Source of the DNA: Phytoactinopolyspora alkaliphila
GTDB taxonomy: Bacteria > Actinomycetota > Actinomycetes > Jiangellales > Jiangellaceae
Direction: 5' to 3'
DNA: 64,000 bases
NCBI RefSeq assembly: GCF_010550695.1
Contig: NZ_JAAGOB010000001.1
Span: forward strand, 124,001-188,000
The notes beneath the pieces were generated by a model. It was given only the letters and a program-made list of their open reading frames with translations, was not told the DNA's origin and ran no database searches. Within the stretch, counting starts at the first letter, position 1. Each line of letters starts with the position of its first letter. Shown here in pieces: positions 1-64,000 of this stretch. Both the position numbers and the translations under genes were made by a program.

Positions 1-1022
1 GCGGCGACGCGACACTGCTGGTCCACAAGGGCGTCGAGTTCGAGAAGGCCGGCGCCGTCCCGTCGGCCAGTGACAACGACCCGGACGAGTGGAAGGTCTT
101 CCTGGAGCTTCTGCGGGCTTCGCTCGCGTCGGACTCCTCGAAGTGGACCACCATCGCCGGTGGCATCAAGGGCGTCACCGAGGAGACCACCACCGGTGTG
201 CATCGGCTCTACCAGCTGGCCGAGGCCGGCGAGCTGTTGTTCCCGGCGATCAACGTCAACGACGCGGTCACCAAGTCCAAGTTCGACAACAAGTACGGCT
301 GCCGTCACTCCCTGGTAGACGGGATCAACCGTGCCACGGACGTGCTCATCGGCGGCAAGACTGCGGTGATCTGCGGTTACGGTGACGTCGGCAAGGGCAG
401 CGCGGAATCGTTGCGGGGCCAGGGCGCGAGGGTGATCGTCACCGAGATCGACCCGATCTGTGCGTTGCAGGCGGCGATGGACGGCTATCAGGTGGCCGTG
501 CTCGACGACGTCCTCGACCAGGCCGACATCATCATCACCACCACAGGCAACAAGGACGTCATCACCATCGACCACATGGTGAAGATGAAGCATCAGGCCA
601 TCGTGGGCAACATCGGTCACTTCGACAACGAGATCCAGATCGCCGAGCTCGAGCGTTACCCCGGCGTGAAGCGGGTCACCATCAAGCCGCAGGTGGACGA
701 GTGGACGTTCCCGGACGGGCACTCCATCATCGTGTTGTCCGAAGGCCGCCTGCTGAACCTGGGCAACGCGACCGGACACCCGTCGTTCGTCATGTCCAAC
801 TCGTTCTCCGACCAGACGATCGCCCAGATCGAGCTGTTCACCAAGCAGGGCGAGTACGGCACCGACCAGGTCTACGTCCTGCCGAAGCACCTGGACGAGA
901 AGGTCGCGCGGATCCACCTGGAAGCGCTCGGTGGCAAGCTCACCAAGCTCAGCAAGGATCAGGCCGAGTACCTGGACGTCGATGTCGAAGGCCCCTACAA
1001 GCCGGATCACTACCGTTACTGA
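1..1022 (+). CDS. ahcY: Adenosylhomocysteinase, C-terminal part (5' end outside window)
   Basis: The window opens inside this gene; the frame is open from base 3 and about 339 residues are visible. The enzyme hydrolyses S-adenosylhomocysteine to adenosine and homocysteine in the cytoplasm, removing the product that inhibits methyltransferases. The NAD-binding Rossmann motif [10 protein letters not shown] (about 376-405) and the family C-terminus KPDHYRY are present, and the fragment is highly conserved throughout. A strong GC hairpin follows 28 bases after the stop, so the transcript probably ends here. The only reservation is that the start is not in the window. Confidence 0.97.
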
Positions 1023-1049
1023 TCCGCGTCATGATCGCTTCGTGAGCAT

Positions 1050-1086
1050 GCGACCGCCCGCCGGCATCGTGCCGGCGGGCGGTCGC
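1050..1086 (+). terminator. Perfect 17-bp stem hairpin after ahcY
   Basis: The left arm 1050-1066 is the exact reverse complement of 1070-1086, with a 3-base loop TCG. It lies between the ahcY stop and the end of the convergent small gene at 1110, so it could end transcripts from both strands. No T-run follows, as is common for terminators in high-GC actinobacteria. Confidence 0.75.
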
Positions 1087-1109
1087 ACGTTCATGTTCGG
1101 GGCGGGCGG

Positions 1110-1328
1110 CTAGCGCTGCTCGCCCTTGTTCTGCTTGTCGTCGTTCTGCTTGTCGAGATGCCCCCTGGCTTGATCGGCCGCTGAGTCGATCTTGTCGGTG
1201 TGCTTTCCACCGGTCTTGTCGTCTGCGAAGTCCGCTGCCTTGTCGATGCCGTCGCCGGCCTTGTCGGAGTTCTTCGACAGTGCGTCGCTGAACTTGTCCT
1301 TCATCTTGCCGATGTCCACTGTGCTCAC
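1110..1328 (-). CDS. MT0933-type antitoxin-like small protein
   Basis: A 72-residue, very hydrophilic protein rich in Asp, Lys, Gly and Ala, with repeated short helices ([45 protein letters not shown]). The [13 protein letters not shown] segment matches the actinobacterial family named after MT0933/Rv0909, annotated as antitoxin of a toxin-antitoxin pair. No toxin gene lies beside it: its neighbours are ahcY and miaA. Such orphan copies are common, and the antitoxin role rests on the family name rather than on anything visible here. A stress-type disordered or helical protein is an alternative reading. Confidence 0.7.
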
Positions 1329-1423
1329 CTCTTAGCGGTCGGTCCGAAGGCCCCTTGACACGTTCATACCCCTCGTGCTGCGCATCCACAACCGGAATGC
1401 GGGAAGCCGCAGGAGAGTGGATG

Positions 1424-2431
1424 ATGCAGCGGCTAGGCCGTCGTGTGAGACTTGGCGGGATGAGTCCAGCACAGGGTGTGCCGGTCGTGGCGGTCGTCGG
1501 GCCCACGGCGGCGGGAAAGAGCGACCTCGCGATCGACCTCGCCCTGCGTTTGGGCGGTGAGGTCGTGAACGCGGACTCCATGCAGGTCTACCGGGGCATG
1601 GACATCGGCACGGCCAAGACGCCGGTGACGCAGCGGAAGGGCGTCGTCCACCACCTCCTCGACATCCTCGACGTCACCGAAACCGCCACCGTGGCGGAGT
1701 TCCAGGCACTCGCGCGCGCCGCTATCGAGGGCTGCCGACGGCGCGGGACCGTTCCAGTAGTCGTCGGGGGCAGTGCCCTGTATGTGCGCGCTGTACTCGA
1801 CGACTTCGAGTTTCCTGGAACTGACCCGGCGATCAGGCAACGGCTCGAGGCCGAACTCGCAGAAGTCGGTCCCGCGCGGCTGCACGCCCGGCTGGCGGAG
1901 CGCGATCCGCGAGCGGCGGAGTCAATTCTTCCGAGCAACGCCCGGCGTGTAGTGCGTGCGCTGGAGGTAGGCGAACTGACCGGCCGTCCGTTCGCCGCGT
2001 CCCTGCCTGCCAAGCGCTACGTCTTCGACCATGTCGCTCAGGTCGGTCTGGACGTATCTCGTGAGGTCCTCGATGCCCGGATCGAACGCCGGGTGGACGC
2101 GATGTGGGAAGGCGGGCTGGTGGACGAGGTGCGCCGGCTGGAGTCGGCGGGCCTGAGGCAGGGGCGCACGGCCGCGCGGGCCCTCGGGTACGCCCAGGTG
2201 CTCTCCTTCCTGGCCGGCGAATGCACCGAGCGGGAGGCGCGCACGGATACGGTCCGCGCCACCAGGAGGTTCGCCCGCAGGCAGGACTCGTGGTTCCGGA
2301 AGGATGAGCGCATCACCTGGCTGCCGTTCGACGCGGATGACCTCGCCCACCGCGCGACGGGCATCGTTGGCGGCATCGATGACGTTGACGGAGACAGCCA
2401 GCACAACCACACAGGAGCCAGGGAGTCATGA
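1424..2431 (+). CDS. miaA: tRNA dimethylallyltransferase
   Basis: MiaA transfers the dimethylallyl group to A37 of tRNAs that read UNN codons. The P-loop [11 protein letters not shown] and the substrate motif [17 protein letters not shown] are clear, as is the late ARALGYAQ motif. ATG 1424 is chosen because AGGAG at 1411-1415 sits 8 bases upstream; ATG 1421 and ATG 1460 ([14 protein letters not shown]) are alternatives, and the conserved part begins only after 1460. The stop overlaps the dapF start as ATGA, so the two genes are translationally coupled. miaA-dapF-hflX order is typical of actinobacteria. Confidence 0.95.
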
Positions 2432-3411
2432 CCACGCATATTCCATTCGTCAAAGGACACGGTACGGAGAATGACTTCATTCTGGTGCCAGATCCGGACG
2501 GCTCGATGGGAGATATCCTCGCCGGCCACGTGGTCCGCCGGCTCACCGATCGCTACGCCGGCATCGGAGCCGACGGCCTGATCCGCGTGGTGCGCACCGC
2601 GGCGGCGCCGGACGTGGCCGCGTTGGCAGATCGCGCGGAGTGGTTCATGGACTATCGCAATGCCGACGGCTCGCTCGCGGAGATGTGCGGTAACGGAGTC
2701 CGCGTCATGGCGCGGTACCTGTTCGATCACGGCCTGGCCGGTGACGCGTCGGAGCTGGCCGTGGCTACGCGGGGTGGTGTGCGTGCGGTTCGTGCGGAGC
2801 CGGACGGTCAGTACACGGTGGAGATGGGGCCGGCCACGCAGCCGGTGGCCGGTGGTGCCGCGGCGGGAGCGCGCGGCGTGCCGGAGGACGCGGAACCCGC
2901 GGTGGAGGTCATCCTCGGCCGGCGGTCGTGGCCGGCCGTTCCCGTGGCGGTGCCGAATCCGCACGCCGTCGTCTTCTTGGATGACGAACCCTCTGCTGCC
3001 GCTTCGTTCGGGGAGACGAAAGAAGGCCGGGCCGGCGCCTCGGAGGCAGCCGGTCCGGACCACGGCGTCTTCCTGGATGGGCACCTCGGTGATCTCGGTC
3101 TGCTGGCGGCGGTGCCCTCGTTCCGCCCGGAGCCGGTCTTCCCGGACGGCGCGAACGTGGAGTTCGTCGTCAGCCGAGGGGATCGGCACATCGCGCTACG
3201 AGTGTGGGAGCGCGGGGTCGGCGAGACACGGTCGTGCGGGACGGGCGTCTGCGCCGCGGCGTGGGCGGCGATGCGCCGTGACGGCGAAGCCGCAGCCACC
3301 TACACCGTCGACGTCCCGGGCGGCCGGCTCGTCGTCACCGAGCGGGCCGACGGGCAGTTGCTGCTCACAGGCCCGGCTGAACTCGGCGTTCAGGGGACGA
3401 TTGCTGTTTGA
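2428..3411 (+). CDS. dapF: Diaminopimelate epimerase
   Basis: Converts LL- to meso-diaminopimelate, the crosslinking residue of this organism's peptidoglycan and the lysine precursor. Both catalytic cysteines are visible: in EMCGNG (about residue 87) and in SCGTGVCAA (about residue 270). At 327 residues it is longer than the usual 270-290; the extra length is an Ala/Gly/Glu-rich insertion around residues 140-215 that includes [19 protein letters not shown]. The product feeds MurE, encoded at 29284, which carries the DNPR motif for meso-DAP. It overlaps miaA by 4 bases. Confidence 0.96.
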
Positions 3412-3426
3412 CCAGGGCGTACGTGA

Positions 3427-3442
3427 TGTGACTTACGTCACA
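3427..3442. promoter_or_regulatory. Perfect CRP/GlxR-type operator
   Basis: TGTGACTTACGTCACA matches the CRP-family consensus TGTGA-N6-TCACA exactly, including the central TA preferred by actinobacterial GlxR/Cmr proteins. It lies 15 bases past the dapF stop and 490 bases before hflX, at the head of the hflX leader region. No regulator gene of this family is in the window. Target assignment to hflX or its leader is inference. Confidence 0.5.
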
Positions 3443-3590
3443 GCATCCAAACGCCGCTCAGGGACGTCTCTGTTTGTAGTACGAGAGCACGACAGGCCGA
3501 CGACGCCGCACCGATGGCGGATGCCCTGCTCGTGCGTCGTCGTCAGTGGCTCTCTGCGGGGGAGGGCCACGTGTCGGAAGAGGTGACGTG

Positions 3591-3752
3591 ATGTTGAGAA
3601 TCGAGACCCAGCGGCGAGACGCCGTGCTGGCCGCAGCCGCGCTTCGGAATCGACGGCAGGCCGCGAAGCGCCAGGGCCGGCGGGCCGCGTCGGTCCGCGC
3701 CGCCTCGGCGCTGCGAATGGCGGCGTCGGCCGGTACACGTTCCACGCGTTGA
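3591..3752 (+). CDS. Possible 53-residue Arg/Ala-rich small protein or leader peptide
   Basis: ATG 3591 follows a GAAGAGGTGA ribosome site at suitable spacing. The product would be a basic peptide, MLRIETQRRDAVLAAAAL then many Arg/Ala residues, ending in STR. I recognise no family. It stands alone between dapF and hflX and is followed 38 bases later by a long hairpin. It could be a regulatory leader whose translation controls hflX, a small ribosome-associated protein, or not a gene at all. Confidence 0.3.
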   Translation: MLRIETQRRDAVLAAAALRNRRQAAKRQGRRAASVRAASALRMAASAGTRSTR

Positions 3753-3790
3753 GGTGAGAACCGCGGCCGGTGCCGCCGAAATAGAGGTGA

Positions 3791-3851
3791 AACGGCGCGG
3801 TGCCCGTGTCATCCTGGAAGTCATTCGGGATGATAGGGGCCCCGCGCCGTT
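3791..3851 (+). promoter_or_regulatory. Terminator-like hairpin in the hflX leader
   Basis: AACGGCGCGG (3791-3800) pairs perfectly with CCGCGCCGTT (3842-3851); after one mismatch four more pairs form (GCCC 3802-3805 with GGGC 3837-3840), and ATCC can pair with GGAT inside the loop. TGTTGTACC follows. It lies 65 bases before the hflX start and downstream of a possible leader ORF, so it may be an attenuator or a plain terminator. Confidence 0.45.
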
Positions 3852-3916
3852 GTTGTACCCGACGCCACATCACTCACATCACGTAGTCCCCTCACTTCGG
3901 GGGCGGAAGAAGGAGC

Positions 3917-5383
3917 ATGACGACAAGTCCGCAGCCGGTTCACACGTTCGATCCATACGCCGCTGACGAGCTGCCTGAGCTCGACGACCCGACTCAGGAC
4001 GAAGAGCTGACCACTGGTGAGTTCGATCTGGAGGACCGGCACTCGCTGCGGCGAGTCGCGGGGTTGTCCACCGAGCTCGAAGAGATCAGCGAGGTCGAAT
4101 ACCGCAAGCTCCGGTTGGAGCGCGTCGTGCTGGCCGGGGTCTGGACCGAGGGCAGCGCCACCGATGCGGAGAACTCCATCGTCGAGCTTGCCGCGTTGGC
4201 TGAGACCGCTGGCTCGGTCGTCCTCGAAGGCCTTGTGCAGCGTCGCGGGCGGCCCGATCCAGCTACGTTCATCGGTTCGGGGAAGGTCGACGAGTTGCGT
4301 GACGTCGTTCTGGCCACCGGTGCCGACACGGTCATCTGTGACGGTGAGCTGTCCGCATCGCAGCTGCGCAACCTCGAAGACCGGGTCAAGGTCAAGGTGG
4401 TCGATCGCACCATGCTGATCCTGGACATCTTCGCCCAGCACGCCAAGAGTCGTGAGGGTAAGGCGCAGGTGGAGCTGGCTCAGCTGGAGTACCTCTCCCA
4501 GCGGTTGCGCGGATGGGGTGCCAGCCTCTCCCGCCAGGCCGGTGGCCGTGCGGGCGGAGCAGGCGGTGGGGTCGGCACTCGTGGCCCTGGTGAGACCAAG
4601 CTGGAGACCGACCGCAGGCGGATCCGCACGCGTATGTCCAAGCTGCGTCGCGATCTGGCCGGGATGCGGACCGCACGCGACACCAAGCGTTCCAACCGTC
4701 AGCGCAATGCAGTGCCAGCCGTGGCGATCGCGGGATACACCAACGCCGGCAAGTCGTCGTTGCTCAACCAGCTGACCGGTGCCGGCGTGCTTGTGCAAGA
4801 TGCCTTGTTCGCCACCCTGGACCCCACGGTGCGCCGAGCTCAGACTTCGGACGGACGCGAGTACACGTTCACCGACACGGTTGGCTTCGTCCGGCACCTT
4901 CCGCATGAACTGGTGGAGTCCTTCCGCTCGACCCAAGAGGAGGTCGCCGACGCCGACCTGCTGCTGCACGTCGTGGACGGTTCTCACCCCGATCCCGAAG
5001 GGCAGCTCAGCGCCGTCCGCGAAGTTCTCGCCGACGTCGGTGCGTCCGAGGTGCCGGAGATCGTGGTGATCAACAAGGCGGACACCGCCGATCCGTACGT
5101 CATCACGAGGCTTCTGCGGGCCGAGTCCAACTCCGTTGCCGTATCGGCTCGTACCGGGGACGGCATCGACAAGCTCCGTGCCCTCGTGGAGGAACGGCTG
5201 CCGACCCCACCGGTCGAGGTCGACGCGTTGGTTCCTTATGACCGCGGAGAGCTCGTCTCGAAGGTGCATACCACGGGCGAGGTCATAGCGATGGAGCACG
5301 AGGCTGAGGGCACGCGGGTGCGAGCGCGCGTTTCCGAGGGCCTCGCCGCTGCGCTGGCGCCTTACGCCGTGCAGGGAGCGTAG
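3917..5383 (+). CDS. hflX: GTPase HflX, ribosome-splitting factor
   Basis: HflX is a translational GTPase-like protein that splits stalled or hibernating 70S ribosomes; in actinobacteria it contributes to macrolide-lincosamide tolerance. The 488-residue protein has the N-terminal glycine-rich linker (GRAGGAGGGVGTRGPGE), the P-loop GYTNAGKSSLLN (about residue 273), the G3 motif DTVGFVRHLP and G4 NKAD. ATG 3917 is the only good start, with GGAAG about 7 bases upstream. The 500-base leader with an operator, a small ORF and a hairpin is unusual (see findings). Only 13 bases separate the stop from a box-array repeat. Confidence 0.95.
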   Translation: MTTSPQPVHTFDPYAADELPELDDPTQDEELTTGEFDLEDRHSLRRVAGLSTELEEISEVEYRKLRLERVVLAGVWTEGSATDAENSIVELAALAETAGSVVLEGLVQRRGRPDPATFIGSGKVDELRDVVLATGADTVICDGELSASQLRNLEDRVKVKVVDRTMLILDIFAQHAKSREGKAQVELAQLEYLSQRLRGWGASLSRQAGGRAGGAGGGVGTRGPGETKLETDRRRIRTRMSKLRRDLAGMRTARDTKRSNRQRNAVPAVAIAGYTNAGKSSLLNQLTGAGVLVQDALFATLDPTVRRAQTSDGREYTFTDTVGFVRHLPHELVESFRSTQEEVADADLLLHVVDGSHPDPEGQLSAVREVLADVGASEVPEIVVINKADTADPYVITRLLRAESNSVAVSARTGDGIDKLRALVEERLPTPPVEVDALVPYDRGELVSKVHTTGEVIAMEHEAEGTRVRARVSEGLAAALAPYAVQGA

Positions 5384-5396
5384 GGAACGCCCGCTT

Positions 5397-5622
5397 TGCC
5401 ACCTGATCGTCGAAATGTCGTCTGATCATTTTTCGTCGCGGTAACGTCGGCGGATGATCAGATGACTGAAGCACGTCTGTAGGTCGCGCCACGTCATCTG
5501 ATCCCGCGACGTTCGTATCGTGAGATGTGATCAGATGATACACAGCCGGCCCGAACACGTCGATGTGTCGTCTGACTCTGGGCAAGGGAATGATCAGGCG
5601 ACATTTCGACGATCAGGTGACA
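5397..5622. repeat. Family 1 box-array element, copy 1 (GATCAG boxes)
   Basis: The outer arms 5397-5430 and 5589-5622 are inverted repeats matching at 32 of 34 positions. Eight GATCAG/CTGATC boxes start at 5403, 5422, 5456, 5498, 5529, 5572 (degenerate, CTGACT), 5592 and 5611, in the order reverse, reverse, forward, reverse, forward, reverse, forward, forward. Boxes 3 and 4 form a perfect 11-bp stem (GATCAGATGAC with GTCATCTGATC); boxes 5 and 6 form a weaker one. The element fills the gap between the convergent hflX and S9 peptidase genes, ending 3 bases from the peptidase stop. A second copy lies at 54336-54562. Confidence 0.9.
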
Positions 5623-5625
5623 CAA

Positions 5626-7470
5626 CTAGCTGGCGGAACGGCCGCCGAGATGCTGGGCGAGGAAGTCCTCCGCGGCGGCGTAGAAGCGTTCCCGGTTCTC
5701 GGGCTTGGCCAGGCCGTGACCCTCGTCCTCGAACAAGAGGTACTCATGGTCGAGTCCCTTGTCGATCAGGGCGTTGACGATCTGCTCGGCCTCGGCTTCC
5801 TTCACGCGCGGATCGTTCTTGCCTTGGGCGACGAGAATCGGGATGCGAATGTCGTCCACCCGGGAGAGGGGAGAGATGTTCCAGAGGAAGTCCTTCTCCG
5901 TCTCCGGGTTGCCCACGCGTGAGTACATGAAGGCGATCTGCGGCTTCCAATACTCCGGGATCGAGGTCAGCAAGGTCAGCAGGTTGGAGGGACCGACCAG
6001 GTCCACCGCGCACCGGAACACGTCGGGGGTGAACGCGGCTCCGGCCAGGGCGGCGTAGCCCCCGTAGGAGCCGCCGTAGATGCCCACTCGGTTCCGGTCC
6101 ACCCAGCCCTGCCCGACCAGGTACTCGACAGCGTCGAGCAGGTCGGTGTGCATGGCCTTGCCCCACTGCTTGTTTCCCGCGTTGCCGAACGCCTTGCCGT
6201 ATCCGGTGGAGCCGCGGAAGTTCACCTGAACGCAGACATAGCCACGGTTGGCGAACCACTGGGCCTCGGGGTCGTATCCCCACGTGTCCCGCGCCCACGG
6301 TCCTCCGTGCACGTTCAGCACGGCAGGCAGGTCGCGGCGCTCGACACCGACCGGGAACGTCAGATAGCCGTGCACGGTCAAGCCGTCGCGGGCGGTGTAG
6401 CTGAACGGCTCCATCTCGGCGAGCTGGTACTGCTCCAGTTCAGGGCGGTGCGAGAAGAGGTACGTCAGCTCCAGGGAGTCACGGTCGAACAGGTAATAGC
6501 GCACTGGGCCGTCGGAGAGCACGTCGTGCACGATCCAGCGACGGTCGTCGCGCACCGTCCGCGAGATCCCGATCTCGCCACGCAGCTGAGCCCGGAGAAA
6601 GTCCACTTCGGCGCCGAACTCCGGGTCCAGGTGGACCCAGACCTTTCGATCCTTCACGAAGCTGACGCCCTGCGGCTCCAGCGTCTCCGGATGCAGTGCG
6701 ATGCCCGCGACGTCGTAGTGGGGATCCTCGGCCAGCACGCTCTGCTCGCCGGACGAGAGGTCGACGCGGAGCAGCCGGGTGGCGTTCACGCCGATGCTGG
6801 ACAGCAGGAGGGCCGATCGCCCGTCTCGGCTGAAGCCGTAAACGCCGGTGCCTGCGACGTCATCGGCGCCTATCTCCAGCCACGGCTCGTCCGTGCCCGT
6901 GTCGGAATTGCGAAAGTGCACGACGGCGCCGCCGTCTTCGGTCATGGCGACACCACCGCGGACGTTCAGGTCCGCGTCGACCATCCAGCCTGCATATCCG
7001 GGATTGGTCTCGACCTTCTCCAGCTGGCGGGTGGTGAGGTCGAGGCGGTAGATGTCGTGCAACATCGGGTTGTCGGCGTTGAGGGCGACGAGCATCGTGG
7101 TGGGATGCCAGCGGTTGTGCGCGAGCACGCCTGCCGTGACGCCACTTTGCGGTGTCACCAGCTGAGCTTCGCCGCTCTCCAGGTCCAGGGCGTAGAGGCG
7201 CCAGTCCTCGTCGCCGTCGGTGTCCTGCAGATACACCAGCGTGCGGTCGTCGTGGCAGAAGTCGAACACGCGAATACCGCGGTCGCGGTCGAACGTGACC
7301 GGCCGGGCGGCGGCGGGATCGTCGGCCGGTCCTACCCAGACGTTGAGGACGCCGTCATCGGGAGCCACGAAACCTAACCGGGTGCCGTCGGGCGACAAGC
7401 TGGGCAAGATCCGCTCAGGATTGCCGAAGAGCACATCGCGGGGTATCAGCTGCACGGCGTCATCGCTCAT
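5626..7470 (-). CDS. S9 family serine peptidase (acylaminoacyl peptidase-like)
   Basis: A 614-residue cytoplasmic prolyl-oligopeptidase-family protein with no signal peptide. The N-terminal two thirds is a beta-propeller-like region with WD-type repeats (LSPDGTRLGFV and similar). The C-terminal alpha/beta-hydrolase domain carries the nucleophile in YGGSYGGY (about residue 467), Asp in QGKNDPRVKEAE (about 552) and His in DEGHGLAKP (about 584). It probably trims short peptides or removes N-acylated residues; the exact substrate cannot be read from the sequence. It converges with hflX across a box-array repeat and is divergent from dinG. Confidence 0.9.
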   Translation of the reverse strand: MSDDAVQLIPRDVLFGNPERILPSLSPDGTRLGFVAPDDGVLNVWVGPADDPAAARPVTFDRDRGIRVFDFCHDDRTLVYLQDTDGDEDWRLYALDLESGEAQLVTPQSGVTAGVLAHNRWHPTTMLVALNADNPMLHDIYRLDLTTRQLEKVETNPGYAGWMVDADLNVRGGVAMTEDGGAVVHFRNSDTGTDEPWLEIGADDVAGTGVYGFSRDGRSALLLSSIGVNATRLLRVDLSSGEQSVLAEDPHYDVAGIALHPETLEPQGVSFVKDRKVWVHLDPEFGAEVDFLRAQLRGEIGISRTVRDDRRWIVHDVLSDGPVRYYLFDRDSLELTYLFSHRPELEQYQLAEMEPFSYTARDGLTVHGYLTFPVGVERRDLPAVLNVHGGPWARDTWGYDPEAQWFANRGYVCVQVNFRGSTGYGKAFGNAGNKQWGKAMHTDLLDAVEYLVGQGWVDRNRVGIYGGSYGGYAALAGAAFTPDVFRCAVDLVGPSNLLTLLTSIPEYWKPQIAFMYSRVGNPETEKDFLWNISPLSRVDDIRIPILVAQGKNDPRVKEAEAEQIVNALIDKGLDHEYLLFEDEGHGLAKPENRERFYAAAEDFLAQHLGGRSAS

Positions 7471-7524
7471 GACCTGATTCCATCACGCGGGTACGCCAGG
7501 CTCGTTCAGGGGGCGCGGACACGG

Positions 7525-7530
7525 TAATCT
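7525..7530 (+). promoter_or_regulatory. -10 box of a probable leaderless dinG transcript
   Basis: TAATCT ends 7 bases before GTG 7538, the spacing expected when transcription starts at the start codon itself. There is no Shine-Dalgarno-like sequence before this GTG. Confidence 0.5.
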
Positions 7531-7537
7531 CGCGTCG

Positions 7538-9544
7538 GTGAACGGGACTGAAGGGCCGGAGACTTCCACTGTCGGCGTGACCGACTTGCTGGCCGCGGTG
7601 GTCGATTCGCTCGGCGGCGCGCACCGGCCTGGTCAGGTGAACATGGCCGAGGCCGTGGAGAAGGCGATCAGCACAGGAGAGCACCTGCTGGTCCAGGCCG
7701 GCACCGGAACCGGGAAGTCGCTGGCGTATCTGGTGCCGTCGCTGCTATATGCGGTGGAGATGGACGAGCCTGTGGTGGTCGCGACGGCGACCCTGGCCCT
7801 GCAAGCCCAGCTTGTCGACCGGGACCTTCCCGTGCTCGCTGACGCCGCCGAACCGTTGATCGGGCGACGGCCGCGCTGGGCCACCCTCAAGGGTCGGGCC
7901 AACTACGCCTGCCTGCATCGCGTGCGCGACGGCGCACCGGATGACCAGGGCGATCTCGTCCCTGTCGATGAGCTCTCGCTGGGCACGCTGGCTGCTGACG
8001 TGATGAGAGCACGCGACTGGGCGGAGGACCAGGCCACCAGTCGCGGAACAGGCGACCGCGACCGTCTCGACCCCGGCGTCAGTGACCGGGCGTGGGCGCA
8101 CGTGTCGGTCAGCGCCCGGGAGTGCCTGGGTGCGCAGCGCTGCCCGTACGGGAAAGAGTGCTTCGCCGAGCTCGCCCGGGTCCGTGCCAACGATGCCGAC
8201 GTGGTCGTCACCAATCACGCTTTGCTGGCGATCAATGCGCTCGAGGGTGTGCCGGTCCTGCCGGAGCACGACATCGTGGTGGTCGACGAGGGGCACGAAC
8301 TTGCCGCACGGGTCACTAACGTCGCGGCGGCCGATCTGTGGCCCGGTGTGATCGATCGTGCTGCGACACGTTCGCGGTCGTATGCCGGTGAGGGCGACTC
8401 GGGTGAACTCCGGATGACCGGGGAACGACTCCGGCAAGCACTGGGCGATGTGGCGCCGGGCCGGGTCGACGAGCTTCCGGAGCGTCTGCGCCAAGCCTTG
8501 GTCGATCTGCGTGATGCGGCCCGGGCTGTGCAGTCAGGGTTTGCCGGGACACCTGGCCAAGACCGGGAGCCGGATGCCGAGGCGGCGAGGCGGGCAGCGA
8601 AGGCCATGGTCGACGACATCTTCAGTACGGCCGAGCGGCTCTTGGGCGAAAGCGAGTACGACGTCGTCTGGGTCGAGGAACGCGAGCGCGGGGGCCGGAT
8701 CCTGAAGGTGGCCCCGCTATCCGTGGCGGGACTGCTCCGGGAGCGGCTGTTCGGGGAGACGACGGTGGTGGCGACCTCGGCTACGCTGGAACTCGGAGGA
8801 TCCTTCGACGCGGCGGCGGGCTCGTTCGGCTTGATCGGTGAACAGGCGCCGAAATGGCGTGGCCTCGACGTCGGGTCGCCGTTCGACTATGGGCGGCAAG
8901 CGATCCTGTATGTCGCTCGGGAGCTTCCGACGCCGGGCAGGGACGGTCTGCGAAGCGAGGCCGTCGACGCGCTGGTCGAGTTGATGTCGGCGGCCGGTGG
9001 CCGCACGCTCGGACTCTTCTCATCGCGGCGCGCAGCGGAAGAGGCAGCGGAGGCCGTACGCGGACGGCTTCCTGGCCAGCCCGTCTTGTGTCAGGGTGAA
9101 GATATCGTGCCGACGCTGGTGCGGAAGTTCACCGAGGATCCGGCGACGAGCCTGTTCGGGACGTTGTCGTTGTGGCAGGGCGTGGACGTTCCAGGCGAGT
9201 CCTGCCACCTGGTGGTGATAGACCGGCTACCGTTCCCGCGCCCCGACGAGCCGTTGAGCTCTGCTCGTCAGCGGTGGGTGGAGAAGAACGGCGGCAACGG
9301 GTTCATGACGGTGGCGGCCAATCACGCCGCGCTCTTGATGGCGCAGGGCGCTGGGCGCCTTATCCGTCGCTCGACGGACCGCGGAGTGGTGGCTGTCCTG
9401 GATCCGCGGCTGGTGACGGCCCGTTACGGAAGCTATCTGCGGGCGTCATTGCCGCCCATGTGGTTCACGACTGACCGAGCCGTTGTCAGCGGGGCGCTGC
9501 GGCGGCTGAACGCCGGCGCCGCCCCGGCTCCAGCGGAGCACTGA
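7538..9544 (+). CDS. dinG: ATP-dependent DNA helicase, DinG/XPD family
   Basis: A 668-residue superfamily-2 5'-3' helicase of the iron-sulfur DinG/YoaA type, used to unwind forks, R-loops or repair intermediates. Walker A is AGTGTGKSLAYL (about residue 53) and motif II is VVDEGHEL (about 250). The cluster cysteines are in ANYACLHR and ECLGAQRCPYGKEC. The C-terminal helicase domain has SLWQGVDVPGE and QGAGRLIRRSTDRG. No LexA box is seen upstream, although lexA lies immediately downstream on the other strand. Confidence 0.92.
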   Translation: MNGTEGPETSTVGVTDLLAAVVDSLGGAHRPGQVNMAEAVEKAISTGEHLLVQAGTGTGKSLAYLVPSLLYAVEMDEPVVVATATLALQAQLVDRDLPVLADAAEPLIGRRPRWATLKGRANYACLHRVRDGAPDDQGDLVPVDELSLGTLAADVMRARDWAEDQATSRGTGDRDRLDPGVSDRAWAHVSVSARECLGAQRCPYGKECFAELARVRANDADVVVTNHALLAINALEGVPVLPEHDIVVVDEGHELAARVTNVAAADLWPGVIDRAATRSRSYAGEGDSGELRMTGERLRQALGDVAPGRVDELPERLRQALVDLRDAARAVQSGFAGTPGQDREPDAEAARRAAKAMVDDIFSTAERLLGESEYDVVWVEERERGGRILKVAPLSVAGLLRERLFGETTVVATSATLELGGSFDAAAGSFGLIGEQAPKWRGLDVGSPFDYGRQAILYVARELPTPGRDGLRSEAVDALVELMSAAGGRTLGLFSSRRAAEEAAEAVRGRLPGQPVLCQGEDIVPTLVRKFTEDPATSLFGTLSLWQGVDVPGESCHLVVIDRLPFPRPDEPLSSARQRWVEKNGGNGFMTVAANHAALLMAQGAGRLIRRSTDRGVVAVLDPRLVTARYGSYLRASLPPMWFTTDRAVVSGALRRLNAGAAPAPAEH

Positions 9545-9601
9545 GCAACAACCTGAGCGTGGTGCTGCCGCCGGGCAGCCGAGTGCGCGTACCTCGTGAC
9601 T

Positions 9602-9632
9602 CCGCCGAGCGGGTTTCACTGGTGCTCGGCGG
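9602..9632. terminator. Hairpin between convergent dinG and lexA
   Basis: CCGCCGAGC (9602-9610) pairs with GCTCGGCGG (9624-9632) around a 13-base loop. It lies in the 120-base gap between the two convergent stop codons and could stop both transcripts. There is no T-run. Confidence 0.5.
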
Positions 9633-9664
9633 TCCACGAACAGAACGCGGTGACAGCTCTCTCG

Positions 9665-10405
9665 TCAGATGCGCCGCATGACCGCCACGACGCGCCCGAG
9701 AATGACAGCGTCGTCACCCGGGATCGGCTCATAGGCGTCGTTGTGCGGCAACAGCCACACGCCGTCGTCACGACGCTTGTAGGTCTTGACCGTGGCTTCG
9801 CCTTCGATCATCGCGGCGACGATCTCGCCGTTCTCGGCCACCTGTTGCTGCCGGACGACGACCCAGTCTCCGTCACAGATGGCGGCATCGATCATGGAAT
9901 CTCCGGCCACGTTCAGCATGAACAGCGTGCCTTCGCCCACGAGTTCACGCGGCAACGGGAAGACGTCCTCGACTGCCTGCTCGGCGAGCACCGGGCCGCC
10001 TGCGGCGATGCGGCCCACCAGGGGAACATAGGACGGCGCCGGCAAGGTGACGTCATCAGGCGCGATGTCGCCATCGGCCAGTGGAGGCTGGCCCTCACCG
10101 TCGCGCGGCGGGGCCAGAACCTCCAATGCGCGGGGACGGTGCGGATCGCGGCGGATGTATCCCTTGGCCTCGAGAACACCGAGCTGGTGAGAGACGCTCG
10201 ACGGGCTCGCCAGGCCGGCCGCCTGTCCGATCTCACGCATGCTGGGCGGGTATCCCCGGCGCTCTACCGAGTCACGGATGACCTCGAGCACCTTCCACTG
10301 CCTGGGGGTGAGTATCGGCCGCCCCCCGGTGGTGGGGTCGGGGAATGTGTGGACAGAGGCGCCTCGCTTGTCCGTGTCCTGCTCATCTTTGCTGTGCCTG
10401 ACCAC
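9665..10405 (-). CDS. lexA: SOS repressor LexA
   Basis: A 246-residue repressor with an N-terminal winged helix ([40 protein letters not shown]) and a C-terminal S24 autoprotease. The self-cleavage site is in GRIAAGGP (Ala-Gly), the nucleophile is in GDSMIDAA (about residue 168) and the Lys in ATVKTYKRR (about 206). GTG 10405 is chosen because GGAGGT (10412-10417) lies 6 bases upstream; an upstream GTG at 10438 lacks this. RecA-stimulated cleavage derepresses SOS genes, here including lexA itself and the divergent LysM gene. Confidence 0.96.
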
Positions 10406-10498
10406 GCCGCTACCTCCGAAATGTGTTCTGCGCACCACCTGCGCGCGGCTGGTGCACCTCTGCGCGGCGGTCCATGTCCGTCACGACCTGACGACGTC

Positions 10499-10527
10499 AG
10501 GTTAGCTCGAAACCGCGACACGATCAA
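10499..10527 (-). promoter_or_regulatory. lexA promoter
   Basis: On the minus strand, TTGATC (10522-10527) and TAACCT (10499-10504) are separated by 17 bases. The -35 box is overlapped by LexA box 1, giving autoregulation by simple occlusion. Confidence 0.65.
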
Positions 10528-10539
10528 ACATCTGTTCGA
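10524..10539. promoter_or_regulatory. lexA: LexA box 1
   Basis: TCAAACATCTGTTCGA differs at one base from the actinobacterial SOS consensus TCGAAC-N4-GTTCGA. It covers the lexA -35 region. Confidence 0.85.
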
Positions 10540-10552
10540 TGTTTTCTCGACT

Positions 10553-10581
10553 TTGTCAGTGCGGCCGTGTACAAATAATCG
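10553..10581 (+). promoter_or_regulatory. Promoter of the divergent LysM gene
   Basis: TTGTCA (10553-10558), a 17-base spacer, then TAATCG (10576-10581). LexA box 2 starts 14 bases downstream, around the expected start of transcription. Confidence 0.6.
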
Positions 10582-10594
10582 CACGGATGTTCTA

Positions 10595-10610
10595 TCGAAC
10601 GGCTGTTCGT
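10595..10610. promoter_or_regulatory. LexA box 2
   Basis: TCGAACGGCTGTTCGT matches the SOS consensus except for the last base. It lies 45 bases before the start of the LysM gene and just after its promoter. Confidence 0.8.
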
Positions 10611-10654
10611 CTACACCGCTCAGCCGGGACGCACGGGAACTGGAGGTACGGGCG

Positions 10655-11245
10655 ATGTCGATCACGTTTACGCGGCCAGTCGGAGACGCGGGCGCGGATA
10701 CGGCCGCGACGAACGGGTACGGCGGCCAGGAGGCAGGGCGGCGTGTCGGTTGCCACTCGCCTGAGCTGAGTGCGCAGGTTGAGCTCGGCGGGCAGCGAGC
10801 CGAACCCGTCACTCCTGAAGCGCCGGCGCGTCGGGTGCGAGTGGCGCCGGTGCCCCGGCCGGTCCGGGTGGTCTCGCGCGCCACGCAGGAGGATGCGCCC
10901 CTGAGGTCGAGCGGGAGGCTTGGCTGCGATTCCCCGGCCGCCCCGTCGGTGCACGGCTCGCGGCTGACCCGCCGGGGCCGCCTCGCCGTCACGGTGGCGT
11001 GGCTGGTGCTGGCCGTCGTCGCCGTCTGGCCGGTGCTCGGGGGCGACGGCGGGACCGGTTCGTCGGGGGAGACGACGTCTGTGCGCGTCGACGTGGGTGA
11101 CACGCTGTGGGAGCTCGCTCTCGAGGCGAATCCTCAAGCCGACCCGAGAGGTGTCGTCAGCGCCATCGTGGAGATCAACGGTCTACGTGACGCAGGTGAC
11201 ATCCGTCCAGGGGACAGGCTCCAGATCCCGGTTGCGGTCGACTGA
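10655..11245 (+). CDS. LysM membrane protein, DivS/ChiZ-like SOS division inhibitor
   Basis: ATG 10655 has GGAGG 8 bases upstream, giving 196 residues. An Arg/Ala/Pro-rich cytoplasmic part of about 110 residues is followed by one membrane helix (GRLAVTVAWLVLAVVAVWPVL) and a C-terminal LysM domain (VDVGDTLWELALEANPQAD to GDRLQIPVAVD). Position and architecture match mycobacterial Rv2719c (ChiZ) and corynebacterial DivS, which sit divergent from lexA, are SOS-induced and delay division; nrdR follows in those genomes too. The promoter and LexA box 2 fit SOS control. Division inhibition is inferred from synteny. Confidence 0.85.
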   Translation: MSITFTRPVGDAGADTAATNGYGGQEAGRRVGCHSPELSAQVELGGQRAEPVTPEAPARRVRVAPVPRPVRVVSRATQEDAPLRSSGRLGCDSPAAPSVHGSRLTRRGRLAVTVAWLVLAVVAVWPVLGGDGGTGSSGETTSVRVDVGDTLWELALEANPQADPRGVVSAIVEINGLRDAGDIRPGDRLQIPVAVD

Positions 11246-11375
11246 CCACGGCAGACGCTTGGGAGAGCGCGCACGCCGTACCGGTCGTGCCGTCGGCCCC
11301 GACGCGCCGTGTCGAGCGAGTTTCCCCGCGTGACCAGTGTCGATGTAGCTAGGCATCCGTAAATCCCCGTTGTGG

Positions 11376-11422
11376 TTGCGAACCTCCGGGCGGCGACGTA
11401 GCGTAACCCCTATATCTAGTAG
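11376..11422 (+). promoter_or_regulatory. nrdR promoter with NrdR-box-like site
   Basis: TTGCGA (11376-11381), a 17-base spacer and TAGCGT (11399-11404) make a plausible promoter. Just downstream, 11407-11422 contains TATATCTAG, the core of the NrdR box ACACWATATYTWGTGT (about 12 of 16 positions agree). A second canonical box at about 31 bases is not evident, although TTACACATATGTAA lies next to it. NrdR normally represses ribonucleotide reductase genes, so autorepression of nrdR-nrdJ is likely. Confidence 0.55.
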
Positions 11423-11437
11423 TTACACATATGTAAG

Positions 11438-11491
11438 TAGTCCACAGGTTGTGGTTGGCGGTACACAGGTTGTCCCCAGGTCATCCACAGG
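11438..11491 (+). repeat. Three CCACAGG-type direct repeats upstream of nrdR
   Basis: CCACAGGTTGT (11442), ACACAGGTTGT (11463) and CCACAGG (11485) recur at 21-22 base steps, that is, two helical turns. The first and third contain DnaA-box-like 9-mers (TAGTCCACA at 11438, TCATCCACA at 11481), each one base from a known DnaA-box form. They lie between the promoter and the nrdR start. Confidence 0.4.
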
Positions 11492-11518
11492 CAGGGCGCA
11501 GAATGGGGGAGAGGCGAC

Positions 11519-11992
11519 ATGAACTGTCCCTTCTGTCGGCATCCGGACAGCCGTGTGGTCGACAGCCGTACGGCAGATGACGGTGCGGCCATCCGGCGAC
11601 GCCGGCAGTGCCCGGCGTGTGACCGGAGATTCACCACGGTCGAGCAGTTGACGCTCGCGGTGGTGAAGAGGTCGGGAGTCACCGAGCCGTTCAGCCGCGA
11701 CAAGGTGGTGTCGGGCGTACGCAAGGCATGTCAGGGCCGTGGTGTCGAGGACGACGCGCTGGCCCGGCTTGCTCAGCGGGTCGAGGAGCACTTCCGGGCC
11801 GCGGGCTGCGCGGAGATCCCCAGCCACGAGGTCGGCCTGGCCATCCTCGAGCCGTTGCGGGAACTCGACGAGGTGGCATATCTGCGGTTCGCCAGCGTGT
11901 ATCGCAGCTTCGACACCCTGGCGGACTTCGAGCAGGAGATCGCGGCCCTTCGGGGCGATCGGCACCGGCGCGTGGCCGAACCCAGCACGTAG
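11519..11992 (+). CDS. nrdR: Transcriptional regulator NrdR
   Basis: A 157-residue repressor of ribonucleotide reductase genes that senses ATP/dATP. The N-terminal zinc ribbon has the four cysteines in CPFC and CPAC; the ATP-cone domain follows ([20 protein letters not shown]). The start at ATG 11519 follows GGGGGAGAGG. It is followed directly by its presumed target nrdJ; nrdRJ is the standard actinobacterial arrangement. Confidence 0.97.
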
Positions 11993-12072
11993 ATCGGCAG
12001 TATTTGAACAGCTCGCTTGCGGCGTCAGCATTTCGGCGCAGGCAACGGGGGACCACACTTAAGGGAGCAGGA

Positions 12073-14964
12073 ATGACAGAGACGGTGAGCGGTCCGAGCC
12101 GGGGCAGTGCCGGTGCCAAGAGCACCGGGAAGGCCAGGGCGAAGCAGACCGCACGGGGACTCACCATCGACCGGATCTACACCACTCCGGGCGTGCACCC
12201 GTACGACGAAGTGACCTGGGAGCGGCGCGACGTCGCTCAGCAGAACTGGCAGACGGGCGAGACGGTCTTCGAGCAGAAGGGCGTGGAGTTTCCAGAGTTC
12301 TGGTCGCTGAACGCCTCGACCATCGTGACCACCAAGTACTTCCGGGGGGCTGTGGGCACCGATGCGCGGGAGTGGAGTCTGCGCCAGCTGATCGACCGAG
12401 TGGTCAAGTCCTACCGTCAGGCAGGGGAGGAGAACGGCTATTTCGCCGGCCCCGACGATGCCGAGGTGTTCGAGCACGAGCTCACCTGGATGCTCCTGCA
12501 CCAGGTCTTCAGCTTCAATTCGCCGGTGTGGTTCAACGTCGGAACCAAGTCGCCTCAGCAGGTCTCGGCCTGTTTCATCCTCTCCGTGGACGATTCGATG
12601 GAGTCGATCCTGAACTGGTATCGCGAAGAGGGCATGATCTTCAAAGGGGGCTCCGGCGCCGGGCTGAACCTCTCGCGCATCCGTTCCAGCAAGGAGCTCC
12701 TGTCGTCCGGCGGCACAGCGTCCGGCCCGGTCAGCTTCATGCGTGGCGCCGACGCTTCGGCAGGCACCATCAAGTCGGGCGGCGCCACGAGGCGCGCGGC
12801 GAAGATGGTGGTGCTCGACGTCGATCACCCGGACGTCGAGGAGTTCATCGAGACCAAGGCGCGTGAGGAGAACAAGATCCGCGCCCTGCGCGACGCGGGC
12901 TTCGAGATGGATCTGGGCGGCAAGGACATCGTCTCGGTCCAGTACCAGAACGCGAACAACTCCGTCCGTGTCTCCGACGAGTTCATGCACGCCGTGGAGA
13001 AGGGCGAGAAGTTCGGCCTCCGGGCACGGATGACAGGCGAGGTCATCGAAGAGATCGACGCCCGCGAGCTGTTCGGAAAGATGGCGAAGGCTGCCTGGGA
13101 ATGTGCAGACCCAGGCATTCAGTACGACGGCACCATCAACGACTGGCACACCAACCCGGAGACCGGGCGGATCACGGCGTCCAATCCGTGCTCTGAGTAC
13201 ATGTCGCTGGACAACTCCAGCTGCAACCTTGCCAGCCTGAACCTGCTCAAGTTCCTCAACAAGGACGGCAGTTTCGACTCTGAGACGTTCGCCCAGGCCG
13301 TGGAGCTGATCATCACGGCCATGGACATCTCCATCACCTTCGCCGACTTCCCCACCGAGAAGATCACGGAGACGACCCGGGCCTACCGTCAGCTCGGTAT
13401 CGGCTACGCCAACCTCGGCGCTCTGCTGATGGCATCCGGTCTTGCCTACGATTCCGAAGCGGGCCGCGCCCTCGCCGCTGCCATCACGTCGCTGATGACG
13501 GGCGCCGCCTACAAGCGCTCGGCAGAGCTGGCAGGCGTGGTTGGCCCGTATGAAGGCTTCGCCCGCAATGCGGAGGCGCACTCGCGCGTCATGCGCAAAC
13601 ACGCCGCGGCTAGTGATGCGCTGCGTACCCACTTCGCGCTCGACGGCGATGTGCAGAAGGTCGCCACCCGGTACTGGCAGCAGGGCAACAAGATCGGCGA
13701 GAATAACGGGTGGCGCAACGCGCAGGCGAGCCTGCTGGCTCCCACCGGCACCATCGGCTTCATGATGGACTGCGACACCACCGGCATAGAGCCGGACTTC
13801 TCCCTCGTCAAGTTCAAGAAGCTGGTCGGCGGAGGGTCGCTGCAGATCGTCAACCACACGGTGCCCGAAGCTCTGCGCAAGCTGGGTTACACCGAGGAGA
13901 CGGTCGAGGCGATCGTCGAGTATGTGGCCGAGAAGGGCAACGTGGTCGACGCGCCGGGTCTGAAGCCCGAGCACTACGCCGTGTTCGACTGCGCCGCAGG
14001 CCAGCCACGCGCCATCGAGCCTATGGGCCACGTGCGGATGATGGCGGCGGTGCAGCCGTTCCTCAGCGGTGCCATCAGCAAGACCGTGAACATGCCGGAG
14101 TCCGCCACCGTCGAGGAGATCGAGGATGTCTATCTGCAGGGCTGGAAGCTGGGTCTGAAGGCGCTCGCGGTCTACCGGGACAACTGCAAGGTCGGTCAGC
14201 CGCTGTCCGACGGCAGCACCCGCAAGTCGGCGAAGGACAAGGAGGCGGAGAAGGAGGTCGTCGTCGAGTACCGGCCCACCCGCAAGCGGCTGCCGAAGTC
14301 CCGGCCGAGCCGCACCACGTCCTTCACGGTCGGCGGCGCCAAGGGTTACGTTACCGCAGGCTCCTACCCGGACGACGGACTTGGTGAGGTCTTCCTCAAG
14401 CTAGGCAAGCAGGGCTCCACACTGGCCGGCGTGATGGACGCGTTCTCCATCGCGATCTCAGTGGCGCTGCAGTACGGCGTGCCGCTCGAGACGTATGTAC
14501 AGAAGTTCACCAACATGCGCTTCGAGCCGTCCGGGCTGACCGACGACCCGGATGTGCGCATGGCGCAGAGTGTCGTCGACTACATCTTCCGTCGTCTCGC
14601 GTTGGACCATCTGCCGTTCGAGAAGCGGTCTGCTCTCGGCATTCACACGGCTGCGGAGCGTACGCAGCAGCTGAAGACCGGCGAGTATGCTCCCGTCGAG
14701 TCCGACGATGACATCGAGGTGGAGTCGTACCGGCAATCGGCGTCGGTCACACCGCCGGACGTGGTTGTCCGGGACACCACGCCGGTCGAGGAGTCGACTG
14801 CCAAGCAGGCGCCGGCAGAGGCGCACACGTCGGCCGAGCTTCTCGAAGCCATCCAGGGCACCAGTACCGACGCGCCGCTCTGTTTCACTTGCGGCACCAA
14901 GATGCGCCCGGCAGGCAGTTGCTACGTCTGTGAAGGGTGCGGTTCCACCAGCGGCTGCAGCTGA
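12073..14964 (+). CDS. nrdJ: Adenosylcobalamin-dependent (class II) ribonucleoside-diphosphate reductase
   Basis: A 963-residue enzyme that makes deoxyribonucleotides with a B12-generated radical, independent of oxygen. ATG 12073 follows GGGAGCAGGA. Recognisable parts are FSFNSPVWFNVG, the loop GGSGAGLNLSRIRSS, the NPCSEYMSLDNSSCNLASLN segment with active-site Cys, and LLAPTGTIGFMMDCDTTGIE. The C-terminus carries a zinc-ribbon-like cysteine cluster (CFTCGTKM, CYVCEGCGSTSGC), usual for this subfamily and thought to help reduce the active-site disulfide. There is no intein. No B12 riboswitch was seen upstream. Confidence 0.97.
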   Translation: MTETVSGPSRGSAGAKSTGKARAKQTARGLTIDRIYTTPGVHPYDEVTWERRDVAQQNWQTGETVFEQKGVEFPEFWSLNASTIVTTKYFRGAVGTDAREWSLRQLIDRVVKSYRQAGEENGYFAGPDDAEVFEHELTWMLLHQVFSFNSPVWFNVGTKSPQQVSACFILSVDDSMESILNWYREEGMIFKGGSGAGLNLSRIRSSKELLSSGGTASGPVSFMRGADASAGTIKSGGATRRAAKMVVLDVDHPDVEEFIETKAREENKIRALRDAGFEMDLGGKDIVSVQYQNANNSVRVSDEFMHAVEKGEKFGLRARMTGEVIEEIDARELFGKMAKAAWECADPGIQYDGTINDWHTNPETGRITASNPCSEYMSLDNSSCNLASLNLLKFLNKDGSFDSETFAQAVELIITAMDISITFADFPTEKITETTRAYRQLGIGYANLGALLMASGLAYDSEAGRALAAAITSLMTGAAYKRSAELAGVVGPYEGFARNAEAHSRVMRKHAAASDALRTHFALDGDVQKVATRYWQQGNKIGENNGWRNAQASLLAPTGTIGFMMDCDTTGIEPDFSLVKFKKLVGGGSLQIVNHTVPEALRKLGYTEETVEAIVEYVAEKGNVVDAPGLKPEHYAVFDCAAGQPRAIEPMGHVRMMAAVQPFLSGAISKTVNMPESATVEEIEDVYLQGWKLGLKALAVYRDNCKVGQPLSDGSTRKSAKDKEAEKEVVVEYRPTRKRLPKSRPSRTTSFTVGGAKGYVTAGSYPDDGLGEVFLKLGKQGSTLAGVMDAFSIAISVALQYGVPLETYVQKFTNMRFEPSGLTDDPDVRMAQSVVDYIFRRLALDHLPFEKRSALGIHTAAERTQQLKTGEYAPVESDDDIEVESYRQSASVTPPDVVVRDTTPVEESTAKQAPAEAHTSAELLEAIQGTSTDAPLCFTCGTKMRPAGSCYVCEGCGSTSGCS

Positions 14965-15010
14965 GCAGGTCGCTCCAGACTCCCCGATTCGTCCGTGGGG
15001 AATGAAGAAG

Positions 15011-15043
15011 CGGGGAACCGGTGACATGTCACCCGGTTCCCCG
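15011..15043. terminator. Rho-independent terminator after nrdJ
   Basis: CGGGGAACCGG (15011-15021) pairs with CCGGTTCCCCG (15033-15043), and the loop can pair further (TGAC with GTCA). TTTCTT follows on the plus strand, and the minus-strand exit is also pyrimidine-rich (CTTCTTCATTC). It lies between convergent nrdJ and the MBL-rhodanese gene and probably serves both. Confidence 0.85.
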
Positions 15044-15079
15044 TTTCTTGCCTCGCTGTCCGCTTCGCCTCAAGATGCG

Positions 15080-16459
15080 TCAGGTCTCAGTACCAGCGAG
15101 GTGCAGGCCCACCTCGATCGCATGCTCAAAGGCGTCGTCGATCAGCACCGGCGTGCGGCCGGCGGCGTCGACTAGAGAGGCCGCGATCGAAGCGCGGTAA
15201 CCGCTGGCACAGTGCACCCAGATCTCGCCGTCAGGGATCTCGCCAATCCGGCTGGGGAGATCGTGGATCGGAATGTTCACCGCGGTCTCTATTCGAGCTG
15301 CCGTGTACTCCTCTTCCCGGCGTACGTCGAGCACGACCACGGGGCGGTGGTGACGGACCTGGGCGAGGTCGGCGAACGTCGCGACCGGGAACGAGGCAGG
15401 TGCGCCGACGCTCCAGCCCTCCGGCCCCCCGGTGGCGTGCGCCGCCGGGCGATCGATGCCGATGCGGACCAGTTCGCGCTGCGCCTGTCCGACGTCGTCG
15501 GCGGTCTCGCCCAGCAGCGTCACCGGAGTGCCCCAGGGGATGAGCCAGCCCAGGTACGTCGCGAATCCGCCGTCGAGGCCGAAGCTGAAGCTCCCAGGCG
15601 CATGGCCGGCGGCGAACGCGGTGCGGTTGCGCAGGTCGACGATCCACTCTCCGGACTCGATGCGGCGGCGTAGCTCGTAGGCGTCGGCGCGTGCGGGTGT
15701 GCTCAGGTCCGGCTCCGGCGGTCCGGCGGCGTTCGCTGGGCTCATCTGCACGTAGTACGCGGGCCAGGCGCCGAGGCCGTCGAGCAGCTCGCGGACGTAG
15801 GTCTCCGCGTCCTGGGTCAGCGCGGGATTGATTCGCCACTCCCGCCCGATCGTCGACTCCGTGGCCTCTGACTGGGTCGTTGAGCAGAAGGATCCGAAGC
15901 CGTGCGTCGGGTAGATGCTGGTCGGATCGGGAAGCAACACGGCGAGTTTGCGGACTGAGGCGTGCTGGTGGCGTGCCAGGTGGCCGGTGTGGTCCTCGCC
16001 GAGGAGATCGGGCCGCCCCGTCGCGCCGTACAGAAGGGACCCGCCGGTAAACGCGGCCACCGGCGGCTCCGCGTCGCTGCCCGCGTCGGTCAACGCGTAG
16101 GACAGATGAGTGTAGGTGTGGCCCGGTGTCGCGATAGCCCGCAGACGCATTCGAGCGCCGATGGAGAAGACGTCGTCATCGGCGACCGGAGTCCGGTCGA
16201 AGGACACCTCGTCCGCGCCGTTGACGAGGTATGCCGCCCCGGTGTTGCGGGCGAGCGCGAGCCCGCCGGTCACGTAGTCGTTGTGTATGTGGGTCTCGAA
16301 CACATGAGTGAGGCGCACACCGTCCGCATCGAGCTGCGCGAGCACGCGGTCGATGTCGCGCTGAGGATCGATGACGAATGCCATCTCTCCGTCGTGGACG
16401 ACATAGCTGCGGTCCCCGAGGGACGGCGTCTCGATTGTTCGAATCGTCAGGGCTGTCAT
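15080..16459 (-). CDS. MBL-fold hydrolase fused to two rhodanese domains
   Basis: A 459-residue cytoplasmic protein. Residues 1-240 are a metallo-beta-lactamase fold with THIHNDYVTGG and TPGHTYTH metal motifs, related to persulfide dioxygenases (ETHE1-like). Two rhodanese domains follow, at about 250-345 and 360-455. The first lacks a catalytic Cys (PVTLLGETADD at the expected loop); the second has it in WVHCASGYRA. The likely role is sulfide or persulfide handling. The first metal motif is HIHNDY rather than HxHxDH, as in the actinobacterial branch, so dioxygenase activity is not certain. It is followed on the same strand by MBL-independent metabolism genes only by proximity. Confidence 0.88.
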   Translation of the reverse strand: MTALTIRTIETPSLGDRSYVVHDGEMAFVIDPQRDIDRVLAQLDADGVRLTHVFETHIHNDYVTGGLALARNTGAAYLVNGADEVSFDRTPVADDDVFSIGARMRLRAIATPGHTYTHLSYALTDAGSDAEPPVAAFTGGSLLYGATGRPDLLGEDHTGHLARHQHASVRKLAVLLPDPTSIYPTHGFGSFCSTTQSEATESTIGREWRINPALTQDAETYVRELLDGLGAWPAYYVQMSPANAAGPPEPDLSTPARADAYELRRRIESGEWIVDLRNRTAFAAGHAPGSFSFGLDGGFATYLGWLIPWGTPVTLLGETADDVGQAQRELVRIGIDRPAAHATGGPEGWSVGAPASFPVATFADLAQVRHHRPVVVLDVRREEEYTAARIETAVNIPIHDLPSRIGEIPDGEIWVHCASGYRASIAASLVDAAGRTPVLIDDAFEHAIEVGLHLAGTET

Positions 16460-16497
16460 GGCGTGTCCTCAACTCCGGTAGCTCGCCTGACATCAGC

Positions 16498-17367
16498 TCA
16501 TTCCGTGCGTTGGTTTTCGAACGTAGCAGAGCCGCCGGCGTCGATGTCGGCGTCAGCGCGGGCACGAACCCCGGCGACGAGTTCCTTCACACGTCCCGCG
16601 TCGACGTACCGCGCCCGGACGGCCCCACCGGCGAGCCGGCGGATGAGCACATCCTCGGGAAGCGGCGACTGTGAGGCCACCAGGAGGACGTTGCCGAACC
16701 GCCGGCCGCGGAACTGGGCCGGCTCGGCGATCATGGCGACGTCCGCGAAGACCGAGCGTGCGGCCACGGCCTCCGCCCGGGACTCGCGGACTTGAGCGTT
16801 GTCGGCGACGTTGGCGACGTAGATACCGTCCGGACGCAGTACCCGCCCGACTTCGCGGTGGTACTCGACCGTGGTCAAGTGCGCGGGCACGGCGGAACCG
16901 TCGAAGGCGTCACGCACGACGACGTCCACGCTTCGATCGGGCAGCTCTGCGATCCCGGCGCGGCCGTCTGCAGCCTTGATCCGCAGTCCCCGCACGCCGC
17001 GCAGGCCGAACGCCTGCCGGGCGAGGGTTGCGAGTGCGGCATCGACCTCGAGGACGAGTTGCCGTGACCCAGGGCGGGTGAAGGCCAGATACAACGGGAG
17101 GGTGCAGCCGGCGCCTCCGATGTGGACGGCGGACATCGGCTCACCCTCTGGAGCCGCCACGTCGAGCACCCGCGCGGTCCACTGGACATACTCGAACTCG
17201 AGCCTGGTCGGATCGCCGGGATCGACGTATGAACTGGCGACGCCATTGACGAGCACGAGCCAGCCGCCCTTGCCGTCCTCGTCCGCGACGAGCTCCACGG
17301 TTCCGGTGTCGGTCGCGTGCTTGCCCGGTATGGGGGCGGGGTGGCGCTGTGAGCGTCTACTTGGCAC
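16498..17367 (-). CDS. Spermidine synthase-like methyltransferase-fold protein
   Basis: A 289-residue protein with the spermidine-synthase fold. The body runs VELVADEDGKGGW, LVNGVASSYVDPGDPTRLEF, then the nucleotide-binding motif AVHIGGAGCTLPLYLA and VLEVDAALATLAR, and DVVVRDAFDG. GTG 17367 (MPSRRSQRHPAPIPG) fits the start usual for these actinobacterial relatives. Many such proteins lack proven aminopropyltransferase activity, so the substrate is open. It lies just downstream of, but opposite to, the aldo/keto reductase: the two GTG starts are only about 20 bases apart. It could be co-transcribed with the MBL-rhodanese gene, which lies 38 bases upstream of its stop on the same strand but in front of the transcription direction. 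Confidence 0.8.
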   Translation of the reverse strand: MPSRRSQRHPAPIPGKHATDTGTVELVADEDGKGGWLVLVNGVASSYVDPGDPTRLEFEYVQWTARVLDVAAPEGEPMSAVHIGGAGCTLPLYLAFTRPGSRQLVLEVDAALATLARQAFGLRGVRGLRIKAADGRAGIAELPDRSVDVVVRDAFDGSAVPAHLTTVEYHREVGRVLRPDGIYVANVADNAQVRESRAEAVAARSVFADVAMIAEPAQFRGRRFGNVLLVASQSPLPEDVLIRRLAGGAVRARYVDAGRVKELVAGVRARADADIDAGGSATFENQRTE

Positions 17368-17386
17368 GCCATGTAGGTTCCCATGT

Positions 17387-18448
17387 GTGACACAGCGACC
17401 TCCCAAGGACCTCCATGTCAACGCCCCGCATCGGGCCGCGACCGATCGCTACGACGCCATGCGATACCGGCGCAGTGGCCGATCAGGTCTGGTGTTGCCT
17501 GCGGTGTCGCTCGGCCTCTGGCAGAACTTCGGCGACGAGACGCCCCTGGCCGTGCAACGTGCGATCATCCGCACCGCGTTCGATCGGGGAGTGACCCACA
17601 TCGACCTCGCGAACAACTACGGTCCGCCGCCCGGCGCGGCCGAGAAGAACTTCGGCCGGATCTTCGCCGAAGACCTGCGGCCGTACCGGGACGAACTGCT
17701 GATCTCCACGAAGGCGGGCTACGACATGTGGCCAGGCCCCTACGGCGAGTGGGGCTCGCGGAAGTATCTCCTGGCCAGCCTGGACGCGTCGCTGAAGCGG
17801 ATGGGCCTCGACTATGTGGACATCTTCTATTCGCATCGATTCGACCCGGACACGCCGCTCGAGGAGACCATGGGCGCCTTGGACACGGCGGTCCGCTCAG
17901 GGCGTGCCCTCTATGCCGGCATCTCGTCCTACTCCGCGGAGCGGACTCGAGAGGCCGTTGAGATCATGCGCTCGCTCGGTACGCCCATTGCCATTCACCA
18001 GCCGTCGTACTCGATGTTCAACCGGTGGATCGAGGAGGGTCTGCTCGACACCGCCGACGAGCTGGGCCTCGGCGTCGTCGCGTTTTCCCCGCTGGCACAA
18101 GGGCTCCTGACGAGCAAGTACCTGAACGGCGTTCCTGAGGACGCGCGGGCTGCCCGGCCGGGTTCGTTCGACCGCTCACTGATCACAGACCAGATGCTTG
18201 AGCGCCTCCGGGGACTAGACGAGATCGCCCGGTCCCGGGGCCAGTCACTCGCCCAGCTGGCACTGAGCTGGGCATTGCGAGACGACCGCGTGACCTCGGT
18301 GTTGGTGGGCGCGAGAACGGTGGATCAACTGGTCGACAACCTGGCGGCCGTGGATGGCGCGGAATTGTCCGCAAGCGAGATCGCGGCGATCGATCGATAC
18401 GCTGTCGACGCCGGCCTGAATCTCTGGGCGCGGTCGAGCGAGAGCTGA
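17387..18448 (+). CDS. yghZ: Aldo/keto reductase, YghZ (L-glyceraldehyde-3-phosphate reductase) type
   Basis: A 353-residue NADPH-dependent reductase of the AKR14/Kv-beta-like branch. Diagnostic segments are MRYRRSGRSGLVLPAVSLG, HIDLANNYGPPPGAAE (catalytic Tyr), ISTKAGYDMWPGPYG, SLKRMGLDYVDIFYSHR and the cofactor region SVLVGARTVDQLVDNL. GTG 17387 gives the short extra N-terminus usual in this group; ATG 17459 is the alternative. TAGGTT ends 7 bases before GTG 17387, pointing to a leaderless transcript. It probably detoxifies aldehydes such as methylglyoxal or L-glyceraldehyde 3-phosphate. Confidence 0.9.
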   Translation: MTQRPPKDLHVNAPHRAATDRYDAMRYRRSGRSGLVLPAVSLGLWQNFGDETPLAVQRAIIRTAFDRGVTHIDLANNYGPPPGAAEKNFGRIFAEDLRPYRDELLISTKAGYDMWPGPYGEWGSRKYLLASLDASLKRMGLDYVDIFYSHRFDPDTPLEETMGALDTAVRSGRALYAGISSYSAERTREAVEIMRSLGTPIAIHQPSYSMFNRWIEEGLLDTADELGLGVVAFSPLAQGLLTSKYLNGVPEDARAARPGSFDRSLITDQMLERLRGLDEIARSRGQSLAQLALSWALRDDRVTSVLVGARTVDQLVDNLAAVDGAELSASEIAAIDRYAVDAGLNLWARSSES

Positions 18449-18459
18449 GCGGAGCCGAC

Positions 18460-19224
18460 ATGGCGGACATGGTTGATCAGAGCCGGCGTGGAGTGCGGAT
18501 GGCCGAGGTGTGGGACCAGGTGCTCAGTGCCATGGCGGTGCACGCGAGCGAGACGGGTCCGGCGAGCCTGGACGTCGTCGACGTGGGCGGCGGCAGTGGC
18601 ACGTTCGCCGTGCCGCTGGCCGCTCGCGGGCACCGGGTGATTGTCGTCGATCCGAGTCCGAACGCGCTGGCCACGCTCCGCCAGCGTGCTGCCGAGAGCG
18701 GTGTGACCGAGCTGATCACCGCCGTCCAGGGTGAGGCCGCCGACGTGAGGTCGCTCGTGGGACCGCACGCCGCGGATGTCGTTCTGTGCCACGGCGTCCT
18801 CGATGTGGTGGACGATCCCGCTGCCGCCCTCGCCGGCATGGTGCCGGCCCTGCGGCCACATGCAATGGTCAGCGTGGTGGTGGCGCAGCGCAACGCCGCG
18901 GTCCTGGGGAAGGCGATGGCCGGCCACTTCCGGGACGCCCTGCACATGCTGGAGGACCGTGACGGTCGCTGGGGGAGCACCGACCCGCTGCCGCGACGAT
19001 TCAGCGAAGGAATGCTGACCGATCTGCTCGGCGCCGCGGGGCTGAGCGGGTTGCGTGTCTTCGGAGTGCGGTTCTTCACCGACCTGGTGCCGGGTGCGCT
19101 CGTCGACGACCCGGCGGACGTCCGGGAACTGGCCGCGCTCGAGTCACGGGCGGCGACGATGGCGGATATGCGTCCCCTTGCGGCCGCACTTCACGTCATC
19201 GGCTGGTCCGGTACGGGCGAATGA
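18460..19224 (+). CDS. Class I SAM-dependent methyltransferase
   Basis: A 254-residue Rossmann methyltransferase with motif I VVDVGGGSGTFAVPLA, the acidic end of beta-2 VIVVDPSP, and VLCHGVLDVVDDPAAAL at motif post-II/IV. It begins 11 bases after the reductase and is likely in the same operon. The substrate cannot be inferred: the C-terminal region (GLRVFGVRFFTDLVPGALVD) resembles small-molecule or tRNA cmo5U-type methyltransferases in actinobacteria. Confidence 0.82.
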   Translation: MADMVDQSRRGVRMAEVWDQVLSAMAVHASETGPASLDVVDVGGGSGTFAVPLAARGHRVIVVDPSPNALATLRQRAAESGVTELITAVQGEAADVRSLVGPHAADVVLCHGVLDVVDDPAAALAGMVPALRPHAMVSVVVAQRNAAVLGKAMAGHFRDALHMLEDRDGRWGSTDPLPRRFSEGMLTDLLGAAGLSGLRVFGVRFFTDLVPGALVDDPADVRELAALESRAATMADMRPLAAALHVIGWSGTGE

Positions 19225-19347
19225 GGAATGAGTTGGCGAGGTTGGGTTACAGTCTTTCCACCCTGGCTTTCCCCCGGCGCCGTCGGCGCATATGCTGGAG
19301 AGCACAGCAGTAAGGCCCTGTACATCCGCTTTCGTTGGAGGGGAACG

Positions 19348-19770
19348 GTGCCACTCTCCGATCATGAGCAGCGGCTGCTCGAGCAAATGGAGCAGGCGCT
19401 CCAGGCTGAGGATCCGAAGTTCGCCACCGCCATGCGTGGCGCCGATCTCCGGCGTCGCTACGTGCGTCGTGCCGTCTTGTCTGGAATTGCCTTTGTTCTG
19501 GGCATCGTGCTGCTGATGACGGGCGCCGTGATCCAGTTGATCCCCTTGGGCGTCGCTGGGTTCGTCGTCATGTTGATATCCGCGTGGCTGGGCGTCACCG
19601 CCTGGCGCCGCACGCCAGAAGCCACAGGGGACGAAGGCGATATCCCGAACATCAGCCCGGGTTCTCCGCGCCGTCAGCGCCGGTCCGGTCGTCAGCGTCA
19701 CGACGGCACGTTCATGCAGCGCATGGAAGAGCGCTGGCGCCACCGCCGCGAACGCGGGTACGGGAACTGA
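19348..19770 (+). CDS. DUF3040 membrane protein
   Basis: GTG 19348 with GGAGGGGAAC upstream gives 140 residues. The opening MPLSDHEQRLLEQMEQAL is the signature of actinobacterial DUF3040 proteins. Two adjacent membrane helices follow (AVLSGIAFVLGIVLLMTGAV, LIPLGVAGFVVMLISAW), then a charged Arg-rich tail of about 50 residues. The function is unknown; the gene is widely kept near dinB/dcw-flanking loci in actinomycetes. Confidence 0.88.
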   Translation: MPLSDHEQRLLEQMEQALQAEDPKFATAMRGADLRRRYVRRAVLSGIAFVLGIVLLMTGAVIQLIPLGVAGFVVMLISAWLGVTAWRRTPEATGDEGDIPNISPGSPRRQRRSGRQRHDGTFMQRMEERWRHRRERGYGN

Positions 19771-19781
19771 GCGTCCGCTCG

Positions 19782-20006
19782 TCAGCGTGACGAGTCGGCG
19801 GCGAACGAGAGCCCCCTCGCCGCGAGCTCCTCGCCGAGGATTCGGATCGCCTTGGGCCCGATTCCGTGGATCCTCAGCAGTTCTCTTGTTGTCATTCGTG
19901 TGAGCTGGACATACCGCGTGTAGCCGTGGTTTCTCAGCTCTCGGTGAGCCACTGTGCCGATCCGAGGCGAAAACTCTGCCGGCTCCGCCTCGGCGTTGTC
20001 CGACAT
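19782..20006 (-). CDS. Helix-hairpin-helix small DNA-binding protein
   Basis: A 74-residue protein. RIGTVAHRELRNHGYTRYVQL and TRELLRIHGIGPKAIRILGEEL form a helix-hairpin-helix of the type in the RNA polymerase alpha C-terminal domain (the GIGPKAIRIL hairpin binds DNA backbone). ATG 20006 has GGAG 6 bases upstream; ATG 20009 and 20021 are alternatives. It is downstream of the transglutaminase gene on the same strand and converges with DUF3040 at an 11-base gap. Confidence 0.75.
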   Translation of the reverse strand: MSDNAEAEPAEFSPRIGTVAHRELRNHGYTRYVQLTRMTTRELLRIHGIGPKAIRILGEELAARGLSFAADSSR

Positions 20007-20075
20007 CATCCGCTCCACCATCCTGTCCCATCACCGCCGGACCATGGCTGCCCGGCGTGGCTTGACACCCCGGAG

Positions 20076-22445
20076 TCAGGTGCCGTCCGCGTCTGTGTTG
20101 CGGGCCGTGGCACTTCTGGTCCTGATCGCGAACCTCTGCTCCCACGCCCGGATGCGATCCCCCGCGCTCTCCACGCGGTCCAGAACCTCGGAGATCTTGC
20201 CAACGACCCCGGCCCGGGCGTCGCTGAGAGACGCCGGCCACAGGAATGCCCGCAGACGCCGCTTGACCGGGCGGGTCCGCAGCAGGCGCTGACGGAACAA
20301 CTCGGTGTCTTCGCGGAGTTCCGGAACCGGCCCGGCCCGGCGGGCGTATCGCGCGTGTTCGGTGACGGACACGAGATGGCCGAGCAATCTGGCCGATTCG
20401 TCATCGAGCGTGGCGGCAGCGGACACCGAGCGGCCGACGCTGCGAGGCGTGGCCGCTGTGTCCCACGAGAAGCCCGCGTCGCGCACAACTTCGCTGAGCT
20501 CGGCCCACGATGCCGCGGCCATCGCTTCCGGGTCCTCGCCGGCCCGACGCCATCGGTGCCAGCTGCGCCACCTCGCCAGGCCGAGCGGAAGCCACGCCAG
20601 TGCACCGAGCACCACCAGAGCGGCTATCACGGCAAGAGGCCAGGTCGGGGTGCCGCCGGACGTGGTGTCCGTGCCGCCGACCAGAGAATCCTCGTCCGGC
20701 CGGACATCTTGGCCGCCGGTCGGTGAGGAGGTACTGGTGGAGTCCGGGGCGGGGGACTCGTCGTCCGGCGCGGAATCCTGAGGGAGCACGGTCCACGTGG
20801 GTGCAGTTCCGGTGCGTCCGGCGGGAGTGGGCTCGAACAGGGTCCAGCCGACGCCCTCGAAGTACAGCTCCGGCCAGGCGTGCATGTCATGCGAGCGAAC
20901 CAGGTAGGTGCCGTCGCCCTCGAAGATCCCGGGTGTGAACCCGACGGCTACGCGGGCGGGGATGCCGAGGTAGCGGGCCATGATGGCCATCGAGGCGGCG
21001 AACTGCTCGCAGTATCCGCGGCGATCGGTGAGGAAGTCGGCAAGCGCTGTCGCCGACGTCCCGGGCTGCGTGGAGATGTCGTAGGTGAACTCCGGCCCGC
21101 GGAACCACTGCTGCAGTGCCGCCGCCTTGGAGAAGTGGTCGTCGGCGTCCTTGGTGACTTCGTCGGCCAGGTCGGTGACGATGTCGGGGAGGTCGTCGGG
21201 TAGCTCGGTCAGATCGGCGACGTCGGAGTCGGGCGGGCCGGCTTCCTGCAGCGTGGCCGCATCGACGCTGATCTCCAGGCTGACGGCCGTGTACTCCGTG
21301 CCTTCGATGCTGGGGTCGGTGGAGACGACATCGAGAGTGTCGGTGTCGTAGCGCCAGTCACCCTGGATGTCGATCTCCTGGGCCGGGTAGGCGAGCGGCA
21401 GCCACCGTGAGTTGTAGTCCTCGGAAACGGAGAACTGGAACTCGATCTCGGGCGGATCGTCGAGATCCAGCCCGGGCGGCGGCGGCAGGCCGTCGACGAC
21501 ACGTTGCGACTCGGGCACGGGCCGGTCAGATGTCTGCCAGACTTCGCCGTCGAAAGAATCGAGAGTGACGATGCGGATGTAGTGGGCGGACTCGTCCGAG
21601 GCACGGTAGCGCAGGACATCGACGTTGTCCGGCCGGTTGAGGTTGCGCTGCAGATCCAGGATGGGATTGTCGGTGCGGATGGTCCGGCCGTCCCCACCCC
21701 CACCTCCGCCCCCGCGGCCACTGACCAAACCGTCTGAGAGCACCGGGGCGAACGCGGGAATCCCCACTGCCGCGATGAGGGCCATGGCCCCGACGCGGCG
21801 GCCGTTGCGCGCGAGTGCGTCCGTCTCCGGCAGCCCACGGCTGGACGCGGCACGACTGGCCGAGCGGCCCCATGCCGAGACCCGCACCCTGCTCTCGGTG
21901 ATGAGCATGGCGAGGAACCCGACGGCCGGCGGGACGAACCACCACCAGCCGATGTCGCCGCCCTCGATCGCGGCCGTCGCGGTGTAGCCGGCCGCCAACG
22001 GAACCCCCGCGAACACGACCCGGCGCAGACCAGCGGCCAGAAGGTCCACGAGCATGGCGATCGAGCCGGCGCCGACCACCAGATACGCCAGAATTCCCTG
22101 GGTGACCGGGACCGGGGTGGAGAACGTCGTGATCGCCTCGGCGCCGTCGGTGAACACGGCGACGAACCGGTCCGGCCAGGTGGTCGAGGGGAGGACCCCG
22201 AACCAGGCCAGATCCGCGGCGATCAGCAGGCCGAGCCACCAGGCCAGAACGACGAGCTGAGCCAGTGCGGCGAGGAGAACCGGAACCCGTAGCCGGCGGG
22301 CGACGTGGCCGGTGGCGGTGACCAGGATCATCGCCAGACCGGCGCGCAGGACCCAGGAGGCCTCGAGCGTGAGCTCGAGGAGCGGCAGCACCGAGACGAG
22401 TGCGGCCAGCCCGCCCACCAGAGTCAACCGAGTGTGACTGCTCAT
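20076..22445 (-). CDS. TgpA-like membrane transglutaminase
   Basis: A 789-residue protein. The first 200 residues hold about six membrane helices (DUF3488 type), one more lies near residue 225, then a long extracytoplasmic region with a transglutaminase core and a last helix (TWPLAVIAALVVLGALAWLPLG) before a cytoplasmic tail. The catalytic triad is in RRGYCEQFA (Cys), SHDMHAWPELY (His) and the acidic residue shortly after. A poly-Gly run (about eight residues) links the membrane and soluble parts. The start ATG 22445 overlaps the DUF58 stop by 4 bases. With MoxR and DUF58 it forms the common MoxR-DUF58-transglutaminase operon, with an unproven role in envelope protein maturation. Confidence 0.9.
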   Translation of the reverse strand: MSSHTRLTLVGGLAALVSVLPLLELTLEASWVLRAGLAMILVTATGHVARRLRVPVLLAALAQLVVLAWWLGLLIAADLAWFGVLPSTTWPDRFVAVFTDGAEAITTFSTPVPVTQGILAYLVVGAGSIAMLVDLLAAGLRRVVFAGVPLAAGYTATAAIEGGDIGWWWFVPPAVGFLAMLITESRVRVSAWGRSASRAASSRGLPETDALARNGRRVGAMALIAAVGIPAFAPVLSDGLVSGRGGGGGGGDGRTIRTDNPILDLQRNLNRPDNVDVLRYRASDESAHYIRIVTLDSFDGEVWQTSDRPVPESQRVVDGLPPPPGLDLDDPPEIEFQFSVSEDYNSRWLPLAYPAQEIDIQGDWRYDTDTLDVVSTDPSIEGTEYTAVSLEISVDAATLQEAGPPDSDVADLTELPDDLPDIVTDLADEVTKDADDHFSKAAALQQWFRGPEFTYDISTQPGTSATALADFLTDRRGYCEQFAASMAIMARYLGIPARVAVGFTPGIFEGDGTYLVRSHDMHAWPELYFEGVGWTLFEPTPAGRTGTAPTWTVLPQDSAPDDESPAPDSTSTSSPTGGQDVRPDEDSLVGGTDTTSGGTPTWPLAVIAALVVLGALAWLPLGLARWRSWHRWRRAGEDPEAMAAASWAELSEVVRDAGFSWDTAATPRSVGRSVSAAATLDDESARLLGHLVSVTEHARYARRAGPVPELREDTELFRQRLLRTRPVKRRLRAFLWPASLSDARAGVVGKISEVLDRVESAGDRIRAWEQRFAIRTRSATARNTDADGT

Positions 22446-23734
22446 GCGGCACCTTCGACGGAGGATCCGGTCACGCGCTGCAGGCCGAGGCGTTCCCACA
22501 CCGTGGCCAGATGGTCGGAACGGCCAGCAGTGATCACCGTCCAGCCGCCGCGGCGCAACGTCTGGCTCACATGAGCCTGCCGGACCTGCTCGGCCTCGCG
22601 CGCCGACATCGACGTCCACGACGCCACGTCGAGAACCACGGCGAGCGCTGTGCTCGATCCCTGCCTCAGACTGGCGACGATGTTCGCCTCCTCGGGTTGC
22701 ATCCTCCCTAGAACGGCGACGAGCATCCCGGTGGCCGCATCGGACCCTGCCAGGAGGTCCGGCCAGTGCGCGATGGACGCATGGCGGGTTGCGGAGACGA
22801 CCGCAAGGGTGTCGAGGAGCTGGACCCGGGTGTCCGCGGGCTGCCCTGCTGTCTGTTCCCAGCCGGGCGGCCGTGATTCCGCGCCTTCCGTGACCAGGCG
22901 AACGGCGTAGCCTCGCTCGGTGAGGTGGACGCCGATCGAGGCGGCGGCGCTGACCGCCCACTCCAGGGAGGAGTCCGGCCCTTCGCCGGCGTGCCCGCCG
23001 AGCCGGGTGTCGAGCAGGATGGTGGCCCTACTCTGCCAGGGCTGTTCCTCGCGGCGGACCATGAGCTCACCGTGGTGCGCCGTGGCTCGCCAATGCACGC
23101 GTCGCATGTCGTCGCCGTCGCGGTAGGCGCGGACTGTGGCGTCCTCTTCTCCTGCTGTCGCGATGGCTCGGGGCCGCGTCTCGCCACTGCTGCTCCACTC
23201 GCCGCTGAGCCGGACCGTCGGCAGTGCCCACACGGTAGGGGTGACGATGAGTGTCGCGACGTCGCTGAACGCCCGGCGCAGCTCGACCAGTCCGAAGGGA
23301 TCGGTGAGCCGGATGGTGAGGGGGCCGATGGGAAACGTGCCGCGCATCGCCGGAGTGACGTCGTAGGTGACCTCCCGGCGGAAGCGGGACCACACGTGGT
23401 CGAGGACGAAACGGGGCCGGCTGCCGAGTGTGTAGGGCAGGGTGTCCTCGACGAGGACCACGCCGGTGGGTATGCGAGTACGGTTCGAGAGCTCGAGGTG
23501 GACCGCGGTGCGCGAGCCGAGCGGGACCCGCGCCGGCTCGAGCGACCGGGCGGCGCTCAGGCGAACCCGGCTGCGGGCCGCGATGACCAGGCTGGCCAGC
23601 GGGAGCGCCAGCAGCAGGATTCCAGCCCGGAGAAGATCTCGCTGGCCGACCAGCACCGCCGCGAGCAGTACACCGCAGCCGAGCGACATGAACGCCCAGC
23701 CTCGTCTGGTCAGCCCGGACAGAAACTGGCCCAC
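22442..23734 (-). CDS. DUF58 domain protein
   Basis: GTG 23734, only 2 bases after the moxR stop, gives 430 residues. Two membrane helices lie near the N-terminus (RGWAFMSLGCGVLLAAVLVG, LLLALPLASLVI). The conserved DUF58 motif GEEDATVRAYRDGDDMRRVHW is followed by a von Willebrand factor A-like fold (ATILLDTRLGGHAGEG). It probably works with the MoxR ATPase as a chaperone-like pair. Its start has a weak ribosome site, so translation is likely coupled to moxR. Confidence 0.88.
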   Translation of the reverse strand: MGQFLSGLTRRGWAFMSLGCGVLLAAVLVGQRDLLRAGILLLALPLASLVIAARSRVRLSAARSLEPARVPLGSRTAVHLELSNRTRIPTGVVLVEDTLPYTLGSRPRFVLDHVWSRFRREVTYDVTPAMRGTFPIGPLTIRLTDPFGLVELRRAFSDVATLIVTPTVWALPTVRLSGEWSSSGETRPRAIATAGEEDATVRAYRDGDDMRRVHWRATAHHGELMVRREEQPWQSRATILLDTRLGGHAGEGPDSSLEWAVSAAASIGVHLTERGYAVRLVTEGAESRPPGWEQTAGQPADTRVQLLDTLAVVSATRHASIAHWPDLLAGSDAATGMLVAVLGRMQPEEANIVASLRQGSSTALAVVLDVASWTSMSAREAEQVRQAHVSQTLRRGGWTVITAGRSDHLATVWERLGLQRVTGSSVEGAA

Positions 23735-23736
23735 CG

Positions 23737-24765
23737 CTACGGCCGGCCCTCGGGCACGGGAACCTGCCGTACCAGGTCCGAGACGACGCTCACGGCGTCG
23801 CGCCGGCCGATCTGCGCCTCCGCCGTGGGCAGGATCCGGTGGGCCAGAACCGGGCCGGCCAGGGCCTGGATGTCGTCCGGGAGGACGTAGTCGCGGCCGT
23901 CGAGGGCGGCCCATGCCTTGGCTGCCCGGACGAGGTGCAGCGTGGCCCGGGGGGAGGCGCCAAGACGCAGCTCAGGTGAGGTTCGGGTGGCGCCGGTCAG
24001 CGCGACGGCGTAGTTCTTGACGGCGTCCGAGACGTACACCGAGCGGACCAGCCCGATGAGCTTGCGCATGTGGGCGGCGTCCGTGACGGGTTCGAGCGCG
24101 TCCAGGCCGGTGTGTGCGCCGTGTGTGTCGATCATCTGAATCTCGTCAGAGACGGACGGGTATCCCATCGCCAGGCGCACCATGAACCGGTCTCGCTGTG
24201 CTTCCGGCAGCGGGTAGGTGCCTTCCATCTCGATCGGGTTCTGCGTGGCCACCACCATGAACGGCGTGTCCAGCGGGTAGGTGGTGCCGTCGACGGTGAC
24301 CTGACGTTCTTCCATGCACTCCAGGAGTGCGGACTGGGTCTTCGGGGATGCGCGGTTGATCTCGTCGCCGACCACGACGTTGGCGAAGACGCCGCCGGGT
24401 TTGAACTCGAACTCCCGGCTCTCCTGATTGAAGACGGACACACCGGTGACGTCGCTCGGCATGAGGTCCGGAGTGAACTGAATGCGGCGGACCGAGCAAT
24501 CGATGGCGCGAGCGAGAGATTTCGCCAGCATGGTCTTGCCGACCCCGGGAACGTCCTCGATCAGCAGATGGCCCTCCGCGAACAGCACGGTCAGGGCGAG
24601 CTCGATGCTCTCGGGTTTTCCTTCGACGACGCCGCCGATGGCCGTTTGAAGCCGGTCTGCGGTTTCCGTCAGGTCGGCCAGGTCCAGCTCGCCGGAATGT
24701 GGCACGCCCACGGGGACGGCCGCGGCGGGCCGACTAGCTGGGTCGTGTGCCAAGGGCTCGGGCAC
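23737..24765 (-). CDS. moxR: MoxR family AAA+ ATPase
   Basis: A 342-residue AAA+ protein with Walker [17 protein letters not shown], Walker [16 protein letters not shown], sensor 1 [19 protein letters not shown] and the arginine-finger region [11 protein letters not shown] 24765 has AAGGAGAA 5 bases upstream. It is first in the moxR-DUF58-transglutaminase operon. MoxR proteins act as chaperones for assembly of partner proteins carrying VWA domains, here probably the DUF58 protein. Confidence 0.93.
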
Positions 24766-24973
24766 TGGCGTTCTCCTTCACAGCCGGTGTCGGGAGCGAT
24801 CTGCTCGTGTCCCGAGTCTCGCAAATTGTGCGCCAAGAAACGAGCCCAAGGTTACGACCTTGCTGGCCGCATGCGCTCCTCCGGTCCATTCCTCCCGGGG
24901 GCCGGGATCGTCGCCCGTCCGCTCCGTCGCGGCCCGCAGCGGCTGGTGCGCCGCCCCGGCGTCGGGAGCGGAG

Positions 24974-25060
24974 TGGGGAGGTTGGGGAGCGGCGGGGAGC
25001 GTTTGTGGTTGCAAGTGGGGGAAAGTGGAGTAGAGTGGCGAGCAATGGAGCGAGAGTGGC
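24974..25060 (+). promoter_or_regulatory. MraZ-box-like array upstream of mraZ
   Basis: A run of G-rich direct repeats at 9-13 base steps: GTGGGG 24974, TTGGGG 24983, GCGGGG 24993, then GTGG at 25006, 25016, 25025, 25035, ATGG 25045 and GTGG 25056. MraZ binds direct repeats of TGGGN or GTGG type at 10-base spacing ahead of its own gene and represses the dcw operon. A promoter may lie inside (TTGCAA 25010, TAGAGT 25031). Nine repeats is more than the usual three or four. The rest of the gap back to 24766 shows nothing I can name. Confidence 0.7.
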
Positions 25061-25084
25061 CTAACCGACGGGGAGGTGGGGCAC

Positions 25085-25516
25085 ATGTTCTTGGGCACCC
25101 ACACGCCTCGCCTGGACGACAAAGGCAGGCTCTTCCTCCCGGCGAAGTTTCGAGAAGACCTTGCGGAGGGCGTAGTGATCACACGGGGGCAGGAACGCTG
25201 TCTCTACGTCTGGCCGCGGGGCGAGTTCCTTCGCTTCACCGAACAGCTGCGCGCGGCGCCGTTCACACACAAGGGCACCCGGGACTTCGCTCGAATGCTC
25301 GCCGCAGGTGCCAGCGACGAGATCCCGGACAAGCAGGGACGGATCACCATCCCGACCGGCCTTCGCACGTATGCGGGGCTGGAGAAGGAATGCACCGTCG
25401 TCGGTGCCATGACGCGGGTGGAGATCTGGTCGTCCGAGTCCTGGGAGACCTATCAGGCCGAGAAGGAGCCGATGTTCTCGGACATTTCGGAGGAGGTGCT
25501 GCCCGGGATCTTCTGA
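25085..25516 (+). CDS. mraZ: Transcriptional regulator MraZ
   Basis: A 143-residue protein with two SpoVT/AbrB-like halves: [23 protein letters not shown] and [17 protein letters not shown], each carrying the DxxGR...P motif. ATG 25085 lies 8 bases after GGGGAGG. MraZ is a ring-forming repressor that binds the repeat array directly upstream and controls the dcw cluster, so it is the first gene of the cluster and its own target. A 248-base gap without a recognised gene separates it from rsmH. Confidence 0.96.
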
Positions 25517-25764
25517 CCGCAGGCCAGCCCCCGCGATACCACACGTTCCCGACCCAGCCCATCTATCTCGTGCAACGAGGCCTCCGGCCCGCTCATCACT
25601 TCCTGGGACACCTTCCCCGGTTCCAGGCGGTACCTAGTCCGACATCTCGACAGAGCGGGCGGGGACCTGGTTGCACGAGGCGATTGCCACGGCGCCGGAC
25701 ACGGCAAGGACAGCAGAACAGATCGCGAGGCTTCTGCAGCAGAGGCGAGGAGACGAGCAGGACC

Positions 25765-26769
25765 ATGGACAGCGGGCGAGGGTCGCCGGAACCGGCACAT
25801 GTGCCGGTCCTGCTGGAGCGCGTGGTCGACCTGCTCGCGCCGGCCGTGGAGAGCGGCGGTGTTCTCGTCGACGCGACACTAGGCCTCGGTGGCCACGCCG
25901 AGGCCCTGCTTCGCCGGTGCCCGGCCGCGTCGATGGTCGGCGTGGACCGCGACCCCCAGGCCCTGGCGGCCGCGCGGCAGCGACTCGCGCCTTTCGGTGA
26001 CCGGTTCACCGCGGTCCACCAGGTATACGACCAGCTCGACGCCGCCCTCGACGAACTCGGCATCGACCAGGTTCAGGGGATCCTGTTCGACCTCGGCGTG
26101 TCGTCGCTCCAGCTCGACGAGGCCGAGCGCGGCTTCGCCTACGCGCACGACGCGCCGCTCGACATGCGCATGGACCAGCGATCGAGCGGTCGCACGGCGG
26201 CCGACGTCCTGAACACCTATTCGCGCGGTGACCTGGCACGAGTCCTGCGCGAGTTCGGTGAGGAACGGTTCGCCCCCCGCATCGCCTCGGCGATCGTGCG
26301 GGAACGGCAACGGGAGCCGTTCACCACCAGCGGCCGCCTCGTCGACCTGCTGCGTGAGGTGATTCCGGCGCCCGCGCGGCGCACGGGCGGCCATCCGGCC
26401 AAGCGGACCTTCCAGGCTTTGCGGATCGAGGTCAACTCCGAGCTCGAAGTCTTGCGGCGGGCCCTGCCGGTGGCCCTTGACGCCTTGGCCGTGGGTGGGC
26501 GAGTGGTCGTGCTCTCGTATCACTCGCTCGAAGACCGCATGGTGAAGCGAGCGCTCGCGGCCGGGGCAACGAGCACGGCACCACCAGGCCTGCCGGTCGA
26601 GCTGCCTGAACACCGCCCGGTGCTCCGGCTGCTGGCAAAGGCGGAGGCTCCGACGGCGGACGAAGTGGCGGAGAACCCGCGCGCCGCGTCGGCGCGGCTT
26701 CGGGCAGCGGAGCGGATTCGCATGGGCGACGGACGTCGTGGCGCATCACACGGGGAGGAACGACTATGA
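25765..26769 (+). CDS. rsmH: 16S rRNA (cytosine1402-N4)-methyltransferase
   Basis: A 334-residue methyltransferase (MraW) that modifies C1402 in the decoding centre. Motif I is [16 protein letters not shown], followed by [28 protein letters not shown], and the signature [18 protein letters not shown] and [18 protein letters not shown] 25765 has GGAGACGAGCAGGA upstream. The stop overlaps ftsL by 4 bases. The 25517-25764 gap before it shows no promoter I am sure of, so read-through from mraZ is likely. Confidence 0.96.
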
Positions 26770-27146
26770 GCGCGGAGCGAGCATTCATCGCACCGGCCAC
26801 ACGGGGGCCCGGGCAGCGTGGCGTGCCGTTGCGGGTCCTGCCGGGGGTGACGAAGTCGCCCAGGGCGCCGTTCGTCGTCCTGGTTCTCCTGATCCTGGGG
26901 ATCGGGCTGGTCGGCTTGCTGATTCTCAACACGGCCCTGCAGCAGGGCTCTTTCGCTCTGTCGCAGCTCGAGGCGGAGACGACGGCGTTGCGCGACCGGG
27001 CAGAAGTGCTCGCGAGCGAAGTCGCCGTCCTTGAGTCGCCGGCCGGTCTGGCCGAGCGGGCACGTGAGCTGGGCATGGTACCTGCCGAAGATCTCGAGTT
27101 CATCGAGCTCGAGGCGGTGCGCGCCACCGAGGGTGGTGAGGAGTGA
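26766..27146 (+). CDS. ftsL: Cell division protein FtsL
   Basis: A 126-residue bitopic protein: about 35 cytoplasmic residues, one membrane helix ([20 protein letters not shown]) and a periplasmic coiled coil ([20 protein letters not shown]) ending in the conserved [21 protein letters not shown]. FtsL scaffolds the divisome with DivIC and activates FtsW-FtsI. It overlaps both rsmH and ftsI by 4 bases. Identity rests on topology and position since the family is poorly conserved. Confidence 0.9.
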
Positions 27147-29272
27147 AGGAGCGCGACCCACGCCGGGACTCCGGCGGTGGGGCCGCGAGGTCGCGAAGCG
27201 GCGGCAAGGCGAAGACGACCGGAACGGGCCGCGGACGGGCGCCCACGGGTTCCGGCACGAGCCGTGGCAAGGCAGCCGGGGCGAGCCGGGCCAAGTCCAC
27301 CGGAACCGCACGTGCCGCGGCGGCGGGTTCCCGTCGCACCCCCAGCAAACGGCAGCCGCCTGCGAAGGCCGCCGCGACGACGAGCCGTTCGGACGGCCGG
27401 AACGTCAACAGGGGCTCCCGGAGCACCGCCAGCCGGCCGAAGGCGACGCGTTCCACCAGGCCCGCCACCAAGCCGGCGAGGACGCCATCCCAGGTTCGCC
27501 GTCCGCAGGGGCGCGCCGCCAAGCCGAAGCGGCCCGCGCGGCTGTTCCGCCTGGCCGATCCGCGCAAGCGGCTCCGGGTCCTGCTGGTAGGAGCGTGCGT
27601 GCTGCTGTCCCTGTTCGCCGGCCGCTTGGTGCAGCTCCAAGGGTTGGACGCCTCGACGTACGTCCTTCACGCGAGCCAGATCGGGCGCACCAGTGTGGTT
27701 CTCGCCGCGGACCGCGGGGACATCGTCGACCGCAACGGCTCGCCGCTCGCGCGCGCCGTGGAGTCTTACCACGTGTTCGTGGACCAGACCGAGGTGAGGA
27801 ACCCGGCCGCGTACGCGCTGCAGCTGGAGAACATCCTCGACATCGACGCGTCCAAGCTGCAAGAGGCGATGACCGGAGACCGCCAGTTCAAGTACCTCGC
27901 GAAGGGCGTCACAGGTTCGGTTTGGCGAGAGGTCCAGAAGCTCAAACTGCGGGGAGTGGGGGCGGAGAACGCCGAGGTCCGGGCCTACCCGGCCGGCTCG
28001 GTGGCGGGCAGCGTCGTCGGCTTCATCGGTGCGGACGGGGAGCCTCTGGCCGGGCTCGAGCTGGCCCAGAACGAGCTTCTTGCGGGCGAGGACGGGCAGA
28101 TGGTCTACCGGCAGACATCGGGCGGGCAACGGATCCCCGGTTCCGGCGTTCGCCAAGAGCCCGTCACAGGCGACGGCTTGCGCCTGACTCTGGATCGGGA
28201 CGTGCAGTGGCACGCTGAGGACGTACTGGCGAACGCCGTCGATGACGCCAACGCCGATTCGGGCGTCGCGGTGGTACTCAAGCTGGAGCCGGACGCGCAC
28301 GAGATCGTCGCGCTCGCGAGCACACCATCGGTGGATCCCAACAAGCCGAACGAGACGGAGGCGGCCAACCGGGGCAGCAAGGCGGTGGAGGAAGCCTACG
28401 AGCCCGGATCGGTATTCAAGCCGCTGACCATGGCCGCGGTCCTGGAGGAAGGCGCGGCCGACGCCTCGACGGTGTTCTCGGTGCCCGACAACTTGCGTCG
28501 CAGTGGGCACACTATCCGGGACCATTACAGCCACCCGGAGCAGGAGATGACGCTGGCCGGAGTCATGGCCAAGTCCAGCAACGTCGGCACGATGCTGGCC
28601 GCAGAGCTGATCGACAAGGAGACCTACCGGAACTACCTGGCCGCGTTCGGCCTGGGCGAACCGACCGGCATCGGCCTTCCGGCGGAGACCGGCGGTCGCC
28701 TGCCTGCCGAGATGAGTGATTTGACCAGGGACAACGTGTCGTTCGGTCAAGGCGTTTCCGTCAATGCCGTCCAGATGGCATCGGCGTACGCGACGATCGC
28801 CAACGGCGGGGTGCGCATCGATCCGACACTGATCGCCGCGACCATCGACGCCGACGGCGCCGAGACGCCCACAGACCCGGCGGAGCCCGTGCGGGTGGTC
28901 AGCGAGGAGACGGCTGCCGAGGTCACCGCGATGATGGAGGCCGTCATGGGTGAGGGTGGCACTGGCAACCGGTCCACGCTGGAGGGATACCGGGTGGCTG
29001 GCAAGACCGGGACCGCACAGCGGGTGGACCCCAGCTGTGGATGTTACCGCCAGTACAACTCGTCGTTCATGGGATTCGCCCCGGCCGACGATCCCGAGTA
29101 CGTCGTCGTCGTGTCCCTGATGAACCCGCGCAACGGCAACTCCGGCAGCGGTCTCGCGGGTCCGGCGTTCGCGGATATCCTGCAGTTCGCGCTGGAGAGC
29201 GAAGGCGTGCCGCCGTCGGCGGAACCGGCGCCGGAGCTGCCACTCTTCGCCGGCGACGCAGCCGGCGAGTAG
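27143..29272 (+). CDS. ftsI: Septal peptidoglycan transpeptidase FtsI (PBP3)
   Basis: A 709-residue class B penicillin-binding protein that crosslinks septal peptidoglycan beside FtsW. A very basic Arg/Ser/Thr/Ala-rich cytoplasmic tail of about 140 residues precedes the single membrane helix (LRVLLVGACVLLSLFAGRLV). The PBP dimerisation domain follows, then the transpeptidase motifs GSVFKPL (Ser about 422), SSNVG (about 477) and GKTGTAQ (about 621). CGC lies shortly after the KTG motif (DPSCGCYRQY), a cysteine pair seen in some actinobacterial homologues. The long tail is common in actinobacteria and may bind partners. Start GTG 27143 overlaps ftsL. Confidence 0.96.
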   Translation: MKERDPRRDSGGGAARSRSGGKAKTTGTGRGRAPTGSGTSRGKAAGASRAKSTGTARAAAAGSRRTPSKRQPPAKAAATTSRSDGRNVNRGSRSTASRPKATRSTRPATKPARTPSQVRRPQGRAAKPKRPARLFRLADPRKRLRVLLVGACVLLSLFAGRLVQLQGLDASTYVLHASQIGRTSVVLAADRGDIVDRNGSPLARAVESYHVFVDQTEVRNPAAYALQLENILDIDASKLQEAMTGDRQFKYLAKGVTGSVWREVQKLKLRGVGAENAEVRAYPAGSVAGSVVGFIGADGEPLAGLELAQNELLAGEDGQMVYRQTSGGQRIPGSGVRQEPVTGDGLRLTLDRDVQWHAEDVLANAVDDANADSGVAVVLKLEPDAHEIVALASTPSVDPNKPNETEAANRGSKAVEEAYEPGSVFKPLTMAAVLEEGAADASTVFSVPDNLRRSGHTIRDHYSHPEQEMTLAGVMAKSSNVGTMLAAELIDKETYRNYLAAFGLGEPTGIGLPAETGGRLPAEMSDLTRDNVSFGQGVSVNAVQMASAYATIANGGVRIDPTLIAATIDADGAETPTDPAEPVRVVSEETAAEVTAMMEAVMGEGGTGNRSTLEGYRVAGKTGTAQRVDPSCGCYRQYNSSFMGFAPADDPEYVVVVSLMNPRNGNSGSGLAGPAFADILQFALESEGVPPSAEPAPELPLFAGDAAGE

Positions 29273-29275
29273 ATT
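29270..29275 (+). promoter_or_regulatory. -10 box of a possible internal leaderless murE promoter
   Basis: TAGATT overlaps the ftsI stop codon and ends 8 bases before GTG 29284. murE has no Shine-Dalgarno sequence, so a local leaderless transcript is a reasonable explanation. Confidence 0.35.
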
Positions 29276-29283
29276 CTGCTGTC

Positions 29284-30915
29284 GTGTCTCAACCGCCTGG
29301 TCTCCGTCCGCGACGTACGGCCCCGTTCTCGCTGGCCGAATTGCGCGACCTGTTGCCGCTGGGGGCCGTTCCCGAGACGGGTGACGTTGCCGTCACCGGC
29401 ATCACACATGACTCCCGCCTGGTACGGCCAGGTGACCTGTACGCGGCGCTGCCCGGCGAGAAGACGCACGGGGCCCGGTTCGCCGCGTCCGCGATCAGTG
29501 CGGGCGCGGCAGCGGTGCTTACTGACGAGCAGGGAGTGCAGCTGCTGGCCGGCACGGAGACCTTGCCCGCCGGCGTGGCTTCCGCCCCGGTACCGGTGAT
29601 CTCGCTGGACCACGTGCGCTCGTGGCTGGGAGCGGTGTCGTCGGCGATCTACGGTCATCCGGCACGAGAACTGCTGATGCTCGGCGTCACCGGCACCAAC
29701 GGCAAGACGACGACGGCCTATCTGCTCGAATCCGGCCTCCGGCACGCCGGCATGGCCACCGGCCTCATCGGCACGGTGGAGACACGCGTCGGCGACGAGG
29801 TCGTGGCGAGCGTGCGCACCACGCCCGAGGCCACCGAGGTGCACGCGTTGCTCGCGTCGATGCTGGAGCGCGGCGTCCGGGCGTGCGTCATGGAGGTGTC
29901 CAGCCACGCCCTCGCCTATGGCCGGGTGGATGGCGTGTCGTTCGACGTGGCGGGCTTCACCAATCTCTCCCAGGACCACCTCGACTTCCACGCGGACCTG
30001 GACGAATACTTCGCCACCAAGGCGCGCCTGTTCACCCCCCGCTACGCCCGCCGCGGCGTGGTCTGCGTCGATGGTGACTACGGACGGCGGCTCGCCGAAC
30101 GGGCGAGCATCCCGACCGTGACGGTGGCTGCGTCCGACCCTGTCGAGCACCCACGAGCATCCCATTCCGGCTCCGAGCCGGGCCGGTTCCCGCGTGATCG
30201 ACCCGCGGCATGGCGAGTGCGGCGATCCGGCACGCAGCTGTACCTAGCGACGCCCGACGGGCGGGAGGTGACCCTCGTGGTGCCCCTGCCGGGCGGCTTC
30301 AACATCTCGAACGCCGCGCTGGCGGTGGCGATGCTCGCCGAGTCCGGCATGGAACCGGCGATCGCAGCCGCCGGCGTGGCCGCCTGTGCCGGCGTGCCTG
30401 GCAGGATGGAGCAGGTCAACGAGCCCGGAGACACGCCGCGCGCGATCGTCGATTACGCACATACGCCGGATGCCGTCCAGAATGTCCTCGAGGCGTTGCG
30501 CGACGAGATGCGCGACCAGCACGGCCACGGGCGGCTGATCGCGGTTCTCGGCGCCGGCGGGGACCGGGACTGCGATAAGCGCCCACTGATGGGTGCGGCC
30601 GCAGCGCGGTATGCCAACATCGTGGTCGTCACCGACGACAACCCCCGGTCCGAAGACCCCGCGGTCATTCGCGCGGCGGTGCTGGCCGGAGCGGAGGAGG
30701 TACGGCAGGAGGAACGTGCCGAGGTGATCGAGGCCGGGGATCGTCGGGCGGCGATCCGGACCGCACTCAGCCTGGCGAGAGGCGCGGCGGACACGGTGGT
30801 CGTGCTCGGTAAGGGGCACGAGCAAGGGCAGGAGATCGCGGGAACGGTGGAGCCGTTCGACGACCGCGAGGTGCTCCGGGAGCACCTTCGGGACTGGAAT
30901 GCTGAGCACAGATGA
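29284..30915 (+). CDS. murE: UDP-MurNAc-L-Ala-D-Glu:meso-diaminopimelate ligase
   Basis: A 543-residue Mur ligase adding the third stem residue. The ATP site is [17 protein letters not shown] (about residue 137), and VTDDNPRSED (about 452) contains DNPR, which specifies meso-DAP rather than lysine, agreeing with dapF upstream. GTG 29284 (MSQPPGLRPRRTAPFSLAEL) is chosen although its ribosome site is poor. An extra loop at about residues 290-315 (HPRASHSGSEPGRFPRDRPA) is not in most homologues. Confidence 0.95.
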   Translation: MSQPPGLRPRRTAPFSLAELRDLLPLGAVPETGDVAVTGITHDSRLVRPGDLYAALPGEKTHGARFAASAISAGAAAVLTDEQGVQLLAGTETLPAGVASAPVPVISLDHVRSWLGAVSSAIYGHPARELLMLGVTGTNGKTTTAYLLESGLRHAGMATGLIGTVETRVGDEVVASVRTTPEATEVHALLASMLERGVRACVMEVSSHALAYGRVDGVSFDVAGFTNLSQDHLDFHADLDEYFATKARLFTPRYARRGVVCVDGDYGRRLAERASIPTVTVAASDPVEHPRASHSGSEPGRFPRDRPAAWRVRRSGTQLYLATPDGREVTLVVPLPGGFNISNAALAVAMLAESGMEPAIAAAGVAACAGVPGRMEQVNEPGDTPRAIVDYAHTPDAVQNVLEALRDEMRDQHGHGRLIAVLGAGGDRDCDKRPLMGAAAARYANIVVVTDDNPRSEDPAVIRAAVLAGAEEVRQEERAEVIEAGDRRAAIRTALSLARGAADTVVVLGKGHEQGQEIAGTVEPFDDREVLREHLRDWNAEHR

Positions 30916-30955
30916 ACGAAAGACCGAGCGTGACGAGACAGGTGGAGGCGGCACG

Positions 30956-32407
30956 TTGATCCGGATGACGCTGGCGGAGATCGCGGAGATCACCGCCGGC
31001 CATGTCGAGTGGACCGGCGCCGAGCCGTCGTCCGGCATGGAATCGCTGAGCGTGACGGCAGCCGTCGTCGTGGACTCGCGGGAGGTGCAGCCGGGCGGGC
31101 TGTTCGTCGCTCGCGCCGGCGAGCAGCAGGACGGCCACGACTACGTCGAAGCCGCGGCGGCGGCCGGAGCCGTGGCCGCGATCGTCGAGCGGAGCGTTCC
31201 CGGTGCGGATCTGCCACAGGTGGTCGTCCCGGACACCCAGCGCGCCCTGGGCCAGGTGGCGCGCGGCATCGTGGACCGCCGAACCTCACCAGCGACTGTC
31301 GAGCGGGCAGGTGAGCTGAACGTCGTCGGAGTCACCGGCTCGTCCGGCAAGACCACGGTGAAGGACCTCCTGTCCCAGGTTCTTCCGGCCCTCGGCCCGG
31401 TCATCGCGCCGCCCGGCTCTTACAACACCGAGGTGGGCGTGCCGCTCACCGTCTCGCGAGTGGACGAGGCGACCCGCAGCCTTGTGGTCGAGATGGGCGC
31501 CCGCGGCATCGGTCACATCGCCTACCTGTGTGGCATCGCGCCCCCGCGGATCGGCGTCGTGCTCAACGTCGGTAGCGCGCACGTCGGCGAGTTCGGCGGC
31601 CGTGACGTGATAGCCCGGGCCAAAGGGGAGCTGGTCGAGGCGCTGCCGCCGGAGGGCGTCGCCGTCCTCAACGGTGACGACCCGCTGGTCCGGCGGATGG
31701 CGGAGCGGACCAGCGCGACCGTGATCATGGTGGGTGAGTCCGTCCACGCCGATGTGCGAGCGGAGGACGTCCAGCTCGACGGTCAGGGCCGCGCGTCGTT
31801 CACGCTCGTCACCCCCGAGGGCTCGGCTCTCGTCTCGTTGACGCTCGTGGGCGAGCATCAGGTCGCCAACGCCCTCGCCGTGGCCGGCGTGGCGCACGCC
31901 CTTGGCATCCCGGTGGCGGAGACGGCCGCCCGGCTGACAGCCGCCCGGGCGCTGTCCCGCTGGCGGATGGAAGTGACCGAACGGCCCGACGGCGTCACCG
32001 TGGTCAACGACGCCTACAACGCCAACCCCGAGTCGGTGCGCGCAGCCCTGAAGTCACTGGTGTCGATGGCGGGGGGCCGACGCACCTGGGCGGTCTTGGG
32101 TGAGATGCTCGAACTCGGCGACATTTCGGCAGCCGAGCACGACGCCATCGGCCGGCTCGTGGTCAGGCTGAACATCGCCAAGCTGATCGCCGTCGGCGAC
32201 GGCGCCCGCCCGGTGTACCAGGGCGCCAGCCTGGAGGGATCGTGGGCGGGCGAGGCGATGTGGGCCCCGGATCGTGCCGCCGCGGAGGAAGTGCTCGCGG
32301 CTGAGCTCGCCGCCGGTGACGTCGTCCTGGTGAAGTCCTCGCGGGACGCCGGGCTGCGCCACTTGGGCGACCAGCTGGTCGACGCGGCCGGGAGGAGCGA
32401 CTCGTGA
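30956..32407 (+). CDS. murF: UDP-MurNAc-tripeptide:D-Ala-D-Ala ligase
   Basis: A 483-residue ligase completing the UDP-MurNAc-pentapeptide. TTG 30956 is chosen because GGAGG (30944-30948) is 7 bases upstream and the result [15 protein letters not shown] matches the family start; the longer ATG 30899 overlaps murE. The ATP loop is [33 protein letters not shown] and VLGEMLELG are family motifs. A TTG start is rare among its neighbours. Confidence 0.95.
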
Positions 32408-33465
32408 TCTCCATCCTCACCGCCGGCTTCGTCGGCGTCATCGTGTCGATCCTGGGAACGCCGATGGCCATCCGGCTGCTGGCCGACCGCGGATACGGCC
32501 AGCTCATCCGCGACGACGGCCCGACCAGCCACCACACGAAGCGCGGAACCCCGACCATGGGTGGCGCCGTCATCATCCTGGCGGCGGTGCTCGGCTACAT
32601 CATCGCCCACCTCGTCCGCCCTTCCGCGCCGAGCGCGTCCGGGCTGCTCGTCATGTTCCTGCTGGTCGGCCTCGGCCTCGTGGGCTTCCTCGACGACTAC
32701 ATCAAGATCGCCAAACAGCGCAGCCTGGGTCTGCGCAGCCGGGCCAAGATGGCAGGCCAGATCTCCGTGGCGGTGGCCTTCGGCATCATGGCGATCAACT
32801 TCCCCAACGACCGGAACGTCACACCGGCGTCGCAGGCCATCTCGTTCCTGCGTGACACGCCGATCGAACTCCCGGCCGCGGCATTCGTCATCTGGGCGTT
32901 GCTCATGGTCTCCGGCTCGTCGAACGCCGTGAACCTCACCGACGGACTCGACGGCCTCGCCACAGGCGCCTCGGTCATGGTCTTCGGTGCCTACACCTTG
33001 ATCAGCATCTGGCAGTTCAACCAGAGCTGCTCGGTCTCGCCTGGACCCGGTTGCTACGAGATTCGTGATCCGCACGACCTGGCCGTGGTCGCGGCAGCCC
33101 TGATGGGCGCGTGCTTCGGTTTCCTGTGGTGGAACGCCGCGCCGGCCAAGATATTCATGGGCGACACAGGTTCTCTCGCACTCGGCGGAGCGCTCGCCGG
33201 CTTGGCCATCATGAGCCGCACGGAACTGCTGCTCGTCGTGCTCGGCGGGTTGTTCGCCATCATTACGCTCTCGGTGATCCTCCAAGTCGGCTGGTTCAAG
33301 CTCTCCGGCGGCAAACGGCTGTTCCGCATGGCGCCGCTCCAGCACCATTTCGAGCTCAAAGGCTGGGCCGAGGTCACCATCGTGATCCGGTTCTGGATCG
33401 TCGCCGGGCTGTTCGTCATGGCGGGGGTCGGTCTGTTCTACGCCGAGTGGGTGGCCGCGCTGTGA
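32404..33465 (+). CDS. mraY: Phospho-MurNAc-pentapeptide transferase (lipid I synthase)
   Basis: A 353-residue integral membrane enzyme with about ten helices that moves phospho-MurNAc-pentapeptide onto undecaprenyl phosphate. Key motifs are [19 protein letters not shown] (catalytic Asp pair), [24 protein letters not shown] and [16 protein letters not shown] 32404 overlaps murF, and the stop overlaps murD, each by 4 bases. Confidence 0.97.
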
Positions 33466-34907
33466 ACACCCCGGAGTGGCTCGACGGTGCGGGGCGGGGA
33501 AGCCCGTGGCCGGAACTGTCCGCCGTGGTGGCCGGGATCGGCATCTCGGGCTTCGCCGCCGCTGACGTGCTGGTGCAGCTCGGAGCGACGGTGACCGTCG
33601 TCGACGAACGGGACGGCGACGACGAGCGGGAACGCGCCACGATTCTGGAGATCCTCGGCGCCGACGTCCGGCTCGGGCCGGGGTCCACGGCGCAGCTGCC
33701 CGATGGGGTACATCTGGTCGTCACATCTCCGGGATGGCGCCCCACAGCGCCGCTGCTGGTCGCAGCCGTGAAGGCGGGTGTGCCGATCTGGGGTGAGGTG
33801 GAGCTGGCGTGGCGGCTGCGCGATCCGGAGACCCCGTGGCTGGCGCTGACCGGCACCAACGGCAAGACGACGGCGGTGCGGATGCTCGCCGGGATGTTGC
33901 GTGCGGCGGGCCTGCGGGTCGGTGCGGCAGGCAACGTCGGTGACCCCATCGTGTCCGCGGTGATGGACCCAGAGGGCCACGACGTTCTTGCCGTGGAGCT
34001 GTCGAGCTTCCAGCTGCACTGGACCCGGACCCTGGCGATGCGCTCCGCAGCGGTGCTCAACGTCGCCCCGGACCACCTCGACTGGCACGGATCCATGGAC
34101 GAGTACACCGCCGACAAGGGCCGCATCTACTCCGGCGTGGAGTCCGCCTGCGTGTACAACGTCGCCGATCCGGTGACCGAACAGCTCGTGCGCGACGCCG
34201 AGGTGGTCGAAGGAGCCCGCGCCATCGGATTCACCCTGGGGGTGCCCGGCGTGGGCATGCTCGGCGTCGTCGACGACGTGCTGGTCGACCGGGCTTTCAT
34301 CGCCGAGCGGCAGACGTCGGCCGCCGAGCTCGGAACCATCGCCGACGTCCGCCCGCAGGCGCCGCACAACGTGTCGAACGCGCTGGCGGCCGCAGCCCTG
34401 GCACGCTCGATCGGGGTTCCTGCCGTGGCCGTGAGAGACGGATTGCTCGCGTTCACGCCTGAAGCCCATCGAATCGCCACCATCGCCACGGTGGACGGCG
34501 TGGCCTACGTCGACGACTCGAAGGCGACCAACGCGCACGCCGCCGCGGCCTCGCTGGCCTCGTTCGAGTCGGTGGTCTGGGTGGCCGGGGGATTGGCCAA
34601 AGGCGCCTCGTTCGACGACCTGGTCACGGGTGCTCGGGACCGGCTCCGCGGCGCGGTTCTCGTCGGCGCTGATCGCGGGCTGATCCGTGAGGCTCTCATG
34701 CGACACGCACCGAATGTCCCGGTCATCGAGGTCTCCGACACGGACAATGAGGCCATGGATCGTGTAGTGCAGGAAGCGGCTCGGCTCGCGAATCCGGGAG
34801 ACACCGTGCTCCTGGCACCGGCATGTGCGTCCATGGACATGTTCGCCAGCTACGCCGGACGCGGCGACGCGTTCGCCGACGCGGTGCGCCGCCATGAGCG
34901 TCGTTGA
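33462..34907 (+). CDS. murD: UDP-MurNAc-L-alanine:D-glutamate ligase
   Basis: A 481-residue Mur ligase adding D-Glu. GTG 33462 overlaps mraY as GTGA. The N-terminal nucleotide fold is [16 protein letters not shown], the ATP loop [16 protein letters not shown], then [24 protein letters not shown] and [13 protein letters not shown]. It overlaps ftsW by 14 bases. Confidence 0.96.
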
Positions 34908-36117
34908 CGTCGAGTCCGCGCGCCACGGCGGCGCCCGGGCCGCGCTCGCACGCTTCCTGCGCCGGCCGCTCGCGTCGTACTACCTGGTTCTCGGCTCGGC
35001 CGGCTTGCTCCTGCTCATCGGGCTCATCATGGTGTTCTCGTCCACGTCATGGATGTCCACCACACAGTTCGGCCACCCGGCGTACTACTTCACCCGGCAG
35101 CTGATCTGGGTGCTGGCGGCGTTGCCGCTGGCCTGGCTGATCTCCCGGATGCCCCTGCGGATCCTGCGGGCGATGTCCCTGCTGATGGTGATCGGGGCGG
35201 TGGGTCTGCTCGCGCTGACGTTCGTCCCCGGGCTCGGCGTGGTTCGCGGCGGAAGCCGCAACTGGCTCGACTTCGGAGGCCCGTTCCTGCTCCAGCCCTC
35301 GGAGGCGGCCAAGCTGGCCCTGATCATCTGGGTGGCCCACGTGTTCGCCAACAAGGGAACGCTGGTGCGTCAATGGCGACACCTGCTCATCCCCGTGGCA
35401 CCCGTGGTGGCCGTCGTCGTCGGGCTGACCCTCGGCCAGGGTGACATGGGCACCTCGGTGATCATGATGCTGATCCTGCTCACCATCGTCTGGGTGCTGG
35501 GGGTGCCGACCTGGCTGTTCGGCCTCGCCGTCGGCTCGGTGGGCGCGCTGGGCATCTTCTTCGTCCTGTCCGAGAGCTACCGTACCCAGCGCGTGCTCGG
35601 CTTCCTCGATCCGTTCGCCGACTACGCCAACACCGGCTACCAGGCGGCGAACTCCATCTACGCTTTCGCCAACGGGGGCTGGTGGGGCACCGGGCTCGGC
35701 GCCAGCACCCAGAAGGCCGGTGTCCTGCCCGAGCAGCACACAGACTTCATCTTCGCCATCCTCGGAGAAGAGCTCGGCCTTCCCGGGTCGTTGATGGTCA
35801 TCGTGCTCTTTCTCGCCTTCGGCTATGCTGGCCTGCGCATCGCGATGCGAACCAAGGACACGTTCGTGCGGCTGGCGGCTGCCGGCATCACGGGTTGGTT
35901 CATGATGCAGGCCGTGATTAACCTCGGCATGGTGTTAGCTGTCTTCCCGGTGGTCGGTGTCCCGCTGCCGCTCGTCTCGTATGGTGGAGCGTCGATGTTG
36001 GCCACGGTTGCCGCGGTAGGCGTGCTGCTCGCGTTGGCGAAGCAAGAACCAGGAGCTAAGGAAGCGCTAGCGGCCAGGCGAGAGCAGCGGCTGCGTCGTC
36101 GGGAGGCGGCTACGTGA
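34894..36117 (+). CDS. ftsW: Lipid II polymerase FtsW (SEDS glycosyltransferase)
   Basis: A 407-residue protein with about ten membrane helices that polymerises lipid II at the septum with FtsI. ATG 34894 lies within the end of murD. SEDS motifs include [71 protein letters not shown] and [11 protein letters not shown]. The charged C-terminal tail ([20 protein letters not shown]) is cytoplasmic. Confidence 0.95.
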
Positions 36118-37271
36118 GAGTCGTGCTGGCCGGTGGTGGCACCGCCGGGCACATCGAACCGGCCTTGGCCACCGCCGACGCGATACGGCGGGCAGACCCG
36201 GATGCCGGCATCGTGATGCTCGGCACCGAGCGCGGCCTGGAGACGAGGTTGGTCCCCGAGCGGGGATACGAGCTCGCGCTGATCCCGCCCGTGCCGCTGC
36301 CCCGCCGGTTGACGCCGGAACTGATCCGGCTGCCCGCCCGGGTGCGCGGTGCCGTGCGGCAGACCGCCGCGGTCTTGCGTGATCGCGGCGCGGACGTCCT
36401 GGTCGGGTTCGGCGGTTACGTGTCGTTGCCCGCGTACCTGGCGGCACGGCGACTGGGCCTGCCCACCGTGATTCACGAGGCGAACGCCAAGCCCGGCCTT
36501 GCCAATCGGATCGGGGCGCGGTTCACCCCATTCGTGGCGGCCGCCACGCCGGACGTCGCGTTGCCGCATTGCGAACACATCGGCGTCCCGCTGCGCCGAT
36601 CGGTGTCCCTGCTGGACCGGGAGGCGTCCCGGGAGGAGGGACGGGACTTCTTCGGGCTGGACCAGGACACGCCGACCTTGCTTGTGTTCGGCGGCAGCCA
36701 GGGCGCACGCAAGGTGAACTCCGCGGTGACCGGTGCACTCGAAGCGCTGCTGGATTCCGGCGCGCAGGTCCTGCACGCGGTCGGCGCGGCGAACATCGAA
36801 TCGGCTCAGCCACGCCCCGGGTATGTGCCGGTCGCCTATATCGACCGGATGGACCTGGCCTATGCGGCCGCGGATCTGGCCGTCTGCCGTGCGGGGGCCA
36901 TCACCTGCGCCGAACTGGCCGCTGTCGGTCTGCCTGCCGTGTACGTCCCGTTGCCCCATGGCAACGGCGAGCAGCGGCTCAACGCCGAGCCCACCGTCGC
37001 CGCCGGCGGCGGGCTGCTGGTTCGCGACGGCGATCTCACTGCAGCCTGGATCGCTGCCGAGGTCGTCCCGATCCTGACCGATCCGGGCCGGCTGCGCACC
37101 ATGGGCCAGGCGGCCGCCGGCCTCGGCCATCGCGATGCCGACGAGCAGCTGGTCCGGATGGTGTGGAAGGCCGCCGAATCGACCGGCACGACAAATGACG
37201 GCGGCCGGACCGCGAACGGCAGAACAGCGAACGGCAGCGGCGCGGACGGCAAGGACGGCGGAGGTCGGTAA
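36114..37271 (+). CDS. murG: UDP-GlcNAc:lipid I GlcNAc transferase
   Basis: A 385-residue GT28 enzyme converting lipid I to lipid II on the inner membrane face. The N-terminal [17 protein letters not shown] loop, [30 protein letters not shown], and the C-terminal [11 protein letters not shown] and [20 protein letters not shown] motifs are all present. The last 25 residues are a low-complexity Gly/Asn/Thr/Asp tail with a [11 protein letters not shown] repeat, likely disordered. GTG 36114 overlaps ftsW by 4 bases. Confidence 0.96.
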
Positions 37272-38795
37272 GTGATCGTCCCACCAATGGAGAACGTGCT
37301 GCCGGCCGAGAAGCTCGGTGCGGTGCACTTCGTGGGCATCGGCGGAGCGGGCATGAGCGGTATCGCGCGCATCCTGCTGGCACGGGGGATCGAGGTGTCC
37401 GGAAGCGACGCGAAGGACTCGGGCACATTGACCGGCCTGCGCGCCCTCGGAGCCCGGGTGCACGTCGGGCACGATGCGGCCAATCTGGGTGCGGCCGACA
37501 CCGTCGTCGTCTCCACCGCCATCCGGGAGACCAACCCGGAAGTGGTCGCTGCCCGCGAGCGCGGGATCCGGGTGCTGCCGCGCGCGTCCGCGCTGGCCTC
37601 GGTGATGGCCGGGCGCCGCGCGATCGCCGTGGCCGGTACGCACGGCAAGACGACGACGACCTCGATGCTGACCGTCGCATTGCAGCACTGCGGAGCCGAT
37701 CCGTCCTTCGCCATCGGGGGGAACCTGAACGAGTCCGGCGCCAATGCGCACAACGGCAGTGGTCCGGTGTTCGTCGCCGAGGCGGACGAGAGCGACGCGT
37801 CGTTTCTCGCCTACGACCCCGAAGTGTCGATCGTCACCAACGTCGAGGCCGACCACCTGGACAATTACGGAACCGAAGAGGTGTACGTCGCCGCCTTCGA
37901 CGCCTTCGCCGACCGGGTCCGGGGCTTCCTGGTGGTGTGCGCCGACGATCCAGGTGCCCGGGCTTTGGGGGAACGAGCCGCCAAGCGCGGCATCACGGTG
38001 CGCACGTACGGCGAGTCCGCGGACGCCATGGTTCGGCTCAGTGATCTCGACCTGGCCGGATCGGGCGCGTCGTTCGAGATCGTGGCGCGGGGCCGTCGGC
38101 AAGGCCGGGTGAAACTGCAGATCCCGGGCAAACACAATGCCCTGAATGCCGCGGCCGCCTTCACAGCCGGTATCGGACTGGGCTTCCCCAGTGGTGAGCT
38201 GCGAGAAGGTCTGGCCGGATACTCCGGGACCCGGCGCCGGTTCGAGCTCAAGGGTGTGGCCGGCGGCGTGCGTGTGTACGACAGCTACGCTCACCACCCA
38301 ACGGAGGTCGCAGCGGACCTCGCGGCCGCTCGCTCGGTCGCCGGTGGCGGCCGTGTGATCGCGGTCTTTCAACCCCACCTGTTCAGCCGGACCAGGATCT
38401 TCGCCGAGGAGTTCGGCAAGGCGCTGGGCGGGGCTGACGAGGTGATCGTGATGGACGTCTACGCTGCCCGTGAAGATCCTGAACCCGGCGTCACCGGCGC
38501 TCTCGTGGCGGCCGCCGTGACGCTGCCGCCCACTCAGGTCGCCTTCGAGCAGTCCTGGTCGGCGGCTCCTGCACTGGCTGCGTCCTGGGTTCAGCCTGGG
38601 GATGTGCTGCTCACCCTGGGAGCCGGCGACGTCACTTTGATCGGTCCGGAGATCCTCGATCTCATCGAGCGCCGGGTGGACGAACGAGCCGCGCAGTCCG
38701 CGGCACGACGCGCCAGTGAGTCCGGCGTGAGCACTGGGGACGGTACGGATCGGGAGCGGACCGGAATACAGACCGCGGATACAGGGCAGCCATGA
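37272..38795 (+). CDS. murC: UDP-MurNAc:L-alanine ligase
   Basis: A 507-residue Mur ligase adding the first stem residue. GTG 37272 follows murG with no gap and has GGAGG 7 bases upstream. Motifs are HFVGIGGAGMSGIARIL, AVAGTHGKTTTTSMLTVAL, VAEADESDASFL, VEADHLDNYG and VYDSYAHHPTEVAADL. The C-terminus ends in an Arg/Ser/Thr-rich tail of about 35 residues, and the stop overlaps ftsQ. Confidence 0.97.
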   Translation: MIVPPMENVLPAEKLGAVHFVGIGGAGMSGIARILLARGIEVSGSDAKDSGTLTGLRALGARVHVGHDAANLGAADTVVVSTAIRETNPEVVAARERGIRVLPRASALASVMAGRRAIAVAGTHGKTTTTSMLTVALQHCGADPSFAIGGNLNESGANAHNGSGPVFVAEADESDASFLAYDPEVSIVTNVEADHLDNYGTEEVYVAAFDAFADRVRGFLVVCADDPGARALGERAAKRGITVRTYGESADAMVRLSDLDLAGSGASFEIVARGRRQGRVKLQIPGKHNALNAAAAFTAGIGLGFPSGELREGLAGYSGTRRRFELKGVAGGVRVYDSYAHHPTEVAADLAAARSVAGGGRVIAVFQPHLFSRTRIFAEEFGKALGGADEVIVMDVYAAREDPEPGVTGALVAAAVTLPPTQVAFEQSWSAAPALAASWVQPGDVLLTLGAGDVTLIGPEILDLIERRVDERAAQSAARRASESGVSTGDGTDRERTGIQTADTGQP

Positions 38796-39532
38796 GCACC
38801 GCGACCCGGTCGGCCGGCGCCGAGCGGTTCGCCGCGCGTGCCCGCAGGCGCAGGTTCCGGGGCGCCGTCCGCGTGGTGATCGCGCTGCTACTGGCCGTCG
38901 CCGCTGGCGGTCTCGCCTGGCTGGTGGGCTGGTCCTCGGTGTTGTCGGTGAACGACGTGGCGGTGCACGGCGTCGGCGATGACCTGAGATCGGACGTTAC
39001 CGACATCGCCGAGGTGCCGATCGGCGTGCCGCTGATCCGCGTGGACACCGACGGGGTCGCGGATCGCGTCCGCGAACTGCCGGATGTCGGCGAGGTCAGC
39101 GTCCGCCGCTCCTGGCCGAACACACTGACCATCGACATCGCCGCACGGGAGGCGTCCGCCGCGGTCCGGGACGGCCGGAGCTGGTGGAGCGTCGACGAGA
39201 CCGGCGTGCTCTTCGGGCGCGCCGACACGCCTCCCGACGGCGTCCCCGTACTGGTGACCCCCACCGACGAGTCCGCGCGGCTGGCGCGGGTGACCGGTGT
39301 GGCGGTCGTGACCAGCCTGCCGTCGTCCATCGATCAGCTGGTGGAGAGTGTGGAGGCCGAATCGCCGGCCGGCGTCCGCCTGATCTTGACCGACGGGACC
39401 ACCGTGGTGTGGGGCACAGCCGATCGAGCCCAGGACAAGACGCGCGCCTTGCTGGCCCTGATGGAGGCGCACGACGAGGACCCCCCGTCCGTGTACGACG
39501 TCTCCGCGCCGGACACCCCCGCCGTATCCTGA
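38792..39532 (+). CDS. ftsQ: Cell division protein FtsQ
   Basis: A 246-residue bitopic divisome protein. A basic cytoplasmic segment (FAARARRRRFRGAVR) precedes one membrane helix (VVIALLLAVAAGGLAWLVGW). The POTRA domain follows (VLSVNDVAVHGVGDDLRSDV, VPLIRVDTDGVADRVRELP), then the FtsQ domain with RRSWPNTLTIDIAARE. ATG 38792 overlaps murC. In most actinobacteria ftsZ comes next; here 3.2 kb intervene. Confidence 0.94.
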   Translation: MSTATRSAGAERFAARARRRRFRGAVRVVIALLLAVAAGGLAWLVGWSSVLSVNDVAVHGVGDDLRSDVTDIAEVPIGVPLIRVDTDGVADRVRELPDVGEVSVRRSWPNTLTIDIAAREASAAVRDGRSWWSVDETGVLFGRADTPPDGVPVLVTPTDESARLARVTGVAVVTSLPSSIDQLVESVEAESPAGVRLILTDGTTVVWGTADRAQDKTRALLALMEAHDEDPPSVYDVSAPDTPAVS

Positions 39533-39557
39533 CCCCCTTTGGCCCACCGTCACCTCA

Positions 39558-39797
39558 ACCGGCTGTTCTTCCCACGAAGATCTTCACGGCCCGAGTGGGA
39601 TGTGTCGTGTGAGAATGGCCGGTCTGAAGCGGCGATTCCGTGCACGACAGTTCGCACGACGGCGACAACGCGCACATGAGCGGGCAGAACTCACACGATC
39701 ACCCTCACAGCTGCCGCGGCGCCCGGCCAAACCCACACGGCCGTCATCACGGCTGCGGGGCTGACCGGCAGGATTCACACGGTTCCGCCCACGACGC
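39558..39797 (+). repeat. Family 2 box-array element, copy A (TTCACACG boxes)
   Basis: A 240-bp element running outward end to inward end. Boxes are CGTGTGAG at 39606, then TTCGCACG 39651, CTCACACG 39690, CCCACACG 39732 and TTCACACG 39774. Offsets from the outer end are 48, 93, 132, 174 and 216. The segment 39623-39667 differs from copy B at only 3 of 45 positions. The outer end begins ACCGGCTG and the inner end is CACGACGC in both copies. It lies 25 bases after the ftsQ stop. The remaining 139 bases to the next gene hold one perfect DnaA box. Confidence 0.88.
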
Positions 39798-39876
39798 CGG
39801 AGAGCCGGTCGGGAACGGAGCGCTTTCGGTGGGGAACGGATTGCCTTTGTCAACAGACCTGTTCTTGGTGGCAGAG

Positions 39877-39885
39877 TTATCCACA
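39877..39885 (+). promoter_or_regulatory. Perfect DnaA-box 9-mer
   Basis: TTATCCACA matches the E. coli DnaA-box consensus exactly. It is single, lies between repeat copy A and the AbiEi-like gene, and may be chance. Confidence 0.25.
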
Positions 39886-39936
39886 ATCACCGTGCGGCCT
39901 CTGGTGCGATGACCGATCGCGGGCGTTCATAGGTAC

Positions 39937-40899
39937 ATGAATGATGAGGCGCGCACACGATCCCTGGACACGTCGCCGAAGGCGGCTGAAGACGCGCTCT
40001 TGATGCTGAGCCGAGAACAGCACTCGACGTTCAGTCGTCGGCAGGCCCTGGAGTGCGGCTTCACTCGTCATCAGATCATTACGCGATTGAGCCGCGGGAC
40101 ATGGATTGTCGTCCACCCCAAGGTGTACCGGATCGCGGCAACCCCGGACACGAGGGCTTCGGTGGCGATCGCGGGTCGGCTTTATGCAGGTGAGCGAGCC
40201 TGGTTCAGCCACGCGACGGCAGCGCGGCTGTTGGGTATCGATCCGTACATTCCGACGGACCGCACGTGGGTCACTGTTCCGGCGGCGGTTCAGCGTCCTC
40301 GGCGTCCGGGCTTGATCATCGTCCGATCCCGCCGCATCGAAGGCTTCACCGGCACGGCGCACGGCCAACCGGTTCTCGATGCACGGCGTACGGTGATCGA
40401 CCTGGCGGCCATCCTTGAAGATCAGCTGTTTCGGCGTGTCCTGTATGACGTGTTCGGCCGGGACATCATGACGGTCGACGACGTGCTGGCCGCCGCTGAG
40501 GATTTCGGCGGCAGGACCGGCCTGGCGCTGGTGCATCGGGCCGTCGAGGATTTCGACCCCGCATCTGAATCGGGAGCCGAGTACGAGGCCGACGCGCTCT
40601 TCGCGGGCGCGGGACTGGTCTTCGAGCGGCAGTATGAGATTCGTGAAGATGGCATCCTGGTGGCGCGCCTTGACTTCGCGGACGAGGGGCTCAGGCTAGG
40701 CGTTGAGATCGACGGCGCACGGTTTCACTCCACGCCGTCGGCGCGCTTCTACGATCGCGAACGAGACAAGGCACTCACTCGGAAGGGTTGGCACATCGAG
40801 CGTCTGACCACGGACGACGTCCGTCGTCGACCGAACACGACCATTCGGCACCTGCGTGCCATCTGCGCGCAAAGGAGCGAGGCGCACCGCGCCGCCTGA
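39937..40899 (+). CDS. AbiEi-type winged-helix protein fused to DUF559 (Vsr-like) nuclease domain
   Basis: A 320-residue protein. Residues 20-100 match the AbiEi antitoxin-like winged helix (FSRRQALECGFTRHQIITRL, WIVVHPKVYRIAATP). The C-terminal 110 residues match DUF559, a PD-(D/E)xK fold related to Vsr endonucleases: SEYEADALF (Glu), VARLDFADEGLRLGVEIDG (Asp, Glu-x-Asp) and the DRERDKALTRKGWHIERLT tail. No AbiEii toxin partner is adjacent. Such orphan fusions are frequent in actinobacteria; the function is unproven. It is bracketed by the two inverted family 2 repeats inside the dcw cluster. No strong ribosome site precedes ATG 39937. Confidence 0.85.
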   Translation: MNDEARTRSLDTSPKAAEDALLMLSREQHSTFSRRQALECGFTRHQIITRLSRGTWIVVHPKVYRIAATPDTRASVAIAGRLYAGERAWFSHATAARLLGIDPYIPTDRTWVTVPAAVQRPRRPGLIIVRSRRIEGFTGTAHGQPVLDARRTVIDLAAILEDQLFRRVLYDVFGRDIMTVDDVLAAAEDFGGRTGLALVHRAVEDFDPASESGAEYEADALFAGAGLVFERQYEIREDGILVARLDFADEGLRLGVEIDGARFHSTPSARFYDRERDKALTRKGWHIERLTTDDVRRRPNTTIRHLRAICAQRSEAHRAA

Positions 40900-41111
40900 A
40901 TCCTGCGAGCGCGGCGTCCGGCATATCTCGGCGACATTGGCCCGATCGCCCACGGGCCGCTCCGGGCCGCCTCGCTGGCGATCTCTGGATCGCCGGCACT
41001 CCGTCCCTGGGCGTAGACCGTGATCTGATCCATGACCGGTACAGGCGTTACCGATGTCCTGAGACTCCCGGCGTCACCGATCTCACAAGACGTCACAGGT
41101 TAAGGAGCAGT

Positions 41112-41352
41112 GCGTCGTGAGCTCGGCCGTGTGAAGTGCGCCCCCGCCATCCTGCAGCTGTGGGTGGAGCCGTGTGAACATGGCCGGGAGTGTGGCTGGT
41201 CGTGGACGCAGCCGTGTGAGTTCTGGCCGCCGATGTCGTTGCTGTCGCCGCCGTGCGAACTGCCGTGCACGGAATCGCCGCTTCAGGTCGCACTTTCTCA
41301 CACGGCACATCCCACCCAGGCCGTGATGATCGTCGTGCAAGAGGCAGCCGGT
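41112..41352 (-). repeat. Family 2 box-array element, copy B (inverted)
   Basis: The reverse complement aligns end to end with 39558-39797. Its boxes, read from the outer end 41352, are at offsets 48, 93, 132, 174 and 217, the same as copy A to within one base. The rest of the gap 40900-41453 (212 bases before the element, 101 after) shows no gene, promoter or terminator I can support. Confidence 0.88.
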
Positions 41353-41453
41353 GGCGTGCCGCGGGTATGCGGACGGGGAGGCGGGAACGCGATGAGTGGG
41401 GCCTATGGGGAGGTCGGGGGTGACGAGTCGTGCCGATGGGAAATGATGGGGGC

Positions 41454-41969
41454 ATGTCCCACCCTGTGTTGCCGGTCCGTCCCGACGTCGGTTACGACCT
41501 TGACGATAAGAGTGAGCTCGAAGCGTTCCTCGACTTCCACCGCGCGACGGTGCACCACAAGGTGGCGGGGCTGTCCGAGGATCAGGCTCGTCGCCGGTTC
41601 GTCCCGTCCCTCACCACCGCGGCAGGGATCGTCAAGCACCTGACGTGTGTGGAGCACTACTGGTTCAGGACGGTGCTGGCGGGTACGGCGTCGCTGCCAC
41701 AACCCTGGACGCGCGAGGACGAGGACGCGGACTTCGTCCTCGCTCCGGAGGAGACCGTGGCCGCGCTTCTCGCTGGGTATGCCGAGGAATGCGAACGGTC
41801 GCGGGCCGTGGTGGCGAGGATGGAGCTGGCCGACCGCGCGGTCACGGCACGGCGCGACGGACGCCCGACACTGCGTTGGGTGCTGACCCACATGATCGAG
41901 GAATCGTGTCGGCACAACGGCCACCTCGACATCATCCGCGAGTTGATCGACGGCTCGACAGGGGAGTGA
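41454..41969 (+). CDS. DinB-like (DUF664) protein
   Basis: A 171-residue four-helix-bundle protein of the DinB/YfiT superfamily, DUF664 branch. The N-terminal half carries LEAFLDFHRATVHHKVAGLS and AAGIVKHLTCVEHYWF, and the C-terminal motif HMIEESCRHNGHLDIIRELI supplies metal-binding histidines. Members are metal-dependent, often mycothiol-dependent, transferases; the substrate is unknown. ATG 41454 is preferred; GTG 41430 and ATG 41436 are in frame. It is part of the 3.2-kb insertion between ftsQ and ftsZ. Confidence 0.85.
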   Translation: MSHPVLPVRPDVGYDLDDKSELEAFLDFHRATVHHKVAGLSEDQARRRFVPSLTTAAGIVKHLTCVEHYWFRTVLAGTASLPQPWTREDEDADFVLAPEETVAALLAGYAEECERSRAVVARMELADRAVTARRDGRPTLRWVLTHMIEESCRHNGHLDIIRELIDGSTGE

Positions 41970-42044
41970 ACTGCCGCTCTCATGCACCCTCGGTTAGGAC
42001 TCCACGGAACTCGCGCCGGTGCCGGTCCGTTCCGCTCGAGGTAC

Positions 42045-42056
42045 TTGAATGTTCAA
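42045..42056. promoter_or_regulatory. TTGAA-N2-TTCAA inverted repeat before the DoxX gene
   Basis: TTGAATGTTCAA is a perfect dyad directly ahead of the AAGGAGAG ribosome site. DoxX-type genes are often under MarR-family control through similar sites. No regulator gene is adjacent. Confidence 0.45.
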
Positions 42057-42069
42057 CTAAGGAGAGACC

Positions 42070-42558
42070 GTGCCTCGACCCCTCATCGTCCGTGATCTGA
42101 TCCTGTTTCTGGGGCGGGTAGGCGTCGGCGCCGTGTTCGTCGCGCATGGGTGGCAGAAGCTCGCAGATGTCGGCATCGAGAACGTCGCGGCCGGATTCGA
42201 GCAGATGAAGGTCCCGTTTCCGGCCGCGTCCGCATGGTTCGCAGCGCTTGCGGAACTCGTGGGTGGCGCCGCGCTGATCCTCGGACTGGCGACACCGCTG
42301 GCCGGGATCGTGCTGGCCGTCGACATGGCTGGGGCATACCTGTTCGTGCATGCCGGCAACGGGATGTTCGTCGATCAGGGCGGCGCGGAGCTGGTGCTGG
42401 CGTTGGGGCTGTCGAGTCTCGTCTTCGCGGCCGTCGGCGCCGGACGGCTCAGCGTGGATCATGTGATCACTGCTCGTCTGCCGAGGCCGGGCGCACCAAG
42501 GTCCGCATCCAAGCCGCGAGGACGGGGTCGGGGTAGGCCTGCGGCCACGCGGCACTAG
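42070..42558 (+). CDS. DoxX family membrane protein
   Basis: A 162-residue protein with four membrane helices (LILFLGRVGVGAVFVAHGWQ, FAALAELVGGAALILGL, GIVLAVDMAGAYLFVHAG, LVLALGLSSLVFAAVGAG) and a basic Arg/Pro tail. The opening RVGVGAVFVAHGWQKLAD is a DoxX signature. GTG 42070 has AAGGAGAG 4 bases upstream. DoxX proteins are linked to redox or thiol stress in mycobacteria; the role here is unknown. Confidence 0.88.
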   Translation: MPRPLIVRDLILFLGRVGVGAVFVAHGWQKLADVGIENVAAGFEQMKVPFPAASAWFAALAELVGGAALILGLATPLAGIVLAVDMAGAYLFVHAGNGMFVDQGGAELVLALGLSSLVFAAVGAGRLSVDHVITARLPRPGAPRSASKPRGRGRGRPAATRH

Positions 42559-42680
42559 CCGGGCAGCACGAGGCGCGCCGGCGCACGGTGGCACGGGGCA
42601 AAGATGTCGATCACGAATTTCTCGGCGTGTCGCCACGATAGGCGGCATCCGCCCGCTTAGCGTCATGAACATCGCTCAGG

Positions 42681-42710
42681 TTGACATAACTATAAACCTC
42701 AACTTGAGGG
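42681..42710 (+). promoter_or_regulatory. ftsZ upstream control region
   Basis: TTGACA (42681-42686) is a consensus -35 box, followed by an AT-rich stretch (TAACTATAAA) unusual for this genome and a perfect dyad CCTCAACTTGAGG (42698-42710). Exact -10 placement is unclear. Actinobacterial ftsZ commonly has its own promoters in this place, and the dyad could be an operator. Confidence 0.5.
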
Positions 42711-42750
42711 TGAGAGTTAAAGAACGAACTCGATTGAGAGGCGACTCGAC

Positions 42751-43968
42751 GTGACTGCTCCGCAGAACTATCTCGCGGTGATCAAGGTCGTCGGCATCGG
42801 CGGTGGCGGGGTCAACGCGGTCAACCGCATGATTGAGGTCGGCCTCAAGGGTGTCGAGTTCATCGCGATCAACACCGACGCTCAAGCGCTGCTGATGAGC
42901 GACGCTGACGTCAAGCTCGATGTCGGCCGCGAGCTCACCAGGGGACTGGGCGCGGGTGCCAACCCCGACGTCGGGCGCAGCGCCGCCGAAGACCATGCCG
43001 AGGAGATCGAAGAGGTGCTCAAGGGCGCCGACATGGTCTTCGTGACGGCCGGAGAGGGTGGCGGCACCGGTACCGGCGGTGCGCCGGTCGTGGCCCGGAT
43101 CGCGCGCTCGCTCGGAGCGCTCACCATCGGCGTGGTGACCCGGCCGTTCATGTTCGAGGGCCGCCGTCGCGCGATGCAGGCCGAGGCCGGGATCGAGGCC
43201 CTGCGCGAAGAGGTCGACACGCTGATCGTCATCCCCAACGACCGCCTGCTCTCCATCAGCGACCGGCAGGTCAGCGTTCTGGACGCGTTCAAGAGCGCCG
43301 ATCAGGTGCTGCTTTCCGGTGTGCAGGGCATCACGGACCTCATCACCACGCCGGGACTGATCAATCTGGACTTCGCCGACGTGAAGTCGGTGATGAGCAA
43401 CGCGGGCTCCGCGCTCATGGGCATCGGTTCAGCACGGGGCGAGGATCGGGCGGTCGCCGCTGCCGAGATGGCGATCTCCTCTCCGCTCCTCGAGGCCTCG
43501 ATCGACGGCGCGCACGGCGTGCTGCTCTCCGTCTCGGGCGGTTCCGACCTCGGCCTGTTCGAGATCAACGAGTCGGCGAACCTGGTCGCGCAGGCCGCCC
43601 ACGACGAAGCCAACATCATCTTCGGCGCGGTGATCGACGACGCGCTCGGCGACGAGGTCCGGGTCACCGTCATCGCGGCCGGGTTCGACGGCGGCGCGCC
43701 CCCGCGGCGCGAACTCGGTACCGTCCGGCGCGCGGACTCCGCGGACAGTGCACCCAAGCCCGCAAACGAGGACACGCCCGAGAAGCCGCAGGAATCCAGC
43801 AGGGCCGCGGCGAACCAGGACGGCTATTCCAGTACCGGCGCGACCGACGAGCGCCGGCGGGAGCGCCCGGAGACTGTAGACCCGGTTCCCGCGCCCCCTC
43901 GTCCCCGCGAGCAGCGTCGGATCGTTCCGCCCGACGACGACCTCGACGTGCCCGACTTCCTCAAATAG
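42751..43968 (+). CDS. ftsZ: Cell division GTPase FtsZ
   Basis: A 405-residue tubulin homologue forming the Z-ring. Motifs are [15 protein letters not shown], the tubulin signature [35 protein letters not shown] and the T7-loop [12 protein letters not shown] linker of about 70 disordered residues precedes the C-terminal peptide [11 protein letters not shown], which binds SepF. GTG 42751 follows GAGAGG at a rather long distance. FtsA is absent, as in all actinobacteria. Confidence 0.98.
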
Positions 43969-44035
43969 GTCGAGACCGGCGAGCCGCTCAGCCGGCGCGG
44001 CGGGTAGCGAGCGGAGCGTCTGCCAGGATGTAGCC

Positions 44036-44761
44036 GTGATCGCATCGCGCCGCGCACTCGGCGGCATCAACTTCGCTTTCACCGACCGCGTGGGCGGCGT
44101 GAGTCCGCCTCCCTTCGGCCAGCTCAACCTTGCCCACCACGTGGGCGACGAGCCGGCCGCGGTGGAACGTAACCGCCACGTCGTGGCGAGAGGCCTCGGT
44201 TTGTCTCCCGGCGACGTCGTCTACATGAACCAGGTCCACGGCGCGGACGTCGCGGTCGTGGACGGCCCGCGGTCAGGTAACCAGTCCGCGCTGCCGGTGG
44301 ATGCCATGGTGACCGCTCGCCCGGGACTGGCGCTGGCCGTCATGGTGGCCGATTGCGTGCCGGTGCTCGTCGCGGACCCGGAGGCCGGCTTGGTCGGCGT
44401 GGCGCATGCCGGCCGGCCGGGGCTGGCCGCCGGAATCGTCCCCGCCGTCGTCGGTGCCCTGCGCGCGCTCGGTGCCCGTACCGTCGTCGCCTCTGTAGGA
44501 CCGGCGGTCTGCGGCGCCTGCTACGAGGTGCCGGAAGCCATGCGGGCCGATGTGGCCGCCGTGGTGCCGGAGGCGTGGGCGAGCACGCGAGCCGGAACGC
44601 CGGCGCTGGACCTGCCCCGGGGCGTCGCTGCCCAGCTGGACGCTCTGGGTGTGGAGGTAATCAACGAAGGACGGTGCACGCTGGAGAGTGGGGACCTGTA
44701 CTCGTATCGGCGAGACCGGACGACGGGGCGCTTCGCCGGCCTGGCGTGGATCACGGCCTGA
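44036..44761 (+). CDS. pgeF: Peptidoglycan editing factor PgeF (YfiH/laccase-domain)
   Basis: A 241-residue Cu/Zn-oxidase-like protein (formerly DUF152) with MNQVHGADVAVVD, VADCVPVLVADPEAGLVGVAHAGRPGLA and VGPAVCGACYEV, which supply His and Cys metal ligands. Members act on MurNAc-L-Ala/L-Ser precursors or on purine nucleosides. GTG 44036 is the chosen start. It normally pairs with yggS, which is missing here: sepF follows after a 249-base gap with no gene remnant I can recognise. Confidence 0.93.
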   Translation: MIASRRALGGINFAFTDRVGGVSPPPFGQLNLAHHVGDEPAAVERNRHVVARGLGLSPGDVVYMNQVHGADVAVVDGPRSGNQSALPVDAMVTARPGLALAVMVADCVPVLVADPEAGLVGVAHAGRPGLAAGIVPAVVGALRALGARTVVASVGPAVCGACYEVPEAMRADVAAVVPEAWASTRAGTPALDLPRGVAAQLDALGVEVINEGRCTLESGDLYSYRRDRTTGRFAGLAWITA

Positions 44762-45010
44762 GCGCCGAATTCCCCCGATCGACCCGACCACCACGAAGGC
44801 TCTGACCGAACGCCGCACGCGTCTGTCACTGCCGTCGCTTGGGCAACTTTAGACCCTTCGGTCACACTCACATCATCGTCATCGGAGGTATCTGGCGACA
44901 CACCGTGCGTGTCGGAAGGTGCAATCCTCGTGACAGCCGATTCGTCAGGCTAGTGTCAAGGGGTACGCAAGGTAACGACCGACCACCACTAGTGCGGAGG
45001 GTCTTGGAGC

Positions 45011-45544
45011 ATGGCCAGCGCAATGCGCAAGGTTGCGGTCTACCTCGGCCTCGTGGAGGACCGGGACCGCTATGACGATGAATACGACGAGGACGAGTAC
45101 GTCGCCGAGTACGAGGGCGAGTATGACGACGACGCGGTAGACCCGCGCGACACGCACGACGTCGAGCGCGTTCCGGAGCGGCGCGAGCGGGAGCGGACGG
45201 CCACGGTATCCTCGTTGGCCGACCGGCGCCCGGTAGCGGCGCCCCGGCGGGCTCCTGCCGCGCGCGAGGCTCGCATCACGACGCTGCACCCGCGCACGTA
45301 CAACGAGGCCAGGGTTCTGGGAGAGCATTTCCGGGACGGCACTCCGGTCATCATGAACCTCTCGGAGATGGACGACGTCGACGCCAAGAGACTGGTCGAT
45401 TTCGCGGCCGGCCTCATCTTCGGGCTGCGCGGCAGTATCGACCGGATCACCGCCAAGGTGTTCCTGCTCACACCCGCGGATGTGCAGGTCACCGCGGAAG
45501 ACAAGGCTCGCATCGCCGACGGTGCGTTCTTCAACCAAAGCTGA
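45011..45544 (+). CDS. sepF: Cell division protein SepF
   Basis: A 177-residue protein that links FtsZ to the membrane. An N-terminal amphipathic helix ([17 protein letters not shown]) is followed by an extremely acidic Tyr/Asp/Glu linker, then the folded SepF domain ([41 protein letters not shown]). ATG 45011 has GGAGGG upstream. In actinobacteria SepF replaces FtsA as the FtsZ membrane anchor. Confidence 0.95.
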
Positions 45545-45640
45545 TTTGTTACGTGCAACACATCGATATGACACCAGCACGCCCACTAGACCGGTGCCTG
45601 AGTCGGCGCCCGAATCCTGCGTCAGGTAGGTTCGGATGCT

Positions 45641-45928
45641 GTGTCGGTCATTACCCAGCCCTTGTCGATAGCTCTGTGGCTGTTCTTCATTGCCCTGCTG
45701 GTCCGCCTGGTGGCCGACTGGATCCAGGTCTTCGCACGCGAGTGGCAGCCCAAGGGCCCGCTCCTCGTCGTGCTGGAGGCCGTGTACACGGTGACCGACC
45801 CTCCCCTCCGAGCGCTCCGACGGGTCATCCCGCCGCTCAGAATCGGGTCTGTCGCCCTTGACTTGGCGTTCATCGTGCTCATCATCCTGGTAAGAATTGC
45901 CCAGACAGTTGTGGCATCTTTGGGATGA
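45641..45928 (+). CDS. ylmG: YggT/YlmG family membrane protein
   Basis: A 95-residue protein with two membrane helices (LSIALWLFFIALLVRLVADW; DLAFIVLIILVRIAQTVVA) around the YggT motif VTDPPLRALRRVIPPLRIG. Position between sepF and divIVA is standard. TAGGTT (45627-45632) ends 8 bases before GTG 45641 and there is no Shine-Dalgarno sequence, so the transcript may be leaderless. Confidence 0.9.
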   Translation: MSVITQPLSIALWLFFIALLVRLVADWIQVFAREWQPKGPLLVVLEAVYTVTDPPLRALRRVIPPLRIGSVALDLAFIVLIILVRIAQTVVASLG

Positions 45929-45974
45929 CACGGTACGGTGACACACGACGCTGCACACACTTCGAGGTGACGCT

Positions 45975-46859
45975 ATGCCACTGACGCCCGAGGCGGTCCA
46001 GAACAAGGAGTTCACGACCGTCCGCCTGCGTGAAGGTTACGACATGCAGGAGGTCGACGAGTTCCTTGACGAGGTCGAGGCCGAACTCGCGCGCCTTCAG
46101 CGCGAGAACGACGAGCTTCGCGACAAGCTCGCTGCCGTGACTCGTGGGGCAGGTGCCGTCGGTTCCGTGGAACCGATCCAGCCGCCCCGCCAGGTCGAGG
46201 CGCCCAAGGCGCCGCCGTCGGCGCCGCAGATCGCGGCTCCGGTCGGGGCCCAGCCCAGCGACGCCGCCGCGAAGGTCCTCGCGCTCGCGCAGAAGACCGC
46301 CGACGAGCTGGTCGCCGATGCCAAGGCCGAGGCCGACCGCCTGATGAGCGAGTCGCGTACCCGGTCGGAGAAGCTCGACGCCGAGACCAAGGCGAAGGCT
46401 GCCAAGCTGGAACAGGACGCCCGCCAGCGTGCCGAGTCCATCGACCAGGAGATCCAGAAACGCCGCGCACAGGTCTTCGGCAAGCTGGAGACCGAGCGTG
46501 CCGATCTCGAACGGCAGCTGGAAGGCCTGCGGGACTTCGAGCGTGAGTACCGCAGCCGGCTCAAGTCGTACTTGGAAAACGAGCTGCGCAAGCTGGAGAT
46601 CGGCGGCGCCAGCGACTCCGAGCGAGCCGAGCAGGAGATCGCGGCACACGTCCAGCAGCAGCATCCGCAGCGTCCGGCGGCGCCGGCCAACAACACGCCG
46701 CAGGGTTCGCAACAGGCCCCCGGGCGGGGTCCCGGTGGCCCCGGGCAGGCACCGGGTCACCCCCAGAGCGGACAGGGCGGCAACGAGGGCGTGAGCGCCA
46801 CGCAGACCGGTGGGTCCCTGCGTTCGGTCGCCAGCCTGCTGGACGACGATCAGAACTGA
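45975..46859 (+). CDS. divIVA: Polar growth protein DivIVA (Wag31)
   Basis: A 294-residue coiled-coil protein. The membrane-binding N-terminus is MPLTPEAVQNKEFTTVRL followed by GYDMQEVDEFLDEVE. A Pro/Ala linker (about 65-95) precedes a long coiled coil to about residue 220 and a Gln/Pro/Gly-rich tail. DivIVA recruits cell-wall synthesis to poles in actinobacteria and ends the division cluster. ATG 45975 is preceded by GAGGTGACG. Confidence 0.95.
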   Translation: MPLTPEAVQNKEFTTVRLREGYDMQEVDEFLDEVEAELARLQRENDELRDKLAAVTRGAGAVGSVEPIQPPRQVEAPKAPPSAPQIAAPVGAQPSDAAAKVLALAQKTADELVADAKAEADRLMSESRTRSEKLDAETKAKAAKLEQDARQRAESIDQEIQKRRAQVFGKLETERADLERQLEGLRDFEREYRSRLKSYLENELRKLEIGGASDSERAEQEIAAHVQQQHPQRPAAPANNTPQGSQQAPGRGPGGPGQAPGHPQSGQGGNEGVSATQTGGSLRSVASLLDDDQN

Positions 46860-46890
46860 TTTCCTTCAGAGGCGACGAAAGAGGTTGCCG

Positions 46891-48144
46891 ATGACCGGCA
46901 CGGTTGACGGCCTCAGTCCCTTCGAGGCCGTCAATGCGTCGTTCCACCGTGCCGCGGACCGTCTCGCCCTGTCGGACGCCACGCGGGACCTGCTCTGCGG
47001 AACGTATCGGGAGATCCGGGTCCAGGTACCGCTGCGTATGAGCGACGGCTCGTCCAGGACGGTGTACGGCTACCGGGTCCAGCACAATGGCGCGCGTGGG
47101 CCGTACAAGGGTGGAGTCCGCTATCACCAGGACGCCGACCTCGACGAGGTGCGGGCGCTGGCGTCGCTGATGACCTGGAAGACCGCGCTGGCCGATGTCC
47201 CGTTCGGGGGAGCCAAGGGCGGTATCCAGGTGGATCCCGCGAGCCTCACCGCCGGTGAGCTTGAGCGCATGACCCGGCGCTACCTCCATCAGGTGAGCTA
47301 CGTGATCGGCGAGCACCGCGACATCATGGCGCCGGATGTGAACACCAGCGCCCAGACCATGGCGTGGATGATGGACGAGTACGGGCGCAAGGCGGGCCAC
47401 ACCCCGGCGATCGTGACAGGTAAGCCGGTCGAGCTCGGCGGCTCGCTGGGCCGGGAGGCGGCGACCGGCCGGGGCACCGTCATGATCCTGGCCGAGGCCG
47501 CCGCGGACCGCGCCTGGCAACCGGAGGACACCACGGTGGCCGTCCAGGGCTACGGCAACGTCGGATCATGGACGGCTCGGCTGGCGGCCGAACAGGGTTT
47601 CCGGGTGGTCGCGGTCAGCGACGTGAAAGGTGGCATTTTCTCGGCGCGCGGGCTGGACCTGGGCGCGGTGGACGAGCACCTGTCAGCCACCGGCTCGGTG
47701 GTGGGTATGCCGGGCACGGACGCGCTGACCAACGACGAGCTGCTGACCCTCGACGTCGCGGTGCTGATCCCGGCGGCGCTGGGCGGCGTCGTCACATCGG
47801 CCAACGCGGAGCGGATCTCGGCCCGGTTGATCCTCGAAGCGGCCAATCACCCGGTGACGCCGGCCGCGGACGACATCCTCGCCGACCGCGGCGTCGTCGT
47901 GCTGCCGGACATCCTGGTGAACGCGGGCGGCGTCACCGTGTCCTACTTCGAGTGGACCCAGAACCTGCAGCAGTTCAGGTGGCCGGAGAAACAGGTCAAC
48001 GACGAGCTGCGGCGGCACATCGTCGGCGCGTTCGCAGCCGTGCGCGAGCGCGCGGCACGCCATGGTTCGACGCCCCGGGACGCGGCATTCGAAATCGGGG
48101 TCGAGCGAGTGGCAGCCGCGGCGAGCCTCCGCGGCTACCTCTGA
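46891..48144 (+). CDS. Glu/Leu/Phe/Val dehydrogenase family enzyme
   Basis: A 417-residue NAD(P)-dependent amino-acid dehydrogenase, most like NAD-type glutamate dehydrogenases. The catalytic region has NGARGPYKGGVRYH and DVPFGGAKGGI (two Lys), APDVNTSAQTMAWMMDEY, and the Rossmann motif VAVQGYGNVGSWTA. ATG 46891 starts 31 bases after divIVA. It converges with ileS across an 11-base gap. Substrate preference between glutamate and branched or aromatic residues cannot be set by eye. Confidence 0.9.
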   Translation: MTGTVDGLSPFEAVNASFHRAADRLALSDATRDLLCGTYREIRVQVPLRMSDGSSRTVYGYRVQHNGARGPYKGGVRYHQDADLDEVRALASLMTWKTALADVPFGGAKGGIQVDPASLTAGELERMTRRYLHQVSYVIGEHRDIMAPDVNTSAQTMAWMMDEYGRKAGHTPAIVTGKPVELGGSLGREAATGRGTVMILAEAAADRAWQPEDTTVAVQGYGNVGSWTARLAAEQGFRVVAVSDVKGGIFSARGLDLGAVDEHLSATGSVVGMPGTDALTNDELLTLDVAVLIPAALGGVVTSANAERISARLILEAANHPVTPAADDILADRGVVVLPDILVNAGGVTVSYFEWTQNLQQFRWPEKQVNDELRRHIVGAFAAVRERAARHGSTPRDAAFEIGVERVAAAASLRGYL

Positions 48145-48155
48145 CTCCGTGTCCG

Positions 48156-51404
<3,249 letters not shown>

Positions 51405-51696
51405 CTCGAGTCCTCCGTCGTCGTCATCGACGGAGGGACGAAGCGCGCGGCCCCGCGGTACCACCCTCCTTGGCCACGCCGGCAGTGCGCCGGGTCGGTG
51501 ACCCACTTCATTGCCGCGGCCGGTTCTACTGGGTGCCGGCGCCTCCGGTGATAAACCCCGACGAAGCGGCGCGGCACTGTTCTTCCGGCGGCTCCGGGGT
51601 GATCTTGGCGTGCGCTCGTGCCGCCGGGCTCACACCGTCCCCGGCTCGCTCATGGCCGTGCGCGCACGCTACTGGTCCCATCGACGCCTGCTCGCA
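51405..51696 (-). promoter_or_regulatory. T-box riboswitch controlling ileS translation
   Basis: Read on the minus strand, the T-box sequence AGGGTGGTACCGCG lies at 51467-51454. Downstream CCTCCGTCG (51436-51428) is the exact complement of CGACGGAGG (51420-51412), which contains the ileS Shine-Dalgarno, so the stem hides the ribosome site when tRNA-Ile is charged. An AUC specifier codon is likely at 51603-51601. A -10 box TAGACT (51708-51703) precedes it. This is the actinobacterial class II translational T-box. Confidence 0.95.
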
Positions 51697-51729
51697 GAGG
51701 CTAGTCTACGCAGGAATCGAGGGCCGATC

Positions 51730-52160
51730 ACACGGGTTTCCGCGCCGGCCCGGCTGTCTGCCGGGTCCCGATTGTGAGCTGGCGGAACGTGATCCTTCGC
51801 CCGGTGGGGTTACGACGCGTACAGTTGCTCACCAAGCCGTGGACGGCTGGCGAGCGCGGCAGCCAGACGTCCGGCGCGCTACGGGCGCCGAGCCGCAGGT
51901 GTACCGGACGTGATGTGCATCTCGTGTCCCGGTGTGGCGACGGGTCGTCGCGAGCGCAGGAAGCGCGGCCGGACACGGTCTCCGCGGTGGTCGGGAGGAT
52001 GCGGGTGTGGCGCCTTCGGTACGGCAACGGCCCAGGTGCAAAGCATGTTGATCGAGTCGATGCTTGATCGGCCGCGGGATGTCCCGCTGCAGCGGGCGCG
52101 GCTGAACCGGAACGGGAAGGCGGACCGGGGTGGCCTGTGAGGACGCTGAGAGACGGCACG
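51730..52160. other. Gene-free stretch between the ileS leader and the TraR/DksA gene
   Basis: About 430 bases with no convincing gene. A short hairpin CCCGGC/GCCGGG (51749-51765) lies just upstream of the ileS promoter. A plus-strand frame of 97 residues (51774-52067) has no recognisable family, and the opposite strand is open as well. I see no repeat or known motif. Confidence 0.5.
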
Positions 52161-52163
52161 TCG

Positions 52164-52192
52164 TTGAAGCAGAGCAGGGAAAGATCTATCCT
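52164..52192 (+). promoter_or_regulatory. Promoter of the TraR/DksA-lspA-rluD unit
   Basis: TTGAAG (52164-52169), a 17-base spacer and TATCCT (52187-52192) precede the TraR/DksA gene, whose ATG is 55 bases further on. Confidence 0.6.
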
Positions 52193-52246
52193 CACCTGAC
52201 CCGGACAAGAGTGGGCGGGCATACGGCAGGGAAGGGGTGCGTGAGC

Positions 52247-52708
52247 ATGGCCGAGCGCACGGATGGTGCGAAGACGACAGCCCGGACGGACACCGCGGCG
52301 GTACAGGAGCAGGCCGCGGCGCTGGTGGTCCGCGCTGACGAGGAACCATGGTCGGGCGAGGAGCTCGACGAGGTTCGTGAGACCCTCCTCGCCGACGCCC
52401 AGCGTCTCCGAGAGGAGATCGCCGACGCCGAGGTCGAGATCGCGGAGCTTCTGCGACGCAGCACAGCTGACGGCAGCGAGGACCAGGTGGACACCGGCTC
52501 CAAGGCGTTCGAACGCGAGCACGAGATGTCGCTGGCCGCGAGCCACCGGGAGATCCTCAATCAGACCGGACGCGCCCTGGAGCGGATCGAGGACGGCACG
52601 TACGGAGTGTGCGAGAGTTGCGGCAATCCGATCGGCAAGGCTCGGCTGCTCGCCTTCCCTCGTGCGACACTGTGTGTGACATGCAAACAACGACAGGAGC
52701 GTCGCTGA
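52247..52708 (+). CDS. TraR/DksA-type zinc-finger protein
   Basis: A 153-residue protein with a coiled coil (LDEVRETLLADAQRLREEIA to ILNQTGRALERIED) and a C-terminal four-cysteine zinc finger (GVCESCGNPIG, TLCVTCK). DksA relatives bind the RNA polymerase secondary channel. ATG 52247 has AAGGGG about 9 bases upstream; GTG 52241 is possible. It overlaps the lspA start at its end. This gene is conserved beside lspA in actinobacteria. Confidence 0.88.
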   Translation: MAERTDGAKTTARTDTAAVQEQAAALVVRADEEPWSGEELDEVRETLLADAQRLREEIADAEVEIAELLRRSTADGSEDQVDTGSKAFEREHEMSLAASHREILNQTGRALERIEDGTYGVCESCGNPIGKARLLAFPRATLCVTCKQRQERR

Positions 52709-53406
52709 ACCGCGACGACACACGAGATGTGAGAACGCGTCGCCGCACGGCGGCGCTTCTCCTTATTGCCGCAGTGGTCCTCATCTTGGACCAGCTGACG
52801 AAGGTCTGGGCGGTCAGCGCCCTGGACGGTGGCCGGGTCATCCAGGTGATCGGCGAGTTCCTGCAGTTCCGGCTGGTGCGTAACCCCGGCGCCGCGTTCA
52901 GTATGTTCACAGAGATGACCGTGGTCCTGACCGTGATCGCCGCCGGCGTGATCGTCGTGATCCTGTGGGTCAGCCGCAAGGTGACGAGCCTTGCGTGGGC
53001 GGTGGCCCTTGGCGGCCTGCTGGGCGGTGCCCTGGGCACGTTCACCGATCGGCTGTTCCGGGAGCCCGGTCCGTTCCGGGGTCACGTGGTGGACTTCCTC
53101 GAGCTGCCCAACTGGCCGGTGTTCAACATCGCCGACTCCTCGATCGTCGGCTCGGCGATACTCATCGCTCTGCTGAGCTTCCGGGGCGTGGAGTTCTCCA
53201 GCATGCGGCGGCCCGAAGGCGACGACGGGCTGACCGGCCGTCCCCTCACCGGCGACACGGAGATTGGCGAGCCGCTCGACGGCGAGCCCGTCGGCGGTGA
53301 GCCGGGCGGGCGTGCTTCCCGGGACGACGACTCGACCGGCCCTGAAGCGCCGAGCGGGGATCAAGACCCGCCGCCGGACACCGAATCGGGGACCGAAGCC
53401 AGGTGA
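52681..53406 (+). CDS. lspA: Prolipoprotein signal peptidase (Lsp)
   Basis: An aspartic membrane protease that cleaves lipoprotein signal peptides. Four membrane helices are visible; [11 protein letters not shown] is the LspA signature, and the catalytic Asp pair is in [14 protein letters not shown] and [12 protein letters not shown] 52681 gives 241 residues and overlaps the previous gene; GTG 52729 is the alternative. The C-terminal 75 residues are a Gly/Asp/Glu/Pro-rich tail unlike typical Lsp (about 160-200 residues), probably disordered and cytoplasmic. The stop overlaps rluD. Confidence 0.94.
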
Positions 53407-54326
53407 GTGACCGGCGCTCCATGCCTGTGCCGGACGGACTCGAGGGAGAACGACTCGACTCCGCCCTGGCCCGGCTCTTCGGCTTTTCCCGCAGCAAGGC
53501 CGCCGATCTCGTGGAGGACGGCCGTGTCCTCGTGGACGGGGTGGCCGAGTCCAAGTCCGCGCGGGTCCGGGCAGGCGGCTGGCTCGAGGTCGAGCTGCCG
53601 GATCCCGCCGGTCCCATCCGCGTCGTTCCCGAGCATGTCGAAGGCATGCGGATCGTCCACGACGACGCCGACGTGGTGGTCGTGGACAAGCCCGTCGGTG
53701 TGGCTGTGCACCCGAGTCCTGGCTGGACCGGGCCCACCGTGGTGGGCGGACTGGCCGGACAGGGCTTCCGGATCTCCACCAGCGGCGCTGCCGAACGGCA
53801 GGGCGTCGTCCACCGCCTCGACGTCGGCACCAGCGGCGTGATGGTGGTCGCGAAGTCCGAGGTGGCGTACACCTCACTGAAGCGGCAGTTCCGTGAGCGC
53901 ACCGTGGAGAAGACGTATCACGCTCTTGTCCAGGGGCATCCTGACCCGTCCCGGGGCACGGTCGACGCGCCGGTCGGCAGGCATCCAGAGCATGACTACA
54001 AGTGGGCCGTGGTCGCCGACGGCAAACCCAGCGTCACGCACTACGAGACGCTCGAGGCGTTCCCAGCCGCGAGCCTGCTCGAGATCCACCTGGAAACCGG
54101 CCGCACCCACCAGATCCGGGTGCATATGAGCGCCCTGCGCCATCCGTGCGTAGCGGACCTCACCTACGGGGCTGACCCCACCCTCGCGGCTCGGTTGAAG
54201 CTCACCCGGCAGTGGCTGCACGCGGTGGGGCTGGGTTTCGAGCATCCCGGCACAGGGGAGCGGGTGGGGTTCGAGTCGCCGTATCCCGACGATCTCGCCC
54301 GTGCTCTCGAACGGCTCGCCGGCTAA
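53403..54326 (+). CDS. rluD: RluD-type 23S rRNA pseudouridine synthase
   Basis: A 307-residue enzyme with an N-terminal S4 RNA-binding domain ([22 protein letters not shown]) and a catalytic domain carrying [12 protein letters not shown] (catalytic Asp about residue 140), KTYHALVQG and [18 protein letters not shown]. It modifies uridines in helix 69 of 23S rRNA. GTG 53403 overlaps lspA by 4 bases. The stop is 9 bases from the left arm of the second GATCAG element. Confidence 0.95.
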
Positions 54327-54335
54327 CGGCGCCTT

Positions 54336-54562
54336 TGCCACCTGATCGTCGAATTGCCTTCCGATCATCACGCGTTGCCCGGCCATGCGGGCCCAGGCGA
54401 TCAGATGACAGAAACGGCGAATGCTCCGCCACTATGCCATCTGATCGTCCAGCGTCCGCATAGCGAGACGCGATCAGGTGACCGAACTGCGACGTGAGCG
54501 CCGGTTTGCGCATCTGATCGTCTCGGTAGGGCTGATCAGGCGACAGATCGACGATCAGGTGA
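54336..54562. repeat. Family 1 box-array element, copy 2 (GATCAG boxes)
   Basis: Boxes start at 54342, 54361 (CCGATC), 54399, 54441, 54472, 54514, 54534 and 54553 in the same orientation order as copy 1. Spacings are 19, 38, 42, 31, 42, 20, 19; copy 1 has 19, 34, 42, 31, 43, 20, 19. The left end shares CTTTGCCACCTGATCGTCGA with copy 1, and the right end shares TGATCAGGCGACA and TCGACGATCAGGTGAC. The outer arms match at 15 of the first 16 positions but are weaker inside. The right arm overlaps the end of the PAP2-kinase gene and supplies its stop codon. Confidence 0.9.
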
Positions 54563-56014
54563 CGAAGCGGGGGCGGGCAACGTTGGGCGGTAGACCGCCA
54601 GAGCGCCGGGCAACTTGCCGAAGGCGCACGAGCTGACCTTGCCGACCGCCTCACCGTCGCAGGCCAGCCCCACCTCCTCGCCGAGCGCTTCCAGTTTCAG
54701 GGTGCGCAGCGTGCGCGAGACATGCACTCGGCTGCGCTCACCGGTTCCGGTGAGGATCGCGAGCACCGCGCGGGTCCGGGAGAAACGGCCCTCGGCCGAC
54801 AGGTACTGCACGTCGAGGTAGCCGTCGTCGAGGCGGGGCCGCCAGGCCGGGAAGGTTCCGCGCGGCACGTAGCAGCCGTTGCCGACGAACACCAGCCAGA
54901 CGCTGACGGGCTCGCCGTCGAGCGCCACCCGCAGCGGCTGGTGCGCGTGCAGCACCTGCCCGGCCGCCAGCGCCATGGCCAGCCATTTGCCCCACCTGTG
55001 CTCCAGTGCTTCCCGGCGCCGCACCAGATCCGGGTAGCCGCCGATGCTCGCGGTGTTGAGGAAGGTGCGACCGTCGGCGGTGGCAATGTCGACGGCCACG
55101 GCCTGACCAGCCTCCACCGCGGTGCGTACGTCGTCGAAACCCTCGAGCCCGACGTCGCGAGCGAAATGGTTGAGAGTGCCGGCGGGAAAGATCGCGAGCG
55201 GCAGGCGGTGCGCGACCGCCACGGCTGCCGCCGCCGCGACGGTCCCGTCCCCGCCGGCCACCCCGAGGGCACGCACCACGCCGCGCCTGCTCGCCAGCAC
55301 AGCCTCGATATCGACGTCGGCGTCCAGTTCGACCACCTCCGCCTGGGGGAGGAGCCCGAGGATCTCCTCGCGGGGGCTTCCCGGGCGACCCGATGCCGGA
55401 TTGACCACGACGAGCATGCCCTCGCCACGGGGTAGCGCCGGTGCCGGCGCACCGTGCCGGATACGGGCGGGGATCCGCGGATGGACCGGCCACCAGCGCC
55501 GTCCGGCGAGGGCTACCCCGGCGCCGAGCACCGCCCCGGCGACGACGTCGCCGACGTGGTGGACGCCGACGTGGACTCGGGAGTACGCGACCGCCGCCGC
55601 CAGTGGCGTCACCGCGGCACCGAGCGCGGTGTTCTCCATGGCGACACCCGTGGCGAAGGCGGCCGCCGACGCGGCGTGTCCGCTCGGAAAGGAGGTGGTG
55701 ACCGGCTCGCGGGTCAGCCTGCGGATCGCGGGCGTCAGTTCCGCATCCGGCCGCCGTCGGCGGATCAGCGGCTTCAGGACACCGTTGGCGACGGCGCTGG
55801 TTACGGTGAGGGTGGCGATTCCACGGCAGGCCGCCCGGCGTGTCTGGCCCGGCACGAGCACGCCGACCGCGGCGATGGCGAGCCAGAGGCGGCCCTTGTT
55901 GGCCGCTTGGCTCAGCCCGCGCATAGCGGTGTCGAGCTGACGAGGACCCGGTGTGTCCTCGCTCGGCACCGTCCTGGTGCCTATCCCGGCGGCCCGGACA
56001 GATGTCCTTCGCAT
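54536..56014 (-). CDS. PAP2 phosphatase fused to diacylglycerol/sphingosine kinase-like domain
   Basis: A 492-residue fusion found in actinobacteria. The N-terminal 180 residues are a type 2 phosphatidic acid phosphatase: KPLIRRRRPD, TTSFPSGHAAS and SRVHVGVHHVGD, with several membrane helices. The C-terminal domain is a lipid kinase: LVVVNPASGRPGS, VAGGDGTVAAA, and FPAGTLNHFARD. It may interconvert or salvage phosphatidate-type lipids. ATG 56014 has GAGGAGAGAC directly upstream. The last residues SSPDRRSVA and the TGA stop are encoded by the right arm of the GATCAG repeat, so the C-terminus was probably altered when the repeat arrived. Confidence 0.9.
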   Translation of the reverse strand: MRRTSVRAAGIGTRTVPSEDTPGPRQLDTAMRGLSQAANKGRLWLAIAAVGVLVPGQTRRAACRGIATLTVTSAVANGVLKPLIRRRRPDAELTPAIRRLTREPVTTSFPSGHAASAAAFATGVAMENTALGAAVTPLAAAVAYSRVHVGVHHVGDVVAGAVLGAGVALAGRRWWPVHPRIPARIRHGAPAPALPRGEGMLVVVNPASGRPGSPREEILGLLPQAEVVELDADVDIEAVLASRRGVVRALGVAGGDGTVAAAAAVAVAHRLPLAIFPAGTLNHFARDVGLEGFDDVRTAVEAGQAVAVDIATADGRTFLNTASIGGYPDLVRRREALEHRWGKWLAMALAAGQVLHAHQPLRVALDGEPVSVWLVFVGNGCYVPRGTFPAWRPRLDDGYLDVQYLSAEGRFSRTRAVLAILTGTGERSRVHVSRTLRTLKLEALGEEVGLACDGEAVGKVSSCAFGKLPGALAVYRPTLPAPASSPDRRSVA

Positions 56015-56048
56015 GTCTCTCCTCGTGTCTTCCCGCACTGCCGGCATC

Positions 56049-56060
56049 CGATTCGAATCG
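56049..56060. promoter_or_regulatory. Perfect 12-bp palindrome in the PAP2-kinase/dnaE divergent gap
   Basis: CGATTCGAATCG is its own reverse complement and lies 35 bases before the PAP2-kinase start. It may be an operator. The other 200 bases of the gap show only a weak -10-like TAGAGT (56167) before dnaE. Confidence 0.3.
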
Positions 56061-56273
56061 CCCTCCGTGCCAGGCTCAGATTACGTGTGCGGCCCGCCGG
56101 CTGGTGCCGCCGAACCGGTTCCGCGCGGCCACGGCGGGGCGCCGCGACGTTGTCGGCCGGGCGGCATAGAGTGACGGTGTTCCCATCGAGCGCACCGCAT
56201 CAGGTGGATCGATGATTCGGTGCGGAATCTGGTGTCTCACCAGCGTGGTTGCTCTAGGAGGTCGGTTTTAGTC

Positions 56274-59200
56274 GTGTCGAGTGCCGGATCCAGCGGGAGC
56301 TTCGTTCACCTGCACGTGCACACCGAGTATTCGATGCTGGACGGTGCCGCCCGGCTGGACGATCTGTTCGCCGAGGCCTCGCGCCAGGGGATGTCCGCAC
56401 TGGCCACCACGGACCACGGCAATGTGTTCGGTGCCTATGACTTCTACCGCAAGGCCAACGCCAGCGGCATCAAGCCGATCATCGGCACAGAGGCCTACCT
56501 GACCCCGAAGACCAGCAGGTTCGACAAGACCAGGGTGCGGTGGGGCGACGGCGGCGGTGACGACGTCTCCGGAAGCGGCGCGTACACCCACATGACCCTG
56601 CTCGCGGAGACCACCGCGGGCATGCACAACCTGTTCCGGCTCTCGTCGCGGGCATCCATCGAGGGCTTCTACTTCAAGCCACGGATGGACCGCGAGCTGC
56701 TGAACATGTACTCGGGCGGGCTGATCGCCACCACCGGGTGCCCCAGCGGCGAGGTCCAGACCCTGCTCCGCCTCGGCAAGTACGACGACGCGGTGGCCTC
56801 CGCCGCGGAGTTCCGGGACATATTCGGCAAGGAGAACTTCTTCGTCGAGCTGATGGACCACGGCCTGTCCATCGAGACCAGAGTCCGTGAGGATCTGCTC
56901 AGGCTGGCCAAGGATCTGTCGCTGCCGCTGCTGGCCACCAACGACCTGCACTACACGCACAAGGCGGACCACAAGGCGCACGAGGTGCTGCTGTGCGTCC
57001 AGTCCGGGTCCACGCTGGCCGATCCCAAGCGGTTCAAGTTCGACGCCGAGGACTTCTACCTGAAGTCCGCGGAGGAGATGCGCGGCGTCTGGTCGGAGTT
57101 GCCCGAGGCATGTGACAACACCCTGCTGGTGGCCGAGCGCTGCGAGGTCAAGTTCGTCGAGGAAGCCGGCCGTTACATGCCGCACTTCCCGGTGCCGGAG
57201 GGCGAGGACGAGACCTCCTGGTTCGTCAAGGAGGTCGAGCGAGGGCTGCACGCCCGGTACCCGAACGGCATCCCCGACGACGTCCGCAAGCAGGCCGAGT
57301 ACGAGACGGAGGTGGTGACCGGCAAGGGGTACGCCGGCTACTACCTGATCGTCGCCGACTTCATCAACTGGTCGAAGCGCAACGGCGTGCGGGTGGGTCC
57401 CGGACGTGGCTCCGGAGCCGGCTCCATGACCGCCTACGCCATGGGCATCACTGATCTCGATCCGCTGAAACACGGGCTGATCTTCGAGCGGTTCCTCAAC
57501 CCCGAGCGCGCTTCCATGCCCGACTTCGACGTCGACTTCGACGAACGTGGCCGCGGCGACGTCATCCGCTACGTGACCGAGAAGTACGGCAGTGATCACG
57601 TCGCCCAGATCGTCACCTACGGCACCATCAAGGCCAAGCAGGCGGTCAAGGACGCCAGCCGGGTTCTCGGCTTCCCGTTCGCCATGGGGGAGCGGCTCAC
57701 CAAGGCGATGCCTCCCGCGGTCATGGGCAAGGACATCCCGCTCACCGGCATCTTCGACCCCGAGCACAAGCGATACTCGGAGGCCGGCGAGTTCCGCCAG
57801 CTCTACGAGTCCGACGCCGACGTCCGCAACGTGGTGGACACCGCCAAGGGCCTGGAGAACCTGAAGCGCCAGTGGGGCGTGCACGCCGCCGGCGTGATCA
57901 TGTCCTCCGAGCCGCTGCTCGACACCATCCCGATCATGAAGCGGGAGCAGGACGGCGCGATCATCACCCAGTTCGACTACCCGACGTGCGAGACACTCGG
58001 GCTGGTCAAGATGGACTTCCTGGGCCTGCGCAACCTCACCATCCTCGACGACGCGCTGAAGAACATCGTCAAGAACGGCAAGGACCCGATCGACCTCGAC
58101 GAGCTGACGCTGGACGACCCCGCCACCTACGAGCTCCTGGGCCGCGGCGACACTCTCGGCGTGTTCCAGCTCGACGGCGGGCCCATGCGCTCACTGCTGC
58201 GGATGATGCGGCCGGACAACTTCGAGGACATCTCCGCGGTCATCGCCCTGTACCGGCCGGGGCCCATGGGTGCCAACTCCCACATCAACTACGCCCAGCG
58301 AAAGACCGGCCAGCAGGAGATCACCCCCATCCATCCAGAGCTGGCCGACGCTCTCGAGGACATCCTGGGCACCACCTACGGCCTGATCGTCTATCAGGAG
58401 CAGGTCATGGCCATCGCCCAGCAGCTGGCGGGCTACTCGCTCGGCAAAGCGGATCTGCTCCGCCGCGCCATGGGTAAGAAGAAGCGCGAGGTCCTCGACG
58501 CGGAGTACGTCGGCTTCTCGGACGGCATGAAGGCCAACGGATTCTCCGAGCACGCCATCAAGACGCTGTGGGAGATCCTGGTCCCGTTCTCCGATTACGC
58601 GTTCAACAAGGCTCATAGCGCCGCGTACGGCGTCATCTCGTACTGGACGGCGTACCTCAAGGCGCACTATCCGGCGGAGTACATGGCCGGGCTGCTGACC
58701 TCCGTGCGCGGTGACAAGGACAAGACCGCCCTGTACCTCTCCGAGTGCCGCCGGATGGGCATCAAGGTGCTCCCTCCTGACGTCAACGAGTCCGAGGGCG
58801 ACTTCACCCCGGTCGGCACCGACATCCGGTTCGGGCTTGCCGCCATCCGCAATGTCGGTGGCAACGTGGTGGAGGGGATCGTCTCGGCCCGCAAGAACGA
58901 GGGCCGCTACGAGAGCTTCCCCGACTTCATGAACAAGGTCCCGGTGCCGGTGTGCAACAAGCGAGTGGTGGAATCGCTCGTCCGGGCCGGCGCCTTCGAT
59001 TCGATGGGCTACGCACGGCGGGCCCTGGTCTCCATCGTCGACGAGACGGTGGACGCGGTCATCACGCTGAAGCGCAACGAAGCCATCGGGCAGTTCGACC
59101 TGTTCGGCGGCGCCGGTGAGGAGAGCTCCGGGCTGGAGATCAGCGTCCCGGAACTCTCCGAGTGGGACAAGAAGGTCAAGCTCGGCTATGAGCGGGAGAT

Positions 59201-59798
59201 GCTGGGCCTGTATGTGTCCGACCATCCGCTACTCGGTCTGGAGCATGTGCTGGCCTCGGCGGCGGACCGGCCCATCTCTATGCTCAGCGACGAGTCCGAG
59301 GTGCCCAGCGGCACCAACCTCACCATCGGCGGCCTCATCACCGGTGTGCAGCGCAAGGTGACCAAGCGCGGCGACACCTGGGCCATCGCCACCGTCGAAG
59401 ACCTCGAGGGCGCTATCGAGTGCCTGTTCTTTCCCGCCACCTACCAGCTGTACGCCACGCAGCTGATCGAGGACGAGATCGTGCTGGTGAAGGGGAAGCT
59501 CGATCGCCGGGATGATTCCCCGCAGTTCATCGCCAGCGAGCTGAGCCTGCCGGACATCTCGGAGGCTCCCACGGGTCCGCTGGTGGTCACCATGCCGGTC
59601 ACCCGATGCACACCACCTGTGGTCGAGCGACTCAAGGACGTCCTGGTGACGCATCCGGGCGCCACGGAGGTTCACCTGAAGCTGACCGGCTCCGAGCGCG
59701 TGACCGTGATGCGCCTGGCCGACGGGCTGAGGGTCACCCCCTCCACGGCACTCATGGGCGACCTCAAGGCGTTGCTCGGTCCCACCTGTGTGGTCTGA
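56274..59798 (+). CDS. dnaE: DNA polymerase III alpha subunit
   Basis: A 1174-residue replicative polymerase (DnaE1). The PHP domain opens with [15 protein letters not shown]; the catalytic aspartates are in [17 protein letters not shown] (about 419-427); [15 protein letters not shown], and [20 protein letters not shown] belong to palm/fingers. The tandem helix-hairpin-helix and an OB-fold ([18 protein letters not shown]) follow. No intein. GTG 56274 has AGGAGG 12 bases upstream, a long spacing; no better start is visible. It is divergent from the PAP2-kinase gene. Confidence 0.97.
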   Translation: [1174 protein letters not shown]

Positions 59799-59806
59799 TT
59801 GTGCGG

Positions 59807-60355
59807 ATGACCGATGTAGCCGAACCCCGGCGCGCCGGAACCAAGACCCGAGGCCGGCGCCCGCCGATGAGCCCTACCCGGGTGTGCGTGGAGATCGGGC
59901 TCGCCTCCGTGGTGTTCGGCGTGCTGCTCGGTGTCGTGTGGTATCTGCTGTCTCCGGAGATCACCGGTCAAGTCACCGAGAGGGGCTTCTCGGTGCCCAT
60001 CGACCAGGCTCGCCGCCTGTTCGACCGGGTGGCCGTCTTCGCTCTGGCCGGAGCCGCGGTCGGGCTGGTCCTGGGTGTCGTGTCGGGGTGGCGGCACCGG
60101 CGGCGGCCGGTCACCTCGGTGCTGATGCTGGCGGCAGGAGGACTGGCCGGGTCATTTGTCGCCTGGGGCTTGGGAGCCGGGCTCGGATCGTCGTCCACGG
60201 CCGGGGAGCCGGGCACTGCGGTGACGCTGCCGCTGGAACTGGACGCGCCCGCGGCGGTGCTGGCGTGGCCGGTGGTGGGCGTCGTGGTGATGACGGTGAT
60301 GGCATTGTTCCGTGACGACCGCTCGCCATGGGTGTGGAACGGCGGCTCGCGGTAA
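59807..60355 (+). CDS. Actinobacterial integral membrane protein (DUF2567-like)
   Basis: A 182-residue protein (ATG 59807; GTG 59801 also possible) starting 8 bases after dnaE. A basic Arg/Pro N-terminus is followed by about four membrane helices (VEIGLASVVFGVLLGVVWYL, VAVFALAGAAVGLVLGVVSG, SVLMLAAGGLAGSFVAWGLG, AAVLAWPVVGVVVMTVMALF) with extracytoplasmic loops between. The pattern resembles DUF2567 proteins. I do not know the function. It probably shares the dnaE transcript. Confidence 0.72.
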   Translation: MTDVAEPRRAGTKTRGRRPPMSPTRVCVEIGLASVVFGVLLGVVWYLLSPEITGQVTERGFSVPIDQARRLFDRVAVFALAGAAVGLVLGVVSGWRHRRRPVTSVLMLAAGGLAGSFVAWGLGAGLGSSSTAGEPGTAVTLPLELDAPAAVLAWPVVGVVVMTVMALFRDDRSPWVWNGGSR

Positions 60356-60364
60356 GGAGGCGGC

Positions 60365-61273
60365 ATGATGGCTGACGTCGAGGTCCTGGACCCGTTGTTC
60401 TCCGGGTTCGTCCTGGGTAACGCGTCGCTCGAACGGCTGTGGACCGGGGGCAGGTGGACCGAGGGTCCCGTGTACTTCGCGGATGCTCGCCAGCTGTTGT
60501 TCAGCGACATCCCCAACGACCGCATGCTGCGCTGGGTGGAGGGTGGCGAGGTGTCGGTATTCCGGCAGCCGGCCCGGTTCACCAACGGTCATGCCCGTGA
60601 CGTCGAGGGCCGGCTGGTCAGTTGCGAACACGGCAGCCGCTCGCTGACGCGCACCGAGTTGGACGGCACGGTGACGGTGCTGGCCGACCGGCTGGATGAG
60701 CGGCGTCTCAACTCACCGAACGACGTCGTGGTGAAGTCCGACGGGAGCATCTGGTTCACCGATCCGCCGTACGGGATCCTCACCGACTACGAGGGTCACA
60801 AGGCGACGCCCGAACTTGACGGGTGCTACGTCTTCCGGCTGGACCCCGTCACGGGAAGCCTGGACGTCGTCGTCGACGACATGGTCAGGCCCAACGGGCT
60901 CGCCTTCTCCACCGACGAGACCGTCCTGTACGTCACAGACAGCGGCAACTCACCTGGCGCGCCAGGTCCGCACCATGTGCGGGCCTTCGAGGTTCGCGAC
61001 GGACGCCGGCTGGCCGGCTCCCGCGTGGTCGCCGAGGTGGCGCCGGGCAACCCCGACGGGCTGGCCGTCGACGACGAGGACTTCCTCTGGTGCAGCGCCG
61101 AGGACGGCGTGCATTGCCTCTCACCGGATGGCGTGGTCCTCGGGAAGATCCGTGTGCCGGAGACCGTGTCCAACTGCACCTTCGGCGGCCCGAAACGCAA
61201 CCGTCTGTTCATCACGGCCACCACCTCGGTGTACGCGATCTTCCTGAACCGCCGGGGAAGCGGGCGGCTCTGA
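60365..61273 (+). CDS. SMP-30/gluconolactonase-like beta-propeller hydrolase
   Basis: A 302-residue six-bladed propeller with no signal peptide. Metal and substrate residues lie in WTEGPVYFADARQLLFSDIP (Glu), RLNSPNDVVVKSDGSIWFTD (Asn, Asp), and VRPNGLAFSTDETVLYVTDS (Asn, Asp). Members open lactones such as gluconolactone or related sugars. ATG 60365 follows AAGGAGG at good spacing. The gene is convergent with the ion channel at a 13-base gap. Confidence 0.9.
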   Translation: MMADVEVLDPLFSGFVLGNASLERLWTGGRWTEGPVYFADARQLLFSDIPNDRMLRWVEGGEVSVFRQPARFTNGHARDVEGRLVSCEHGSRSLTRTELDGTVTVLADRLDERRLNSPNDVVVKSDGSIWFTDPPYGILTDYEGHKATPELDGCYVFRLDPVTGSLDVVVDDMVRPNGLAFSTDETVLYVTDSGNSPGAPGPHHVRAFEVRDGRRLAGSRVVAEVAPGNPDGLAVDDEDFLWCSAEDGVHCLSPDGVVLGKIRVPETVSNCTFGGPKRNRLFITATTSVYAIFLNRRGSGRL

Positions 61274-61286
61274 GGCCGGGCGCGAC

Positions 61287-62207
61287 TCAGCGCCGCCGCT
61301 CGTCGCCCCGCCGCTCGTCGAACCCCCGATCGTCGACCCCCCGCTTGTCGAGCCGCCGTTCGAGCGAGGCGACCTGGTGGCGGAGCGCGTCGATGGCCTC
61401 CAGAAGCTGGTCTTCGCGCTCCGGGCGGGGTGCGCCGAGCTGGCCGGGCACATTCGCGGGGTCGGTTTCCTTCTGCCGCTCGAGCGCCTCGACAGTCACC
61501 GCGATGAACAGGTTCAGCACGACGAACGTGGCGATCACGACGAATACGAGGAAGAACAGCCACGCGGCGGGCTGCTGCCGGCCGATGGGCTCTACGATGT
61601 CGCCCAGCCCTCCGTCGCCGATCATGATCCGGAACATCGAGGTCGCGGCCTGGCCGAGGTTGCCGAAGTGCTCCGGTGAGATTCCGCTGAACAGGTTGGT
61701 CGCCATCACGACGCCGACGTAGTAGAGGATGATCAGCAGCGCGCCGATGGACGCGATCCCCGGTATCGCCGCCACCAGGGCGCCCACCACTCGGCGCATC
61801 GACCGGACGGTCGAGAGCATGCGAAGCACCCGAAGCACGCGCAACACCCGGAGGATGGCCAGCTCGCCCGAGGCCGGGACCAGCGCTATGGCCACGACGA
61901 ACAAGTCGAACAAGCCCCAACCGGAGCGGAAGAACCGGCCGCGGTAGGCGTAGATTCGCAGGACGATCTCCACGACGAACACCGCCAGGATGCCCCGGTT
62001 GAGGGGGGTCAGGACCGCGCCCCACTCCGCGGTGAGCTCCGGGTAAGTCTCGAGTCCGAGAACCGCCGCGTTGACCACGATGAGCGTGATGATCAGCCGC
62101 TGGAATCCGGTGGACTCGACGAGGGCCTGTACTCGTCGGCGCAGAGTAGGGGGAGGGGGTGGCTGATGCTGGGCGCGGTCGAGCACGCCGGTCACCCGGT
62201 CGGTCAT
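61287..62207 (-). CDS. Voltage-gated-type ion channel with unusual pore sequence
   Basis: A 306-residue protein with the six-helix layout of bacterial sodium channels. The S4 helix repeats Arg at every third residue (ELAILRVLRVLRVLRMLSTV). The pore helix and filter read FRIMIGDGGLGDIVEPI where NaChBac-type channels have FQxMTLESWASxIVRP: the Glu is replaced by Asp and the Trp by Gly. The C-terminus is a coiled coil (EDQLLEAIDALRHQVASLER) plus Arg/Asp/Gly short repeats, a tetramerisation pattern. ATG 62207 has GAGGATGACC upstream. Ion preference is unknown. Confidence 0.85.
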   Translation of the reverse strand: MTDRVTGVLDRAQHQPPPPPTLRRRVQALVESTGFQRLIITLIVVNAAVLGLETYPELTAEWGAVLTPLNRGILAVFVVEIVLRIYAYRGRFFRSGWGLFDLFVVAIALVPASGELAILRVLRVLRVLRMLSTVRSMRRVVGALVAAIPGIASIGALLIILYYVGVVMATNLFSGISPEHFGNLGQAATSMFRIMIGDGGLGDIVEPIGRQQPAAWLFFLVFVVIATFVVLNLFIAVTVEALERQKETDPANVPGQLGAPRPEREDQLLEAIDALRHQVASLERRLDKRGVDDRGFDERRGDERRR

Positions 62208-62374
62208 GCGGTCATCCTCGTCGTGCGGCGGCAGGCGTGTTCGCCAGTGTCCGGGCGGTGGCCGGCAACGCCGCAAATTATCTCAGACCGCTGCATTCAC
62301 GCATTCCCAGACCACTGACGTCGCCCGCATCGGAGGTAGAGGTCCGTGCAGGCTGTGGTCGGGCAAAGGGGTGT

Positions 62375-62872
62375 TCAGTCCGATCGGCCGATCGGCGCGG
62401 TGGTCGCCGACGTGAGCTTCATCAAGTCCGCCGGTGCCAGCTCGAGGTCCAGGCCGCGCCGGCCGCCGGAGACGAAGACTGTCTCGTGCGCGGAAGCGGT
62501 GGAGTCAAGCACGGTGGGCAGGGGCTTACGCTGACCCAGCGGGCTGATCCCGCCTACGACGTATCCGGTGGCTCGTTCCGCAGCCGTGACATCGGCCATG
62601 ACCGCCCGCTTGCCGCTCACCGCGTGGGCCAGCGCCTTGAGGTCGAGCATGCCGGCGACGGGGACGATGCCGACGACGAGCTTGCCGTCGACCTCGGCCA
62701 GCAGGGTCTTGAACACTCGGTCCGGCGCCACCCCCAGGGCCTCGGCCGCCTCCAGGCCGTAGGAGGCGGCAGCCGGATCGTGGTGATAGGGGTGCACCGT
62801 GTACTCGACGCCGGCCCGGTCCAGGGCGACCGTGGCCGGCGTCCCCGCGCCGGTTCGCCTCTTCTTGCTCAC
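62375..62872 (-). CDS. ybaK: Cys-tRNA(Pro) deacylase YbaK/EbsC
   Basis: A 165-residue editing enzyme that clears mischarged Cys-tRNA(Pro). Characteristic segments are ALDRAGVEYTVHPYHHDP, VFKTLLAEVDGKLVVGIVPV (catalytic Lys), GYVVGGISPLGQRKPLPTVLD and VFVSGGRRGLDLELAPADL. GTG 62872 begins 7 bases after the preceding minus-strand gene. The 167-base gap before the ion channel shows nothing notable. Confidence 0.95.
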   Translation of the reverse strand: MSKKRRTGAGTPATVALDRAGVEYTVHPYHHDPAAASYGLEAAEALGVAPDRVFKTLLAEVDGKLVVGIVPVAGMLDLKALAHAVSGKRAVMADVTAAERATGYVVGGISPLGQRKPLPTVLDSTASAHETVFVSGGRRGLDLELAPADLMKLTSATTAPIGRSD

Positions 62873-62879
62873 CCGGTGA

Positions 62880-64000
62880 TTATGCCGGGTTCTGTGCGGA
62901 CCTCCCGAGCCGCAAGGTGACGACCTGGAAGGGGCGCAACCGGAGGCGTACGGCGCCGTCCTCGACCGTGAGCTCCTCGCCGGCGAACGGCCGCTCGAGC
63001 AGGTCTGTGACCGTGGCCGAGGTGACTGGGAAACCGGCGGTCAGGTTCGCGGTGGCGCGGCCGCCGGCGGCTTCGTAGATGCGCACGACGACGTCCCCGC
63101 TGCCGTCGTCGGCCAGCTTCACCGCTTCGGCGACGACGGCGTCGTTGTCCAGGGTGACGAGCGGTTCGACGTCGTTCGACCCGGTGACCTGCCGTTCGGG
63201 GAGGTTGATGCGGTAGCCCTCGACGGCGGCGTCGGTGATGTCCGCACCCACCGCCAGCGCATAGCCGAACCCGTGGGTGCCCTGGTCGGTCTCGGGGTCG
63301 GGGAACCGCGGCGCCCGCAGCAAGGTGAGCCGCAGCGTCGTCGTGGTCCCGCCGTCCTCGCGGACCGACCGGGTGACGTCGTGGCCGTAGGTGGAGTCGT
63401 TGACCACGGCGGCGCCCCAGCCCGGCTCGGCCACGTGAAGGTAACGGTGCGCACAGATCTCAAACTTCGCCGTCTCCCACGACGTGTTGGTGTGCGTGGC
63501 GCGTTTGACGTGGCCGAACTGGGTCTCCGCCGACGACGCGTCGGCCCGGACGTCGAGCGGGAACGCGGCCTTGAGCAGCGTCTCGCTCTCGTGCCAGTCC
63601 ACCTCGGTCCGGAAGTCCACCACCCGCGAGCCGGGACGCAGCGCGATGGACTGGGTGAGAGCCGACTGGCCGAACCGGCGGGTGACACGCACGGTCATGG
63701 CATCGCCCGTGACGAGCTCCAGCGACTCGACGCCGGTCAGATCCGTCACCGTGTTGCGGTAGTAGGACTCGATGTCCCACGCGTCGTACTCGATCGGGAG
63801 GTCCGGGTGCAGCTGCAGAAGGTTGGCCGCGCCTCCCGGGGCGATCGCCTCCCGTCCGGTGGCGTGCTCGACGACGGAGGTCACCAGCCCTCGGTCGTCG
63901 ACGACGACCCGCAGCGCGCCGTTGTCCAGGATCCAGCCGCCGTCACTGGGGTCCGCGCTCACCGCGTCGTCGCGCCCATCGACCGATCCCGTGATGCGTG
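62880..64000 (-). CDS. Glycoside hydrolase family 38 alpha-mannosidase, C-terminal part (truncated by window end)
   Basis: The frame stays open to the window edge, so the catalytic N-terminal part lies outside. The visible 373 residues match the C-terminal beta-sandwich region of GH38 mannosidases: ILDNGALRVVVDDRGLVTSVV, EYDAWDIESYYRNTVTDLT, VDFRTEVDWHESETLLKAAF, AETQFGHVKRATHTNTSWE and GWGAAVVNDSTYGHDV. The product probably cuts alpha-mannosides. Family is secure, substrate not. Confidence 0.88.
   Translation of the reverse strand, partial: RITGSVDGRDDAVSADPSDGGWILDNGALRVVVDDRGLVTSVVEHATGREAIAPGGAANLLQLHPDLPIEYDAWDIESYYRNTVTDLTGVESLELVTGDAMTVRVTRRFGQSALTQSIALRPGSRVVDFRTEVDWHESETLLKAAFPLDVRADASSAETQFGHVKRATHTNTSWETAKFEICAHRYLHVAEPGWGAAVVNDSTYGHDVTRSVREDGGTTTTLRLTLLRAPRFPDPETDQGTHGFGYALAVGADITDAAVEGYRINLPERQVTGSNDVEPLVTLDNDAVVAEAVKLADDGSGDVVVRIYEAAGGRATANLTAGFPVTSATVTDLLERPFAGEELTVEDGAVRLRLRPFQVVTLRLGRSAQNPA

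Follow-up and report, generated by a model that had tools for sequence, protein, structure and literature searches.

In our preferred reading, the two box arrays described here are the non-autonomous members of a nuclease-repeat system, which would operate in the manner of RAYT-REPIN, and we assign to this reading a probability of about two in three. They lie in a stretch of 64,000 nucleotides, hereafter the window (G000:C1:124001-188000), which belongs to a 5.5-Mb, 33-contig, Phytoactinopolyspora-like genome of the Jiangellaceae (G000). The association of the repeats with a gene for a nuclease-like protein is well supported, and it is neither universal nor corrected for relatedness. We infer that this partner protein binds, cleaves and moves the DNA.

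The window holds two arrays of the same layout

The preliminary description of this DNA had claimed eight GATCAG/CTGATC boxes in each of two arrays at convergent gene ends. Both arrays are there, each with seven exact boxes and one mutated box (Table 1). The claimed spacings (19, 34 or 38, 42, 31, 42 or 43, 20 and 19) were confirmed in both copies, and recomputation gave the same values for copy 1, namely 32 of 34 matching positions in the outer arms and an 11-bp perfect stem at boxes 3-4. The window contains 77 matches to GATCAG, compared with 36.6 expected and with 52 in the top one of 100 shuffles. When copy 1 was compared with its own genome by BLASTN, 73 matching pieces were obtained, several per copy. 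It is mainly because of this recurrence in the genome that we do not take the arrays for chance. The PAP2/kinase-like ORF (54536-56047, minus strand) terminates within copy 2 (54536-54565); hence, its final codons and stop are supplied by the left end of the repeat.

Table 1. Positions of the repeats and of the associated genes, in window coordinates unless a contig is given
Feature	Position	Strand	Remarks
Copy 1, family A, 8-box form	5396..5623	-	hflX / S9 peptidase gene gap; R1 94.9 bits
Copy 1, 6-box arm	5454-5623	-	
Copy 1, inverted left-end copy	5397-5430		
Copy 1, box starts	5403r, 5422r, 5456f, 5498r, 5529f, 5572, 5592f, 5611f		box at 5572 damaged (CTGACT)
Copy 2, family A, 8-box form	54335..54565	-	rluD / PAP2/kinase-like gene gap; R1 108.7 bits
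Copy 2, 6-box arm	54397-54565	-	
Copy 2, inverted copy of left end			
Copy 2, box starts	54342r, 54361, 54399f, 54441r, 54472f, 54514r, 54534f, 54553f		box at 54361 with one mismatch (CCGATC)
Family-A partner gene	G000:C30:120885-121832		outside window; between two inverted arms
Partner-gene homolog, family B	39937..40899	+	profile A2, 104.5 bits
Family B left 240-bp arm	39558..39797	+	upstream of gene; inverted-repeat score 103 with right arm
Family B right arm	41112..41352	-	inverted relative to left arm

The constant unit is a six-box arm

A script for spaced boxes yielded 38 cores that passed its filter, and these were aligned (alignment A1). The constant unit is an asymmetric six-box arm of ~170 bp with modal box offsets of 0, 19, 39, 81, 112 and 154 (spacings 19, 20, 42, 31 and 42). 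The eight-box form consists of this arm followed, after a variable gap, by the 34 bp of its left end repeated in inverted orientation, and the gap before this extra right-hand end is the only spacing that varies among copies. Each box has the core GATCAG, or its complement, within a longer flanking consensus near RTG-N3-AAC. In the alignment, conservation was strong over the 34 bp of the left end and was also seen at the centre (consensus CGTCTCACNATGTGGACGC); the fillers varied. Mean column identity was 0.98 in the box columns and 0.59 in the 114 other columns, a contrast inflated by the picking of the 38 copies by box match. The earlier observation of conserved spacing without conserved filler was thus upheld by box offsets and column identities across copies, and the position-specific search proposed with it uncovered further copies in the genome and in relatives, with near-fixed spacing.

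Selection on a multi-stem structure, also suggested at that time, found no support in the folding and covariation analysis. RNAalifold predicted 15 pairs on the 38 copies, of which 0 had changes on both sides, and the ten column pairs with the highest mutual information could pair in at most 22 of the 38 sequences. No Rfam family reached its gathering score within the window. The RNA-structure reading was dropped, since the folded and aligned copies were free of compensatory change. Because conservation is much higher in the box columns than in the fillers and compensatory pairs were not found, we favor reading the boxes as putative protein sites on DNA, that is, the arrays as probable protein-binding arrays.

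Arms are dispersed, patchy in abundance and variable at single sites

Using a sequence-only model of the arm (R1), we counted by hand no fewer than 59 distinct sites in G000 with scores of 79 bits and above, a lower bound since 150 of 3608 candidates were scored. R1 matched 13 of 40 genomes, comprising 12 of the 22 family genomes and one weak match outside the family (E 0.005). These counts agree with the proposal of a REP-like dispersed element. A phage or plasmid origin was considered and rejected: viral contigs had no exact match to the left-end pattern, and copy 2 was without a match in plasmids at E 1e-5.

In G004, 82 of the at least 150 matches paired up in inverted orientation without overlap, giving 41 pairs whose outer span ranged from 430 to 1466 bp. 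Fourteen two-arm copies from this genome had a mean arm identity of 0.87 within copies, compared with 0.78 between copies (largest 0.99), which suggests that arms are homogenised within copies. The outer halves of the arms agreed better than the inner halves.

Individual sites differed among relatives. An R1 arm was found beside the S9 gene in 0 of 9 Jiangellaceae loci. By eye, hflX neighbors S9 in 6 of these 9 loci, 2 of the 6 carrying other hairpins. In the S9 peptidase protein, Phytoactinopolyspora species come closest among named relatives (85-87% identity), followed by a MAG (82%) and by Jiangella (80-81%). At the rluD 3' end, arms were present in G000 and G011. The rluD stop is separated from a motif conserved in the following gene by 262 bases in G000, 158 in G002, 57 in G003 and 28 in G001; such gap sizes fit insertion into short gaps, and loss at a single site would be possible as well. 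A palindrome starting TAAATGATCATGTGAAGTGGG lies between hflX and S9 in P. halotolerans (L044:5903-5992), and the rluD 3' end of G002 (L287) holds a hairpin near-identical to it.

The near-fixed spacing, in which 42 and 31 bp are close to whole helical turns, and the column identities of boxes and fillers (0.98 vs 0.59, a contrast raised by copy selection) would also be compatible with static, non-mobile arrays at which a chromosome-organising protein of the host binds. We regard this as unlikely, as arm abundance is patchy inside one genus, from no match in G002 and G003 to at least 150 arms in G004, the element is present or absent at the orthologous rluD site, and a nuclease-like gene is bracketed by arms (see below).

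Most arms lie just beyond gene 3' ends

We have then located the left ends of 39 arm copies in G000 relative to genes called with a simple codon-usage script. In 32 of the 39 copies the left end pointed toward the 3' end of a gene, in 27 of these at most 33 bp beyond the stop, and it faced gene starts in 6 of the 39; from the arrangement of neighboring genes in the window, one would expect roughly half to face 3' ends. Such a placement, together with the low-energy folds of both window copies on both strands (obtained without a shuffle control), would be compatible with two-way transcription terminators, with the arms folding in the transcripts of neighboring genes and ending them. However, terminators would leave the bracketed gene without explanation; further points against them are the left ends that face gene starts, the lack of both-sided change in all 15 predicted pairs (38 copies), and that the element is missing from relatives at both window sites, except for G011 at rluD. 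We consider this explanation decidedly improbable.

Family-A arms bracket a gene for an AbiEi/DUF559-like protein

Inspection of eight long-spaced arm pairs revealed that three of them (G000 L020, G004 L170 and G014 L175) surround a homologous gene, listed for G000 in Table 1. The G014 gene is split in two pieces, yet this genome has 33 arm places at 64 bits or more (hand count). Three of the other five pairs had no called gene between them. The remaining two may hold cargo: one surrounds a glyoxalase-like gene (Pfam; L038:974-2077) and the other a short, putatively CsbD-like ORF (L174:831-1667).

The partner protein combines an AbiEi-related N-terminal part with a DUF559/Vsr-like C-terminal part. 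The family-A protein itself had no Pfam match at E 0.01 and a sub-threshold DUF559 match of 16 bits, and NCBIfam had no family for two family-A proteins; the AbiEi assignment of its N-terminal part is based on the alignment with homologs. Over 27 homologs, Pfam found AbiEi_4 in 18, DUF559 in 5, AbiEi_3_N in 3 and MTES_1575 in 1. The homolog profile matched the endonuclease-like chain 3hrl (E 4e-4), and its N-terminal part gave no significant match to Abi proteins (E 0.6-0.7). Residues E215, D246, E257 and G260 are conserved to 90% or more. No nucleotidyltransferase-like toxin gene was recognised by eye beside the partner gene at three loci.

Close orthologs of the partner gene co-occur with arms

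Among the family genomes, arms were present in 8 of 8 with an ortholog of at least 59% identity and in 4 of 14 without one (Fisher p = 0.0015, computed without correction for relatedness and with a threshold chosen after seeing the next homolog at 52%). R1 arms stood on both sides of the close ortholog in G000, G004, G011 and G014 (4 of 8); G010, G013, G015 and G018 (4 of 8) had them on one side. None was found at the 22 other homolog loci searched. Thus, gene presence correlates with repeat abundance, as it does for RAYT-REP/REPIN, with G021 being contrary. This main exception has 80 arm matches (some of them one place matched on both strands) and no close ortholog; 27 of its 31 best matches lacked at least the first 8 positions of the model, and its arms may be an orphan family. 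G001, G016 and G020 also had a few arm matches and no close ortholog.

Many of the more distant homologs have inverted repeats of their own

The window itself contains a further example, a homolog of the partner gene flanked by the inverted arms of a second repeat family, B (Table 1). Pieces of the left family B arm matched 8 other loci in G000 and places in G001 and G009 (23 genomes searched), and TCACACG-like motifs recur in the family B arms and in several of the matching loci. A single-sequence structure prediction for this homolog had a mean pLDDT of 40.5 and was not used.

We have performed a flank test on 43 of 50 homolog loci, L196, L202, L204, L208, L213, L214 and L219 being omitted because they met a contig end, had a broken gene or carried non-standard coordinates. 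Among the 129 control genes was the homolog at 39937-40899 in the window (score 21). The 95% level of these controls was exceeded by the inverted repeats spanning the gene at 31 of the 43 loci, with 28 among the 37 distant loci and 3 among the 6 close ones (p = 2e-14), and 12 loci were without strong inverted flanks. A palindrome on one flank barely set homologs apart, 23% and 30% lying beyond the 95% level of the controls. In a phylum-wide draw, homologs were found at E 1e-8 in 61 of 198 genomes. There, 12 of 29 loci had scores of more than 21 (the null, 784 mismatched pairs, peaked at 20), and 17 of 29 lacked strong flanks; excluding L257, L261 and L266, which are cut by contig ends and have unreliable gene positions, left 10 of 26 above 21.

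The similarity of the repeats tracked that of the proteins (Mantel r = 0.67, 0 of 2000 permutations) over 29 of the 31 positive loci, L199 and L200 having no usable protein. This correlation would also arise from joint inheritance of a gene and its flanks. It seems very improbable that the nuclease-like gene is a mere passenger of repeats moved by an unseen enzyme, which would pick up genes between arms: other genes do lie between arms (L038 and L174) and in G021 arms occur although a close ortholog is missing, but in many lineages genes of this one protein family lie between differing repeats, and the correlation just given also counts against a passenger.

Several homologs are bordered by a hairpin of the form CATGATCAT...ATGATCATG. 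It was found at 10-118 places in 19 of the 22 family genomes and at 6 in G026, and the reversed pattern had 0 matches in those genomes. By hand count, one stem family made up 12 of the 27 hairpins listed for G015, two of them bordering the homolog at 7587116-7588003; in G017, one stem family made up 8 of the 15 listed, two of them bordering the homolog at 2882020-2882892.

Proposed mechanism and its meaning

If the arrays are non-autonomous repeats of this nuclease-repeat system, the N-terminal part of the partner protein would bind the box sites, and an arm or arm pair would be held in the complex or extruded as a hairpin. The nuclease part would then cleave, leading to the copying of arms into other intergenic gaps. 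On a wider scale, we see an even chance that AbiEi-DUF559/Vsr-like nucleases, each able to recognise and copy palindromes or box-array arms of its own, form an unreported class of mobile repeats in Actinomycetota, a convergent and independent non-HUH counterpart of RAYT-REPIN. Judged by titles and the beginnings of abstracts, none of the top-ranked open-licence papers dealt with a link between these proteins and such repeats. Were the proposal true, REP-type systems would have had a second, independent origin, from an unrelated nuclease-like family with its own repeats. It would also suggest where intergenic palindromes come from in actinobacteria that lack RAYTs, and a protein family to which no function has been assigned would gain a testable role.

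Comparison with known systems

In RAYT systems, as described in PMC2817692 and PMC3116915, the gene lies between two inverted repeats, the repeats are dispersed intergenically, and gene and repeats co-vary; the REP-type systems of these accounts depend on one enzyme class, the tyrosine transposases. A bracketed gene, dispersed intergenic repeats and gene-repeat covariation are found here too, the gene lying between inverted repeats at 31 of 43 loci and at 4 of 8 close orthologs, that is, not in every case. The system differs in its AbiEi/DUF559-like partner protein and in its family-A arms of ~170 bp with six sites. A REP-associated tyrosine transposase, suggested earlier as a possible partner, was looked for: Y1_Tnp (PF01797) was found in 0 of 23 genomes (15 from the 22-genome family), having been detected in 5 of 14 control genomes, and none of the 27 homologs had a Y1 domain. 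Membership in RAYT/REP was rejected because this defining Y1/HUH transposase was not found.

The likeness to MITEs lies in short copies with inverted ends next to a larger, gene-holding form, with terminal inverted repeats in the two-arm G004 copies (0.87 arm identity, 14 copies). Unlike in MITEs, the enclosed gene matches no Pfam transposase family, and no target-site duplication was found in 13 G004 and 9 G000 elements; a flank word of 4 or more bases at one offset was common to at most 2 of 13 and 2 of 9 elements, respectively.

AbiEi type IV antitoxins are resembled through the AbiEi_4 domain of 18 of the 27 homologs, and PMC7319586 describes the binding of AbiEi proteins to inverted repeats within the promoters of their own genes. 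In contrast to these antitoxins, the C-terminal part here is DUF559-like, and the repeats flank the gene on either side besides being dispersed, those of family A chiefly to the 3' ends of genes. The DUF559/Vsr-like endonucleases are resembled through DUF559 in 5 of the 27 homologs, the MTES_1575 REase in 1 and the match to 3hrl (E 4e-4), whereas the putative nuclease part of the present proteins is fused to an AbiEi-related part and linked to repeats.
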